From NCBI RefSeq assembly GCF_000203815.1, contig NW_004457734.1, positions 1,365,295 to 1,429,294 on the forward strand: DNA of 64,000 nucleotides. The letters run 5' to 3'. The DNA is from Cavenderia fasciculata (taxonomy: Eukaryota > Evosea > Eumycetozoa > Acytosteliales > Cavenderiaceae). Position 1 is the stretch's first letter; each line of letters opens with the position of its first letter. The notes beneath the pieces are model-generated. The model saw nothing but the letters and a program-made list of their open reading frames with translations, searched no databases and was not told where the DNA came from. This document shows positions 1-64,000 of the stretch, piece after piece. The translations under genes and the position numbers were made by a program.

Positions 1-1389
1 TTTAGACATGTTAGATTATTTAAATTCCCAGAGATTGAACCATACAAGGCTAAATTGGGGTCACCAAACTATGACTTGACCATATTAGAAGCATCTACAA
101 ACGAGTGTTACTTTAGCGAAGACGGTCATTCGAAATGGCAGTCTAGACGATTGGTCAATGTCGGAGGATACCAATACGCTACACAACAAGACTTTGTAGT
201 TGGTCAAAACTACAACTTTCGTCTAATGATCAACGATCCCGATACTACAACTAGTTGTCGTACCATTCAACTAAGAATCTATCGGGATTATACTGGTCTT
301 CTTTCTATCCCAGAATTTATTTGTATCGAACAACAAGACAACAACAACGACGACGACAATAATGGTGACCATGCTGGTGACCAACAACAACAACCAAAAG
401 TTGTTAAACAATTACAAGATACATTTAAATTAATGACATATAATATTTGGAATTACAACAAACCATGGAGAATAAGAAGTAAACTCATTACAGACATTAT
501 AAAGGATCATCAACCCGATGTGATTGCACTACAAGAACTTAGATACAGTAAATGGGATGGTGAACATTACAAAGAATCACCAAAATTAATGGGTCAGGAA
601 CGTAATCAAATTCAACATATTGTAAACCTACTATCATTCCATAATCTCAAATACAACTATTATTATCTACCATCGATGATTTATAATAATGAAGTTGATG
701 GTCTTCAAATGGAAGGATTAGGAATTCTTTCAAAACATCCAATTGTAAAGATTGAATCAACAAAGTATGTGTGTCAAATATTTAACAACAATGTTGATCT
801 ATTTATTTATTTTATTTTAATTTATTTATTTAGATTAACAAATGATCATATTGATGATACAACAGATACACATCAAAGATCATGTTTACTTGCAACTATC
901 AATATTGATGGACGTCACTTGAATGTACTTACATCTCATTTTTCATTGTCCTTTCAAGGTGGACAAAGAAATGCTTATGAAATTCACAATTGGACAAAAC
1001 AATATGATGACGCACCCAATATTCTAGTTGGTGATTTCAATGCTGAACCCAACTCTCACCCAATACAATTTTTGACTGGTAAACATTCTATCAAAGATAA
1101 TACTGGTGATTTCAAGGATATGTATGATACTTACTGTCAAAGTAATCCTGATAATTCAATATGTACCACCAAAGGTGGAATTACTTATCGCGATGTTGGA
1201 GATGTATCAATTGAAAAGAGAATTGATTTTATAATGGTAAAACAATCTTCAAAATCAACCACCACCAATCAAATAGAATTAACCAACCTTGAAAGTGTTG
1301 GTGGTCAAAGATTTGATGATAATGGAATACCTCTTTCCATTTTCCCCTCTGATCATAGTGGTTTAGTTTCAACTTTTAAATTCATCTAA
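1..1389 (+). CDS. Endonuclease/exonuclease/phosphatase-family protein, 5' partial
   Basis: The reading frame is open from the first base, so the start lies outside the window. Exons are 1-764 and 834-1389; the 69-nt intron (GTATGT...TTTAG) is a multiple of three with no stop, so it could be mistaken for coding. About 439 residues are visible. The first 110 or so form an uncharacterised N-terminal part, followed by an Asn/Asp/Gln linker. The catalytic fold follows with its usual motifs: TYNIWNY, ALQEL (metal-binding Glu), GDFNAEP, RIDFI and SDHSGL (catalytic His near the C-terminus). The family includes DNase I-like nucleases, sphingomyelinases and inositol phosphatases; a neutral-sphingomyelinase or CCR4-like phosphodiesterase is possible, but the substrate cannot be read from the sequence. 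Family call is firm, function is not. Confidence 0.85.
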   Translation, partial: FRHVRLFKFPEIEPYKAKLGSPNYDLTILEASTNECYFSEDGHSKWQSRRLVNVGGYQYATQQDFVVGQNYNFRLMINDPDTTTSCRTIQLRIYRDYTGLLSIPEFICIEQQDNNNDDDNNGDHAGDQQQQPKVVKQLQDTFKLMTYNIWNYNKPWRIRSKLITDIIKDHQPDVIALQELRYSKWDGEHYKESPKLMGQERNQIQHIVNLLSFHNLKYNYYYLPSMIYNNEVDGLQMEGLGILSKHPIVKIESTKYVCQIFNNNVDLFIYFILIYLFRLTNDHIDDTTDTHQRSCLLATINIDGRHLNVLTSHFSLSFQGGQRNAYEIHNWTKQYDDAPNILVGDFNAEPNSHPIQFLTGKHSIKDNTGDFKDMYDTYCQSNPDNSICTTKGGITYRDVGDVSIEKRIDFIMVKQSSKSTTTNQIELTNLESVGGQRFDDNGIPLSIFPSDHSGLVSTFKFI

Positions 1390-1601
1390 AAATAACAAAG
1401 TTAATAATAATAATAATATTGATAATATGTAATAATAAATAAATAATAATATAATGTATTGTTGTTAGTTTTTATATTTTATATGTATGTACATTAATGC
1501 AATAATGCAATAAAGAGAGAATTAAATTATTATTTATTTTGTTGAAAAAAAAAGGTATACTCTTTGGTTTTGTTTTGTTTTGTTCGCTTTGTGTTTGTTG
1601 T

Positions 1602-3632
1602 TTAAATGATCTTTGGTCTTCTGACATTGTTAAATTTGAAACGGTTAACACCTTCCAAACCACCAGAGGTATAACCAGAGGTTTGACCAGTGCTAGAACC
1701 AGTAGTTTGACCGGTAGATCCAGTGGCAGAGGTTTGACCAGAGGTTTGACCAGTGGTTTGTCCAGAGGTTTGACCGGTAGATTGACCAGTGGATCCAGTG
1801 GCAGAGGTTTGACCAGTGGATTGACCGGTGGATTGACCAGTAGATTGACCAGTGCTGGCAGAGGTTGGGTTGGATGAGGTACCAGTTCCACCAGAGGTTG
1901 GGCTGGATGAAGTGCCAGTGGTTTGACCGGTGGTTGGGTTGGATGAAGTGCCAGAGGTTTGACCAGTGGTAGAGGTTGGCTCGGATGATGATTGTGAGCC
2001 TGATTGAGATCCAGTAGAGGTGAATCCATCTTGTGAACCGGTTTGGGAACCAGATTGGGAGCCAGTTTGGGATGAACCAGATTGGGAAGAGTCGGAATTG
2101 GAAGAAGTACCAGAAGTGGTAGTACCTCCAGCAGATGAACTCTTGCCACTGGAACTGCCAGCAGATGACTTGCCAGATGATTTACCGGAACTGCTGCCGC
2201 CAGATGACTTGCCAGAACTGCTGCCTCCAGATGATTTACCAGAGCTGCCGCCAGCGCTAGAGCCGCCGGTGGTCTTGCCAGAGCTGGAACCAGCGCCAGT
2301 GTTTGGTGGACCGGTGGTGATGTGTGGGCCAGTGGTACCGTGGGTGCTGGAGACTGGACCGGTGGTGTGTGGACCAGTGGTGGTGTGTGGACCAGATGAT
2401 ACAGCTGGGCCGGTGGCAGTGTGGGTGGTTGAGACTGCTGGACCGGTGGTGGTGTGGGTGGTGGCTGGACCAGAGGTAGCTGGACCGGTGGTAGCAGTGT
2501 GGGTGGTGGATGGACCGGCGGAGGTAGTGTGGGTGGTGGAGGCAGATGTTGTAGTTGGCTTGGGAACGAGCAATAGACAGACATGGAAGCAAAGACACCC
2601 TTGATTGGCTTGGTATTGTTGTAGACGGCAACAGTAGTGTAGGTGGCACCGTTGACCAATGGGGTTGGGGTTTGACATGGGCTCATGGTTTGGAGAAGTC
2701 CGTTCTTGTAGACTGGAACAGACTTGCAAATGACAGCACCGGTGGCATTGTTGACAAACGAGATACTAACGACTCCTTGAGAAGCGGTGGTTTGGAAAAC
2801 GACAGCTTCAACGTTTTGTTGCCAGACAATGTTGTTGGATTGTGTGTAGACGCCTCCTGTGCCTGGGATATTGAAAGAGGTAAAGTTGGCGACGGCCGAG
2901 ACAGCAGTACGGGTAACTGGCACAGATGCAGCTGATGGAGTATCGTACTTCATATAGTATTGGACAGAGACATTAGTGGCCGAGGTGTCAGTGACAAGGA
3001 ATGAGATGGCCATTGAGAGTACGCTGGCAGCTGGGATGTTGACAATGTATGGTGATGGCAAGATGACTGGCTCAAACACATTGGAGAGGGTGAATGAGAA
3101 AATCTTGCGAGTTGATGGCTTGCTGACTGAAAAGTCGATTGACAAGACCTTGATGTCTTCACGATCGTATTGCTTGCCGTTGGTCTCATTGACAAAGACG
3201 GCTTGGAATGCAAGTATTTCAAAATTACCACTTGATGGCAATGGTAGAGATGTAAAGGTCTTTGTAATAACCTTTCCTTGGGTTGTTGGTCCCAAATTTA
3301 CTGTTGAATTAAATAATGATGCATTCTATAAGTAGAGGATGAGGAAGAGGATTGCATCGGTTTTTTTTTTTTGCATAGGGATTGAAAATTATCGTGTACA
3401 ATAAACAATAAAGAATGTTTGATTGATTTTAAAAGGTAGTCATAAAATAGGAGTAGTAGTAATCCCGATATGATAGTATTAGATATACAATGTGAAACGA
3501 TGTTTGTTAGCAGTGTTTTGGTTGGGGGTGATCAAATTTAAAGGATGATTTTTTTTTTTGTGTGTGATGAATACATACGGTCACAGCGAGTGAAACGCAC
3601 AAACATAATAAAATCGAAAGGATCAACTTCAT
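1602..3632 (-). CDS. Secreted mucin-like Ser/Thr/Gly-rich protein (frame broken once)
   Basis: Exon 1 (3632-3579) encodes an 18-residue signal peptide, MKLILSILLCLCVSLAVT. It joins in phase across a 253-nt intron to exon 2 at 3325. Exon 2 begins with a beta-rich extracellular domain of about 260 residues with several N-glycosylation sequons and paired Cys. A long low-complexity tail follows, rich in TTHT, SSGKSSGG and GQTSGQT repeats, ending RRPKII. There is no GPI or membrane anchor signal. The N-terminal domain and the tail lie in different frames. The switch is at the CCC run at 2562-2564: exon 2 is 1,724 nt and needs one more base to be in phase. The tail frame left of the break is the natural one because the other frame gives only Pro/Leu-rich noise. 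Dictyostelid sheath and spore-coat proteins have this architecture, but I do not recognise a named family. Confidence 0.7.
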
Positions 3633-4215
3633 TCTATTCTCTCTTTGTTTATATGTGTAAGAATTATGTGATGTATAAATGAAATTGAAAACAAAAAAGG
3701 GTCGTAGGGGTATAGCCTTCCGACGACAACAACCAGTTTAAACGCGAAACAGCTGAATAATAATCAAAAATTAAATATCGTAAAACAATCAGCAAGTATC
3801 GCACTACAAAAATGCCCTGGCTCTTTCTGTCGCTTTTTCCATCAGGTCCTCCTTTGCAGTTTTTTTTCAGCCCACCTCGATAGGGATAGGGCGTCAGACG
3901 ACTCCCAAGTCATATCCCAACGAAATGAGACGAACTTGACAAAAATAACTACGTTTTAAGAAAAGACGATGATAATTCCCTAGAAGAGGCAAGCAGGGGT
4001 TTTGTTTGTTGTTTTAATTTGTTTATTTATTAGCCAACATTGAACCAATTGGTTATCCCGACTTTCGATCTCCTTTAAGATTATTATTATTATTATTATT
4101 ATTTACAAAAAAAAAAATTGTTATGATGTAATGATATGATTGATTATATACCATTATGACAATGAGGATGATGTCTGTTGTCATATTAATGGGTTGAGCT
4201 CGCTTGGTTTGTTTC
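3633..4215. other. Intergenic, no gene seen
   Basis: This stretch lies between the start of the secreted mucin-like gene and the end of the acidic-protein gene. It probably holds the promoter of the former. It contains a TTA run near 4079-4101 and poly-T tracts, but no open frame or RNA gene that I can support. Confidence 0.6.
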
Positions 4216-4958
4216 TTATTCTTTAGTGACAAATCTTCTTTTGGCAGGTTGTTTACTATTTCTAGATCTGCCACCACCAAGACTTGAGAGGGTGACACCA
4301 CCACCAGTAGCACCAGCCAACATACTGTAGGATTGTTTGATCATTTGGACAAGAGATGGATGGAATTTGTTTCCATCGACATCTCTTGCTTTTTTGCCAA
4401 AGCAGATCTTGTTCATAAGGTCATAAGAGTTGTTTGTATAGATGTAACGAGTTTGCTTCTCCAACAATGCTTGAGTATATTTGGCTTTATCTTCTTCTGT
4501 GTCTTCATCTTCGTCCTCTCCTTCTACGTCTCCTTCCTCTTCATCTCCTTCTTCGATATCTTCACCACTATCATCTTCTCCTTCTTCAAATTCTTCGTCA
4601 TCGTCTTCGTCGTCGTCTTCTTCTTCTTGATCGTCACCCTCTTCAGCGTCATCTTGTTCCTCTTCATCGAGTTCTTGGTCAATAACCTTTTGTTTCTTTA
4701 CTTCTTCCTTTTCTTTGGTTTCAGTTGAAGTAGTAGTAGAGGAAGCAGTAGATTTAGAGGAAGATGAATCCTTCTTTTCAGTAGTCTTTCTCTTTAAGTT
4801 TGCTACTTGAGCAGCATCGGTCTCTTCATACTCTTCAATGGTTGGTTGTCTGTTTTAAATAATAAAACGATTAATCTTCTTTTGGTTCCTCATTTTTGTT
4901 CTTTTAAATATTTCACAATCGCAAAAAGAGTGTATTATACTTACTCTTCTCCTGTCAT
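4216..4958 (-). CDS. Hypothetical acidic nuclear-type protein
   Basis: Exon 1 (4958-4945, 14 nt) encodes MTGE plus a split codon; exon 2 is 4849-4216. The 95-nt intron has GTAAGT and AAAACAG ends and the phases agree, giving 215 residues. The N-terminal third is Lys/Ser/Thr-rich. The middle is almost unbroken Glu/Asp. The C-terminal 85 residues form a non-repetitive block (RYIYTNNSYDLMNKICFGKK, then HPSLVQMIKQSY), and the end is basic (KQPAKRRFVTKE). The conserved-looking C-terminal block and the charge pattern suggest a nuclear or chromatin-associated protein. I do not recognise the family, so this is inference from composition only. Confidence 0.7.
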
Positions 4959-5431
4959 CTTTATCTGCTTCTATATATCTGTATCTCTCTCTGTTGCAAT
5001 GAATGACAATATTAAATTAGTTAACAAACAAATTTTCAAAATTCCCTCAATTCAAAATTCCCTCCTTTTTTTTTAAATTCTTCACCACCAATATCTCAGC
5101 CCTTTATACATTAGAATATTTATACTCTAGAATCTTTAACAAGTAACAACAACAACAAAAGTACCTGGATTGAAGAATGACGATTGATTCGCCCAATCAA
5201 TACCCCATCATCAAACAAACAAAGACCGCTTGAACCCACAAAGAAATAATCACATGATCATTATAAAAGTAATCAAAGTTCTAGCAAATAAAAATCAAGA
5301 GTAGAGTACAAGATAAAATAACAGACAGTTGCATTTATAAATACACAAATTCTTTTTGTTATTTCTTAATAAACATCTATAACAGAAATAGGCTTACAGT
5401 TTATCAGTTTTGCTAATGGTTGTGACCGCAT

Positions 5432-5532
5432 TCGACTATTTATTATGGAAATGATTAGTATTATGTGAGGGATCAACTTCACCAACCAATATATCTTATC
5501 ATATTAATCATTTCCTTAATAAATAGTCGAAC
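5432..5532. repeat. 31-bp inverted repeat (hairpin) with 39-nt loop
   Basis: The left arm is 5432-5462 and the right arm 5502-5532. The reverse complement of the right arm matches the left arm at 29 of 31 positions. As RNA this would fold into a long stem with a 39-nt loop. It lies between two same-strand genes, and no open frame crosses it. It could be a small-RNA precursor or a miniature transposon remnant. Confidence 0.8.
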
Positions 5533-5695
5533 CGGACGAGCTGTGTGCTCTAGTATCATGTATTAAAAAAATCTATAGAGTTTATAAAGTATAATATAAA
5601 TAAATAATTTTATTTATTTATATCCACAATTGGTATATTACAATTTAATTGGAAAGTATTAAGTTTAATAAATTCCACTAGTCGGTATCTGCTAC

Positions 5696-5768
<73 letters not shown>

Positions 5769-5770
5769 TT
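5696..5770. repeat. TTA trinucleotide microsatellite
   Basis: About 24 uninterrupted TTA units lie downstream of the SH3-kinase gene in non-coding sequence. Tracts like this are common in dictyostelid genomes. Confidence 0.95.
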
Positions 5771-5923
5771 ATGATTTGAGAAATGGTTTGTCGGTCGATT
5801 AATATTATTATTATTTTGTGTATTGTTGGAAAATTAATTTAAGATATAATTCTTAGATTATTATTATTATTATTGTTTCTGGAGGTTAATTCATGATTGG
5901 TTATTATTTCTTTTTTCTTTTAA

Positions 5924-8168
5924 TTAAAAGAAACCAGTATTATTAAGATTTCTTTGTAAGAACATATTATCAAATAATCCCTTCATTCCTTGTTTGGTTT
6001 CAGCTCTTTGGAAGAATGGATGCTAAAATAAAGAAAAAAAAAATTGATTAGTTGACGAGCCCGATCACTTTGTTGTTCCTTCTTTTTTTTAACATACTCT
6101 TAATAACTTATTAGCACTTGATCTTTTTGAAGGATCCATTTCAAAACATTGCCAAAGCATATCTTTGAGATCTAATGAACACTTGAATTTAGTGACATCG
6201 ATACCTTGGGTAGAGTTGTAAAACATGGATTTGAATCGAGATTCACGATGAGGTGGTTTTCTGTACATCATTTCCAACATGCAGATACCAAAACTCCAAA
6301 CGTCGGCGGGGAAGCTGTGTGGCTCACCCTTGATCATCTCGGGTGGCATCCAATAGGGACTGCCGACCATATGGTGACTGGCACCATTTTCGACAGATGC
6401 ACACAACCCAAAATCAACCAACTTGATGTCACCTTCGAGCGAGATCATAATGTTGCCACTCTTTATGTCACGATGCACCAATTTGTTTTCGTGTAGGTAA
6501 GCAATACCCTTGAGGATCTCCTTTCCAATGTAACCAATATGAGTCTCTTTGAAAATATGACTCGACGATACTGCCTGCTCCAACGTACCACCTTGCATAA
6601 ACTCTGTGACAATAAACATTTGACCGTCGTGTACCACGGCACCCTTGAAATCGACAATGTTTGGGTGTCGACATTTGTTTAAAAATCCAATCTCCAAATG
6701 TACATTTAATTGTTCCTTGGCATCTCTATAATGTACTACTTTAATTGCTACCTTTTTCTTTTCCCATTGTGCTTCAAATACTTTACCATATCCACTAAAA
6801 TAGAAAAAGAGAGTAAGTCATTTTGTTACATATGTAATCTTTTTTACTCTCTCTATTTTAATATACATTACCCTTTACCAATTAATTGACCAAATTTCAT
6901 TTTCTTTTTAATGTCTGGAATTGTTTTAACCAAGGTAGATGCCTTTGTAATGAATTCAGGTTTGACACCAGTTAATGTTCTCTTTCTTGACAACTTTAAT
7001 TCTAATTTCTTTGTCTTTCTTTCAGTTTCGTCCTTGATTTGTTCCAATTCCAATTCTTCGTCTAGTGCAGAGGTTTGGATTTCCTTTTTGGCAGTGGCAC
7101 CGTCTTTACTATTCTCTGACTTTTCAGATGGGGGACTAATATAGGTAATCTTTTGACGTGTAAGGAACTTGATGATAGTCAAAAATACTTTGATGTTCTT
7201 TCTGAGTTCGGATACTGGTATCTCTTCATGTTTGAGGTCATTGATAATGTCGTCTGGGAGATCTTCAAATTTACTGATAAAGAGACGTGGACAACGCTTT
7301 CTATTGGCATAACGACGTTTGGCAGTACTACTATTACTCTTTGACTTTCTAAAGAGACCGACATTCGATGTGGACAAATCTTCCTTTTTCTTTTTCTTTT
7401 CCGGTGCACTCTGGAATGGTGAGTCGGTTGGGTTGACAGGTCCAGCACCATCTAATTGCAAAGAGTTCATACTGTTTGATAATTGGTTGGTCGATGTGGT
7501 TGAAGTTGAACCACCGTTTGTGGTTGCTTCATTGCCAGAATCTCCCAATGACGAGGTCGATGATGTTAGTTTTTCGCGATTTGCCAAGTTGGATGCCGAT
7601 GTATTTGGTGTGAATGAATCGGCTGTCGTTGCAGTCGTCGTTGTAGTAGTCGTCGTCGTCGTCGTAGATGTTTTACTATCACTTTCCTGAACCAAGTCAT
7701 TCGATGACGATGAATTTGATGACGATGATTCTTCTAAATCTTGGTTGTTGGATAGTTCTTTTGGAACGGGTGCTGGTGATGAAGGAGATGATGGTGTTGT
7801 TACTGTTGATGATACTGTCGATGTAGATGGTGGTGGTGGTGTTGCTGCTGCTACTGTTGGAGTTGGTTCAGGATTTCTATTTACCAATGGTTGATTGGTT
7901 ATAACCTAGAATTTCATTCGTTCAATCAACAAACAAATGTTAGTTAATCGTCTCTTTAGTACTAACACCTGTGGTTACTTACAGATAATGGTCTAGTATC
8001 AAGAGTGATCAAAGCCGATGGTAAAAGACCGATCTTTCCTTCGAGTCTACCTTTGATCATACCATTCTCGACACGCTCGATAAACTCTATACGTGTACCC
8101 TTTGTAAAGGTAAGGTGTCCGTCGGTTGGACCCGAATAGTCTGATGTCGCTAATAAATAGTATCCCAT
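5924..8168 (-). CDS. SH3-domain STE20/PAK-like serine/threonine kinase
   Basis: Four exons join in phase (8168-7983, 7905-6872, 6794-6098, 6022-5924) to give 671 residues. An SH3 domain occupies residues 3-57 (ATSDYSG, GLLPSALI). A Ser/Thr-rich linker of about 150 residues follows. Next comes FEDLPDDIINDL...NIKVFLTIIKFL, which resembles the C-terminal half of a p21-binding domain, but no canonical CRIB motif is seen. The kinase domain has all key residues: IGKGGYGKVF (P-loop), VAIKV, HRDIKSGN, DFGLC, and GSPYWMPPEMI (STE-type activation segment). The protein ends at NNTGFF. It should be an active cytosolic kinase acting on the cytoskeleton or MAP-kinase signalling, possibly recruited through proline-rich partners. 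The exact orthologue is not identified. Confidence 0.88.
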
Positions 8169-9090
8169 AGTATATAGTGTTACAATCGATGATGGTGGTG
8201 ATGAGTCTGCTTGCTGCTTGCTGCTGTGTTGGTTGAGCTAAAGGTTTGGCTATACTAGTGTTTGTTTTGCAGTTCCCTCTGCAAACAAGAATGTCTCTAT
8301 AATAATAATAATAATAATAATAATCCAACAAAGAAGAAGAAGAAGAAGATGATGATGCCGCCGATGATGAAGAAGGGAAATGGAAGAAACTCGAGTGAGC
8401 AAAGCAAGTTTGGGTAAGAAATAATACTGGCTAAGTTTGCTGAGCTATGTATAATTATAAGGCAAAAAAATCACTCAAAGCAGTTGTGTGTCAAAAAATC
8501 TTCAAAACTCAGATCTCGTGATCTGTATCTTTCACCAACCTTTACACGAGCGTGCTCGAGTATTATTAATAAGTTAATTAATAATTAACTAAAGTTAGTT
8601 ATAACATTTATCTATCTATCTATTGTGATATCATCAATTTACTTTACTTTACTTTAATTGTTTCCATGGATGCGCGATATCTCATTTATCATTCATTATG
8701 TTAGAATGGTAAATATTAAATATTTTTAAAGTAACATTTTGATATGATAGTGGTTGTTGTAATCACTTTTGTGGGTATATGGTATGGAAAAAAATAAAAT
8801 AAAGTGATTGCATTGTTTGTTTGCTCACCCCTACCCTTTTACCCCTCTCCCTCCTTTTAATGATACAAATTTTTTGTTATACTCTATCTTCTGTCTATCT
8901 CTCTCTTTCCATTTCTATATCTCTATCTTTATCGTTTCATTGTTATTATTATTTAAGAAAAGAACCTTTTTTCTTTACAGAACCAAACTAAAAAGTTGAT
9001 TGTGCTTTAGCCAAGACAAAAAGAAAAGAGAGGGAAGATTGATTCAAATCAAGATCTCTCTCTCTCTCTCTCTCTCTCTTTTAGATATAA
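8169..9090. other. Intergenic between divergent genes
   Basis: This is the divergent promoter region of the SH3-kinase gene and the small membrane-protein gene. It contains an ATA tract near 8297-8321, a GAA/GAT-rich run after 8330 and a TC dinucleotide tract at 9055-9079. No gene is supported. Confidence 0.6.
9055..9079. repeat. TC dinucleotide repeat
   Basis: Uninterrupted TC units lie just upstream of the ATG at 9091, so they are probably in the 5' leader or core promoter of the small membrane-protein gene. Confidence 0.9.
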
Positions 9091-9507
9091 ATGACAAGTT
9101 ATCTTGGAGAATTATTAACATCGGTTGACAACTCTAATACTTTGGACAATGCAAAAGCATTACTGCAAACAAGTAAGTTGATTGATCGATTGATTGATCG
9201 AAACCTTGCATAATATTGCATAATAATCTCTGACCAAATTTTCATTTTTCTTTTTCAAATAGATGGAGAAGAATATGGAGATTTGTCAATGGTAATATTA
9301 TACTTTTTATATCGAATCATTGTCAATATTATCATATTTATAGTTGGATGGAGTTTGGTGGCAGGACTACTCTTTTTTGTCATTTTCATGGTTATGATCA
9401 CCTCGGAAATATTGCTATATCTCTTTGGAAGAGTTTTTCCAAACACTAGATTCTTTTTCAAACAAACAAGTCATATTTATAAGAAAGCTTGTCCTCCTCA
9501 AGAATAG
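9091..9507 (+). CDS. Small integral membrane protein
   Basis: Exons are 9091-9172 and 9263-9507; the 90-nt intron has GTAAGT and AAATAG ends. The product is 108 residues. A soluble N-terminus of about 35 residues (MTSYLGELLTSVDNSN...) precedes two closely spaced hydrophobic segments. These run roughly from IVNIIIFIVGW to LFFVIFMVMI, and the protein ends in a charged tail, KKACPPQE. Two membrane spans in a hairpin with both ends on the same side is the simplest reading. I recognise no family. The gene is convergent with NOP14, about 275 bp away. Confidence 0.7.
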
Positions 9508-9783
9508 TAATAATAATATTATTCTATTTAATTAATTAATTATAAAACCCAAACACGATGAACGATCATCGATAATTATTTTTTTTGTATATAATAATCG
9601 ATTTCCCTTTTTCTTTTCTTTTCTTTTCTATTTTTCTTTTCTTTTTTTTTTTTGGATTTTATGTAAATAAAATCAATATTTATTATTATTAAAATTTGAT
9701 ATAGTAGATATAAAAGGTTAGAGAATTGATTATTAATATTAGAATTAAAATTAAAATTAAAATTAATATATTGTCGTTTTCGT

Positions 9784-12700
9784 TTAAATTCTTCCATCCA
9801 AACGATCCTTGAGTTTCTTGTATTTTTTGTGTTCGGATTGTTCGAGTTGTAATTCGGACATGACCTTGTTGGTCTTTTCTTGTTGTTCGGCACGTTCGGC
9901 AGTACGTTGCTTGGTCTTTTCTTGTTGAATAAACATGTTATCCTTGATGAGTTCACGGACGGCACCCTTGGATTCACGCTTCAACATCTTTTTGACTCTA
10001 CGTTGTTCGGATCTGACGTGATTTGGATCGTCACCGTGTTCGTTGAAAGTTTCCATATACTTGGGGTCAAATGCTCTCTTGGAGGTTGGTTTGAATGTCA
10101 AAAGGGTCAATGGTACACGAGTAGAAACAATCTCCTTGTTGACGTCTTCTACCAACTTTTTAACTTGTTCAATACGTTTCTTGGTCGATTCGCTGTACAC
10201 ACTGCTATCCAATCTACTAAATACTTGAGTAAACATTGACAAAATCGATGGCAACGACATCTTGTATTCACTACCTCCATATTGTTTTACATATTTTTCA
10301 ATCATATTTAATAATAAATTTAAAAAGTCAATCCTACAAAAAAAAACAAACAAATATTAATATTTGTAATCTAGATATAAAAGAATTTAAAGAAATAATA
10401 CATACTTGAATTGATTTGATTCATAATATGAAATAGTTTCTTTTTGTTTTGGATTCAATAACAAATTGAAATCAATGTTTAGAGAAGCCTCCAATTTTGA
10501 TAATTCCTTTGGATTTTGAACAGAGAGATAGTTTTCTGGTAATACTACTGTTGGAATGAGTAAAAGTGATTCAAAACTTGCCCATTGTGATTTTTGTTGT
10601 TGTTGTTGTGGTTGTGATTGTTTGGCGTTGTTGGTAGTAGTAGTAGTAGTGGTAGATTGTTGTTGTTTTGGTTGTTGATGTTGACAATAAATGGATAATA
10701 AACTTAATAATAATGATGAAATCTCTGGTGAATATCTATTACTACTTTGTAAATACTAAAATAATAAAAATAAAGAGGGTAAGGAGTATTAATACTAAAT
10801 GAAATGAGATGGTTGATTATCTTAAAGATTTGTCTACTTACGAATAAAAATATATTTGAAAGGAAAAGGGAAGAAAGCATATCGTGAGCATTTTTGAGTG
10901 GACATTGAGTTAAAAGTTGAGCCATGAGGGTAATGGTAGGGGTGACAACTTGGTGGTGAAGATCGGATGTTGGGAAAACACTGCCAATCAATTTGATAGA
11001 GAGCAATTCTGGAACGTTGGGCCAGAGTGTGATGACTGGCGAGTTTAATAATTTGATGGATTCCAAACGGGTGGTAATTCTCTTGTAACAGGTTTTGATG
11101 ACATCGGCAGCTGCTTCAGCCGAGATTTCTGGTACTTCTTGACTGATATCGAAAATATATTTACTTAGAATATCCAATTCTTTCCAATCTAATTTTTCTA
11201 CCGCAGCAGCAACGGTGGTCTCGTCAGTTGTTGTTGTTGTTGATGGTACTTGAGTGTTACATGAAGATTGAATGATAAAATAGAAACGTTTCCACAAGAT
11301 GGGGAGATAGGTCTTCATCTTTTCCTTGTTTTGTGGTTTGATAGAGACGTGATTACAAACACGGATACGAGTGTAAATCAATTCTCTTTCATCTGATGTT
11401 CTACCATACAACCAATCATTTAATTGTTCCAAATCATTTGGTACATTGAATGAATATGGAATTTCCAATTCTGCTTGTTTTTGTAATTCGATAATCTTTA
11501 ATTCTCTTTCAACTCTTTTTTGTTCAATATCTAATTCATCCTCTTCTTCAGAATCATCCTCTTCTTCTTCTTCTTCTTCATCTTCTCCTTCTTCACCCAT
11601 TTCCTTTTGAATTTCTTCATCTGAATCTAAATCTGCATCAGAATCTTCTTCTTCCTCTTCTTCTTCAGAATCTTCATCTTCATCTCCATCTTCTCCATCT
11701 TCTTCATCCTCTTCATTTTCTTCATCTTCTTCGTCATCACTTTGTTTAATACCAAATTCTTCTTCAGCAGTTGGTGGTCTATACATTGGAGCTTCACCGT
11801 TGTCCAATAGATAGTCATCATCACCAAGATCATCGGCAGTAAGGGTTAGAGCCTTTGGCTTGTTTGTCTTGTCCTTGTGTAACTTTTGCATACGCTTTTC
11901 ACGACGCTTGGCAAGTTTGTTCTTTTCTTCGTCGTCTTCGAGGATGATCTCACCTCTCATTCTCTTGAGACGGTCTTCTTCGAGTTTGGTCAACTTTTCC
12001 ATCTCTTCATTGATGATTTCCTCTTGTGTCTTTGTTCTACCAGTAGCCTTTACTCTGACATCGCCAGCCAACTCGATCATCAAAGTGTCATAGTCATCGG
12101 CCTGCACAATACCGCTAGCCTTGACACGAGCAGCCTCGATTTCCTCTGCCGTCAACTTTCTGACGTCGTCAAAGAGCGACAACAATGGATCACGTTTTGG
12201 CTTGTGTAGTCCACCCATAGCAGACACCAAATCACCTCTAATCTCGTTAAACTCGACATCCAACTGCTTTTGCATGTCCATATTGTCCATCTTTTCCTTT
12301 TGACGTTCGGCTCTGGCCAACTTTGACTTTAACATGATTTCAGCATACACCTCTTTCGATGTCTTTTTTCTTTCTGGTTGATCTCCTCCTTGTTTTTCCA
12401 AACCATTGTCGTCATCATCTACTTGGTCACCGTCGTCACCACCACCGACATAGCTGTCTGCAACATCATCATCTTCGATAAAGTCCTTTGACTTTCTCTT
12501 TCTACGTCCTGATCTTTCATCATCTTGTAATTCATCGTCTTCATCTGCAACGTAATCATCATCCTTTATGATTTCTCCCAAAGTATGACCCATATGTGTA
12601 AGTGTATCTTCTTCATCATTCAAGTTATAGAAATCTTTGTTTTTCTACAAAATAAATAAAAAGTAAGTATAACAATATTGATATTACTATCAAACTTTAA

Positions 12701-13227
12701 ACATAGACATACCATTCTTTCTTTTTGATAACGCATCAACATCTTTTCATCTTCAGTTAATGAAGCATCATTTTCACCAACACGTTGATCATTAAAACTA
12801 TTTGCTTTCTTTGATTCTTTGATATCAAATAACAATGTATTCTTTCTCTATAATGATTACATGTAATGTATTAGATAGATAGATGGAGAGAGAGTGAGTG
12901 TTAATAACTTTGTTCTACGATAGTTGTTGTTACTACTAACTCTATTTCGATACAAACCTTTTCAAAAGCATTATAACGTGATTGACCAAGAACACCAGAA
13001 TCACCTTTAGTCTTTTTGCCAAGTACTTCATGCTTGACCTTGTTTACTTTACGATCAAAAGGATTAACACTTGCAGGTTTAACTGGTTTACCTGGAGCAG
13101 CACCTTTGGTTGGTGTTGTCGTACTATTGCTGGCACTCTTATCTGTTCTAGTAAAGACACCAGGCTTTTTAGGTAGATTAGTACCTGACTTGGTCATTAC
13201 TTTATCTGCATTGCTTGGTCTGCCCAT
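9784..13227 (-). CDS. nop14: NOP14, nucleolar small-subunit processome protein
   Basis: Five exons are in phase: 13227-12958, 12847-12713, 12644-10842, 10755-10406 and 10333-9784. They give 1,035 residues. The N-terminus carries the family block NPFDRKVNKVKHEVLGKK, then RKNTLLFDIKESKK and LNDEEDTLTHMGHTLG, as in NOP14 of yeast and humans. Long Glu/Asp tracts occupy the middle. The C-terminus has the basic RRVKKMLKRESKGAVRELI motif typical of the family. NOP14 works in the nucleolus, in early 18S rRNA processing and 40S assembly. A Gln/Thr-rich insertion in exon 4 (10600-10690) is a lineage-specific low-complexity addition. The gene is divergent from thymidine kinase. Confidence 0.95.
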
Positions 13228-13611
13228 GATGTTTCTCTAACTTTTTATATAATATATATAATAGGGAGTAGCAACAAGATAGATAGATAGAGAAAGTAGT
13301 GAGATGTAATATTACACTCGTTCGGTTTTCGTGACAGAAAAAAAATAAAATAAAGAAATTTAATTTTGGTTGAGAGAGAGACCAAACCTACAGTAAGTAA
13401 GTAAATATAACTTTTAAAGAAGGATATGATATCAACTATATATATATGTTTTGAATAATCATTCTTTTTTTATATATTTTATTGATAAATAATAAAAAAT
13501 GTATGTGCTCCCCAAAAAAAATGAAAAGGAGAACGAACCATTAATATTATTTCATTCAAATTTTTAAGTGATGGTTCATTATTCAATAATATCAATATAT
13601 ATATATATATA

Positions 13612-13642
<31 letters not shown>

Positions 13643-13879
13643 CTTATAAATGATAATTATGAAGATACAAAGATTGTCTAATCAGATCAGACATTCGAAT
13701 ACTTGGAAAAATTAAAGTGTTCAGTTGGAGTCGAACGAAATTGCAGATTTATATTTCAAGCTGCTAAAGTTATAGTAGTCATTCATCTTACTTACTTGTG
13801 TCTGTCTGTATATTTATATATATATATATATGCAAAGCTAAGAATTAATACGATTGTGTAAAATCATTATCGGAGGAAT
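13228..13879. other. Divergent promoter region, NOP14 / thymidine kinase
   Basis: This AT-rich spacer contains an AT tract (13594-13613) running into TAT units (to about 13640), and a second AT tract near 13813-13831. No gene is seen. Confidence 0.6.
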
Positions 13880-14686
13880 ATGTTTAAGAACGTAGTTGGT
13901 AAAATAGGAAAGATACAAGTTATCTATGGCCCGATGTTTAGTGGCAAGACTACTGAACTCATTCGTCGAATCAAGAGGTTCAATCTTACCAATCAAAAGT
14001 GTCTCCTCATTAAATACAGTAAAGATACAAGATACAATGAGATAGACCGTAGTCTTTTATATACACACGACAAGTATGTATCATGTGACAATGTTGACAA
14101 CAACAACTCAGTACTAAAAGACTAACTAGATAGACGTCATTGTTATGTTGTTGTTGTTGTTGTATAGACAAAATTATCAAGCATTCCCATGTTCAGTGTT
14201 GGAAGAAGCAAAGGATAAAGCACTTGATTACGATGTAATCGGTATTGATGAAGGTCAATTTGTATGTTAAACAAACACACTGTTAATTACCTATTATAAC
14301 ACTAACTAAAAAGGGTTTGTTATGATTTCTAGTTTCAAGATATAGTTCCATTTAGTGAAGATCTTGCTAATCGAGGCAAGACTGTCATTGTTGCAGCACT
14401 TGATGGTACATTCCAAAGAAAACCCTTTGGGACTGTACTCGAGTTGGTCCCAAAGGCAGAGAGCATTACAAAGCTTACAGCGGTTTGCATGCAATGCTTC
14501 AAAGATGCACCATTCACCAAAAGAATCGTTCCTGATGAAACGGTTGAACTCATTGGAGGAGCCGATAAATATATATCAGTTTGTAGAGAATGTTATCATG
14601 CTGAAGATATTAATTTAAATCAAAATCAAAATCAAAATAATAATAATAGAAATAATAATAATAGTAATAATAGTAATAAGGTTTAA
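13880..14686 (+). CDS. Thymidine kinase (TK1 type)
   Basis: Exons 13880-14073, 14168-14261 and 14333-14686 join in phase to give 213 residues. The P-loop is [14 protein letters not shown] and the Walker B-like segment is [12 protein letters not shown]. The lasso contains the zinc-binding pairs CMQC and CREC, and TKRIV follows the first pair. All are diagnostic of the TK1 class rather than the mitochondrial TK2 class. The enzyme phosphorylates thymidine to dTMP in the cytosol for nucleotide salvage. The C-terminal tail is an Asn/Gln-rich extension of about 30 residues beyond the fold and is probably disordered. Confidence 0.95.
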
Positions 14687-14813
14687 AACGAAAAGAATAT
14701 ATAATAATATACAGATATATATATATAATATTATCAATTATTTGTACATAATACAAAACACAAACATGGCAAAAAGGTATAATTATACCTTTTTTTAAAA
14801 TGGTTATTTTTAA

Positions 14814-16109
14814 TTAATTTGTTGCAACCTTTAACAACATATGATTGTATTGGGTTCGTAAAGTATCAAGATTGGAATAGACAGCTTTGGTTGTATCCAT
14901 TTCACAATCATTGCCGTTAATATCCAACCTGTCAATTGGAAATATTGGTGGAAAACAACTGCTATCACCTCGATAGTTATTATAATAGTTTGAATTGGAG
15001 AAATCATTTTTTGGTTGATGAGACATTCTTGTATAGGTTTCACCTCCTCCTCCCATATTTTGACCAGCCTCCAACGATGCAGGTACGATTCCATAAGTTA
15101 GGATAAGGCTCAACTCTACAAACAATTTGTTGATTTGTTGGATACCAATCTCTTGGATCTTGTTGTAATTGAGGTTTAGCGAAACTTGGTTTCTTCTCAA
15201 CCGATTATAAAATAGGAAATGTAATAATTGATAGGATCCATCTTGTATCCAATTAAATGATAAATCCATAATTTTAATTTTTTGGTTATACTAAAAAGAA
15301 TCAAATGGGAAGGAAATATGTTAGAATGCATGTATCCCTGCTATTATAATTAGTTTGTAGATTAGTTCAATATTTACCTTGAAAACTTCTTTTAAATATA
15401 CTACACTATCTTTACCAATATTATTACCACTTAGGTTGATAGACTCTAATGATTGATTGTTGACCAATGCCATCATTAACATTTTGGTTCCATTATCGTT
15501 TAGTTTGTTGTTGGAGATGTCCAACTCTACCAAATTGCATAGTCGAGAGCTCAAGTACTTGGATAATCTTCTTGCTCCTTGTACTCCAATATTGTTACCT
15601 GCCAGCACCAATTTAAGACCCTTTCCAATACCTTCACCATTGTTGTTATTTACAATCAATGGTTTTAATGATTTGATAGAATTGGAACCAAGATTATTTT
15701 TTGACAAATTAATGGTTGAAATAAACTTGTAGGAACACAACATTGGTGTTATATTTTTAATATTATCATCATTTAAACCAAAACAAAGTTGTATTACTTT
15801 TAATCTACAAAGTATTGGTAAATAGTTATTTTGATTATTCTTTTGATTATTTTGATTATTTTGATTATTATTTTGAATATTTTGATTTGTTAAATGATTT
15901 AATGATTTTATAGTTTTAATGATATTTTGGTTGCCTTTAAAAGTTTGGAATATTCGGATACTGGTGACCATACATTCAACCAATTCTTTCCATTTTTTGC
16001 AAACCAATGATAACTTGATCAAATCATCGATTTCTTGGACTGTTACTATTTGATCTTTGATTATATATTCAAAGATATTATTGTATAATTCGATAGGTAG
16101 AAATTCCAT
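14814..16109 (-). CDS. F-box-like leucine-rich-repeat protein
   Basis: Exons 16109-15378 and 15290-14814 join in phase (GTAAAT donor, TTTTTAG acceptor) to give 402 residues. The N-terminus, LPIELYNNIFEYI followed by LSLVCKKWKELV, is a typical F-box. A run of Asn/Gln follows. Then come repeats of the ribonuclease-inhibitor type: TINLSKNNLGSNSIKSL, LVLAGNNIGVQGARRL, LVELDISNNKLNDNGTKML, SINLSGNNIGKDSVVYL, MDLSFNWIQDGS and LNLNYNKIQEIG. The last 90 residues are unstructured. F-box/LRR proteins usually choose substrates for SCF ubiquitin ligases; the substrate is unknown. The gene is convergent with thymidine kinase at 127 bp. Confidence 0.85.
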
Positions 16110-16165
16110 AGATTAAAAAATAAAAAAAGAAAGGTTTTGTTTTTTTGTAGACTAGACTTGATAAC

Positions 16166-16196
<31 letters not shown>

Positions 16197-17389
16197 TAAT
16201 AATATTTAATTGGGTAAAGTAGTAGTTTGTGTAAAGAGGTATTTAGGTAGGATGATGAATCAAAACCACAACAACAATTTGACCAAAAATAGTCAAATTC
16301 AACTATTGAATAGATAGACACTCCTCAACACATTATAATAGCACCCATATCAACGATTGATTGATTGATGAAGTTAATTGGTTTATCATCAGATTTACCC
16401 AATTAACATGTATACACACCACCCCCGGATCACCGAAATCATTAAAACAAACTCACACCCACCACCACCACCACTCACAACCCACAATTGTATCATAATA
16501 TGCGACGACGATACAGAGATCAACCAATCAATCACACCTGCTTAGGATACTCTCCCCCTCTTTTTTTGATTTCATTTTACATCAAGGGTGTGTTCCTCCT
16601 CCCAACACTTTCATTAAGGGCTTTTCCCAACTTTCTTTAAAGTAAATGATCTTACCCTTACCATCAAACAACACTCACATGATCAAACAACATGTGTTGT
16701 TGATGTTCTTTTTTTTTAAATCTTGATGACTGTGGGGGTTGGAGTGGAAGATGACAGAAATCGCTCCCACCTCTATTTTAGAACATTTTTGAAAAAGAAC
16801 GAAGAGATTAAGGTCTCTTCCTTGGGTTGCATTCATTGGCATTGCGATTTTTTGTTTAAAATTAATTTTTGTTCAATTCTTGTGTGCTTCTTTGTTCCGC
16901 ATCCTATAGTTCGATCACATTCTTAAGAACCAACACTGTGATTCATCAGCGCGCTCGGAACTAGAACATATTATTATATTTATTTATATCTTTATTGTAA
17001 CATCACTATCACTCTCTCACTAACTATAAATTTGTAGATTTTTAAAACACTGTTAACCACCCATCACCCATATATATTTATATATAAACACACACTTTCA
17101 TCATCATTCTTTTTCAATACCAATACTATCTGTCCACACTCACTCACTCACTCACTCACTATCATTGTGATATAATATTTAAATATATTGTACATATAAA
17201 TACTTTATTCTAGTTTGACGTCAATTGTATTGTATTGAATTGTATCGTATTGTTGTTTCAAACAATCACTCTTTTTTTTTATTTTTTTTATTATTCTAGT
17301 ATCAAAAAGTAAATAGAAATAGTAATAGTTATTTATAATAAATAAAATAAACAGTTTCATCATCATCAAAAAACTAAAAAGATATAAAG
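16110..17389. other. Intergenic, divergent promoter region
   Basis: This 1.3 kb lies between the starts of the F-box/LRR and ADGF genes. It contains an AT tract (16167-16190), a CCCCC/ACC-rich stretch near 16420-16475 and ACTC repeats at 17138-17160. No gene is supported. Confidence 0.6.
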
Positions 17390-19155
17390 ATGACAACTGT
17401 AATCACAAAAATATTGTTAATATCCATGTTGATATGTTCGCTCATTGTTTGTGCAACCTATTCATCAGCTGTTAGAATCAATCATCACCAACAATCAACA
17501 ACCGTTAAACCATCCTCCTATCAAAAGAGAGGAGGTAGTTCTCCTTCTTCTTCTTCTTCTTCAACAGACTCTTATTCATCATCTGACAGTGGTAGTAGTG
17601 CCGATGAACCAGGTATTAAGGAATACTTGGAACTAAGACAAAAACTAGTTGACCAAGAAAACAAAATCAAAGATGGATCATTTATCCATTTGAATGATAA
17701 TGAAATCAAAGCAAACCAAATATTCTCACAAATCCTTCAATATGAAGAATTGTCACTTTCCAACAACGATCCATCAGGAATTAACTTTTTACAAGTATGT
17801 ATAAACAAACAAATATAAAGATATTGATTGATTGATATGAACTATGACTAACTTATTATTATTATCATTTTTAGGCAATTAATAATATTTCAGAAACTCA
17901 AGTTTACCAAATTATAAAGAAAATGCCAAAAGGATCAATTTTACATCTTCATCAAGACAGTTCAGCAACCTATGATTATTTGATTTCGGTTGGAACGTAT
18001 ATGCCAAATTGTTACTTGTATGTTGGTCAAAACAATGCAGCTACACCGTTTGGTTCGTTTTACTTTTATGCACAACAACCAAGTGATCCAAACTGGAAGC
18101 TTGTCGCCACACTCCGTAGTCAGGCCAGCAACGTCACTGAATTTGACGCCACCCTTTTGGGAAGCCTCACTCTCTTTGGCTTGGACTATGGCAACTACAT
18201 TTCATTGTGGGACAAGTTTGATGTGATCTTTGCACGTGTGGCCGGTCTCGTCACCTACACACCCATCACAATGGGCTACATGTCGCATTTGGTCAACCAA
18301 ACCTTTGAGGACAATGTACAACATTTGGAACTTAGAAAGTGTTTTGGCAGCTTTTACGATTTGTCTGGCACCGCCTACAACAACACTTGGTTCATGACCC
18401 AACTCGCCGAGTTGGTCGAGCAGGTACGAGTCGACTACAACGCACCAGAGTTTGCCATCAAGATTATTGGATGTGATGGAAGACACTCGTCACGTGAAGT
18501 TGTCTTTGAGCACATGAAAGAGTCGCTCGAGCTACGTAACCAATTCCCAGAGACTTTTATTGGATATGATTTGGTGGGACCAGAAGATGAAGGTTACCCA
18601 TTGATCTACTTCCTCGAAGAGTTTGCCGAGCTCCAAGAAATGAGCAAGTACACTCAATACCCACTCGAGTACTACTTCCACGCTGGCGAGACTATCCTCT
18701 ACAACAACACCAATCTCTACGATGCCATCCTTCTCAAATCAGTTAGAATTGGTCATGGTCTCCAACTCACCAAACACCCACTCCTCATGGACCTAGTCAA
18801 ACAAAACAATATTGGCATTGAAGTGTGTCCAATCTCGAATCAAGTGCTTGAATTCGTCGCCAACTTTAGAGCCCACCCTGCATTTGCTCTTTTCAACGAA
18901 GGTCTTCCCATCACCATCAACAACGATGATCCTGCCATCTATGGGTACTCTGGCATCAGTTTTGATTTCTACGAAGTCACCGTCGGATGGGGATTGAATA
19001 TTCAACAATTAAAACAACTTGCCATCAACTCTCTTGCCTATAGTACCTATTTCGACGATCAAGAAAAGAATGCTACCATCACTGCTTGGGAATCTAAATG
19101 GGAAGATTTCATTAATTGGTTAATTACTCTTACTCCACCAACTTTCAACAAATAA
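17390..19155 (+). CDS. Secreted adenosine deaminase, ADGF/CECR1 type
   Basis: Exons 17390-17794 and 17875-19155 join in phase to give 561 residues. An N-terminal hydrophobic segment (residues 6-26, ILLISMLICSLIVC) is a signal peptide or anchor. A Ser-rich linker follows, then the ADGF N-terminal helix region. The deaminase barrel carries the metal and catalytic motifs GSILHLHQD, HAGET (catalytic Glu), RIGHGL and INNDDP. This motif set belongs to the secreted ADA2/CECR1 branch. Several N-x-S/T sequons fit an extracellular enzyme. It would convert extracellular adenosine to inosine; adenosine affects cell patterning in dictyostelid aggregates, so the enzyme may shape that signal (inference). 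Codon use is GC-richer in exon 2 than in neighbours, as in well-expressed genes. Confidence 0.93.
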
Positions 19156-19321
19156 AAAATAAATAAAACAAACAAACAAAAATCATAACAATAATAATAA
19201 CTCGACACGAACAATCAAATCATAATGGATGATGATTAAATAAATTATCACAAATTGTGTATTATAATGTTATACTTTAAATATTAATATTTATTATGTT
19301 ATATTCTGTCTGTCTGTTGAT

Positions 19322-21653
19322 TTATTTGGTTGCAAATAATCCTTTCTTTTTTTGTCTGTTTAAAGTTAAACCTCCATAGATTTTGTTTAAAGTTGAAAAT
19401 ATTTCTTTAAATGATGGTCTCTTTTTTGCTTTATCAATCCAACATGCCCTAAAGTTAAATTAAAAGAAAGTATAGTTAATATATATGTGTTATTTATCTA
19501 TTTATATATATTTTAATTTTTATCTATTTACTTTATCAATTTAGAAAAATCAGAAGGACAATCATTTGGGATAGGAGGTCTTTCACCTTTAGTAACCATT
19601 AAAGGTATACTCCAACTATTTACATTTTCATAGGGATCTCTTCGACAGTAGATTTCCCATAAAACAATACCAAACGAGTAGACATCGCAAGCTTCAGTGT
19701 ATGGTTCGTTTCTAAATACCTCTGGTGCCATCCAACAAGATGTACCAAGATTAAGAGTCATCTGTTTGGACAAATCAATTGCACGACTTGTACCAAAATC
19801 GATCACCTTTCCACGCATATCTTCGGTGACCAACACATTACCACTCTTTAAATCTCTATGAATGACACCCATCGAATGAAGGTATTTCATTGCATTGGCA
19901 ATATCCAATGCCATCGATATTTGTTGAGCATAGCTCATCTCGTACTCCTTGTTTAACAATATATCTCTTAAACTACCAGCTTTAATCAATTCAGAAACAT
20001 GGAATAAATAATTGGTCTTTTCAGTATTTGCTCCATAAAATTCTGTAAAACATTCATGTTCCAATAAACTAAAAAGAAAAAGAAAAAGAAAAAGTTAATA
20101 TAAATATATTTCCATCTTTCTCTTTTTCTATCAATCTTTTTTTCTTTCTTTACCTCATAATTGAAACTTCTCTATCAAATTCTTCTCTACTAAAACATAA
20201 ATTATCGGTACTGTAAACTTTGATTGCAACATCTCTACATTTGTATTTTCCTTTATAGACCTTTCCAGATGCACCTGATGCCATGACATCACCCCATTCT
20301 ATTTCAGATTTCTTGATTTCATTGTGTACTCTAACCTTGTTGTTTAGTACATTGTTTAGGATATCTTCAAATGATTGTGTTCTGAGCAAGTCGTTGATTG
20401 TCTTGCCATTGATAACTGGAATATGCTTTTCAATGGGTGGTTTGTCGTCGTCTTTGTTCTTTTGGCCACCTGGTGTTGTCAGACTACCAGACGAACTATT
20501 ACTCGAAAGCAAAGAACCTGTGGAAGAGGTTGGTGATAGAGATGGTGAGGCAGCTGCTGAAATGTCACCCGACAAACGAAGTGTGTTACCAAACATGTGT
20601 GGTAGAGACATTGTTGCTCCTCCACTATTATTAGGTGTATTGACAATATATATGAAATTGTGCGATGCGATACCTGGAGACATAGTATTGATTCCTCCTA
20701 TTCCTACTCCTGATTGATGTGATGGGATATGTACAACGTTGGTGCCATCTGGCAATTCGACATTTTGACCACCGACATTGATGACAGTGGTACTTGAACG
20801 CTTTTCATGTGGTGGTGTGGTAGGTGGTGACGTATGGTTGCTATAGAGCTCGGGTGCAGAATGAACTTGCACGTTGGGTACGGTAAAATGTGATGTTGGT
20901 TGTGGTATTGGATTGGCTGGAATATTAACAAATGAGTTGACGTAGGGTGGCGTAGATGATGATGAAGATGAAGAGGATGATGAAGATGAAGAATTGGAAA
21001 CGAGTGAATCGGTGGATGGATAAGATGGAGGTGGACGTAATGGATTTATGATATTATGTGATGTAGCACGAACCAATTCAGATGGTGGCATAGGTGCTCC
21101 AGATGCAGGTGGTGTAGTTGGTGGTGATACTCTTTGTCCATTATTAATACTATTATTACTGTTACTATTACTACTACTATTATGATTATGATTATGAGTT
21201 GTATTATTTACACTATTATTTCCATTTGCATCACATTTATCACAAACAAAATTGCCTCCAATATAAAAAAATCCTCCTTTGATTGCTGTCTTGCAATAAT
21301 GACAACTAAAACAATCGGTATGATATGTTTTTCCTCTTACATTGACAAGAGTTGTTTGGATTGGTAGTAGACACTTGTCACACTTTTTGGCAAACAACTC
21401 TGTCTCACATGGATCACAATAAAGTTTACCATCTTTAAAGAAAAAACTTTCCAATGATACTCCACATTTACTACATTGAAAACATTCCTAAAAATATTTT
21501 TAAAATCAACATCTTAGTATCCAACATTATATAATGTTTTATCAAATTCCAAAAAAGTAGATAGATGCATACCTCATGGAATAATCTACCCTTTGCTCTA
21601 ATTCTTGAAGCTTTAATTGGGAGATTGCAAACTGCGCATGGTTCGGCTGACAT
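19322..21653 (-). CDS. Double-LIM-domain TKL-family protein kinase
   Basis: Exons 21653-21573, 21487-20154, 20068-19532 and 19448-19322 join in phase to give 692 residues. Two LIM zinc fingers lie at residues 6-56 (CAVC...HEECFQCSKC...CDPC) and 65-117 (CDKC...HTDCFSCHYC...CDKC). A disordered Ser/Pro/Asn linker of about 250 residues follows. The kinase domain has GASGKVYKG, VAIKVY, HRDLKSGN, DFGTSRAI and WMAPEVF, all intact. Kinases with this layout occur in dictyostelids and resemble LIM kinases, which act on actin dynamics through cofilin; no PDZ domain is present. The gene is convergent with ADGF at about 166 bp. Confidence 0.93.
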
Positions 21654-24282
21654 GATTATCTATCTATTATCAATCCTAAGGATAATATTATTATTTATAA
21701 ATAATGATAATTTCCAAAATAGTGTTGTTGTTGACTGTGGCGTTGATGATTTTCTTGATTGTTCTTGTTTTGAAGTGAAAACGTAAATGTTATTATTATT
21801 ATTGATTTTAAATCTATCTATCTATCTATCTTGTATGGGTTTTAAAAAAAATTAAACTACTGCTGCTGGTGCTCCGTTCTATTACTATAAATTGGATTGA
21901 ATCGGTGAATTAGTATTTCTACACAACATGTGAATATATATATATATAAATATAATGTGTGTCCAAATAAACCAAAAACAAAAACAAAATCTAATAGGAA
22001 ACAATTAAATATATATTTATATATCTGTGTGTGTGTGTGATTGATCAATTGTTGTTGTTGTTGACGATAATGACAATAGTAAAACAAACAAAATGACAAC
22101 AGCAAAATATTATTATTATTAAACATATCATCAGCAGTGGCAGAGTAATAGTAGCATGCTAGGATCTGTCACTCCAAATACAATCACGACTACTACCTCT
22201 ACCAACCACAACACACTTGTCAAGTGACAAGAATACTATTTCAAGTATGAATCAACATCATCAACATGTGATGTGGACACAGAGTGCGGTCGGTAGTAGA
22301 TGTGTTTGAACAAACAGGACAGCTGTTGTTGGATTTTTTAACTGTATGTAACATTGTGTGTTGTTTATGTGGGGGACGGGGTGGATGGGGTGGATTGTGT
22401 TTAATTGGCGGGTAATAAAAGATTACTATTCGTGATATCATCTGTACAGAAGCACGCACACTCTCTCTCTTATTCTCTTCTCTATCGTTGTCGTTGATTT
22501 ACCAACCCAAATGAACAACTATTATTAGCTGTTCTTTTGTTCGTCGTTATTTACAATTTCTGCTGTGAAATTATGACAATGACAATAATAAGCAATTGCT
22601 TATCAAAAAAAAAGGGGAGAGAGTATCGTGTTTCGTATTTATATCCCCTTTTAAATATTATTCTTCTTTGATGTTGTTTTCTTCCTGTTATCAAAAACAC
22701 ATGTTGTTGTTTTGTTTGCTCTTTGATTGTGCTGTCGCCGATTGATTTCCTTTTCCCTTTCCTCTTGTTAAAGTAAATACCTTTTTACAACGGCACTTAT
22801 TCTTATTCTCTTTTATCTCTTTTTTAATATTATTTGTTGATTTGTTATAATTCTGGTTGTAGGGGTTCTGCTGTTGAAAGGAGGAGGAGGAAAAAGAACC
22901 CAAGACGTTGTTGGGTGGCTGGAGAAATCTGTGTTTTTGTTTTTTTTGTTCGCCTCTCTATCTTTCGAACCACTCCACATGAATTGGAGGCGATTAATTA
23001 ATTTGTGTGTTCGATAAAGATGAATCCCTTTCTTCACCTAATTTTTTCAAGATACTGGTGAAAGGGGGCACCTCACCAAATCGCCGATTGATCAACTTGT
23101 TGTTGTTGATAGACACATCGTTGTTCAACAATTGTGTGTGGGAATTGAAGTGTAGTAGGTATGAACTGAGCTTCTACAACTAGTACCAAACGTACCTTTA
23201 CAGTTTTTAGTTTATTGATGCCTATATTTTGTGCAAGTCGTCACTTGTGGAATTCTATCTATTCTATTGTATTGTGTATGATGATGTAAAGATATCTTTT
23301 TTAAGTAAAAAAAATGATTATTAAATATAAATATAATATAATTTGTTGGTTGGTTGTTGTTTGTCGATTAGATAATATTATTATCGTTATTTATTTACAT
23401 GAGGAGGATGAGTTGTGAGAAATGATGTTTTGGTTTTATTCACTTGTTGTGGATCCCCCTCCACGTCTTATCGATTTGTGGATTGTGATGATGCTGGCTG
23501 GCTGCTAATAATATTGTTTATAAATCTGTGTGGAACAAGAGTCAGATGCCAATCTGATGTAAAGATTGTGTTGAAAACATTGAATTTGGGGGTGGCACTT
23601 TGCCCACAGCAGATTGACTATTTGCCTTTAGGTGACGATCTACAATCCACATAAACATGCAGCGACGGATCTCTCGTTTGAAAACCCTCCCAGAGAAAAG
23701 ACGTGTGACACCAGATCATTCCTTATAAAGAAAGTAAAAACGTAAAAATTGGCTATCATCCCAAACAAAACAAGTTTTACGTTTTATGGTCAGTCGGTAT
23801 GGTATTCTCTGTTTAATTATTATTATATTCTCGAACTTGGTAAAAATATATTAATCTTTACAACCAAACAAAAAATAGATAGATAATATTATCAATTTCA
23901 AGAATGAAGAAAAATAATAATAATAATAATACAATAAATACTATTTGGGCTTGGCTTGCTTTTGTTATGATTTGTTTGTGTGAATGATTGATTCGAGTTG
24001 GAGAAAAATATTTATAGATATGTGTGTGTTATGTATATATGTTGTTGGAAAATCCTCTGATGATGAAAAGTAGATAGAATACTCGCTGGTCATTTCAACC
24101 AATGTCACCTTGATGATAAATACTTGACCTAAACCATTTATCACAAAGACCATTTTACCCACTATCGTGCTTATGAAATTCATCATAGCAAATAGTATAG
24201 GAGGGTCTGCAAAGTAGATAGTATAGGTGTCAAGTTGTTATTTCAAAGTGTTGTTGGTTTCAATAGCGGGTATTTTGATTCA

Positions 24283-24319
<37 letters not shown>

Positions 24320-24370
24320 TGTTGTTGTTGTTGTTATAAAGGTGTATTTTGATCCAATTTGTTATTATTA
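21654..24370. other. Long intergenic region, no gene supported
   Basis: This 2.7 kb lies between the LIM-kinase start and the STRAP end. It contains GT and GTT tracts (22028-22040, 22050-22062) and a TTA/GTT tract (24283-24337). Short open frames such as 23415-23654 (+) and 23965-24186 (-) are under 80 codons without recognisable domains, so I did not call them. It probably includes the LIM-kinase promoter. Confidence 0.6.
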
Positions 24371-25558
24371 TTATTTGATTTTGTTTTTTTTTTTTATTAA
24401 CCAAATTCTAATTGTACCATCAACCGAACCTGAAGCAAATGATTCGCCATCAGATGAATATCGACAACAATTGACTGGACCATGGTGACCCTTATTAACT
24501 TCAATTTCGTTTCCAGTTGCAGAGTCATAGACATGAACCCAAAAATCACTACCGCCAGCAATAAATCTAGATCCATCAGGATGTAATGACGCACAATGAA
24601 CATCATATGGAAGTGAATAAACTTTAACTGGATGGAATCTAAAAAAAAAGTAATATTCATTAATTATATATTTCTCTCTTTTTGATTGACTCTCTTTTTC
24701 TATCTTTCTATCTTACGATTGAGCATCCCAAAATGTAACTTCATTACCAGCGGTTGTAAGTAATAATTTTTTATCTTTACTAAACTCCATACTCGAGATT
24801 GGAGCCTTTGCGCAAATAGTCATTTTGTTTTGACTTCTGAGATCCCAAATACGGATAACCTCGTCTGCGCCACCACTTAGTACGCAGTCGTCATTGTATA
24901 CACTCCACAATGCACATTTGATCATTCCATTGTGTCCAGATACTTTGAATATTGGTTCTGTTGGGTTCTCCAAATCGAAAACTCTGAGAACCTTGTCAGC
25001 ACCTCCAGTCACTATTCTATTATTATTCTAATTATAGGGGTTTGGTTTGAAATAAAATGAGGGATAAGATATTAATGATTAATGATTGATTCCAACAATG
25101 ATGATGATGATGGTTGTTCCAAAATTTTGGTTGTGTGTGGTCATACTCTTGAAAAATCAGCAGTCTTTACAATAGAGTCGTGTTCAAATGAATATAATTC
25201 TGTACCATTTAATGTATCCCAAAGTTTACTATAATAAATCAGAGATAATAATAATGGTCAGTCTTAATAGTAATACTATTACTACAACTATTATTATTAT
25301 TACTACTACTACTACTTACGCAGTATAATCGGCAGAGGCAGTGATGGCTTGTGTAGCGGTTGAATTGAATCTGGATGACCATACGGCGCCCTTGTGACCT
25401 TCAAATGTTCCTATCCAATCTCCATTGGATCCATCTCTCAGCATTGGTTTACCATCTAAACATGCTGATATTATAAAGCACCCATCGCTTCCTTCATTAC
25501 AATATGCAAGATCAGATACTGGTCTTGAATGACCCGAACATATAAGTGGTTGTTTCAT
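24371..25558 (-). CDS. strap: STRAP/UNRIP-like WD40-repeat protein
   Basis: Exons 25558-25320, 25228-25147, 25027-24717 and 24638-24371 join in phase to give 299 residues. The N-terminus (PLICSGHSRPVSDLAY, GKPMLRDGSNGDWIGTFEGH) matches the STRAP family. WD repeats follow: GHKGAVWSSRF, HDSIVKTADF, GGADKVLRVFD, GGADEVIRIWDLRS, GGSDFWVHVYD and GSVDGTIRIW. STRAP associates with the SMN complex in snRNP assembly and, in animals, with TGF-beta receptor signalling; only the RNA-related role is likely here. It is shorter than animal STRAP because the acidic C-terminal tail is absent. The last exon ends in a Lys-rich IKKKNKIK. Confidence 0.92.
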
Positions 25559-26655
25559 TTCTTTCTTTATATTTATGTTATGTTTGTATTAGGTGTTAGT
25601 GAATTATTCTATGTTTGATTGATTATTATTATTATTATTGATGACTATTAAAACAAATAAATAAATTATTAATTATTATATTGATTGAGTTGAGTTGTTA
25701 TTGTTACTGAGATACTCTGTTTTGTTGTGTATGTATGTATAAGTGTGTATCTGTATTGGTGACGTGTGATTAAATTTACAAAGGTGTTGATAGTAGTAGT
25801 TGTTGTTGTTGTTGTTGTTGTTATAGTGATTGATTGATTGATTGTATGTGTGTAAGTGTGTCAAGTATAAGTAAGTCTATATAGTTTCTTTTCTCTCTAG
25901 CTATATAAATATATTTCAAAAGTAATATGTATGTGTTGTCAATCTGTAATATATGTAAGGTAGGTGTAATATAAATATATAAGTAGGTGGGTAGGGTAAT
26001 AAACACAAAATCGTGTGTTTGATGCTCGTCTCTTCAAGCAGACAGAACTCTCTGTGCATAAAAATAAAAAATAAAGAAAATTAAAAAAGAGGAATACAAG
26101 AATTCCTGATTCCAGAACTCAAAAACAATATTGTTACTCTAGAGTTTTGAAGAATATTAATATATTAATTTAATTATGATGTGTCGTTTCGATATATAAA
26201 GGTATCTGAACTTCAACATTTGATCCAAGAATAACAAGTTTGTTTTTTTTGGGTTCACATCATCACATAACATCACCCACACATCTCACAATATGGTTGT
26301 TGTTATTTTAAACCACGAACCACGTCGATATCAATTACGGTGGAAAGATGTATGACACCAAGTGTTGTGATCGGCTTATAATAAAGAATGGTAGAACAAG
26401 GTTTTGGCTTACCGTCGTTTTCATTTAAAATAGAACTTTGATACCAAAGTTGTAAGCCACCAATAGGAGTTGTTTGTTTGGACTGATAGACTGGTTGGTT
26501 GGTTCGATGTATGTATGGAACGATTGATTCCAATTTACTTTCAAAAGGTATAAATAGGGTACGAAAAGGAAATGAAATGAATCATCAAATCCACATATTA
26601 AATAATTAACAAACAATCCAATTAAAAAGTTTCTACAATCTTTTTGTCTAAAACC
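25559..26655. other. Intergenic, divergent promoter region
   Basis: This spacer lies between the starts of STRAP and the LPMO-like gene. It contains a GTT tract (25796-25822), a GATT tract (25827-25843) and ATAT-rich sequence. No gene is supported. Confidence 0.6.
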
Positions 26656-27562
26656 ATGTTTATCACAAAAGTTTCTATAATATTCCTTTTGTTTTGTATT
26701 TTTATCAGTAATGTCTATGGACATGGATATTTGATTAGTCCAATTGCTCGCCAAGCTCGTTGTAAAAACAATCCAAAGAATAGTATTTGGTGGCCAACTG
26801 GTAATTATAATTATTATTATATATTTCTTCCCATGGTTCATTAATTTTAAATCCAACTCCTTCTCATTCTCTTTTGTGATTAAATATTTACCTTTTAGAT
26901 GGAACTGGAATTCAGGATTTAGATTGTCGCGCAGCTTTCCAGTATGTTAAAAATAGGGGTAGTGATCCAACATACCAATTCACTCAGTTGAATGAGTTTG
27001 CCGTCTTGATTCCACAGTATCAATCAGGATACTCTGCTTTGACCCAAGCTGTTCCAAACAATCTATGCTCTGCAGGTGCTTCAACTCCATCTGCCCAATT
27101 TGGAGATAAGAGTGGTATGTCTATCGCAACTAAATGGACTCCAACACAATACAAAATCGGATCAACATCAAACACTAGTATGGATATTACTGTAACCTTT
27201 TGTGCTACTGCAACTCATAATCCATCATTGTATGTAATTTGTAAACTAGTCTTTTTCAATTTTTTCTTTTTTCTTCTAACACTTTTTTTCAATTTCCAAG
27301 TTGGGAATTCTATATAACCAAACAAGGTGTAAATACAGCTACCAAGGTTTTAACTTGGAATGATTTTGAATTTTTCCAAAGTATCAATAATGTTGCACCT
27401 ACTACTGGTACATGGGCTGGATGTACTGCAAGCAAGGCATACATAATGAAGATTAAGGTGCCTGTACGTCTAACCGCTGCCACTTTGTTGGCAAGATGGC
27501 AAAGAATAGATAGTGTTGGTGAATGCTTTATCAACTGTTCTGATATCCAAATGATTGTATAA
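26656..27562 (+). CDS. Secreted LPMO-like (chitin-binding type-4 domain) protein
   Basis: Exons 26656-26800, 26899-27229 and 27301-27562 join in phase to give 245 residues. I chose the ATG at 26656 because it starts a clean 23-residue signal peptide (MFITKVSIIFLLFC...NVYG). Cleavage would leave His-Gly at the mature N-terminus. That is the defining feature of lytic polysaccharide monooxygenases, where the N-terminal His amine and side chain bind copper. A second His lies in CATATHNPSFWEFYITKQG, in the usual family position. The C-terminal NDFEFF and GECFINCSDIQM segments and at least six Cys fit the AA10/AA15-like fold. The protein would oxidatively cleave cellulose or chitin outside the cell, plausibly bacterial or fungal wall or the amoeba's own cellulose coat (inference). 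Confidence 0.85.
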
Positions 27563-27695
27563 TAACCTTTAATCCCAACCAAACCTATTGTTGTTGTACT
27601 ACTATTTTTTTTTTATGTATATAAATATTTAATTGAATAAAAAATGTATATTGTATTTATCCATTGATTCTCTCTTTGTTATTATTGATTATTGA

Positions 27696-30048
27696 TTATT
27701 GATTAGTTTCATTAATTTTTGGTGGGAAATCCAATTCAACATTTAATACATCCAATTGTAAAATATCAGCTTCACAATTTAGAATAGAACCAACGTTTGG
27801 TGTAGTTCTACCAAGATCACCATGAACAAACTCCTTGATATAGGTACCTGCTTGAGCCCAAACATCCAAAGTAAAGATATGTGGACAAACGTATTCATAT
27901 TCGAGTTTGTCAATCATCTTTTTACGTTCCATCAATGTTCTACGATGCATAACACGAACTGGTGTATTTTGCTTCAACTCTATATCCTTTAGAGTTGACA
28001 ATACCTTTAAATCTTCTTCACCAAGTTCCTTGTCAGTCCAAACAACACATCTATAAATCTTTTTCTTTGTAGTTCCACCTTCATTTAATAATGTTGTTTG
28101 TTTTCTAAAAATAAAAATAATAATAAGTATTTTGAATATAGTTTGAGTTTGTACTATTACTTTCATACTTTGTAATAAATTGTAAATCAGTTAATCTAAT
28201 TTCAGAATGTTCATTATTGATTGCATTTTGTAAATCTAAGAAATCCTTTGGAGTATACTTGATTTTACGAGCATTGATAAGTTCAATAAAGAATGGTCTA
28301 CCTTGACCAAGCATTCTTACATCAATATCCTCTCTACCACTACCAACTAAATTGGTTGCTATAAATAATTCATTCATTCATACATACATACATACATATT
28401 AGTATCATTCGTTTACCTTGTTTCATTTTTTTTTTGTTTATACATACAATCACATGCAAACATTTCCATAATTTTCTTATTAAATAATTCATCAACACTA
28501 CCAGTTAATCTTTGTCTATCGTCATTATTGATTGTAATGAGTGGTTCATCCATTTTATCATTGGTAACTGTAGTAGTTGGATTTTGTTCCAATTGTTTTT
28601 TGTATTCAATTGGTAACATGTTTGTTTGACTGAGTGATCTAGAGTATTTGTTGTATCTTCCACTAATGTAAACGGAAGCTTGAGCATAACTAATATTGTA
28701 TTGGTAGAATGTTTTCGGTGTGTTTGGTGGTACTTCACCACTCGAACAATAATCCTTCATTGATATTTCATCCAAGATATCTTGTACCTGTTGTTGTGAA
28801 TCTTCGGCAGCACTCTTCTTATTTTTGTTGTACTTGTTATTATTATTATTGTATCTTTGTTTTTGTCTTTTTTCGATGGTCTCGAAATATCGAATAAAAA
28901 GGTATGATCATTTTTAGTTTCTTCATGTAAATAATCCATATTAATTCTAAAGTCGCTCTAAAAATAAATAAATAAACAAAATAAATATTATTTAATAATA
29001 TATAATATATATATATAATTATAATAATACTTTACATTTGGTTGAAATTTAAAATTAAATCTTTTAACAATTAATGGACCAAGAATCCATTTGATAGCTT
29101 CTTTGATATCGACCTTGGAGAATAATTTTGGAAGATAATCTTTAAGTAAAACCGATGCCAATGGTGCAGGTCCGGTAGTATAAGAGTTGTAAGACTTGTC
29201 ATTATAACGTTGTTTCAAGTAATACCAAACAGAATACTCTCTAATCGTAACAGATATGGGGAGTGTAAGTTGTAGTGAATAGTCATGGAATTCGTATGGA
29301 CATTTGGCAATATTATCCAATATATCTTTTTGAAATGTTGGATCCATTAAATTTTGAAGCATTCCTAAACATGTTGAACATACTAGTAGAAATATAAATA
29401 TATGAGTAAAAAAAAAAAGATAGAATAATATTCTTTTTTTTGTAAAACCTTACTCTTTGTTCCACATGGTTCAGTTTGACATTGATATTTTGGTAATACT
29501 ACTACTGGTGTTGGAGTAGTTGTAGTTGTAGTTGTATCAGTGACAGTGGTGGTAGTTGTAGTCGAAGCATCAGTTTCAGCAGAAGTCGTGGTTGATGCCA
29601 ACTTTTCTTCTTGTTCCTTTTGTTGTTTTTGTTGTTGTTGTTGTTCAATATCAAAAGCATGACCCTTTTCAATGTTATAGAGTAGATTATGAATGACAAT
29701 AGTTGGTTCTTGATATAGCGATAAATCTCTAATATCGCAGTATCTTAGACAACATCTTTCACATAGACCAATCGATTGTAAATCAGACAATATCAAAGGA
29801 TTGATTGATGGTCGGTATCTCGAATACAATGATTCCAACTTCCACATAAAGTTTCTCTTTTCAACTTCTGTCATTGTAGCTGTAATATCTTCTTGTTCTT
29901 TTTTACTATTTGTAGTAGTAACAGCTGACGCTGGTGTCACTTGTTCGACTTGTTCGACTTGTTGTTGAACATTATCACCCATCTTTGTATCGATATCTTG
30001 TGATGGTGTGTTTGTTGTAGTTGTAGTTGCAGTAGTAGTGGTATCCAT
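27696..30048 (-). CDS. pus10: PUS10-type tRNA pseudouridine synthase (one-base frame break)
   Basis: Exons are 30048-29454, 29382-29036, 28957-28448, 28358-28169 and 28104-27696. Exon 3 changes frame at the A run 28896-28900. It is 510 nt, and adding one base makes both its splice phases correct, giving 683 residues. The N-terminus has a zinc-binding CERCCLRYCD motif plus CSTC later (THUMP-related N-domain). The C-terminal catalytic part has SGRYNKYSRSLSQT, GSGREDIDVRMLGQGRPF (active-site Asp in the family), HRRTL and QAGTYIKEFVHGDLGRT. PUS10 makes pseudouridine in the T-loop of tRNAs. Convergent with the LPMO-like gene and divergent from the isochorismatase gene at 170 bp. Confidence 0.93.
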
Positions 30049-30218
30049 TCTATCCTATAACTCTAACACATTCGGGTATTTGAACAAACAACAACAAAGT
30101 TTTAAAACGAATCATATGATTTTGTTTTTTTGCAAGATTCATTTAAATTAATTAAAAACAAATTGAAACAATATATATAATAGAATAGTATTCTTACAAA
30201 AGAGGAACAACAACAATA

Positions 30219-31084
30219 ATGAACAATCTTATTCGTTTGGGAAGAGTAGCACCTGAAACAACTGCTTTATTTGTGTAAGATCATCATCATCATCATCAGC
30301 TGAACAATATTAATGGGCTTTGATTGTTGTACTTACCATTTACTCTATTTACCATACATAATGAAATGATGATAGATGTGATTTACAAACAAAGTTTGTA
30401 CCATTGATCCATGAAATGCCAAAGGTATTACAACATGCTTCAACTTTGGTATGTATACTTTTAGCAGCAGCAGCAGCAGCAGCAGCAGGTGGAGTATTAA
30501 GATTCTTCATAGTTGTCTAATTAATTAACATTGGTGTCTGTCATCTATTCAAAATAAGATTAAAGGATGTAAAGAATTGAATGTACCAATTATTGGAACA
30601 GAACAATACCCACAAGGACTTGGACATATTGTTGATGAGTTGGATCCAAAGAGTTATCCAATCTTTTCAAAGACACTCTTTTCAATGTGTACTCCTGATG
30701 TACAAAACAAACTAAAAGAGTTTAGAGGATTAAAGTCTGTCATTATCACTGGTATTGAAACACATGTCTGTGTACTTCAAACTACATTGGATCTTTTAGA
30801 AAGTGGTTACGATGTACACATTGTCGAAGATGCTGTTAGTTCACAAAGATTAAATTCAAAATTGGTTGCTCTTGAGGTATGCAAAGAATGATGATGAATT
30901 TTAACCAACCAACGAACTAACTAATACATTATATAATATTTAACAGAGACTTAAACAATCAGGTGCATTTATTACAACTACAGAATCGATTCTTTTCCAA
31001 CTAGCCAAAGATGCCAAACATCCAAACTTTAAAAAGATTTCAACACTTGTTAAATCACATAATGATGCTGTTAGTAAATTATAG
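30219..31084 (+). CDS. Isochorismatase-fold cysteine hydrolase
   Basis: Exons 30219-30274, 30376-30448, 30559-30876 and 30947-31084 join in phase to give 194 residues. The catalytic triad of the family is visible: Asp in LFVCDLQTKF, Lys in IFSKTLFSM and Cys in TGIETHVCVLQT. Length and motifs match the eukaryotic ISOC1/ISOC2 group rather than bacterial siderophore isochorismatases. The natural substrate of that group is not established. Its start is 170 bp from the PUS10 start on the other strand, so the two genes probably share a bidirectional promoter. The second intron contains a GCA repeat (about 30463-30487). Confidence 0.92.
30463..30487. repeat. GCA trinucleotide repeat inside an intron
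   Basis: About eight GCA units lie just after the GTATGT donor of the second intron of the isochorismatase-fold gene. The real acceptor lies downstream at 30557-30558, since only that one restores the family sequence. Confidence 0.85.
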
Positions 31085-31557
31085 ATAGATACAAATATAT
31101 CTATATTGCTGACAACAACAATAACTATTAAAATGTATAAATCAACCATCAATAATTATTAAACAATTAACTAATTCAAATCATTCATCCTCAAGCTTGT
31201 TCCAAAAATGTATTTTTTGTATTTATTTTTTGAATTTAATTTGGGGGGTTGGTTCGTCCTGCTCCTGCTCCGATAAAAAAGTGGGAGTGTTGTAGGTTTC
31301 GCGAAGAAGAATATAAACCATTCAATAATCTTTCAGAGATGTATATTGAAGAAGAAAGAGAAAGAGAAGCTTCTCTATCTGAATGGTGTGTATATCATAA
31401 ATTGTTGTCTCTGAGAAGATCTCAGAGAACAAACTATCAACTACTATAAAATGAACATTAATTATACCAGCAGAGTCAGTCATCTCAATCAACCAATAAT
31501 AATAATAACTTCATTATATAATAATAATAATATTAATAATATTAATAATAACTAATT
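31085..31557. other. Intergenic, no gene supported
   Basis: This spacer separates two same-strand genes. A 66-codon open frame (31249-31449) has no family features and was not called. ATA/TAA repeats precede the ATG at 31558. Confidence 0.6.
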
Positions 31558-32847
31558 ATGAATTCAAAAAGTATACCAGAATTTAAGAATAATATTTATA
31601 AATCAAAAGAATATCCAAATGGTTATCAATCAGCTGGTATTCCATCAATAGGAAAGAATGAAGGAAAACATATCCCATTGTTATTCACTCCTTTGAAAAT
31701 TAGAAATGTTGAATTTAAAAATAGAATCGTTGTTTCTCCAATGTATGTAAACAAAAGATAATTTATTAAATATTATAATATATTTAATTTATAAATTCTC
31801 TCATTTAGGTGCCAATACTCATCAACTGATGGATTTATGAACGATTGGCATTTAGTACATTTGGGAACATTTGCAAAGGGAGGTGCTGGGTTGGTTATGT
31901 TTGAGGCGTCGGGTGTTACTGCAAATGGAAGAATTACAGCATTGGATGCTGGTATCTACAAGGATGAACATGTTGGTCCGATGAAGAGAATCGTTGACTT
32001 TGTTCATCAGTTTGGTGCAAAGGCTGGTTTACAGATTGCCCACGCAGGAAGGAAGGCCTCGACTTGTGCTCCATTTCTCAATACTAGTCGGTTACCTGCA
32101 AATGCCGAACAGGGAGGATGGACCAATGTAGATGCACCATCACCCATCCCATGGGCTGAGACATTCCCAAAACCCGCTGGCATGACAATCGATGAGATTC
32201 GATCGATGGAAGACAAGTTTGTAGATGCTGCCAAACGAGCGGAGCAGGCTGGATTCGATGTCATTGAAATTCACGCTGCTCATGGCTACCTCATCTCTGA
32301 ATTCCTTTCGGGTACATCCAACAAACGTACAGACGACTATGGTGGCAGTCTTGAAAATCGTAGTCGATTCCTATATGAAATTGTCAGAAAGATTAGAAAG
32401 GTGTACGATGGTGTACTGTTTGTTCGTATCTCTTGTAGTGAATGGGTTCAAGAAGAGGGTGCTTTCACTCCAGAGGACAGTATTCCATTGGCCAAGAAAC
32501 TCAAAGAGTTGGGTGTCGACTTGTTGGACTGTTCCTCTGGAGGTAACAATCCCCGTCAACATGTTGTCGCCAAACCACTCTACCAAGTTCCCTTTGCAGA
32601 CCTTGTCAAAAAGAATGTACCCAACTTTTTGACAGCTGCAGTTGGTCTCATCGAGACAGCCGAAGAAGCAGAACAAGTATTACAACAGCAATCAGCTGAC
32701 CTAGTCATGTTGGCCCGTCCATTCCTTCGCGACCCATTCTGGCCTGTACGTGCTGCCATCGAACTTGATATCTCTATAGACTATTGTTTACAATATCAAA
32801 TGGGTCAACCTAGACCTCATGGTCAAGCTGGTGGTATCCCAAGATAA
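31558..32847 (+). CDS. NADH:flavin oxidoreductase, Old Yellow Enzyme (YqjM-like)
   Basis: Exons 31558-31742 and 31809-32847 join in phase to give 407 residues. Motifs in order: LLFTPLKIRNVEFKNRIVV, SPMCQYSS (the Cys/Tyr signature of the YqjM or thermophilic-like class), QIAHAGRK, the substrate-binding HAAHGYLISEFLS, KRTDDYGGSLENRSRF, and C-terminal LARPFLRDP for FMN phosphate. The class reduces activated alkenes such as enones and maleimides using NAD(P)H. A 40-residue N-terminal extension lacks a clear targeting pattern. Exon 2 is noticeably GC-richer than its surroundings. Bacterial-type OYEs are widespread in amoebae, so an ancient transfer is possible but not demonstrated here. Confidence 0.93.
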
Positions 32848-34464
32848 CAAAACCAAAACTAGTCAAAAGTATTGTATAAATATAATGAATAAATAGATAA
32901 TTAAATATCGCATTCTAGATTTTTAACCAAACTCTGGGATGTTGACATGATAATAATCTAAAAAAATATCATTTTCAACTACAATTGTGGTATGAAAGTA
33001 GATCGAGTAGGGATCGAATCGAGAGAACTAATAATGTTAGACGATGGAGTAATGGGGATGGGTGTCTTTACTTTTCCCGAACATGCTAACAAACATTTAT
33101 ATGAATGAGCGTTGTTGTTGTATATCTACTAATCATAAAAGTTGATAACCCAATTAATTTGAACTACCTGCAAAGGAGGAGTGACATTTCAACCAAAATA
33201 GGTCAATAATGTTTCTCGGGGAGAGTTGAGGAGAACGTCGATTCGGGTACGAACAACGATCTCAATGGGTGGTCGATTTAAATGGGTTTCAAGGACAATG
33301 GAATAGTTAATTTTTCTATACAATACCTGGTTGATGGTGCGTCGAGAATAGATCGTGGGATTTCCGTAGCTCGGGGTTTATTGTCAACGGAAAATAAGCA
33401 TTGGGTGATAGTACCCTACATAGCTATTAGGGGAGGGACAATCATAAAACCCTACAAAAACAATAAAATCGCCCAACTCAACGTTTTTTTTTTGAAACAA
33501 TGAATAAAATTTTAATGTGAATCTGAGATGCTGCAAGCCCAAGTTATGGTGGCTTGGTTTTTTATGGTATCGGGGAATAGAGGATAGCGATAATAAAAAC
33601 AAAAAAAATCAACCATTTCATATGAATGCTCAGAATCGCAATGGGCAATCAACTCACAGATTGACTAGATCCATTGTGCAAGAGGGGGGTCTTGTGTCTT
33701 GAGTCTCATTGCGAACCGTTCTCCTATGTTTGGGTTTCAACTTTGCAGAACACCCTGCAAATCGTGTAGGATGATAATAATCATTTAGACGGATGGATGG
33801 AAACTTAACCACTACTCCTGAATTGAACGTTTAAACAGCCTTTCGTAAATCAACTTAAACAAAAACAATAATCTTCTTCTTCTTTTTTTGTTTATAGATT
33901 GATTGTTTTTGTTTTCACAGTTCCCGTTCTCTTTCGAATCTATCTCTTTGTTGTTGCCTATACAAATAGATACACAGATCAACAAACGAAAAAGGAAACA
34001 GATCCACCACCAAATCTATTTTTTTAAAAATGTAAATGTTCCCCCAATCACACACACACGTCGACACTACTATCAGGATCTTTTAATCTGTTGGTACGGT
34101 ACCATGCCTACCCCCTCATCTATTGTTGTTTTAAAGAAAGGACTCGTTCAAGTCATTGTTATATAAAAATCTCTAAAACATTATAAATGTTGTTTCATAG
34201 AGTCGTAGAAGGAATAGATATTAATATCCTTTGGAACGAATATTTTATTTTTATTATAACAATCAAAATTATTTAAAACATTCAACGAAACAAAAATAGT
34301 TGAGGATAGTTTAGTTTGTTTACATTTCCTCCTCCATATATACTCAATTAAGATAATTAACAACTATAATTTTTTTATTTTACATAGACATAAATATATA
34401 TTTATTGTTTGTACAGAGAGATAATATTTATTTATCAATATATATTTATAGATAAACTTGAAAA
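32848..34464. other. Intergenic, unusually balanced composition, no gene supported
   Basis: This 1.6 kb lies between the OYE gene and the membrane-protein gene. From about 32990 to 33800 the base composition is richer in G than a typical spacer here, and short frames occur (33282-33503 and 33517-33702, +). None has a recognisable domain. It may contain decayed coding sequence. Confidence 0.5.
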
Positions 34465-36102
34465 ATGGAAAACGTATTATTACATTCTTTTGCAAAAAAA
34501 TTTACATCTAGTTTGAGATTGCAGTTGGCAATTTTCACAGTTGTAGCATGGGCAGTTGCATTAAGTATTGATCGTACCTATGTCGAAAGTTATAGAGTAA
34601 AGGCTGATGATTTCTTTGCCAAGATACCACCAATGGCCGAGGTCATGGTCAGAACATCTGGCCAAAAAGCTGCCATCATTGTACTAGCTATTCTCGAAAC
34701 CTCTATATTTGGATTTGGTGTTGCCTTTCTCATATGTGCCGGCTCTAGAGTATTCAAAATATCAAATGGTCTTTTGCGTAAACGTATGATTGGATCTTGG
34801 ATTGCAATTGGCTTCTTTTGTATTTCATGGTGGCCACATTCGACTGCTCATAGTTTAATTATGACTAGTTCACTTGACCCATATGACAATTATATTATTA
34901 TGGAAGTTTGTTTCCATTGGACTATTATGGTTTGTTCTGTTGTTTTATCTTATTATCAATTTGGTATGAAAAAATAGATACTACACTTTGATAGAATAGA
35001 ATTAGAATATTAATATTATTATTTCTTATTTTCTTTTTTCTTTTTTATTTTTATTTTTTTTTTTTAGTATTTAATTAGATTAATGTATGAAGTAGCAATG
35101 ATGAGACAAAAGATGAATAAAGGTAAAGAGAATGATCCATTAACTGGTCCATGGTATAAAAACTTTATCAATCATTCTTATGTTATCTTTGCACTTGGGT
35201 TTGCCGGTGGTATGGTACTAATGTTTAAATTATCACCAATTCCATATGAAAAGTTGGAAGGTTATCAAGTATTCTTTTATGTTACTTTCAAGGTAAATAA
35301 TTAATAATAATAATAATTAATTGTAATATTAATTTTATTTGTTTTTTTTTCTATTTTAGATTGTTGACAGTCTTTTGTTGGGATTAGGATTTTCATTTGC
35401 CTATGTTATGATTAGAATTATTTATTATTTACCTTCGAATCGTGGTAGAAGGGTTGCCATTATCTCAAGTGTTTGTATCTGGTTCAATTATGCTATTCAA
35501 GTCCCACATCCAATTATTCACGGTAAACTACCAGTTGCAATGATCAATGTTATTGCAGTCGATTATGGTGTACATATTCCAATTATTATTACTACCGGTA
35601 TCTTGGCATTCTATCAATTTAGAATGTTGGAATTGGCTACTGACAAGAATTCTTCCTTGGGTGTATGTATAAAAAAGAAAACAAAAAGAATTAATCTCTT
35701 TTTCTAAATATATTAATATTTAATTTTTTCTTTTTTTAGATTGCAACAAGAATGAGAAAGGGATCAAATAGTTTATCAATGAGAACAATTACTCAAACCA
35801 ATGGATCAGCAATGTCATCAAACAATTCAGCCGATCTTAAAAACTCACAACAATTAAACTCTTCACAACAAGCATTTGCTTCGATTAAAATGGATTCTGC
35901 CATTTCAACAGCTCAGAATGATGATTCAGCCGAGTCTGTCACTATCGAGATTCCAGAACAAGATGAAACAATCTCTGGTAAACCACAGGATGAAGAATCA
36001 TCAGTAACATCTTACAATGTAGCTGCCATTATGATGCCAACCTCTGTTTCCAATCCAGATTTGAAGTCTATAAATACTGAAAAGGAACCAAGAATTAATT
36101 AA
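34465..36102 (+). CDS. Multi-pass membrane protein (exon 1/2 junction unresolved)
   Basis: Exons are 34465-34963, 35068-35292, 35360-35662 and 35740-36102, about 462 residues. At least seven or eight hydrophobic segments are visible. The two halves look related: WWPHSTAHSL...VLSYYQF in the first and NYAIQVPHPIIHG...ILAFYQF in the second, suggesting internal duplication. The C-terminal 120 residues are soluble, Ser/Asn/Glu-rich. The strong T-tract acceptor before 35068 is one base out of phase with the GTATGA donor at 34964. A weaker acceptor at 35092 would be in phase but drops eight residues. An extra T in the run 34960-34962 would also explain it. I do not recognise the family. Confidence 0.7.
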
Positions 36103-36212
36103 TTAAATACCCCTTTTGTAAAATAGTAGTAAAAATAAAATATTGATAAATATTTATCAAATAAACAAATATGAAAAAGAATATGAATATATATCTATAC
36201 ATCAAGACAACA

Positions 36213-36556
36213 TTTAGAATATAATATTTTTCAAATATATAAATAATTAGAATATCAAAATGGGATGCAATACCGTGGGTTTGATCATAGTAGGCGAACA
36301 TAATAAACAATATAGAATGATCTATTTGGTTTAAAAAATTATTTCTTTTATTGTTTTTATTAAAGTTGATTAAAGATTAAAATATTGCAAAAAATAATAT
36401 TTTAATATTTAGTTGGCAGTCCTTATTAAAAGAGGATGTGGAGGAGCTTTTTGGTTGAATGTACTTTTAACCATTCTTGGTTGGATTCCAGGTATCATCC
36501 ATGCCTTGTACATTATTTTATCTCATAGACATGACCACGACTAAAATGGAGATCCT
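36213..36556 (+). pseudogene. Rearranged copy of a Pmp3-type membrane protein gene
   Basis: Two blocks match the intact minus-strand gene at 38109-38369 perfectly in inverted orientation. Block 36213-36291 holds the leader and first ten codons (ATG at 36260). Block 36400-36556 holds the complete second exon (36413-36544). Between them the sequence is unrelated, so the LPP-containing end of exon 1 and the donor are lost. A GTAGGC at 36290 could act as donor, in phase with the exon at 36413. That would make a 53-residue protein lacking the end of the first membrane span. It is therefore most likely a pseudogene or a truncated variant. The second exon being unmutated implies a recent event or gene conversion. 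Confidence 0.75.
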
Positions 36557-38253
36557 CAACCAAAATAACTAATAACTATATATTAATTTATATATTAATT
36601 AATTAAATTAAAAAAACAAGGCCTATCAAATTAGTGAAAGTTGAAAAAAACCTTATACCATTTTTATTATACACAGATCTTCGAAGAGAGATAAGACTTT
36701 TATATAATATGTATACATACAAATTTTGAATTATAGTTCACAGAGATTGCTTCGTCTTGTTCTGGAATCCTTAGAGTGTAATTAATACAGCGGGTATTAT
36801 TATTGTTGTATGTTTTCTCTCATTAATCATACTATCGTCATCATTATAAACATCATTCGCATTTCACTATCATAGAATATCAGTTAATACAATCATCGCA
36901 AACAACAATTTATCTTCCTCCTTGTACACTTTATATCTTTATCATTCAACATACGTTCAATTACAACATACAGTATTCTATATGAACAATGTACTGGGCA
37001 ACAATGATGTTATTTAGTTATTCTATTTTTTTTCTTTAAAATTCCAATACCAAAGAAGACTGCAGCTAGACAAAGGATTTAATAGATTTGGAAATGAAGT
37101 TGTTTACAAATATACTACTATCAAACAACATCTCGTATGAAAGCTCCCTCAAGACTTTTATGAATGTAGACAACAAAAACAATTATTTGTTAATGGACAA
37201 CTCAACCTGTCAAAAGTCCATCAACGATTTCAACTATCTCTTGCAAATAGTGTATAGCGTACTGGCAGATAACCTAAATCTCTACCACCACGGCGACACA
37301 ACAGGTGTTCTTCTTTGAAATTGACGGCATGATCACCTTGGTTGGCGCTACACCTCTTCTCATCAAATACAGTCGAGTAATCCTAACCATCCTCTTTAAT
37401 AAAGAAATCGGGTTTGGATTAACAAATTTGGTCAATGAAAGAACTTGCATTTGCCAGATTTGGAACCAGATACAGACTATCGTGCAAGATTTCATGGTAT
37501 TACCTCTGCGAGACCACTTGGACGTGTCGTGAAAATGGTAACTCTACAAAGTTGGAACTTTTACCAAATATTCACCAGACAAGCCAAGTTGTACAACTTA
37601 ACATCATCAACTCTAATATCACCAACTGTCATCAATAATTTAAGCAAAGCTTGCTTCTATCGACAATCACATAGCATCCCTCGCATACCCAAAAAAAATA
37701 TATGCCAAATGCTAAAGACAGAGGCATCAGACTGTTGAACACTCCATGGGGAGGATACAATTCAATTGGATCATATTTGGTTGCAAATTTTTTGGTAACC
37801 CACCACCAACAGCCCAACATCCAACTACCGAGTGTTTGGAATAGTTGAAAGTTGAGTTGTTGGTCGTGGGTCACAGGATCATCTCAGTAGTTGGATGTGT
37901 GATATACAAAAAAGTCACCAAACTCTTCCTGAAGAAAACTACCAACACAACAATTATAAATAATTATCAAATAAAAGTTTATATATACCATACAATATGA
38001 TTGTTTAAAAAATATTTTCTTTATTGTTATTAAAGTTGATAAAAGTTTAATAACAGGGTCTGTGTTTTATTTTATCGCGGACTGACTGGTGATGAAAGGA
38101 TCTCCATTTTAGTCGTGGTCATGTCTATGAGATAAAATAATGTACAAGGCATGGATGATACCTGGAATCCAACCAAGAATGGTTAAAAGTACATTCAACC
38201 AAAAAGCTCCTCCACATCCTCTTTTAATAAGGACTGCCAACTAAATATTAAAA
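36400..38253. repeat. Inverted duplication, block B arms (157 bp each)
   Basis: The arms are 36400-36556 and 38097-38253, identical when one is reverse-complemented. They cover the second exon of the Pmp3-type gene plus 12 bp after the stop. The 1.5 kb between the arms holds the decayed coding sequence. Confidence 0.85.
37088..37740 (+). pseudogene. Decayed coding sequence with fibronectin-III-like segment
   Basis: Three consecutive pieces of plausible protein lie in different frames: 37088-37318 (NYLLMDNSTCQKSINDFNYL), about 37300-37450 (VFFFEIDGMITLVGATPLLI) and 37435-37600 (LPDLEPDTDYRARFHGIT). The last resembles the L-x-L-x-P-x-T-x-Y region of a fibronectin type III domain. Base composition is coding-like compared with the flanks. 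No splice sites join the pieces. I read this as a gene remnant with at least two frame breaks, enclosed between the inverted Pmp3 copies. The original function is unknown. Confidence 0.5.
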
Positions 38254-38369
38254 AAAAAAAATTTTAATTAGTATTTATTATACTCTATAGTTTCCTATTT
38301 TTTCTATAAAATACATGCTGGCGGGAGAATTATAGCCACTATGATCAAACCCACGGTATTGCATCCCAT
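38109..38369 (-). CDS. Pmp3/UPF0057-family small membrane protein, intact copy
   Basis: Exon 1 (38369-38319) encodes MGCNTVGLIIVAIILPP. Exon 2 (38240-38109) encodes LAVLIKRGCGGAFWLN, then LLTILGWIPGIIHALYII, and ends SHRHDHD. Together they give 60 residues, the normal length for this two-span family. The spliced LPPLAVLIKRG matches the family's LPPVAVFLxRG signature exactly, which fixes the junction. The donor is then GCATGT, so the 78-nt intron is of the GC-AG type; the neighbouring GT at 38314 would give a frameshift. Pmp3 proteins sit in the plasma membrane, influence membrane potential and ion sensitivity, and are often stress-induced. Exon 2 is identical to the copy at 36413-36544. Confidence 0.9.
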
Positions 38370-40041
38370 TTTGATATTCTAATTATTTATATATTTGAAA
38401 AATATTATATTCTAAAAAATATTATGTAATAAACTAGTTTGAAAAGAAAATGAAAACTCACATCCACTCCATTTATAAATAGTCAATGACTTTACAAAAA
38501 AAACATGGTATAATTGTAAATGTAAATCTTGTTCCATATGAGGATTTTCCATTAATGGAAACGTAATTAAATATTTATTAAAATTTCAATTTTCTATTAG
38601 ATTCCAATAACAATTACTTTTTTTCTTTTACAATGAGTAATACCCACACACACTCCCACTATCTACCCTCATACCTTGTAATTGTACCATTAACATCATG
38701 GAAAGGAAAATAAACAATTCAAAATATTTCTTGGTTTGTTGGAATCTATTATCCATTTTCTTTTATTCTTTTTTTATTAATTATTGTTTTTAAAAGAACA
38801 AACAATGAATTGGTTGTTGATCTATTCAACCAATGTAAAGAAGAATAGAATATTTTACTCTTTCAAGTTGAAATTCAAGATATCTTCTTCTTCTTTTTGA
38901 ACTACGGAAAGTCATCATAGTTTAGTTTCAGTATGAATTTAAGAAGACATCCGAAAGAGAAAAGAAATCTTTTAATTTGTCGGAAACATGTGTTCGGAAC
39001 CCCCCAATGTCCACCATGATATCATCTTGATTTTGAGTGCCCCATAAACAAAAGTGATCCGTTCCGCTGTGAGAGGTGCCCCCACTACTTATTGATATCC
39101 TCCCGACCAGATATCAGTTTCGAAAACCCTTGTTTTTTTCTACTCTTGAAATTGAACAATGGGAAATCAAAGCCAAGCATCACCATCAACCCCCCCCCCC
39201 ACTTTTTCTTTTTTACTCTTCTCTACTCACTTTCTAAATTTGGTGTAACATTACATGACTAAACAACAACAAACATCAAACCCTCTCTACGGGATTACCG
39301 GGATGTGATGAAGCAAGAATCGTATTACTACAAGTAATCTTCGTTACTTTGCTTGCAAGTAGTATAATAATGCTGTTCCCGTGTACAACACACAAAACAT
39401 AAACATTTTTAATGTGTGTTTGTATTTAGTTAGTGCGTGTGTGTGTGTAAATAAACAAGGAGTGTTCTGGTTATTGTATCCAAACAAACAAACACAGGCA
39501 TCACATCAACAACAACAACAACAACAACAAACACATATACAATAGTACGACGTAATTGGAAAAACAACCAACATACATTGCAACAAATAATCAAATCAAA
39601 TTACAAAGAGAGATTAGAGGAGGAGCAAAGAAGAAGCAGCAGCAGTAGCAACAGACTTGAACAAGAGATAGAAAAATTAACATAATAGTTATCTTATCTC
39701 TGGTCATGAATTAGAAAAAAAAGAAAGAGGAGAGGAGTAAATTAAACAAACAAAGAAAAAAAGAGAGAAAGAAATTATTATTACCTCCATCGCACCACCA
39801 TACATACAATTACATATATATACCTTCCTCCCCATTTTTTATTTTACCATCATCAACAACAATAATAATAATAATAATAGTCCGATTCGATATACACTGT
39901 AAATCTATTTTTTAAATATATCCCATTCTTGGTTTATCTGTACATTATTCTTTTTTCCACCAATCTTTATCTATCTATCTATTCTATCTATTCTATCAAT
40001 CTATTATTTATCGACTAAATAACGTAACGTTATATATATAA
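38370..40041. other. Intergenic, probable promoter of GPI-PLD gene
   Basis: The region beyond the Pmp3 leader contains a C-run (39190-39200), a GT tract (39438-39447), CAA repeats (39508-39531) and AAT repeats near 39860-39878. No gene is supported. Confidence 0.6.
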
Positions 40042-42980
40042 ATGAAAACAAAGAAATATAATAATAATAATAATATGATGAACTATCCAAATCAAATGAT
40101 AATGCCTATAATGTCATACTTTATGATTATTTTTATTTTAATTGTTTTACCAAAATCCGAGGCATGTGGTATGACAACCCACAATGAAGTTGCAAGAAGA
40201 GCATTCAATTTCTCAAGTTTCCAAGGTTTGTAATCTGAACACCCATTCCAATCATACATCTAAAGATTGTAACCAATAATTTTATATTGATTTTTTTTTT
40301 TTTAAACCAAAAAACAACACCACCCTCTTCTTCCTTCTTTAATCTTCAAGACTACCCTCAATTCCAAACTTTAATTCCACAATATCTATCTTCATTCCAA
40401 GCTGGTGCATCATTTCCAGACTGGGGTTATGATTGTGGTAATAGTGGAAATGAATCTGAATCTGCTCATTGGGTATGTAATAGTTTTAGTATAGACATAC
40501 ATACATGATCCCAAGTACTAATATTAGTTTCTATTTAGCCACCATTTTTAAGAAATGCAACTGTATATTTAAAGAAAACATATCCACAACCATGGAGTGA
40601 AGCCGGTGCAAAATTGGCAGTATTTTTAATGGGTGTATTGTCTCACCAAGTGGCCGATATATCTTGGCACTCGATTGGAGGAATCCATGAAGGTTTGATT
40701 CGTGCCATGGCAGGTCAAGATTTTAATAGTGACTATAGCATTGCTCACACCAATGCCGATGTTGGTGGTGAATATGTTTTAGCTTATAATTATGATTTAT
40801 CTTGGTTAGTTGATCGTAAGTAAAGCAAACAAAAAACAAAAAAGTAAATATTAATATTTTTTTATTTGTTTTATTTTTAAGGATGGGATGTACCAATATC
40901 AGATGTTAAAAATATATATTCAATGATGAATTATGATGTATCTGAATTTACATTATTAAGATGTAATGCTATACTGTTTGCAGGTGCAATGGCAGTAAAG
41001 GAGGGTGGCAAACTATTGTATCCAGAGATTGCATCAAAGTCTCAATTTTTAATCGATCACTATCAAGACTACTTTAACGGCGGTCTAGATGACATGGCAA
41101 TGTGGACAAGTTATTGTTGGCCAGTGTTGATGGGATGGATGGACGGTGCCGAGATTGGAGACTTTTGTTTTATCCAACCAGACCCAAGCTTCAACTCTAA
41201 AAAACAATTGATGCATGAAGCAGAGTCCAAACTGACCGGTGACCAAAAGAAACGAATCATTTCTTCAAAGTTGGCCGATATGATTAAAGATCATATCTTT
41301 AATAGTCTTTCAACTACCGAAACTGGAGATGGTGGATTCCAATTGACATTTAATAATGGGTTCGTGTCACCTCGTCATTTTGAAGATGATCCATCTTACT
41401 TTTACCAAATCTCTGATCCCTATGGTCAAGCTCTTAGAAAGTTGTATGCCGATGTTGATCGTATCTATCATCAACCAGTTCATGGTGGTCCCCAACAACC
41501 AGACCATATTGAACAATTGCAAACCAACTTTTCAACCATTTTTGGTAGTTCGTTTTACAGTTACTTTGGTAGAGAGATTCAAGCTGTTGATCTAAACGGC
41601 GATGGTATAGAAGATATCCTCGTGTCTGCTCCAGGTGAGGGTGAGCCAGGTTCGATGCAGACAGGTTGTGTATACTATATCTTGCTCGGTCCAAACAGCA
41701 ACAGCTCCTCTCTCTTTGGCAATGATGGTAATGCCGACATTGCAAATGTGGCCAGTGGAAAGGTGTGTGGTACCGAAGTACATGCACGCTTTGGATGGGC
41801 CATTGCAGCACTCGACTTTAACTTGGACGGTGTCATGGATTTGGCTGTTGGCGCACCATCATCGTCCAATGCCAACCTCAAATACTTTGGTGCCACCTAT
41901 GTCTACTTTGGATCGATCGATGCCGACTCTCACACATGGTCACTTTCCTCTCAACCATCTATCCTCATCAATGGAACAGACTATCATGACCAAGCCGGTT
42001 ATATCCTCACTGCCGGCGACTGCAATGCCGACGGACACCCAGACCTCATCATGGGCATGCCAACCGCCAAGAGTGTCCGTCAGGGTGCTCAACGCGGCAA
42101 GGTTGCCATCTTTTACTCTACCACCAAGCGAGTAGTTGGACAACGTTTGGATGTCGACGTTGGCAGCAATTGGTTGGCTATTGGCGAAGTGGATTACGAG
42201 TGGTTTGGACATGATGTCAAGGTTGCTCAGACGACCGCCGGCTCGTTCCTCCTTATTGGCAGTCCCAACTTTCACCGTCGCCATGTCGACGATGCACCAA
42301 TGAATGTAGGCAAGCTTACAGGATTCAAATTTGACAATGGTCGGTTCCAAATGACCCCCCAATTCACCATCTATGGTCACTTTGAATTTGACAAGCTCGG
42401 TTACAAGTTCCAAGTAGTCAATGGCACCTTTATCGGCATTGAAGATCCTCTCTTGGTTCTGTCTCTACCAACCCGTTGCATCGGCTCTGAAAACTCACAA
42501 GTTGGTGAAATTGTCTTTATCGAGTTTGTCAACCTCAAGGGTTTCTTTGATCTCAACCAAACCGTCCCCCTCCTCAGCGTCCAAGGCAACACCAAGTACA
42601 GTCGTTTCGGAGAGAGTATCCTCATGGAGACACTTACACCAGATGCACCACCCAGTCTATTCATCGGTGCTCCACTATGGACCAATAGTTTTGACAATAC
42701 AGGTTCTGGTTGTGTATTCTCATTCGACTCTGTTTCTTCAAATATTAAAGAAATCAAAGTCGGAGGAGGAGATAATAAGGAAGGTAATAAGGGATACACT
42801 ACACACTCTTATATTTCCGGTAAATCTGTAAATAACAACATCCGTGATTCAAGATTTGGATTCAAGGTTGTACTCATTGACATTAACCAAGATGGTAAAA
42901 AAGATCTATTGGTTGGTGCAGATAGAGATTCTTCTAAATTTATTGAAGGTGGTTCTTTAAATATTTTTATAACTGCTTAA
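40042..42980 (+). CDS. Phosphatidylinositol-glycan-specific phospholipase D
   Basis: Exons 40042-40225, 40351-40472, 40539-40815 and 40882-42980 join in phase to give 893 residues. A hydrophobic segment at residues 22-38 is an internal-type signal peptide ending SEACG. The catalytic zinc-dependent phospholipase C-like domain follows: CGMTTHNEVARRAF, FQAGASFPDWGYDCG, FLMGVLSHQVADISWHSIGG. C-terminal FG-GAP beta-propeller repeats bear calcium loops: DLNGDGIEDILVSAPG, DFNLDGVMDLAVGAP, DCNADGHPDLIMGMP and DINQDGKKDLLVGAD. Length and order match animal GPLD1. The enzyme cleaves the GPI anchor and would release surface proteins such as GPI-linked adhesion molecules. The many N-x-S/T sites and Cys fit secretion. 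Confidence 0.95.
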
Positions 42981-43221
42981 AACAATCAATTAACAAAATA
43001 ACAAACAAATAACAAAACAAAACATAGGCATCATACAAAATTAATTAATTATAGTTTATTTTATTTTATTTTATTAACATACATATTTATTTTATCAATA
43101 ACCTCATATGGTCGATCATCTAAATCTACTTTATCAATAAATAATACAATTGAATTGATTATTTTAAAAACAATCAATATATTTATTTTAATATTATTCT
43201 CGAGAGAGACATTTGTTTACA

Positions 43222-43952
43222 TTAATCAATGATCCAATGATTAGAAATGAATATTAGATCATCTTCCAATAGACCAATATGAGATGGTGTTTTTGAAAGA
43301 TCAGTTATACATCCTAATCTTGAAATTGTCAAGTATTTAGGTCTATCACATCTTTCATCACATTGATACATATTTTCATGTTTACAATATCCCATTCTCT
43401 TTGATACCATCTTTATAATTTTACTAAATTGATCCTTTTTAGAAATCTCCATTTTAAATTCTATTTTCTAAACAAAAATAATAATAAATAGAATTAATAA
43501 ATGTTAATCTATTCTTTATAAATTATTTCTTATTTATATTTACTCTTGAAGCAAAATGAAATCCATAAGAATTATTTTTAAACTTAAATTGAAATGTTGG
43601 TGATATCAATGTTGAATCATTTTCGATAAACTCTTCTTTCCATGAATTTGTTCCATTTACATTCTTGATACCTATAGTGTTACAGTATTCTTTCCAAATA
43701 TCATCTTCGTTCCCAATCACATATAATATTCTATTTGTTTGAATTACATTTCCTACAATTTATATAGAATTGGTTTGATTAGGTTGAGAAGAAAATGAAC
43801 TAGAATATCTATAGCTTTGATTACATACTCCAAGTTTGTATATCCATAGTTTTATAGATACAAGTAATTAATTCTTTTGGTAATAATAAAATTGGTGATA
43901 TTACATTATTATTATTATTATTTTGATCATCTTGGGTATTCAAATTGGTCAT
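43222..43952 (-). CDS. Small F-box-like protein
   Basis: Exons 43952-43829, 43752-43544 and 43467-43222 join in phase (GTATGT and GTAAAT donors) to give 192 residues. After an Asn tract, the N-terminus has LLLPKELITCIYKTMDIQTW, then a second helix, QTNRILYVIGNEDDIWKEYC, and a Trp-rich NSWKEEFIE. This is the pattern of the dictyostelid F-box-like domain. The C-terminal third has a Cys cluster (GYCKHENMYQCDERCDR) and ends NHWIID. It is convergent with the GPI-PLD gene. F-box identity is by pattern only and the partner is unknown. Confidence 0.7.
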
Positions 43953-44880
43953 TTCTCTGAGAAAAAACTAAAAGATAATATTAAAACTACAACAAAGAAA
44001 ATAAATTTCAAAATCACTTTTAGAAATAGTAGTAGTAGTAGTAGAAGCAGTTTGATTGAATTTTATTAATCTCAAAATCAAGCTTTATTTGGACAATGCA
44101 ATCAGTTTCTCGATCTACAATAGATCTTTTTAGACTCAAGTCATGACAGTGTGACCGCAGTTTGTGTGTAAGTTAAAAAGAGGAAGAGTTTTTTTATTTA
44201 TTTTTTTGTTTTTTTAAATTTTTTGGACTTTCAATTTCCCAACTTTCCAACTAACCAATTAAATTAATTAATTTGTTAATATTTGAAAAATCAAATTTAG
44301 ACATGTGGCAAAAAGTGGTACTCATGGTATCTGACGGGTTTTACAAATTGGATGTTCATCTAAACGTCTTTACCTGGAAGCTTGGAATCCTAGAATTCTT
44401 TTCTATTATATTTCTTTCAAACTATGGACAACATAGGTTTTTATGACTCTCTCTAGTTATTCAAAAGAATTGAATTATTATTATTATCAACATCATACAT
44501 TCATACCCAATTGGTTTATTTATTGTTATATATAAACAACATTAGAGAGTTTTGAAAAACAAACAATAATAAATAGACCTCCAATCATCTCTAGACAAAC
44601 ATCATCAAATTATCTTTTAAAAAGATATCAAATCCGGATAAACTAAAACAATTAATTTAAAACTATATATACATACATACGATTTAATGTAGACATATCC
44701 TATAGGATTTAAAAAGATATGCAATTATCATTCGAATATTTTAATATACCAACAAGTTTCTTGTTTCACCAACAACAAAATAACAAAACAACTAGTCAAA
44801 ATGTAACTGCTCCACCACACCAACAACAACAACCAGAACAACAACAAAGAGAACAATTACCCAATAGATGTTGTAATAGA

Positions 44881-44935
<55 letters not shown>

Positions 44936-45436
44936 TTTTTAATAATAACAATAATAATAATTGTAAAAACAACCAACAAACATCACGTTTAAATGACAAG
45001 TTAATGATTCTCTTGGATGCATTACTTCATTAACAATTCAATTATATAATATTGGTCAAACTATTAAACTTATTTATTTATTAAATTCACAATTAAAAAG
45101 CGCTTTAGAATTGCTTTTCCAAATAAACTATGAACACAATCTATTTGTTTCAATTGAAACGACTCTAAATTAAAAACAAATTTTATTTTTTTAGTTTTTT
45201 CACATGATCTTCAACCTTTATCATCAAGTTCAATTGTATATTTATTATTAGAATCAAAACAGTAGAGAGAAAGAGTGTGTGTCTTTGATTTGGCTGATAT
45301 AAATATATCACCATCAAGACGAGTGTTTAAAGAGGTATATCAAAGTAGGAAAAGTACTACTTTTTTTTAAGGATATTGGGCGTATTTTGCCCCCAATAAA
45401 CAAACACCAAACAAACACGTTGCATTCACACATACA
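43953..45436. other. Intergenic with one uncertain Asn/Gln-rich frame
   Basis: This is the divergent promoter region of the F-box-like gene and the MRH gene. Apart from the uncertain frame at 44719-45033 I see only AT-rich spacer. Confidence 0.5.
44719..45033 (+). CDS. Uncertain Asn/Gln-rich small protein
   Basis: A 104-codon frame starts MQLSFEYFNIPTSFLFHQQ, continues with Gln and Asn homopolymers encoded by AAT/CAA repeats and ends LNDKLMILLDALLH. The repeat tract alone could keep the frame open by chance. The non-repetitive ends are the only hint of a real product. No splice partner was found. Confidence 0.3.
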
Positions 45437-46370
45437 ATGACATTACTACCATTACTTTTCATTGTAGTATCACTACTTTTAACTATAGGTTGTAATGCTT
45501 ACACATTAATGCCCAATTGCGAATTTAATGGCATTGACTTTAGTGGTTTCGAGTACGTACCTTTTTATATAATATATAATATAATCATTGTCTACATTGA
45601 TGATTAACACTACACTCATTTTATTTTATTTATTATTATTTATTTATTTATTATTTATTAGTGGCTCATATACCTATGATAATGAGGGAAATGAATATAC
45701 TTGGAGTGTATGTAGACCAAACTATGGATGTAATAAACTACTTGGAGGAAAGGATATAAATTCTTGTCAAAAATCATCGTATGGAGCATATTATGATATT
45801 GGTGAAACTGGTCAAGGTGTGTGGTCAGCATACAACGATGGAATTGCCATGGTCAAATACAAGACATCTGCATATATGTGTGCAAGTTCGGGTGTTACTC
45901 GACAAACCCATATTTACTTTACATGTGTTCTTGGTGCTCCCACAAGGATCGTGTCGGTGAAAGAGTCAGATGTATCTTGTATCTATGAAATCCACATGTC
46001 TGGTGACGCTGCATGTCATCCACCACGTCATACCGATAGTTCTGACATTGCACCAACCAACTCTACACATGGTGACGGCGAGGTTATTTGCTCATCCAAA
46101 GGAAACTCACTCAGTGTGATTGCAAGCGAGGGACATACGATTGAATGTCACTCTGAAGGACCAACCGACTGCTCTTCACCAGCTGGAACCGTCTGCAGAA
46201 CCACAAGTCAAGATGTTGATATCACTTGCGTCACTGCTTCTGAAATTGAATGTACCTCTAGAAATATATTTTGTTCATCTCTATCGATGCAATGTTCTCT
46301 AGTCAATGGTGTATTGGTTTCATCAAGTAACTTTTCAAAAACAAACAGGCAACAAAAAATAATTAATTAA
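45437..46370 (+). CDS. Secreted MRH-domain (mannose-6-phosphate-receptor-homology) protein
   Basis: Exons 45437-45552 and 45662-46370 join in phase (GTACGT donor) to give 274 residues. A signal peptide covers residues 1-22 (MTLLPLLFIVVSLLLTIGC). The Cys-rich domain shows the MRH order: CEFNGIDFSGF, SYTYDNEGNEYTWSVC, GQGVWSAY, MVKY, then THIYFTC and SVKESDVSCIYEIHM. MRH domains bind phosphorylated or trimmed mannose glycans and occur in lysosomal sorting and ER quality-control proteins. The C-terminal 100 residues are a separate Cys-rich repeat-like region (HGDGEVICSS, GHTIECH, DVDITC, EIECTS). No transmembrane segment follows, so it is not a classical sorting receptor. Confidence 0.85.
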
Positions 46371-46490
46371 TTAATTAATAAATAAATACGACAAAACAAC
46401 ACACTTTTAAATGATATATAAATAATGATGAATTTATTAAGAGGTTAAAGTTTCGAATTTATATTGAATATATCAAAAAAAAATACATAC

Positions 46491-46536
46491 CTGTTCTAGT
46501 ATTTGATTCAACTTGGCAAGATTGTGTGGTATCCAT
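46491..46536 (-). pseudogene. Orphan first exon opposite the small membrane-protein gene
   Basis: On the minus strand ATG at 46536 opens 15 codons (MDTTQSCQVESNTRT) followed by a good GTATGT donor (46490-46485). Downstream on that strand lies the 3' end of the MRH gene, and no convincing second exon fits. It is either an exon of a transcript antisense to the MRH gene or a fragment from the inverted repeat. Confidence 0.35.
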
Positions 46537-46598
46537 GTTTTTAATTATGGTTGAATAAACAAAAAGGGACCTTTTATAATTAAAAACATGGATACCAC
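46526..46598. repeat. 23-bp perfect inverted repeat holding two opposed ATGs
   Basis: The arms are 46526-46548 and 46576-46598 with a 27-nt spacer. Each arm carries the leader and the first four codons (Met-Asp-Thr-Thr). The right arm starts the small membrane-protein gene. The left arm starts a short frame on the other strand ending in a GTATGT donor at 46490. Confidence 0.9.
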
Positions 46599-46998
46599 AA
46601 TCAATGTCGGCGGATTAATTTGTGACAAACAAACTAAAAGAAAAAGAAGGTAAGTTTTTTTTCACAATTTATTTATTTATATATTGTTTTATATTATATA
46701 ATTTAAATTAATTGTTTTATCATATACTTTCAATTTTTATAGATCAAATAAAAGATCTCCAAAAATATGAGGAAGAGAAAGCACAGATTAAAAAAGCAGT
46801 TGGTATGTTTTAAAACAAAATATATATATTATAAATTTTAATTCACTAAATTTAGGTATTGTTCTTCTATTGACCTTATCCAATGCCACTAGTAGTTTTT
46901 CCTCAGTTGTGGTTGGTGCTTGTTGTATTCCAATATATTGGCTTGCTCTAGAATTGGGATTCTCAATAAATAAGACTATTCATTCATATATATTATAA
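46588..46998 (+). CDS. Small membrane protein (one-base frame break in exon 1)
   Basis: Exons are 46588-46649, 46743-46802 and 46856-46998. Exons 2 and 3 share a phase and encode a charged coiled-coil-like segment (IKDLQKYEEEKAQIKKA) followed by a hydrophobic region (IVLLLTLSNAT...VVVGACCIPIYWLALELG). This gives one or two membrane spans. Exon 1 from the ATG is out of phase with exon 2 by one base. If the T run 46619-46621 has one base too many, the frame becomes continuous (IVTNKLKEKEDQIKDL) and the product is 87 residues. No family is recognised. The ATG lies within an inverted repeat. Confidence 0.55.
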
Positions 46999-47282
46999 AT
47001 ATATATTTATTGATAAAAAGGAATTCTTGACCCACCTACTGACACCCACCCGTTGGAAAGGCCTGATCATAATTAATATGATCTCTTTTCGCGATCTGAA
47101 CAAAACTAAAAACAATACAATAAACATTGATCCAAATCATTAATATGAACTTGATCTTCGTAAAAATATATTATACAACAAAAAAGGTCACATCCAACAC
47201 TTGTTTGTAAAGTAATTCTTTTCCAATTTGCCCCCATCGAGATTCGAGACTACAACCCAAAATTGAGAAAAAAAGGCACAAT

Positions 47283-47354
47283 TGCTCTATCATATAAGGG
47301 TTAGTATCCTGGACTTTGAATCCAGTCATCTGAGTTCGAATCTCAGTAGAGCAA
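47283..47354 (+). tRNA. tRNA-Gln (anticodon TTG)
   Basis: A full cloverleaf can be drawn. The acceptor stem is TGCTCTA paired with TAGAGCA. The anticodon stem is CTGGA/TCCAG around the loop CTTTGAA, so the anticodon is TTG, reading CAA. The T stem is CTGAG/CTCAG around TTCGAAT. The D arm contains the conserved GGTTAG. The body is like other eukaryotic tRNA-Gln genes. No intron is present. A TTTTT tract starting 8 nt downstream is the likely Pol III terminator. CAA is the dominant Gln codon in the poly-Gln genes nearby. Confidence 0.93.
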
Positions 47355-47361
47355 ATATCTT

Positions 47362-47366
47362 TTTAT
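47362..47366 (+). terminator. RNA polymerase III T-run terminator
   Basis: A run of five T residues starts 8 nt after the tRNA-Gln 3' end, as expected for Pol III termination. Confidence 0.6.
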
Positions 47367-47604
47367 ATTTTAACAGCCTTCTAAAAAAAAAAAGAGACTT
47401 TTTTCTAGATACCTACACGTATACATACCTTGAACTAATAAATAATAAATTCATTACGCCCAAAAACTTTGATGTAGCACAAAAAAAAAATAAAAAAAAA
47501 ATAATTTAATTGAATTTTTTCAGCTGCTTCTTGTGTAGTGCATGAAAGGAATGATCATGAGAGATTGAGAGGTTCATTGAACATTTAACGCAAAGTAATC
47601 AGAG

Positions 47605-48775
47605 ATGCTTTCAAGTATAATAAAGAGATCAGTAACATCTGCTGCCTCAATATCATCAATCTCCTCTTTTGGAGGTTACATGTCATGTATGATTTAGAAC
47701 AAATAATCAACAATCATATGTAGTAGCGTCAACTAACTTTTCATTACCTTTATCTACACTACACAATTACATAGATGCAAGTGCAGCTCCAAAGGAAGTT
47801 GAAAATAAAGACAGAGGTATAAATTATAAGAAGAAACTATAGTTAAAACAAAGAGACAACAACAACAACAACAACAACCCAATAGATCAGATTGATTAGA
47901 TTAAAATACAAATTTGTTGATGATCATCACTATTTGTTTGTCTCAAACGAAATTTCGATACTAAACTATTTTTATTATTTATACTTTTAGTTGTATCATT
48001 CAAGATCTATCGTTACAGTGAAGAATCAGGAAAGAAACCATACGTTCAAACCTATAACCTCAACCTAAAGGAATGTGGTCCTATGATTTTGGATGCTATC
48101 ATTCATATTAAAAATACTCAAGATCCAACCTTGACTTTCCGTCGTTCATGTCGTGAAGGTATTTGTGGAAGGTAAGGTGAAAGATAGATGAGATAGATAG
48201 ATAAGATTAGTTACTAATCAATACACTATACTAGTTGTGCAATGAATATTACAGGATCAAACACATTGGCTTGTACCAAAAAGACAACCGATTCAATTGA
48301 TGGTAACTCTGTTAGCATTTACCCATTACCACATATGCACGTTGTTCGTGATCTCGTCCCAGATCTCACCCACTTTTACCAACAACACAAATCAATTAGA
48401 CCATGGTTAGAGCCAGCAGCAAACGCCCCAAGATACAATGGAAAGGAACTCCTTCAATCAAAGGGAGACCGTCACAAGTTGGATGGTCTCTATGAATGTA
48501 TTTTGTGTGCATGTTGCTCAACTTCATGTCCATCATACTGGTGGAGTGAAGGTGGTGATGGAGGTTATTTGGGTCCAGCCGTTCTTCTTCAAGCTTACCG
48601 TTGGATTGCCGATTCACGTGATTCAATCCAAAAATCACGTCTTGAATCCCTTTCTACCGATGATCTCAAGGTTTACAAGTGTCATACCATCTTGAATTGT
48701 ACTCGTGTTTGTCCAAAGGGTTTGAACCCTGCTCTTGCCATTTCAAAGATTAAATCTTTATTAGCAAAGAACTAA
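47605..48775 (+). CDS. sdhB: Succinate dehydrogenase iron-sulfur subunit
   Basis: Exons 47605-47686, 47775-47816, 47991-48171 and 48235-48775 join in phase to give 281 residues. The first 30 residues are Ser/Arg/Lys-rich without acids ([15 protein letters not shown]), a mitochondrial presequence. The three clusters are all present: 2Fe-2S (CREGICGSCAMN with a later LAC), 4Fe-4S ([16 protein letters not shown]) and 3Fe-4S ([17 protein letters not shown]). The subunit passes electrons from the flavoprotein subunit to ubiquinone in complex II, linking the citric acid cycle to respiration. The short exon 2 (42 nt) is confirmed by phase and by restoring the linker before VVSFKIYRY. Confidence 0.97.
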
Positions 48776-49195
48776 AAACAAACAAAATATCAACAATATT
48801 GTTGACAACAACAACAAAACACATTAACACATAAAGTAATTTTCCAAAAAGACAATAATAATAATCCTCATCTCTCCTAATATTTAAACAAAAAAAAAAA
48901 AAAGAAAACTGTTATAGAAATAAAATTGTTTTTTTAAACAAATAAATACCCCCTCTATGTTTAGATCGTTTGATTGATTGTTTAAAAACTATAAAATATA
49001 TATAGGAGATTTTTTAAAATTCATCATCTACTTATTGTGTTTATTCCTTTTTTTTGTTTTGATTAAAAAAAGATAGATTTGCCTCTAGAGTAGGGGATGA
49101 TAAGGAGGTGGTGGGTATTGTTTGTGGGTTATATATATACATTTCTAATATTACTATTCATATTGTTATTATTTTTTTGTCTGGACTTGATCTTT
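48776..49195. other. Intergenic, convergent 3' region
   Basis: These 420 bp separate the ends of the succinate dehydrogenase and MEF2-like genes. They include A- and T-runs expected of 3' UTRs and poly(A) sites. No gene is seen. Confidence 0.65.
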
Positions 49196-50346
49196 TTAAT
49201 GTTTTCTTTTCTTTTCATTATCATGATCTGCGTTTCCTGATGTTGTAGTGGTAGTGGTAGTGGTTGTAGTGAGGGTAGAGAGTGGAGGTGGTGCGAGTAT
49301 ACTGGAAGAGGGTGGTTGTAAACTGCCATTGGGACCGAGAAGTTGTGTGTGATGACCTCCGACACCGCCAATCAACGATGCAATGGCACTAGAGGGCGTT
49401 TGGTTTCCATCGAGGTTGGGAATCCAATATTTCGAGCTACTGGGAGATGGCAACGGTCCGGTTAAAAAGTCCATACCATAGTTTAGACCAAGAGGTGTTT
49501 GTTTGTTCCACAGATGTTGTTGCGTGAAATAGGTGCTAGGTGTAGTGAGGGCATCTTCTGGATAGAAATCCCTTGGTGAAGGTAGAGTTGGTTCGATTAA
49601 AGGTTTGCTTGGTAAAACGGTTTCATTGATGGGTGCCGGTGTAACACTACGGAACGCCTGCGATGGTGTTTTGCTCTCGGGAATGACAACGCTCAGTGAC
49701 TTTTTACCTGGTTTTGGTTTGTCTTCAGAGTCGGCAGTGACAATGGGTACTAGCGATGGTGATGAAATGTGGTTGGGCGTGGTTGATGTGACCATTGGTG
49801 ATATGGGTGGTGTCGATTGACTACTGGTACTATTTTGTTGTTGAAGATGTGATGTATTTAATATATTATTCATTTTAGAGTGTTGGTCGTGATGTGATGA
49901 TGGTGGTTGTAAACTGCTGGATGTATTTCCTTTGGTAAATGGTGATGGTGGTTGAGAATCAATCTTGGTCGTAGTTGTAGTTGTCGTTGTAATGGTCGTA
50001 GACGATGGTGGTGCTAGTGACGACGACGACGAGGAAGAGGAAGAGTTTGATGTATTATTGGATTTACTAAAAACTGGTGGTGGTGGAGGTGGTGGATGGT
50101 GATGTGATGATGATGATGATCCAGATGGTTGTTGTGGTTGTTGTTGTTGTTGTTGTTGCTGCTGTGGTGGTGGATGGCTAAGATTTAATTGAGGTGGATG
50201 TTGAATGGCTTCAGATACAGAAGATGGATTATGATGTAATTGTTGTGGTGATGGTGTATGATTGGCACTTGCATTTTGTGGAGAATTTTGGAAAAAGTGT
50301 TGTTGTGATGCCAATTGTTGTTGATGATGTTGTTGTTGAGATGCCA

Positions 50347-50400
<54 letters not shown>

Positions 50401-50528
50401 GATGATGTTGCATGGCAGCTTGTTGTTGAGGATGAAGATATGCTATTTGTTGTTGATGATGTTGTTGAGATGACAATTGTTGTTGCTGTGATGGTTGAGG
50501 TTGAGGTGAAGCAGATGCAGGGGCTGAA

Positions 50529-50580
<52 letters not shown>

Positions 50581-51875
50581 GACCACCCGCAGCAGCAGCT
50601 GCAGCAGCAGCTGGATGATGTCCACCAGGTTGAGTTTGAATGGGTGGATGATGTCCGCCGGGTCCAGGTTGAGTTGGAATAGGTGAATAATACATTTGAC
50701 CAGTGTATGGGTTCTGAGTATATACGTATGGAACGCCATAATGTTCGTAACCGTGGTACATGTGTGGAGGGTACTGAGGCATTTGAGGTGCCTTGAGATA
50801 GTGGTTTTTGGTGCTCGCAGACAATGGGGGTGACTCTGTAGAGTTGCCTCCAGCGCCACCTGTGCTTCCTGAAGCCCCGCTTCCACTGGCACTCGAACTC
50901 AATGGATACCCGTTATATTTGTCGCCGCTAACATGGACGCCGGGGAAGTTGGGCGGATACCGCTTGGTGCCTCTGGGTGTGAGCGGCGCCAAGTCTGCCT
51001 CGATACCATACAACTGCTTTCCATAGACACCTTGGTAGTATTGGCTTTGGTTGAGTCCATACATACCATGGTACGGTGACCCCGAGACCATCTGGCTTGG
51101 ATGGAGTAGTTGGGGTGCACCTGGGTGTAGGGCCGATGGGTGTTGTTGGGCTGCAGCCGAAGTTGACGAACCCAAGTGTTGTGATTGTTGGAGTGGTGAA
51201 GGCGATGGATGGTGTAGAGAGGAAGATCCAGACGTACTGCTGTGTATACTTCCATTAGATTGTTGTAATACTGCCGATGTGGTACTCGTCGATAAATGGT
51301 GTGGATGATGTGCTGATGCTTGTGCATGATGTTGTTGTTGTTGTTGTTGAGTCGCCACTTGTTGTGCTTGTTGTTGTTGCTGTTGTTGTTGAGATGGTTG
51401 TGGTGTAGATGAAGTTCCCATTGAAGAATGACTTATTTGTGGACTATTTGTAGTCGATGAACATTCACCCAATTCCTCATCATCATCTTCCTCTTCATCT
51501 ACTTGTCCCTTTAATTTTTTGTTTCCAAATACCCTATTATACTAAATAAAGTAAAATAAAAGGAATGATGATTAATAATCTGTCCATCTATAATGTTTGT
51601 TTTTCCAAGTTTTTCCATCTTACATCATGATTTGTCAAATTCTTTTTAGAGTTTTCGGTACAATCAGTATATTTAATTAAAATTTTGTCCATATCTTTGG
51701 ACGAGTATTGAAACAGTTTGCTGTTGCTACTAAATATGATGAGTGCAATCTCGCAATCGCACAAGATCGATAATTCCATTGCCTTTTTTATGAGTCCATT
51801 CTTTCTTTTTGTAAATGTTGCTTGTCTATTCCTTTCATTTACAATTTTCTCAATGGTAATTTTATTTCTTCCCAC
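49196..51875 (-). CDS. mef2A: MEF2-type MADS-box transcription factor
   Basis: Exons 51875-51624 and 51541-49196 join in phase to give 865 residues. The MADS box ([57 protein letters not shown]) and the start of the MEF2-like region ([14 protein letters not shown]) lie at the extreme N-terminus. [12 protein letters not shown] and the initial MGR make it MEF2-type rather than SRF-type. The remaining 780 residues are low-complexity Gln, His, Ser, Pro and Thr runs, with a few phospho-type SP sites (SPSPLQ, PPISPMV). Dictyostelid Mef2A regulates prespore/prestalk choice, so a similar role is likely (inference from the family). The very long spacer upstream fits a developmentally controlled gene. 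Confidence 0.92.
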
Positions 51876-54735
51876 TAGAATTGTAAAGATAAATGAATGA
51901 TAATGAGAGAGAGAGAGATGATATGATGAGTATTTAGAGATTGGATGATTGATTTTCCTTGAAAATATACATACTTTGAGATCTAGTCTATATATAATAT
52001 AAATAAAAATAATATATGTATGTATTAATTAAAAGTTTTAAAAGTTTTTGATTTGCACCAAAAATAGAAATGTATAAATGGGTTATAGTAGTAGTATAGT
52101 AGTATTATAGTGGTGGTGTATATATAGAGTTTGTCAAAAAAGGGTATAAATAGAAAATTTACAAATTATGATTTAAATCATTAAATAGATAAGATATTAT
52201 TATTACTGTTGTGATTGCTTTAATAATAAATTCGTACAAAGATATATAAATATATATAAATTATATAAATAGATGATTGGTGAGTTGATGAGTGGATGGA
52301 TCTTGGTTTTTGTGTTTTTTTTTTTTGTTGGATCCAAGATTTGACGCTTCGGTATTAATAGTAGTAGTAGTACTAGTAGAAAGTAAGTTTAATAATCTAA
52401 AATAATATTTTAAAAAAAGAATTATTTTTGGGAGTGAGTAATTTAATGCATCCAATAACTATAAATCAATATCATTGAAACGTGATGGTATAAATAGAAC
52501 AAACAAACAACAACAACTACTACTGTGTACCGGTGCTACAGCAGCAACAACAACAACAACATCAACAATATATATTCGTGAATCCATCCATCCAATCCAT
52601 CAAATCCACTTATTATTATTATTCTCTCTACTACTTTCTTTTTTTTTTTTTTTTTTAATGTGTGTAACTCTGTATTACTATCCCCTCTCCCTCTCTCTCT
52701 CTCCCTCTCGCTCTCTTTCTCTTTCTTATCTATCCTATCCTCCTAGTACTATTATATATATTATTTTGTGTGTTTTGGGGTGGAGTCAGGTGGATGGACT
52801 ATGTTGCAGTTGGTTCCATATGGAATTGCAGCGTAGCTAGGGATGGAGGGAACAGATATGAATTTTAAACAGGAACAATTTGACTTGACTCTATTGCTCC
52901 CCATCACAACAATTATATGATGGATGTTGACTTTCATCATGATGTGACAAGTATCTGTTTGGATGGAGGGGAGGATGGGTTATCGATTAGGGGTAGTGTG
53001 AAGGAGGGAGGTATCACACAACTTTTAGATAAAAACATTGTTGTTGTTGTTCGTTTCCAATTCACCACCGACTACACATAAATCATTCCAAAAACCGTAT
53101 GCTGGTGCACACACACACTCGATGGGGGGTGTTTTCCTAGTTGATATGCTGAGTAACGCTTTTCTTCTAGTGAACTCCACGATCGTGTTGTGTTGTCGTT
53201 GATCCACTTCAATCCCAACAACATCATATCATATGATCACCTATTTTTAGGGTAACCATGTGATAATAATAATCCACAGCTGTGTTGCATGCACATAAAA
53301 GTAAGAAAGGTGGTTTAACTTCAAGTAAAATATCCTACTCTATCCACCACCACCATTGCAATGAATGAATGAATGAATGAATCTTCACTTCTTTCTTTCT
53401 TTTCATCTATTTGTTGGTTCCTGATGGTTGTTATTGTTGTTCCTTATTTTTTAAAAACAACACGATAATGATGCCACAACGACAAAGACACTGTTATGTT
53501 TGTTGACTTGATGATGATAATGATTAATAAACTATAGTTACCTACACTCTCTGTATTGTAGGTAAGGATTAGAGATGAGATTGATTGGTATTAGTATTGT
53601 TGTTGTTGTTCTTGTTGTTGTGTTGTTGTTGTTGGGTTCCAACAAGTACCTTTTTTTATGAATATAAATATATATTCTTCCTCAACAATATATACCTCTC
53701 TTGTTCTTTATATCTAATTCTCTTCTTCTTTTCTTTACTACACCGCTTTGCTGCTCATTAAAAAAAAAACACACCCATTTCATCACCAAGAAGCCCAATT
53801 CGCCCTTTCTTTGGGCGTTGCTGCATCCAAACACGACATTTATAAAAAAAAAAAAAAAAAAAGATGAAATCACACAACAAACCGACATTGTTTACACTTT
53901 TATAGACAATAAAAGATATAGTTTAGTTAAAACTTTATAGTCAACTACCAACTACCACCCACTCTTCTATGTCCAGGATATATATCATATATCCTGTGTG
54001 TGAGTTCATGTCATCATATAAGTACTACTACAGATAGTACCTAGTGAGGAGAGAGAGAAGAATGACTTATAATGTTATGTCTGAAAGACCATGGCATTCA
54101 ATTCATGCCCACGATATAATATGCGTGTATGTGTATATATAGGAGCCCCCTCTTTTGTGTTGTGTGGTGGAATTTGATTTGATTTCGATTTGATTGTTTC
54201 TTTTTTTTGTTTTAAACCCTTACCTATAATTTCTGTCTGGTTGTTTTTTTAATCTATATTCGAATATATATGAGTGAACTATTAAAAGTATTGTTAGCAC
54301 AATAAAAGAAAGCTCTATAATTAAATCGTCTATTTAAAAAAATAGGTAAAATTGGTGATGATTTGGCCTGTTCGAACCTTTTCCTCTTACCCCCATGTCA
54401 AGCAATCCAAACCACGAGATACCAATCAGCCGCAATCTGGGTGAAAAGCCAAATTTGGTGTCACCCACGAACAAACACACGTTTTGTCTGTAGATTTAAA
54501 GGGGAAATCACCTCAAATGGCAAAGTACCAGAGGGTTTTTTGGCAATGAACGGGCTTGTCACAACAAAAATAAAAGATAAAGGGGATTGGTGTAAATAAT
54601 AAAGAGAGAGAGAGGATATGGGGGGTTTTGTTTTATTGATTGGGGTTACGCTTTTGTGTTTTGAGGAGATCGAGAAAAAAAAAAGTTTTGATGAATGATT
54701 GTATCTCTATTACCGTTGTTTCTTTTTCCTCCTCT
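51876..54735. other. Long intergenic region, probable mef2A promoter
   Basis: These 2.9 kb contain CAA repeats (52498-52568), a T-run (52639-52656), TCTC-rich sequence (52686-52725), GAAT repeats (53360-53382), GTT repeats and a near-palindrome at 53972-53992. The open frame 52475-52840 (+) is repeat-driven and was not called. No gene is supported. Confidence 0.6.
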
Positions 54736-57700
54736 TTAATTTAAAGGATCATAACCATTGCCTAAATATGATTGTGGATTTTGTCTCTTACTGTAATATG
54801 GCTCGAGGATTTGATTTTTAGGTTCTTTTTTGAATTGTGGAACCGCGGTTCCACTGGTACCGGTCAAAGAGGGGACGTTGAGTTGTAGAATATGTGTAAA
54901 TTGGGGGCATTCGTTTAAAAAGTCTGGCAGTGTTCTCTTACTTCCCGATGTGTCGTTTGGTTGAACCAAATAATGTTTGATTTTGGTGGCAGACGACTGT
55001 GACGATTGATCAATACCACTGCCGCCATTGATATCTGTGGTACTGGTAGTGGCCGATGCCAACGATGGTGGAGGAGGAATGGCAGACGACGAGTTGGATA
55101 GAGACGACGACAAAGAGAGAGGGGATTCTTGTTGCTTGTCAAGTGATACATATGAAATTTCGAGTTGTCCGGCAAATGATTCGGAAAAAAGTATTACAAA
55201 GGTTCCTGGCTCTTGACCCTTTAGGATATTATTTACAGTTTCTCTTTTCAAAAACATAAAGATGAGACCATTTTGCCAGAGCGTCGATATGTGTCTCTTG
55301 TAACGCAACGTTTGCAGTGATTTGCCAAACCAAGACCAAAAGTGATCAAACTCTTTGTGATGAACAATCAATCTGGATCCAAAAAAGGTTGCATTTAAAT
55401 AGAGGAAATCATAATTTGATAAGGGTCTTGTTGGTTGAATTGGACTCTGTTTGGTTGCTTTCAAAAAATGTTTTTGAAGAATATTTACAAAATTTGGCCA
55501 TGTTATTTCAAACTATAAAAAAAAAAAAAGAAAAAGTAAGTATATTGATCAATATCTTGATCTTTATCTTTTTGTTTTTTGTTTTTTGTTTCTTTACCTT
55601 TTCATTAAATGATTCCTTTTTTAATAAAGTACCTTCACTACCTTCCCATTGACAATCGTTTGTAATGACAATAAAAGGCTGGCTTGAACCACTTGGAATA
55701 TTAAAAGTATGACCATCGGTTGTTCTTGCTTGAAGTTGGAAATGTAATTTGACACATCCCTTACGTGTACCAGTAAGGAATTTGATTGGGAATTTGGCAG
55801 TTCCCTTGGACATGTCGAGGACTTGGGTATCCTTTTCAATGTGTTTTTTGAGGTGGTTGTTTTGAACGACATTTTGTGAGTTGGCACCACTATTCTTTCC
55901 TGTTCCACTACCACTGGCACCGCTGCCACTACCACTACCACCACTACCACCGGGACCAGTCAACGCCTTGGCATGGAAGGTCAACTCGGCTCTAATGGGA
56001 GAGAACCAAACAATATCTGAATTGGAGCCAGTCAATAGTTGCACAGTTAGATGATCCTCTTGAAGCTGTTTAAACTTGCTAATAACCATTGGGAATGGTT
56101 GTTTGGTGATGACAAGTGCTGTAGTGTGTGACGATGACATGGAGGCAGATGTTTGCTCTGGACCACCACCAGGACTGTTGATACGTGACAATTCGAGTTG
56201 GTAGATTTGCAATTGCTTCATTTGAATCTCGAGCTCTTGGTTGAGAATATCGAGTTTACACAGTTGGTTGGGTTCAAGGATAGTTTGAGAGTACATCTGG
56301 TTGAGAGCAGTCACTTCAGAGTCGATTTGACCATGCAACTTCTTTTGCTCGACTTGTAGTGTTGCATAGGTCTCTTCAATACGCGCCGTGTTGAGTGGAG
56401 TCGGTGCAATGTGACCCGTCAATATCTGATGGTGTTCAATGAGCAGTTGCTTTTGTGCGAGTGCCATCTTTTCCAACACCTCGTGTTGTTGGAGTTGGAG
56501 ACGATGGATCTCGTTGAGTGTGGCCTCGTGGGGAGTGTCATCCGTGCCAGCAATCGACTTGAACAGGTTAGCATCAGACATGGGTGCTTCAATGGGTGAT
56601 GAACTACCATTTCTAGGATCATCGTCATTTTCCGATGGAATACTACCACTATTTCTGATAATACCTCCACTACTCTTCATTGGTGTATTGTTTTGACTAA
56701 AGTCTCCAATTTCATCAGATGTATCTACATCTGTCTCTAAATCGGGTATATGTAATTTTTGTTGTTGTTGTTTTCTTAAAATCGTTGCAGATGATTTCAA
56801 AGAGTTTCCTTGTTGTTGTTGATCTTGTTCAATTTTAATGTTATTTAGTAGATTAAATGATTTCTGTTGTTGTAATTGATGTTGTTGATGATATGAATTA
56901 TGAAGGTTATTATTTGTATTGTTGATGGTTAATAATGGTAGACTTGACAATGACTTTTTCTTTGGGTCATCCTTGTTGCCAAATTCTGATCTTCTCTTTT
57001 TGAGCTTTGATTGTTCTTCTTGAATATGACCAAGTGATCCAAATTGAGCAAATGGATAGTCACCACTCATTGGTAATGACGACGATCCATCTGCAGTTGT
57101 AGGAATAACATTATTATTATTACTATTCAGAGATGTTGCTGGATGACCAGGAACACCACCATTCAAATGATAGGGGATTGAATGCATAAATGAATCTTCA
57201 CTATTTGATCTTTTCAACATTGGTTTACGTGATGCTGTCAATTCAACAAATGATCCCAATGTTTCTGCAACCAATTCTTCATCTCCTTCTGAATCAAAAC
57301 AAAATCAAATCAAATCAAATAAAATAAAATATTAATATATCTATTCCTACTTTTTCTTCTTTTAATATCTTTTTCTTTTTCTTTTTAACATACTTTTCTT
57401 CTTTTTTAATAATAAAATGGATTTATCATTTAAAGGATGTGGTCCAGAAATATTTGAAGGACTTGGTGATTTTTGTATTATGTTGTTATTATTGTTGTTG
57501 GGAATCGGACTAAAAGAGTTGGATGGTGGTGTAAAGGTTAGTTGAGGTGGTGGTTGTTGTTGTTGGACAAGAGATGAAGGTGGAGGAGGTGGAGAAGTAG
57601 TTTGTTGTAAAATAGGAGTATTGATCTTTTGTTGTAACATCATCATCAAATATTCGTTTGATTTCTCCAACTCTTTCAATTTCTTGTTGATCGATTTATG

Positions 57701-58486
57701 ATCTTGCCTTAGTTTCAAGTTTTCGTTTTGGAGAGTAGTGCAAGTGTCTTCAATTTGAGCTCGTTGTTTTTGCTCACGTTCCATCTGAGACATGATCTGG
57801 CCCATTTGCGACTCGTATTGTTTCTGTAGCGATTCAAACTTTCCAAAACTATCGATTGCGCTTGCTACCTTGCGATCAAACGATTTAAATTCCATGGCAG
57901 AGTGTTCATTTTCTGGCGATGACGGTGCTCCTGCGCCAGCTCCACTTCCCTCAGTGACTAGTACCATTGATGATGTCATTTGTTTCATACTGCCATGGTG
58001 ATTCGTAGGGCTATTTGTAATGCTCGAATTGTTGCTATTGAGCAGTTGTTGTTGTTGTTGTTGACCATTATTAATATTATTATTATTGTTATAATTCCAA
58101 TCAATAGAGTTTAATGATGGGAGTGAATTGGGATGAATTTTAGAGGTATTGTTGACATTGTTGTTGTTGTTGGTAGTAGTTGGATTGATCAATGTCGGAG
58201 TTGGGAGTGATGCCGAATATGAAATATCCATTAGATCAGATTGTGATTTTAATTTAGTGACTGATGGAATCATTGTTTTTTGTTGTAGTTGTCCTGTTTG
58301 TTGAATATGATGGTACTCTTCAATATTGATATTGGTTGATGATTTTGGTGGTGACAATTCAGCAATCGATTTGTTGTTATTGTGTTGATGGAAATTGGGA
58401 ATCGTTGGTAGAGATGGTGATGATGAGGACGATGAGGATGACGAGGATGAATAGGACGATACGAATCCCCCGTTAATATTTGACAT
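54736..58486 (-). CDS. dstB: STAT-family protein with atypical SH2 domain (STATb-like)
   Basis: Exons 58486-57394, 57288-55598 and 55512-54736 join in phase to give 1,186 residues. The N-terminal part is Ser/Asn/Gln-rich with a short coiled coil (MEREQKQRAQIEDT, KSINKKLKELEK). A second coiled coil (about 565-680, EATLNEIHRLQLQQHEVLEK) and a beta-rich DNA-binding region follow (FPIKFLTGTRKGCVKLHFQL). The SH2 domain reads FWSWFGKSLQTL, LWQNGLIFMFLKR and PGTFVILFSES. The position of the universal phosphotyrosine-binding Arg (GTFLLRFSES in typical STATs) is Leu. A Ser/Pro/Thr-rich insert interrupts the domain. The C-terminus has LGNGYDPLN, a candidate phosphorylation site. These features match Dictyostelium STATb, described as having this substitution plus an insertion. 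Orthology is inferred from them. Confidence 0.88.
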
Positions 58487-61400
58487 TTATAAAAAGAAGA
58501 ATTTGGTTGGGTTGAGGTTATTATTAATAATGAATGTGTTGTTATTTACAAGATGGATTATATATATATATGTATTGGTTATTTGTATATATATATATAT
58601 AATATTGGTTATTATAAATAGATAGGGGTTTGTTTTTAAGGATTTTCTTTCTTTCTTTCTTAATAAATAGATAGTTACTGTTGTTTTTTTTATAATAAAA
58701 AAAATTATATTATATATATATATATATTATAGATGTGAGATAATTGATATTGGATTTCCAATCAATTCGTGAAAAAAAAATGATTGGATATATTTATATA
58801 TAGATAATATAGATATTGTTTGTTGTTGTTGGTTGTTGATGTTATCCAATAAAACTTCAAAGGTTCATTTTATAAAATGGATAGATGAATATTGACGATC
58901 GATTGAGATTGTGATTGATTTGATTGATTATTATATCAAGATAATAAATAAATATTGTCTCTACGTTTTTTGGAAAAAAAAAAAAAGAAAGTAATCTAAA
59001 AGTTTTTTGGAAAAATGATTTGATTAATATTAATATTAAGATATTCTTCTTCTTGTTTCTTTTTTGCCCTCTTATTACTATTATTATTATTATTATTATT
59101 ATTAATATTATTAATATTATTATTATTATTATCGTTATGTTGTTGGTAGTGGTGATATTAAAGACGAGGAATAGAAGGAAGAGGAGGTGTAGAGAAGGAA
59201 ATCCATATTATTATTGTTATTAATCTATTTTGTTTGATTGTTTGTTTGTTGTTTGTTTTTCTTATATTATTTATTATAATAATATTTTTTCAAAATTATT
59301 TGAATAAAAAAAAAATTTTAGAGTCAAACAGTATCAATATTCCCCTTTATGGATATGTAGTACTGTTCTGTTGGCACAGCTACTGCTGATCGATCATCCA
59401 TCATCATCACCATACTCGTCATCAGTCACAAAAAAAGTAAATGAGCTCTCCTCTTGTCCATTAAAAATTTAAAAATGTGGGAAATACTAATATAATATTA
59501 TCGTCGTGCTTCTGCTGCTGTAACAGCAAGATATTTGAATGAATGAATGAATGAATGAATTGTAGTGATTTGGTTGGGATTGGTGGATGACTAAAACAAA
59601 TTGTTTTCTAATGTTCGAACACATGTTTTTGCAGATGACATATAATAATAATAATATTCAATCAAATTAACTAATAATTAATTATTACCAAATAAACAAC
59701 TAATGATTATTCTTTTCTTGAATCATAATTCTTATTATTACTATTAATCTTGGTATTTACCCTTCTCTTTATCTCTCTTTCTCTATCTATCTATATCTCT
59801 CTGTCTCTCTTATTCGCTTTTCTCTTTTACTATTTTGTTCATTTATAAATTTCAAATAAATTCCACACGACAATCAATGGATTAATTATATTGGTTGGTG
59901 TTTTGGATTCCAAAACAAAATGTAATGTTGGTGTTGGTGGTGGTGACGGCCTGACCATCTATGATAGAAGTAACAAATTCAAACAAACAAATTAATCTAT
60001 CTATATCTCTTTCCTTTGTAGTTTGTTGGTGTTGGTGTTGCTTGGTGCAGTACTTTCCTCTCCTCTTTAAACAACATTGATGATGAATAGGAGGAGGTGG
60101 TATGATACGCATTTTTAATATAAATGCTGAAAGTGTGTAGAGTGTGAGCTTGGAAAGCTCATTATTATAAAATGAGTAAATGGAAATCATAAATATTTGA
60201 TGTTAATGGGGTTTTTTTTCTCCTCCTCTCCAACAATGACATTGTCATGCAACAATCCAACCCAAACCATCGACACCCCCCAATACACACACACACACAC
60301 ACACACAGACATAACAACACATATCGAAAACATATTATTAGAAAATGAAGTAAAGGAAAAAAGAGTGGTGCGAGAGAGGGAGAGATTAAAGTTTACTCTA
60401 ACAAAGACAAAGAGCCTGTTTACCATATATACAATATTGTTGTGTATCTGTCTCTTAGACTAAATGTCATATGATTATTAGATTCGATTATTGTTGTTTT
60501 GTTTTGTTGTTGCTAATATTGAGTTTTCGAAAATGATGTGATGGTTGTTGCTAATATCAGATGAGGTGGGTGTAACTAACTGACTGACTGACCTGCTGAC
60601 TCTTTACTGATTGATTGATTGATTGATTGAGATTGATTGTTTTCACTGCTACTACTATAGTTTTGGATTCATTTAACTTTTTGTATATGTATATATATGT
60701 ATATGTATGTAGGATACTTTACCTCTTGTTTTTTTTTTGCCGTGGGATAAAGACGAAACAGAATATCTTGTTGCTGTTGTTGGCGGAAATCAGAGACAAC
60801 AATGGGGGTGTGCTTGTTGTTCTTTGTTTAATTAATCTCTCTTTCTCTCTCAATGATAAGTGATATGTACTACTATATATATTATATTATAAAAGAATAC
60901 TAAAAGAATAATAAAGAGTATTTTGTCTCTGATAGAGGGCTGCCTGCCTGACAGAGAGAAAGAACGAAAAATTTCGATGAATTCAAATAATTGTGCAGGA
61001 ACGCCATTTTAACAGAATTTTTCGAGTGAAAACCAAAACTTGCCAAAATTTTCTGTGTACAAGTGAGAGACAGAGCGACAGAGCACTCAACCGCAACATG
61101 TCCGCTCGAGAAAGCTGCCGAATCCACATTATTCTTTTTCTTCTCCTTTTGGTCTGACAAGCTTGTCCTCCCCATCCTATCTAAGATAACGACATGATCA
61201 TCGGTAATTTGGCGGGTTGGCAGTAAGGATCTCTCTCACTCTATCACAGCTGAGCATATGTTGGCACCTACATACATACATACATACTGCTGTACTATAC
61301 TATACTATAGTATAGCATGCTATACTTTTAAGTATGTATGTATTGATATGATAGTATCTATACTTGATATATATTTGTGAAGTAAATAACTACTTGATTG

Positions 61401-61875
61401 ATGGTTGGTTCATTCATTCATTCAGGCAATTTGTGCTTCTAAGATAATATTAAAAATTTGGTCAACAACCCTACTTTAACCGACCGTGGTATGGCATCGA
61501 ATAGCACAAAAAAAATAAATAAAAAAAAGATGAGGATCAAGTTTTTATTAATAACTTTGAGTTTTCAAACATTCAATCTTCTTTCCCTCCCTCATTTTCA
61601 ATACTCACCACGCCTCTGGTTTTACATTATTTATTTATTTATTTATTTATTCTTTTTGTTGTTTGTTATCTATTATCTATCCGTCTATCTATTTGTTTGT
61701 TTTATTTATTTGTTTGTTTGTTTGTTCATCGACCACATGAATATATCATCTATCTTTATCTTGTCTTCTCATTCCATACTAGTATCATAGCTTACAACAA
61801 TTACACAACTAAACTGAACCGACCGAAACAACACTTCTATACTATACTTGACGACAACATCACGATCTCGAAACA
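58487..61875. other. Long intergenic region between divergent regulators
   Basis: This 3.4 kb is the shared upstream region of the STAT-like gene and the CCCH-finger gene. It contains AT tracts (58560-58600, 58712-58728), a GAAT repeat (59536-59558), a CA tract (60286-60306), GATT repeats (60608-60630), CATA repeats (61270-61287) and two palindromes at 61300-61324. Frames such as 60900-61175 (-) lack features of real genes. No gene is supported. Confidence 0.6.
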
Positions 61876-63894
61876 ATGTATAAACCAACACATCATCATC
61901 ATCACAACAATGACACATCATACAACAACAACAATGCATCTGCAGATGCATCAACTTGGGAAGAAGCAGGAAACTATGGATCCACCAACAACAATAATAA
62001 TAACAACAACAATCAACAACAACAACAACAACATCAACACCAACAACAATCATTTGTACAAATGCCTCCAGAGTATGTATCCTCATAATTGTTGTGATTG
62101 CAAATGAGATGAGACAGCACTACACTACTCGACATTTAGATTTACTAAATCTATTTACACTTGCTTGCTTGCAGATTATACTATGGCAATAAATATGGTA
62201 AATTCCCTCCATCAGGAGCTTATCAACCCATAGGATTAGTATCGCCACCCCCTATTCCATACGGGGCAATTCCCTATTCGATGCCACCTGTGCCCATCCA
62301 GGCCTCACCAATGCATCCATCCAACAGAAAACTTTGCAGATTTGCAGAGAGATGCAGAAATGGCGATGATTGTCCTTATTACCATCCCCCAAAACAACAA
62401 CAACAGGGTGGTAATGCATCGGCAATGAATCCACAGAATCTATATATATCCAATGCCCCAGGGGGAGGACCCACCGGCGGCGGCGGCGCTGATATGTACA
62501 GACCACCCATTTTACAACCAGCAGCAGGATTTCAACAAGGTTATTATCCTACCACAACACCAGTCGCATCGGGCGGAGCAATCCCACCCTATGCAGTTGG
62601 TGGCCCTCAACCTCCATCCCCACAATCGGCTGGAGGCTATTATGTATATCCTACTTCAACTCAACCACCCCCACCAAGAGGTGTCTACCCACCACCACCA
62701 CAGGATGCAATGCATCCATTCCATCCAAACCAAACCGTAAATATCCCACCACCACAACACCACCAACCACACCATGGTCCTCATCAACCACCACCACACT
62801 ACGCACCAAACAATCATCATCATCATCATCATCATCAACAACATCAACAACACAACAATAACAATAATGACCAACAACAACAACAACCATTATCTCCACA
62901 TCAAACAACTACTGTCGCCACCGTTGTTGTTGCTCCACCACCACCACAACCACAAGCAACCTTTATTTCAATGACTGCTGAACAATTGATCCATCAAGCA
63001 GCATCATCATCCAATGTACCTTTAAATGCAATCCCAACAACTTCAAACAACGCTGTAAAACATCAACAACAACAAGAAAATCAAGTTGAAAAGGAAAAGG
63101 AAAAAGAAAAAGAAAAGGAAAAGGAAAAGCCAAAGGAAGTGGTCAAGGAAGTTACACCAAAAAAGCAACCACAAAATGAAGCAACAGCTGCTCTTGTCAA
63201 GACTCCAAACACAACTCCACAATCAAAACAATCAAAAAATAATCAACAACCACAATCATCACCAGTTACACCACAATCAACTCAACCACAATCATCATCG
63301 TCATCATCACCTGCAACACCACAAGATCCATCATCGATTGCATCAATGTCGTCAATGATAAAACAGTTTTCGTTAAAGGACAACATCAACAACAACCCAA
63401 CCTCTCCAACCAGTGCAGAGTTTATCGCTTCGACTACTACCACCACCACCAACACCTTGACCACCACAACCACCACAACCACCACTACAACCACCTCGTC
63501 ACCAAAGCATCCAGATCAACAACCATCATCCTTTATTACAACCACCACTACACTCTCACCAACATCACCACACCAACACGGTCAATATCATAGAAAGAAC
63601 AGCGGTTCTGGAAATCCATCGTCATCATCGGGAGGATCTCCATACAATGGAAACAAAACATCTGGAGGAGGAGGAGGTTTCAACAAAACAAATAGTCCAA
63701 AAGGAACTCATAAAGGAGGTTTTGAAGATCGAACCAAATCACCAAGCGACAAACCAAAAAGAGATCATCATAATTCTTCCCCATCAAGTTTTTCAAAGAG
63801 AAATAATAATAATAATAATATTTCCAATCCTTCAGTTGTATCATCTGTTCCACCAGCATCACCCACCACTGCTAATACTAGTTCAAAACAATAA
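61876..63894 (+). CDS. CCCH zinc-finger, low-complexity RNA-binding-type protein
   Basis: Exons 61876-62072 and 62175-63894 join in phase (GTATGT donor, CTTGCAG acceptor) to give 638 residues. The first 65 residues are His/Asn/Gln-rich. A single CCCH finger sits at about residue 120, CRFAERCRNGDDCPYYH (C-x5-C-x5-C-x3-H), the spacing seen in Nab2/ZC3H14-type fingers that bind polyadenosine RNA. The remainder is disordered: Pro/Gly/Gln tracts, a Lys/Glu run (63090-63135), a Thr tract (63435-63500) and a Ser/Asn-rich end. One finger alone is unlikely to bind RNA tightly, so it may act as part of a complex. The function is inferred from the finger only. Confidence 0.85.
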
Positions 63895-64000
63895 AAATAA
63901 ATCATTCGTTTTAGAATTAAATAAATTAAAAGATTCCAGGATAATTTGATGAGTGTCGACGAAAAAAAAAAAAAAAAAAAACAAAAAAATACATAGTAAG

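Follow-up and report, generated by a model that had tools for sequence, protein, structure and literature searches.

How can two copies of one gene be identical in two blocks and unrelated between them? The locus that raises this question lies in a 64,000-nucleotide stretch of Cavenderia fasciculata DNA (the window), which represents the last 64 kb of contig C4. The GC content of the window is 0.34, and that of a 200-kb sample is 0.35. Positions 63600-64000 reach the end of the contig, and by eye these final 400 bases resemble an ordinary gene end and not a telomere repeat. An earlier interpretation made from the letters of the DNA (the sequence-only reading) had described an inverted, rearranged duplication of a Pmp3-type gene and had named three possible causes, namely recent inverted duplication with replacement, gene conversion, or an assembly join. 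Among titles and the first parts of abstracts, we found no published report of this locus.

Results

Identical inverted blocks with unrelated interiors

The two blocks of the sequence-only reading, one of 79 bp and one of 157 bp on opposite strands, were confirmed with 100% identity (Table 1). In both blocks together, 0 of 236 bases differ between the copies. The arms of the shorter block are 2046 nt apart, those of the longer block 1540 nt. The blocks have different axes (centres at 37314.5 and 37326.5), and the interiors between them are of unequal length (108 nt on the left, 84 nt on the right). A MAFFT alignment indicated that identity ends abruptly at the block edges, on the outer side too. 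The claim that the sequence between the blocks differs completely also held. When the interiors were compared together with a few adjoining bases, the best local score was 20, which was matched by 368 of 500 shuffles, indicating no detectable homology. The outer flanks of the two copies did not match convincingly either: 47 of 500 shuffles were as good for the 5' flanks, and 6 of 500 for the 3' flanks, which is suggestive, but only one among six tests. Coincidence was rejected as the source of the identity, because, when the alignment columns of the pair were permuted, no run exceeded 57, compared with the observed 157 (0 of 2000).

The shorter block consists of 47 nt of leader and the 32 nt counted from the ATG, and the longer block of 13 nt of intron end, the whole of exon 2 and 12 nt past the stop. 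Exon borders and edges of identity do not coincide, and identity ends 19 nt short of the inferred end of exon 1 in the right copy. This refines the earlier statement that identity includes leader and exon 2 but not the intron: the 13-nt intron end and the acceptor site lie inside the 157-bp block.

Table 1. Features of the inverted Pmp3 locus, in positions of the window
Feature	Positions	Strand	Evidence or remark
Left block 1: 47-nt leader and first 32 nt from ATG (36260)	36213..36291	+	identity to the reverse complement of 38338-38416
Left interior, 108 nt	36292..36399	+	unrelated to right interior; no VAIILPP in the readings tried
F', in left interior, diverged same-strand copy of F	36329..36380	+	44 of 52 columns identical
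Left block 2: 13 nt intron end, exon 2 (36413-36544 with stop), 12 nt 3' UTR	36400..36556	+	
Spacer between exon-2 arms	36557..38096	.	unmatched elsewhere in the genome at the DNA level; no Pfam family for three open stretches
Diverged inverted copy (27/29) of upstream gene at 35949-35977	36749..36777	-	score 48; 0 of 300 shuffles
Imperfect palindrome in spacer	37795..37874	.	73% over 82 columns; 0 of 1000 shuffles, with pieces picked after the palindrome had been seen
F, in 3' flank of right copy	38003..38050	+	local match to F'
Right block 2: exon 2 38240-38109 with stop	38097..38253	-	
Inferred GC-AG intron of right copy, 78 nt, donor GCATGT	38241..38318	-	reading that gives a canonical Pmp3
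Right interior, 84 nt: last 19 nt of inferred exon 1 and most of intron	38254..38337	-	
Right block 1: leader, ATG 38369	38338..38416	-	identity to left block 1

The other 23 of the 25 longest inverted pairs in the window (the best 25 of 106) were all located in simple repeats. As a control, 20 stretches of 10 kb from contig C1 and the window in overlapping 10-kb pieces were analyzed with simple sequence excluded. Besides the two blocks, they contained only one exact inverted repeat of at least 40 nt, which was 46 nt long; in one stretch, four direct repeats were exact over 49-65 nt. The Pmp3 pair is not alone in its patchy identity, because three neighbouring paralog pairs (the three largest of nine control rows) had exact runs beyond those of permutations (0, 0 and 5 of 2000). 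Long exact runs in other paralog pairs may partly reflect conserved protein stretches.

Two of the control stretches can be described further. Stretch L019 (3044-4295 / 5195-6453) holds two inverted genes of about 70% identity that share an exact run of 46 bp; the translation resembles a cytochrome P450. In stretch L013 (2196-9993), direct paralogs are about 73% identical, with exact runs of up to 65 nt that exceed permutations.

An apparently intact right copy and a probable left pseudogene

The right copy, on the minus strand, has its ATG at 38369, and its stop ends at 38109. Read with a 78-nt GC-AG intron, it encodes a complete 60-aa Pmp3 protein that matches positions 4-49 of the PF01679 (Pmp3 / UPF0057) profile with 80.2 bits, above the cut-off of 22.9 bits. 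With a GT-AG intron instead, the protein is one residue shorter and scores 65.8 bits, compared with 80.2 for the GC-AG reading. The right copy thus seems to be an intact gene with a putative GC-AG intron. This apparent GC donor goes beyond the sequence-only reading, as does the involvement of the spacer in older local inverted copies (see below). The assignment to the Pmp3 family was borne out for both copies by matches to the PF01679 profile.

A PF01679 search of the whole genome (30,995,898 bases in 21 contigs, with match counts as lower bounds) gave at least three matches, namely both copies at this locus and a gene on C1. The C1 gene scores 77.6 bits, has the same LPPLAV as the right copy, and contains two introns at other places, with the donors GTAAAT and GTATGT. 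The LPP core belongs to the first helix of Pmp3 proteins, and it is present in the right copy and in the C1 gene. Of the 21 nt that encode VAIILPP in the right copy, 19 lie in the right interior and the first two in block 1. Prokaryote relatives showed PP in 10 of 11 cases and a single P in the eleventh; none lacked the segment, and no gap was visible there by eye. As far as the search reaches, the genome has two complete Pmp3 genes, the right copy and the C1 gene.

The left copy, on the plus strand, has its ATG at 36260, and its stop ends at 36544. From 32 nt past the ATG its sequence is unrelated to the right copy, in agreement with the earlier claim that the end of exon 1 has been lost. Six in-frame readings, with GT or GC donors near the ATG and two acceptors, were tried, and none encodes VAIILPP or LPP. 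Because no reading has VAIILPP while the relatives keep the segment, the left copy is probably a pseudogene; we infer its dead state, as we do the GC-AG splice of the right copy, from the predicted proteins. The open frame of exon 2 in the left copy says nothing either way if this exon was merely copied.

Two of the left readings were scored, one of 53 aa (60.6 bits) and one of 66 aa (61.0 bits). Both are in frame and pass the Pfam cut-off, which would be in line with a working variant; yet they match the profile only from position 14 (14-49) and lack the core of the first helix. Among possible donors of such a variant, GTTTAA occurs in 2 of 88 rough candidates, and GTTTGT seems by eye to be present in a gene at 40.2 kb, but GTAGGC is found in 0 of 88 of the same noisy set. 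The left copy might instead be the source of a hairpin RNA that silences the right copy, as the geometry predicts a 157-bp perfect stem upon read-through. We regard a function of either kind as very doubtful. The donor statistics from open frames proved unreliable, since 66 and 70 candidates came from the false donors GA and CT, compared with 88 from GT, and in a second count AT-AG exceeded GT-AG in 4 of 4 settings. GTATGT was the sole donor that stood out among the rough candidates (11 of 88).

A diverged element in the left interior

The left interior contains an element, F', that has a diverged counterpart, F, in the 3' flank of the right copy. The alignment of F and F' has 4 mismatches and 4 gap columns and scores 62, whereas the maximum among shuffles was 39 (0 of 1000 reach 62). 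The next best place for F in the window scores only 31; the left interior also has a weaker second match at 19.2 kb (score 48). Pattern searches of the genome with F and F', ungapped and tolerant of up to 3 mismatches, recovered only the two elements themselves; the genome searches were insensitive, since gaps were disallowed in the patterns and one search missed F itself. F' may therefore descend from a sequence that the searches missed.

Between F and F', 4 of 48 compared bases are mismatched, compared with none of 236 in the blocks (Fisher p 0.0007, mismatches alone), and the divergence of the blocks is at most about 1.3% (95% bound). This difference makes the left interior look older than the block identity. 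This bears on the possibility that about 320 bp of the right gene were recently duplicated in inverted orientation and that one event then replaced the interior of the new copy. Two events would be enough for this, and the abrupt outer edges of the blocks as well as the lack of convincing homology between the outer flanks are in its favor. However, the replacement should then carry a near-perfect copy of its template, yet F' agrees with F in 44 of 52 columns only, and no closer copy of F' was found in the genome by searches of limited sensitivity. We consider recent duplication with replacement less probable than gene conversion.

The spacer

Compared as DNA with the whole genome, the spacer matched nothing besides itself. 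Three of its open stretches belong to no Pfam family, and one of them matches only itself in the genome. Because two more diverged inverted copies involve the spacer, the site appears to have a history of local inverted copying. One is derived from the coding end of the upstream membrane-protein gene, and the other is the palindrome (Table 1). With soft scoring, the inverted comparison of the end of the upstream gene with the spacer was not convincing (34, 153 and 20 of 500 shuffles); its 29-nt core stands out once scoring is stricter (0 of 300). Three further wide comparisons, in which 2, 10 and 60 of 300 shuffles were as good, had AT-rich best matches, and nothing was concluded from them. 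A third, decayed plus-strand copy at 37900-38002 found no support, as 248 of 500 shuffles were as good.

A mobile element with terminal inverted repeats was also rejected, because the spacer is unmatched in the genome, three of its open stretches are without Pfam family, and no target-site duplication was seen by eye. The same applies to a non-coding RNA gene, since Rfam at gathering scores yields only a tRNA in the window. A tRNA-Gln (ttg) gene is located at 47282-47355.

Reliability of the assembly

Inverted repeats are hard to assemble, which counts for an artefact, whether through an incorrect inverted join or through misplaced reads that homogenised the consensus. On the other hand, the usual dideoxy and 454 reads are longer than 79 and 157 bp. 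A false join is disfavoured because the blocks are shorter than the usual read, each is flanked by different sequence, the two axes differ, the interiors are unequal (108 and 84 nt), and the window contains no N. According to the available excerpt of the genome report, the draft assembly of the species was built from dideoxy and 454 reads, which leaves room for such an error, but was backed by a fosmid map and primer walking, which argue against it (PMC5282741). An artefact is thus unlikely judging from the assembled letters, and the locus is probably real.

Discussion

The explanation that we prefer, and to which we give about as much credence as doubt, is that of an inverted paralog pair that was scrambled by events of the template-switch type and in which gene conversion homogenised the shared blocks. 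According to this proposal, the locus would consist of two convergent Pmp3 paralogs, an intact one on the right (minus strand) and a pseudogene on the left (plus strand). The end of the first exon of the left copy, together with its donor, would have been swapped some time ago for unrelated local sequence, and the first membrane helix would thereby have lost its LPP core. The arms may still pair and exchange sequence, by gene conversion or by template switching between inverted-repeat arms, and such exchange would have kept or made the blocks of 79 and 157 bp identical. The heterologous interiors and flanks would be unable to join the exchange.

We infer conversion as the cause, and also the order of events, from the age difference described above: if the replacement is older than the identity, as it seems to be, the identity must have been renewed, by conversion or template switching. 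In favor of conversion, the identical stretches also take in leader (47 nt), intron end (13 nt) and 3' UTR (12 nt). One sign of conversion would be an identity above the age of the copies; in this one genome, no base differs in the blocks, and 8 of 52 columns, including 4 gaps, differ between F and F'. Against conversion, F/F' comprises only 52 AT-rich columns, with gaps making up half of the differences, and exons may evolve more slowly than introns. Among the three causes that the sequence-only reading had offered, gene conversion fits best, with recent inverted duplication plus replacement as a serious competitor.

Homogenisation limited to exons, via a cDNA intermediate, would also be expected to skip most of the intron and to leave identity mostly over transcribed parts, as is the case here. 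Moreover, if the right mRNA used GTGGCT (38339) as its donor, the junction would be in frame and lie 2 nt ahead of the break in the left copy. However, GTGGCT is absent from the 88 rough donor candidates (a noisy set), and the 157-bp block contains 13 nt of intron end that a spliced cDNA would lack, even if this stretch is partly T-rich and might match by chance. Taken together, we find a cDNA intermediate highly improbable. A processed retrocopy, for which the criteria in the consulted part of the literature are absence of introns, a poly(A) tail and flanking direct repeats (PMC3449122), was rejected, because interiors of 108 and 84 nt are kept and neither a poly(A) tail nor a flanking repeat was seen by eye at the block ends.

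It is likewise highly improbable that the locus is an invertible expression-site switch, in which only one of two promoters would drive a working Pmp3 gene at any given time. In such a switch, a crossover between the 79-bp arms would invert 36292-38337, so that the left leader and promoter precede the intact core and the right ones the broken interior; a crossover between the 157-bp arms would flip the spacer only. That such an exchange between the 79-bp arms would swap the intact core between two promoters is an oddity of the locus in its own right, and if orientation varies among strains, the locus would represent a small eukaryotic flip switch.

Under the preferred explanation, conversion between convergent paralogs, the locus would be a compact case of inverted copies that stay identical where pairing is possible and drift where it is not, with one copy already broken. 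It is also a warning that the left copy should not be counted as a second working Pmp3 gene here.

Parallels for such an arrangement are found in several systems, as far as the available excerpts of the reports describe them. In template switching at short inverted repeats of yeast genes, arms are homogenised and spacers inverted, and the likeness lies in the homogenised arms; the arms studied there, however, have at least 7 bp and the spacers at most 70 bp, whereas 1540 and 2046 nt lie between the arms here (PMC8604942). In the GSTT2 duplication of apes, which is inverted, the duplicate likewise carries silencing mutations and the copies undergo conversion, but conversion spread the silencing mutations in that case, while the break is confined to one copy here (PMC3375281). 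In the flip/flop repeats of Saccharomyces, inverted gene copies are likewise homogenised by conversion, at times with crossover and inversion; those arms are 4.2 kb long and 24 kb apart, and strains show the inversion, in contrast to arms of 79 and 157 bp here (PMC9731477). Inverted paralogous pairs of Caenorhabditis, convergent or divergent, have arms that are up to 100% identical, as well as diverged spacers and some diverged coding ends, much like the Pmp3 pair, and gene conversion has been proposed for them; three species were compared there and both members are described as genes, whereas the present case is one sequence with one coreless copy (PMC1803023). With inverted gene pairs as known parallels, the locus is explained in kind and is not new in kind.
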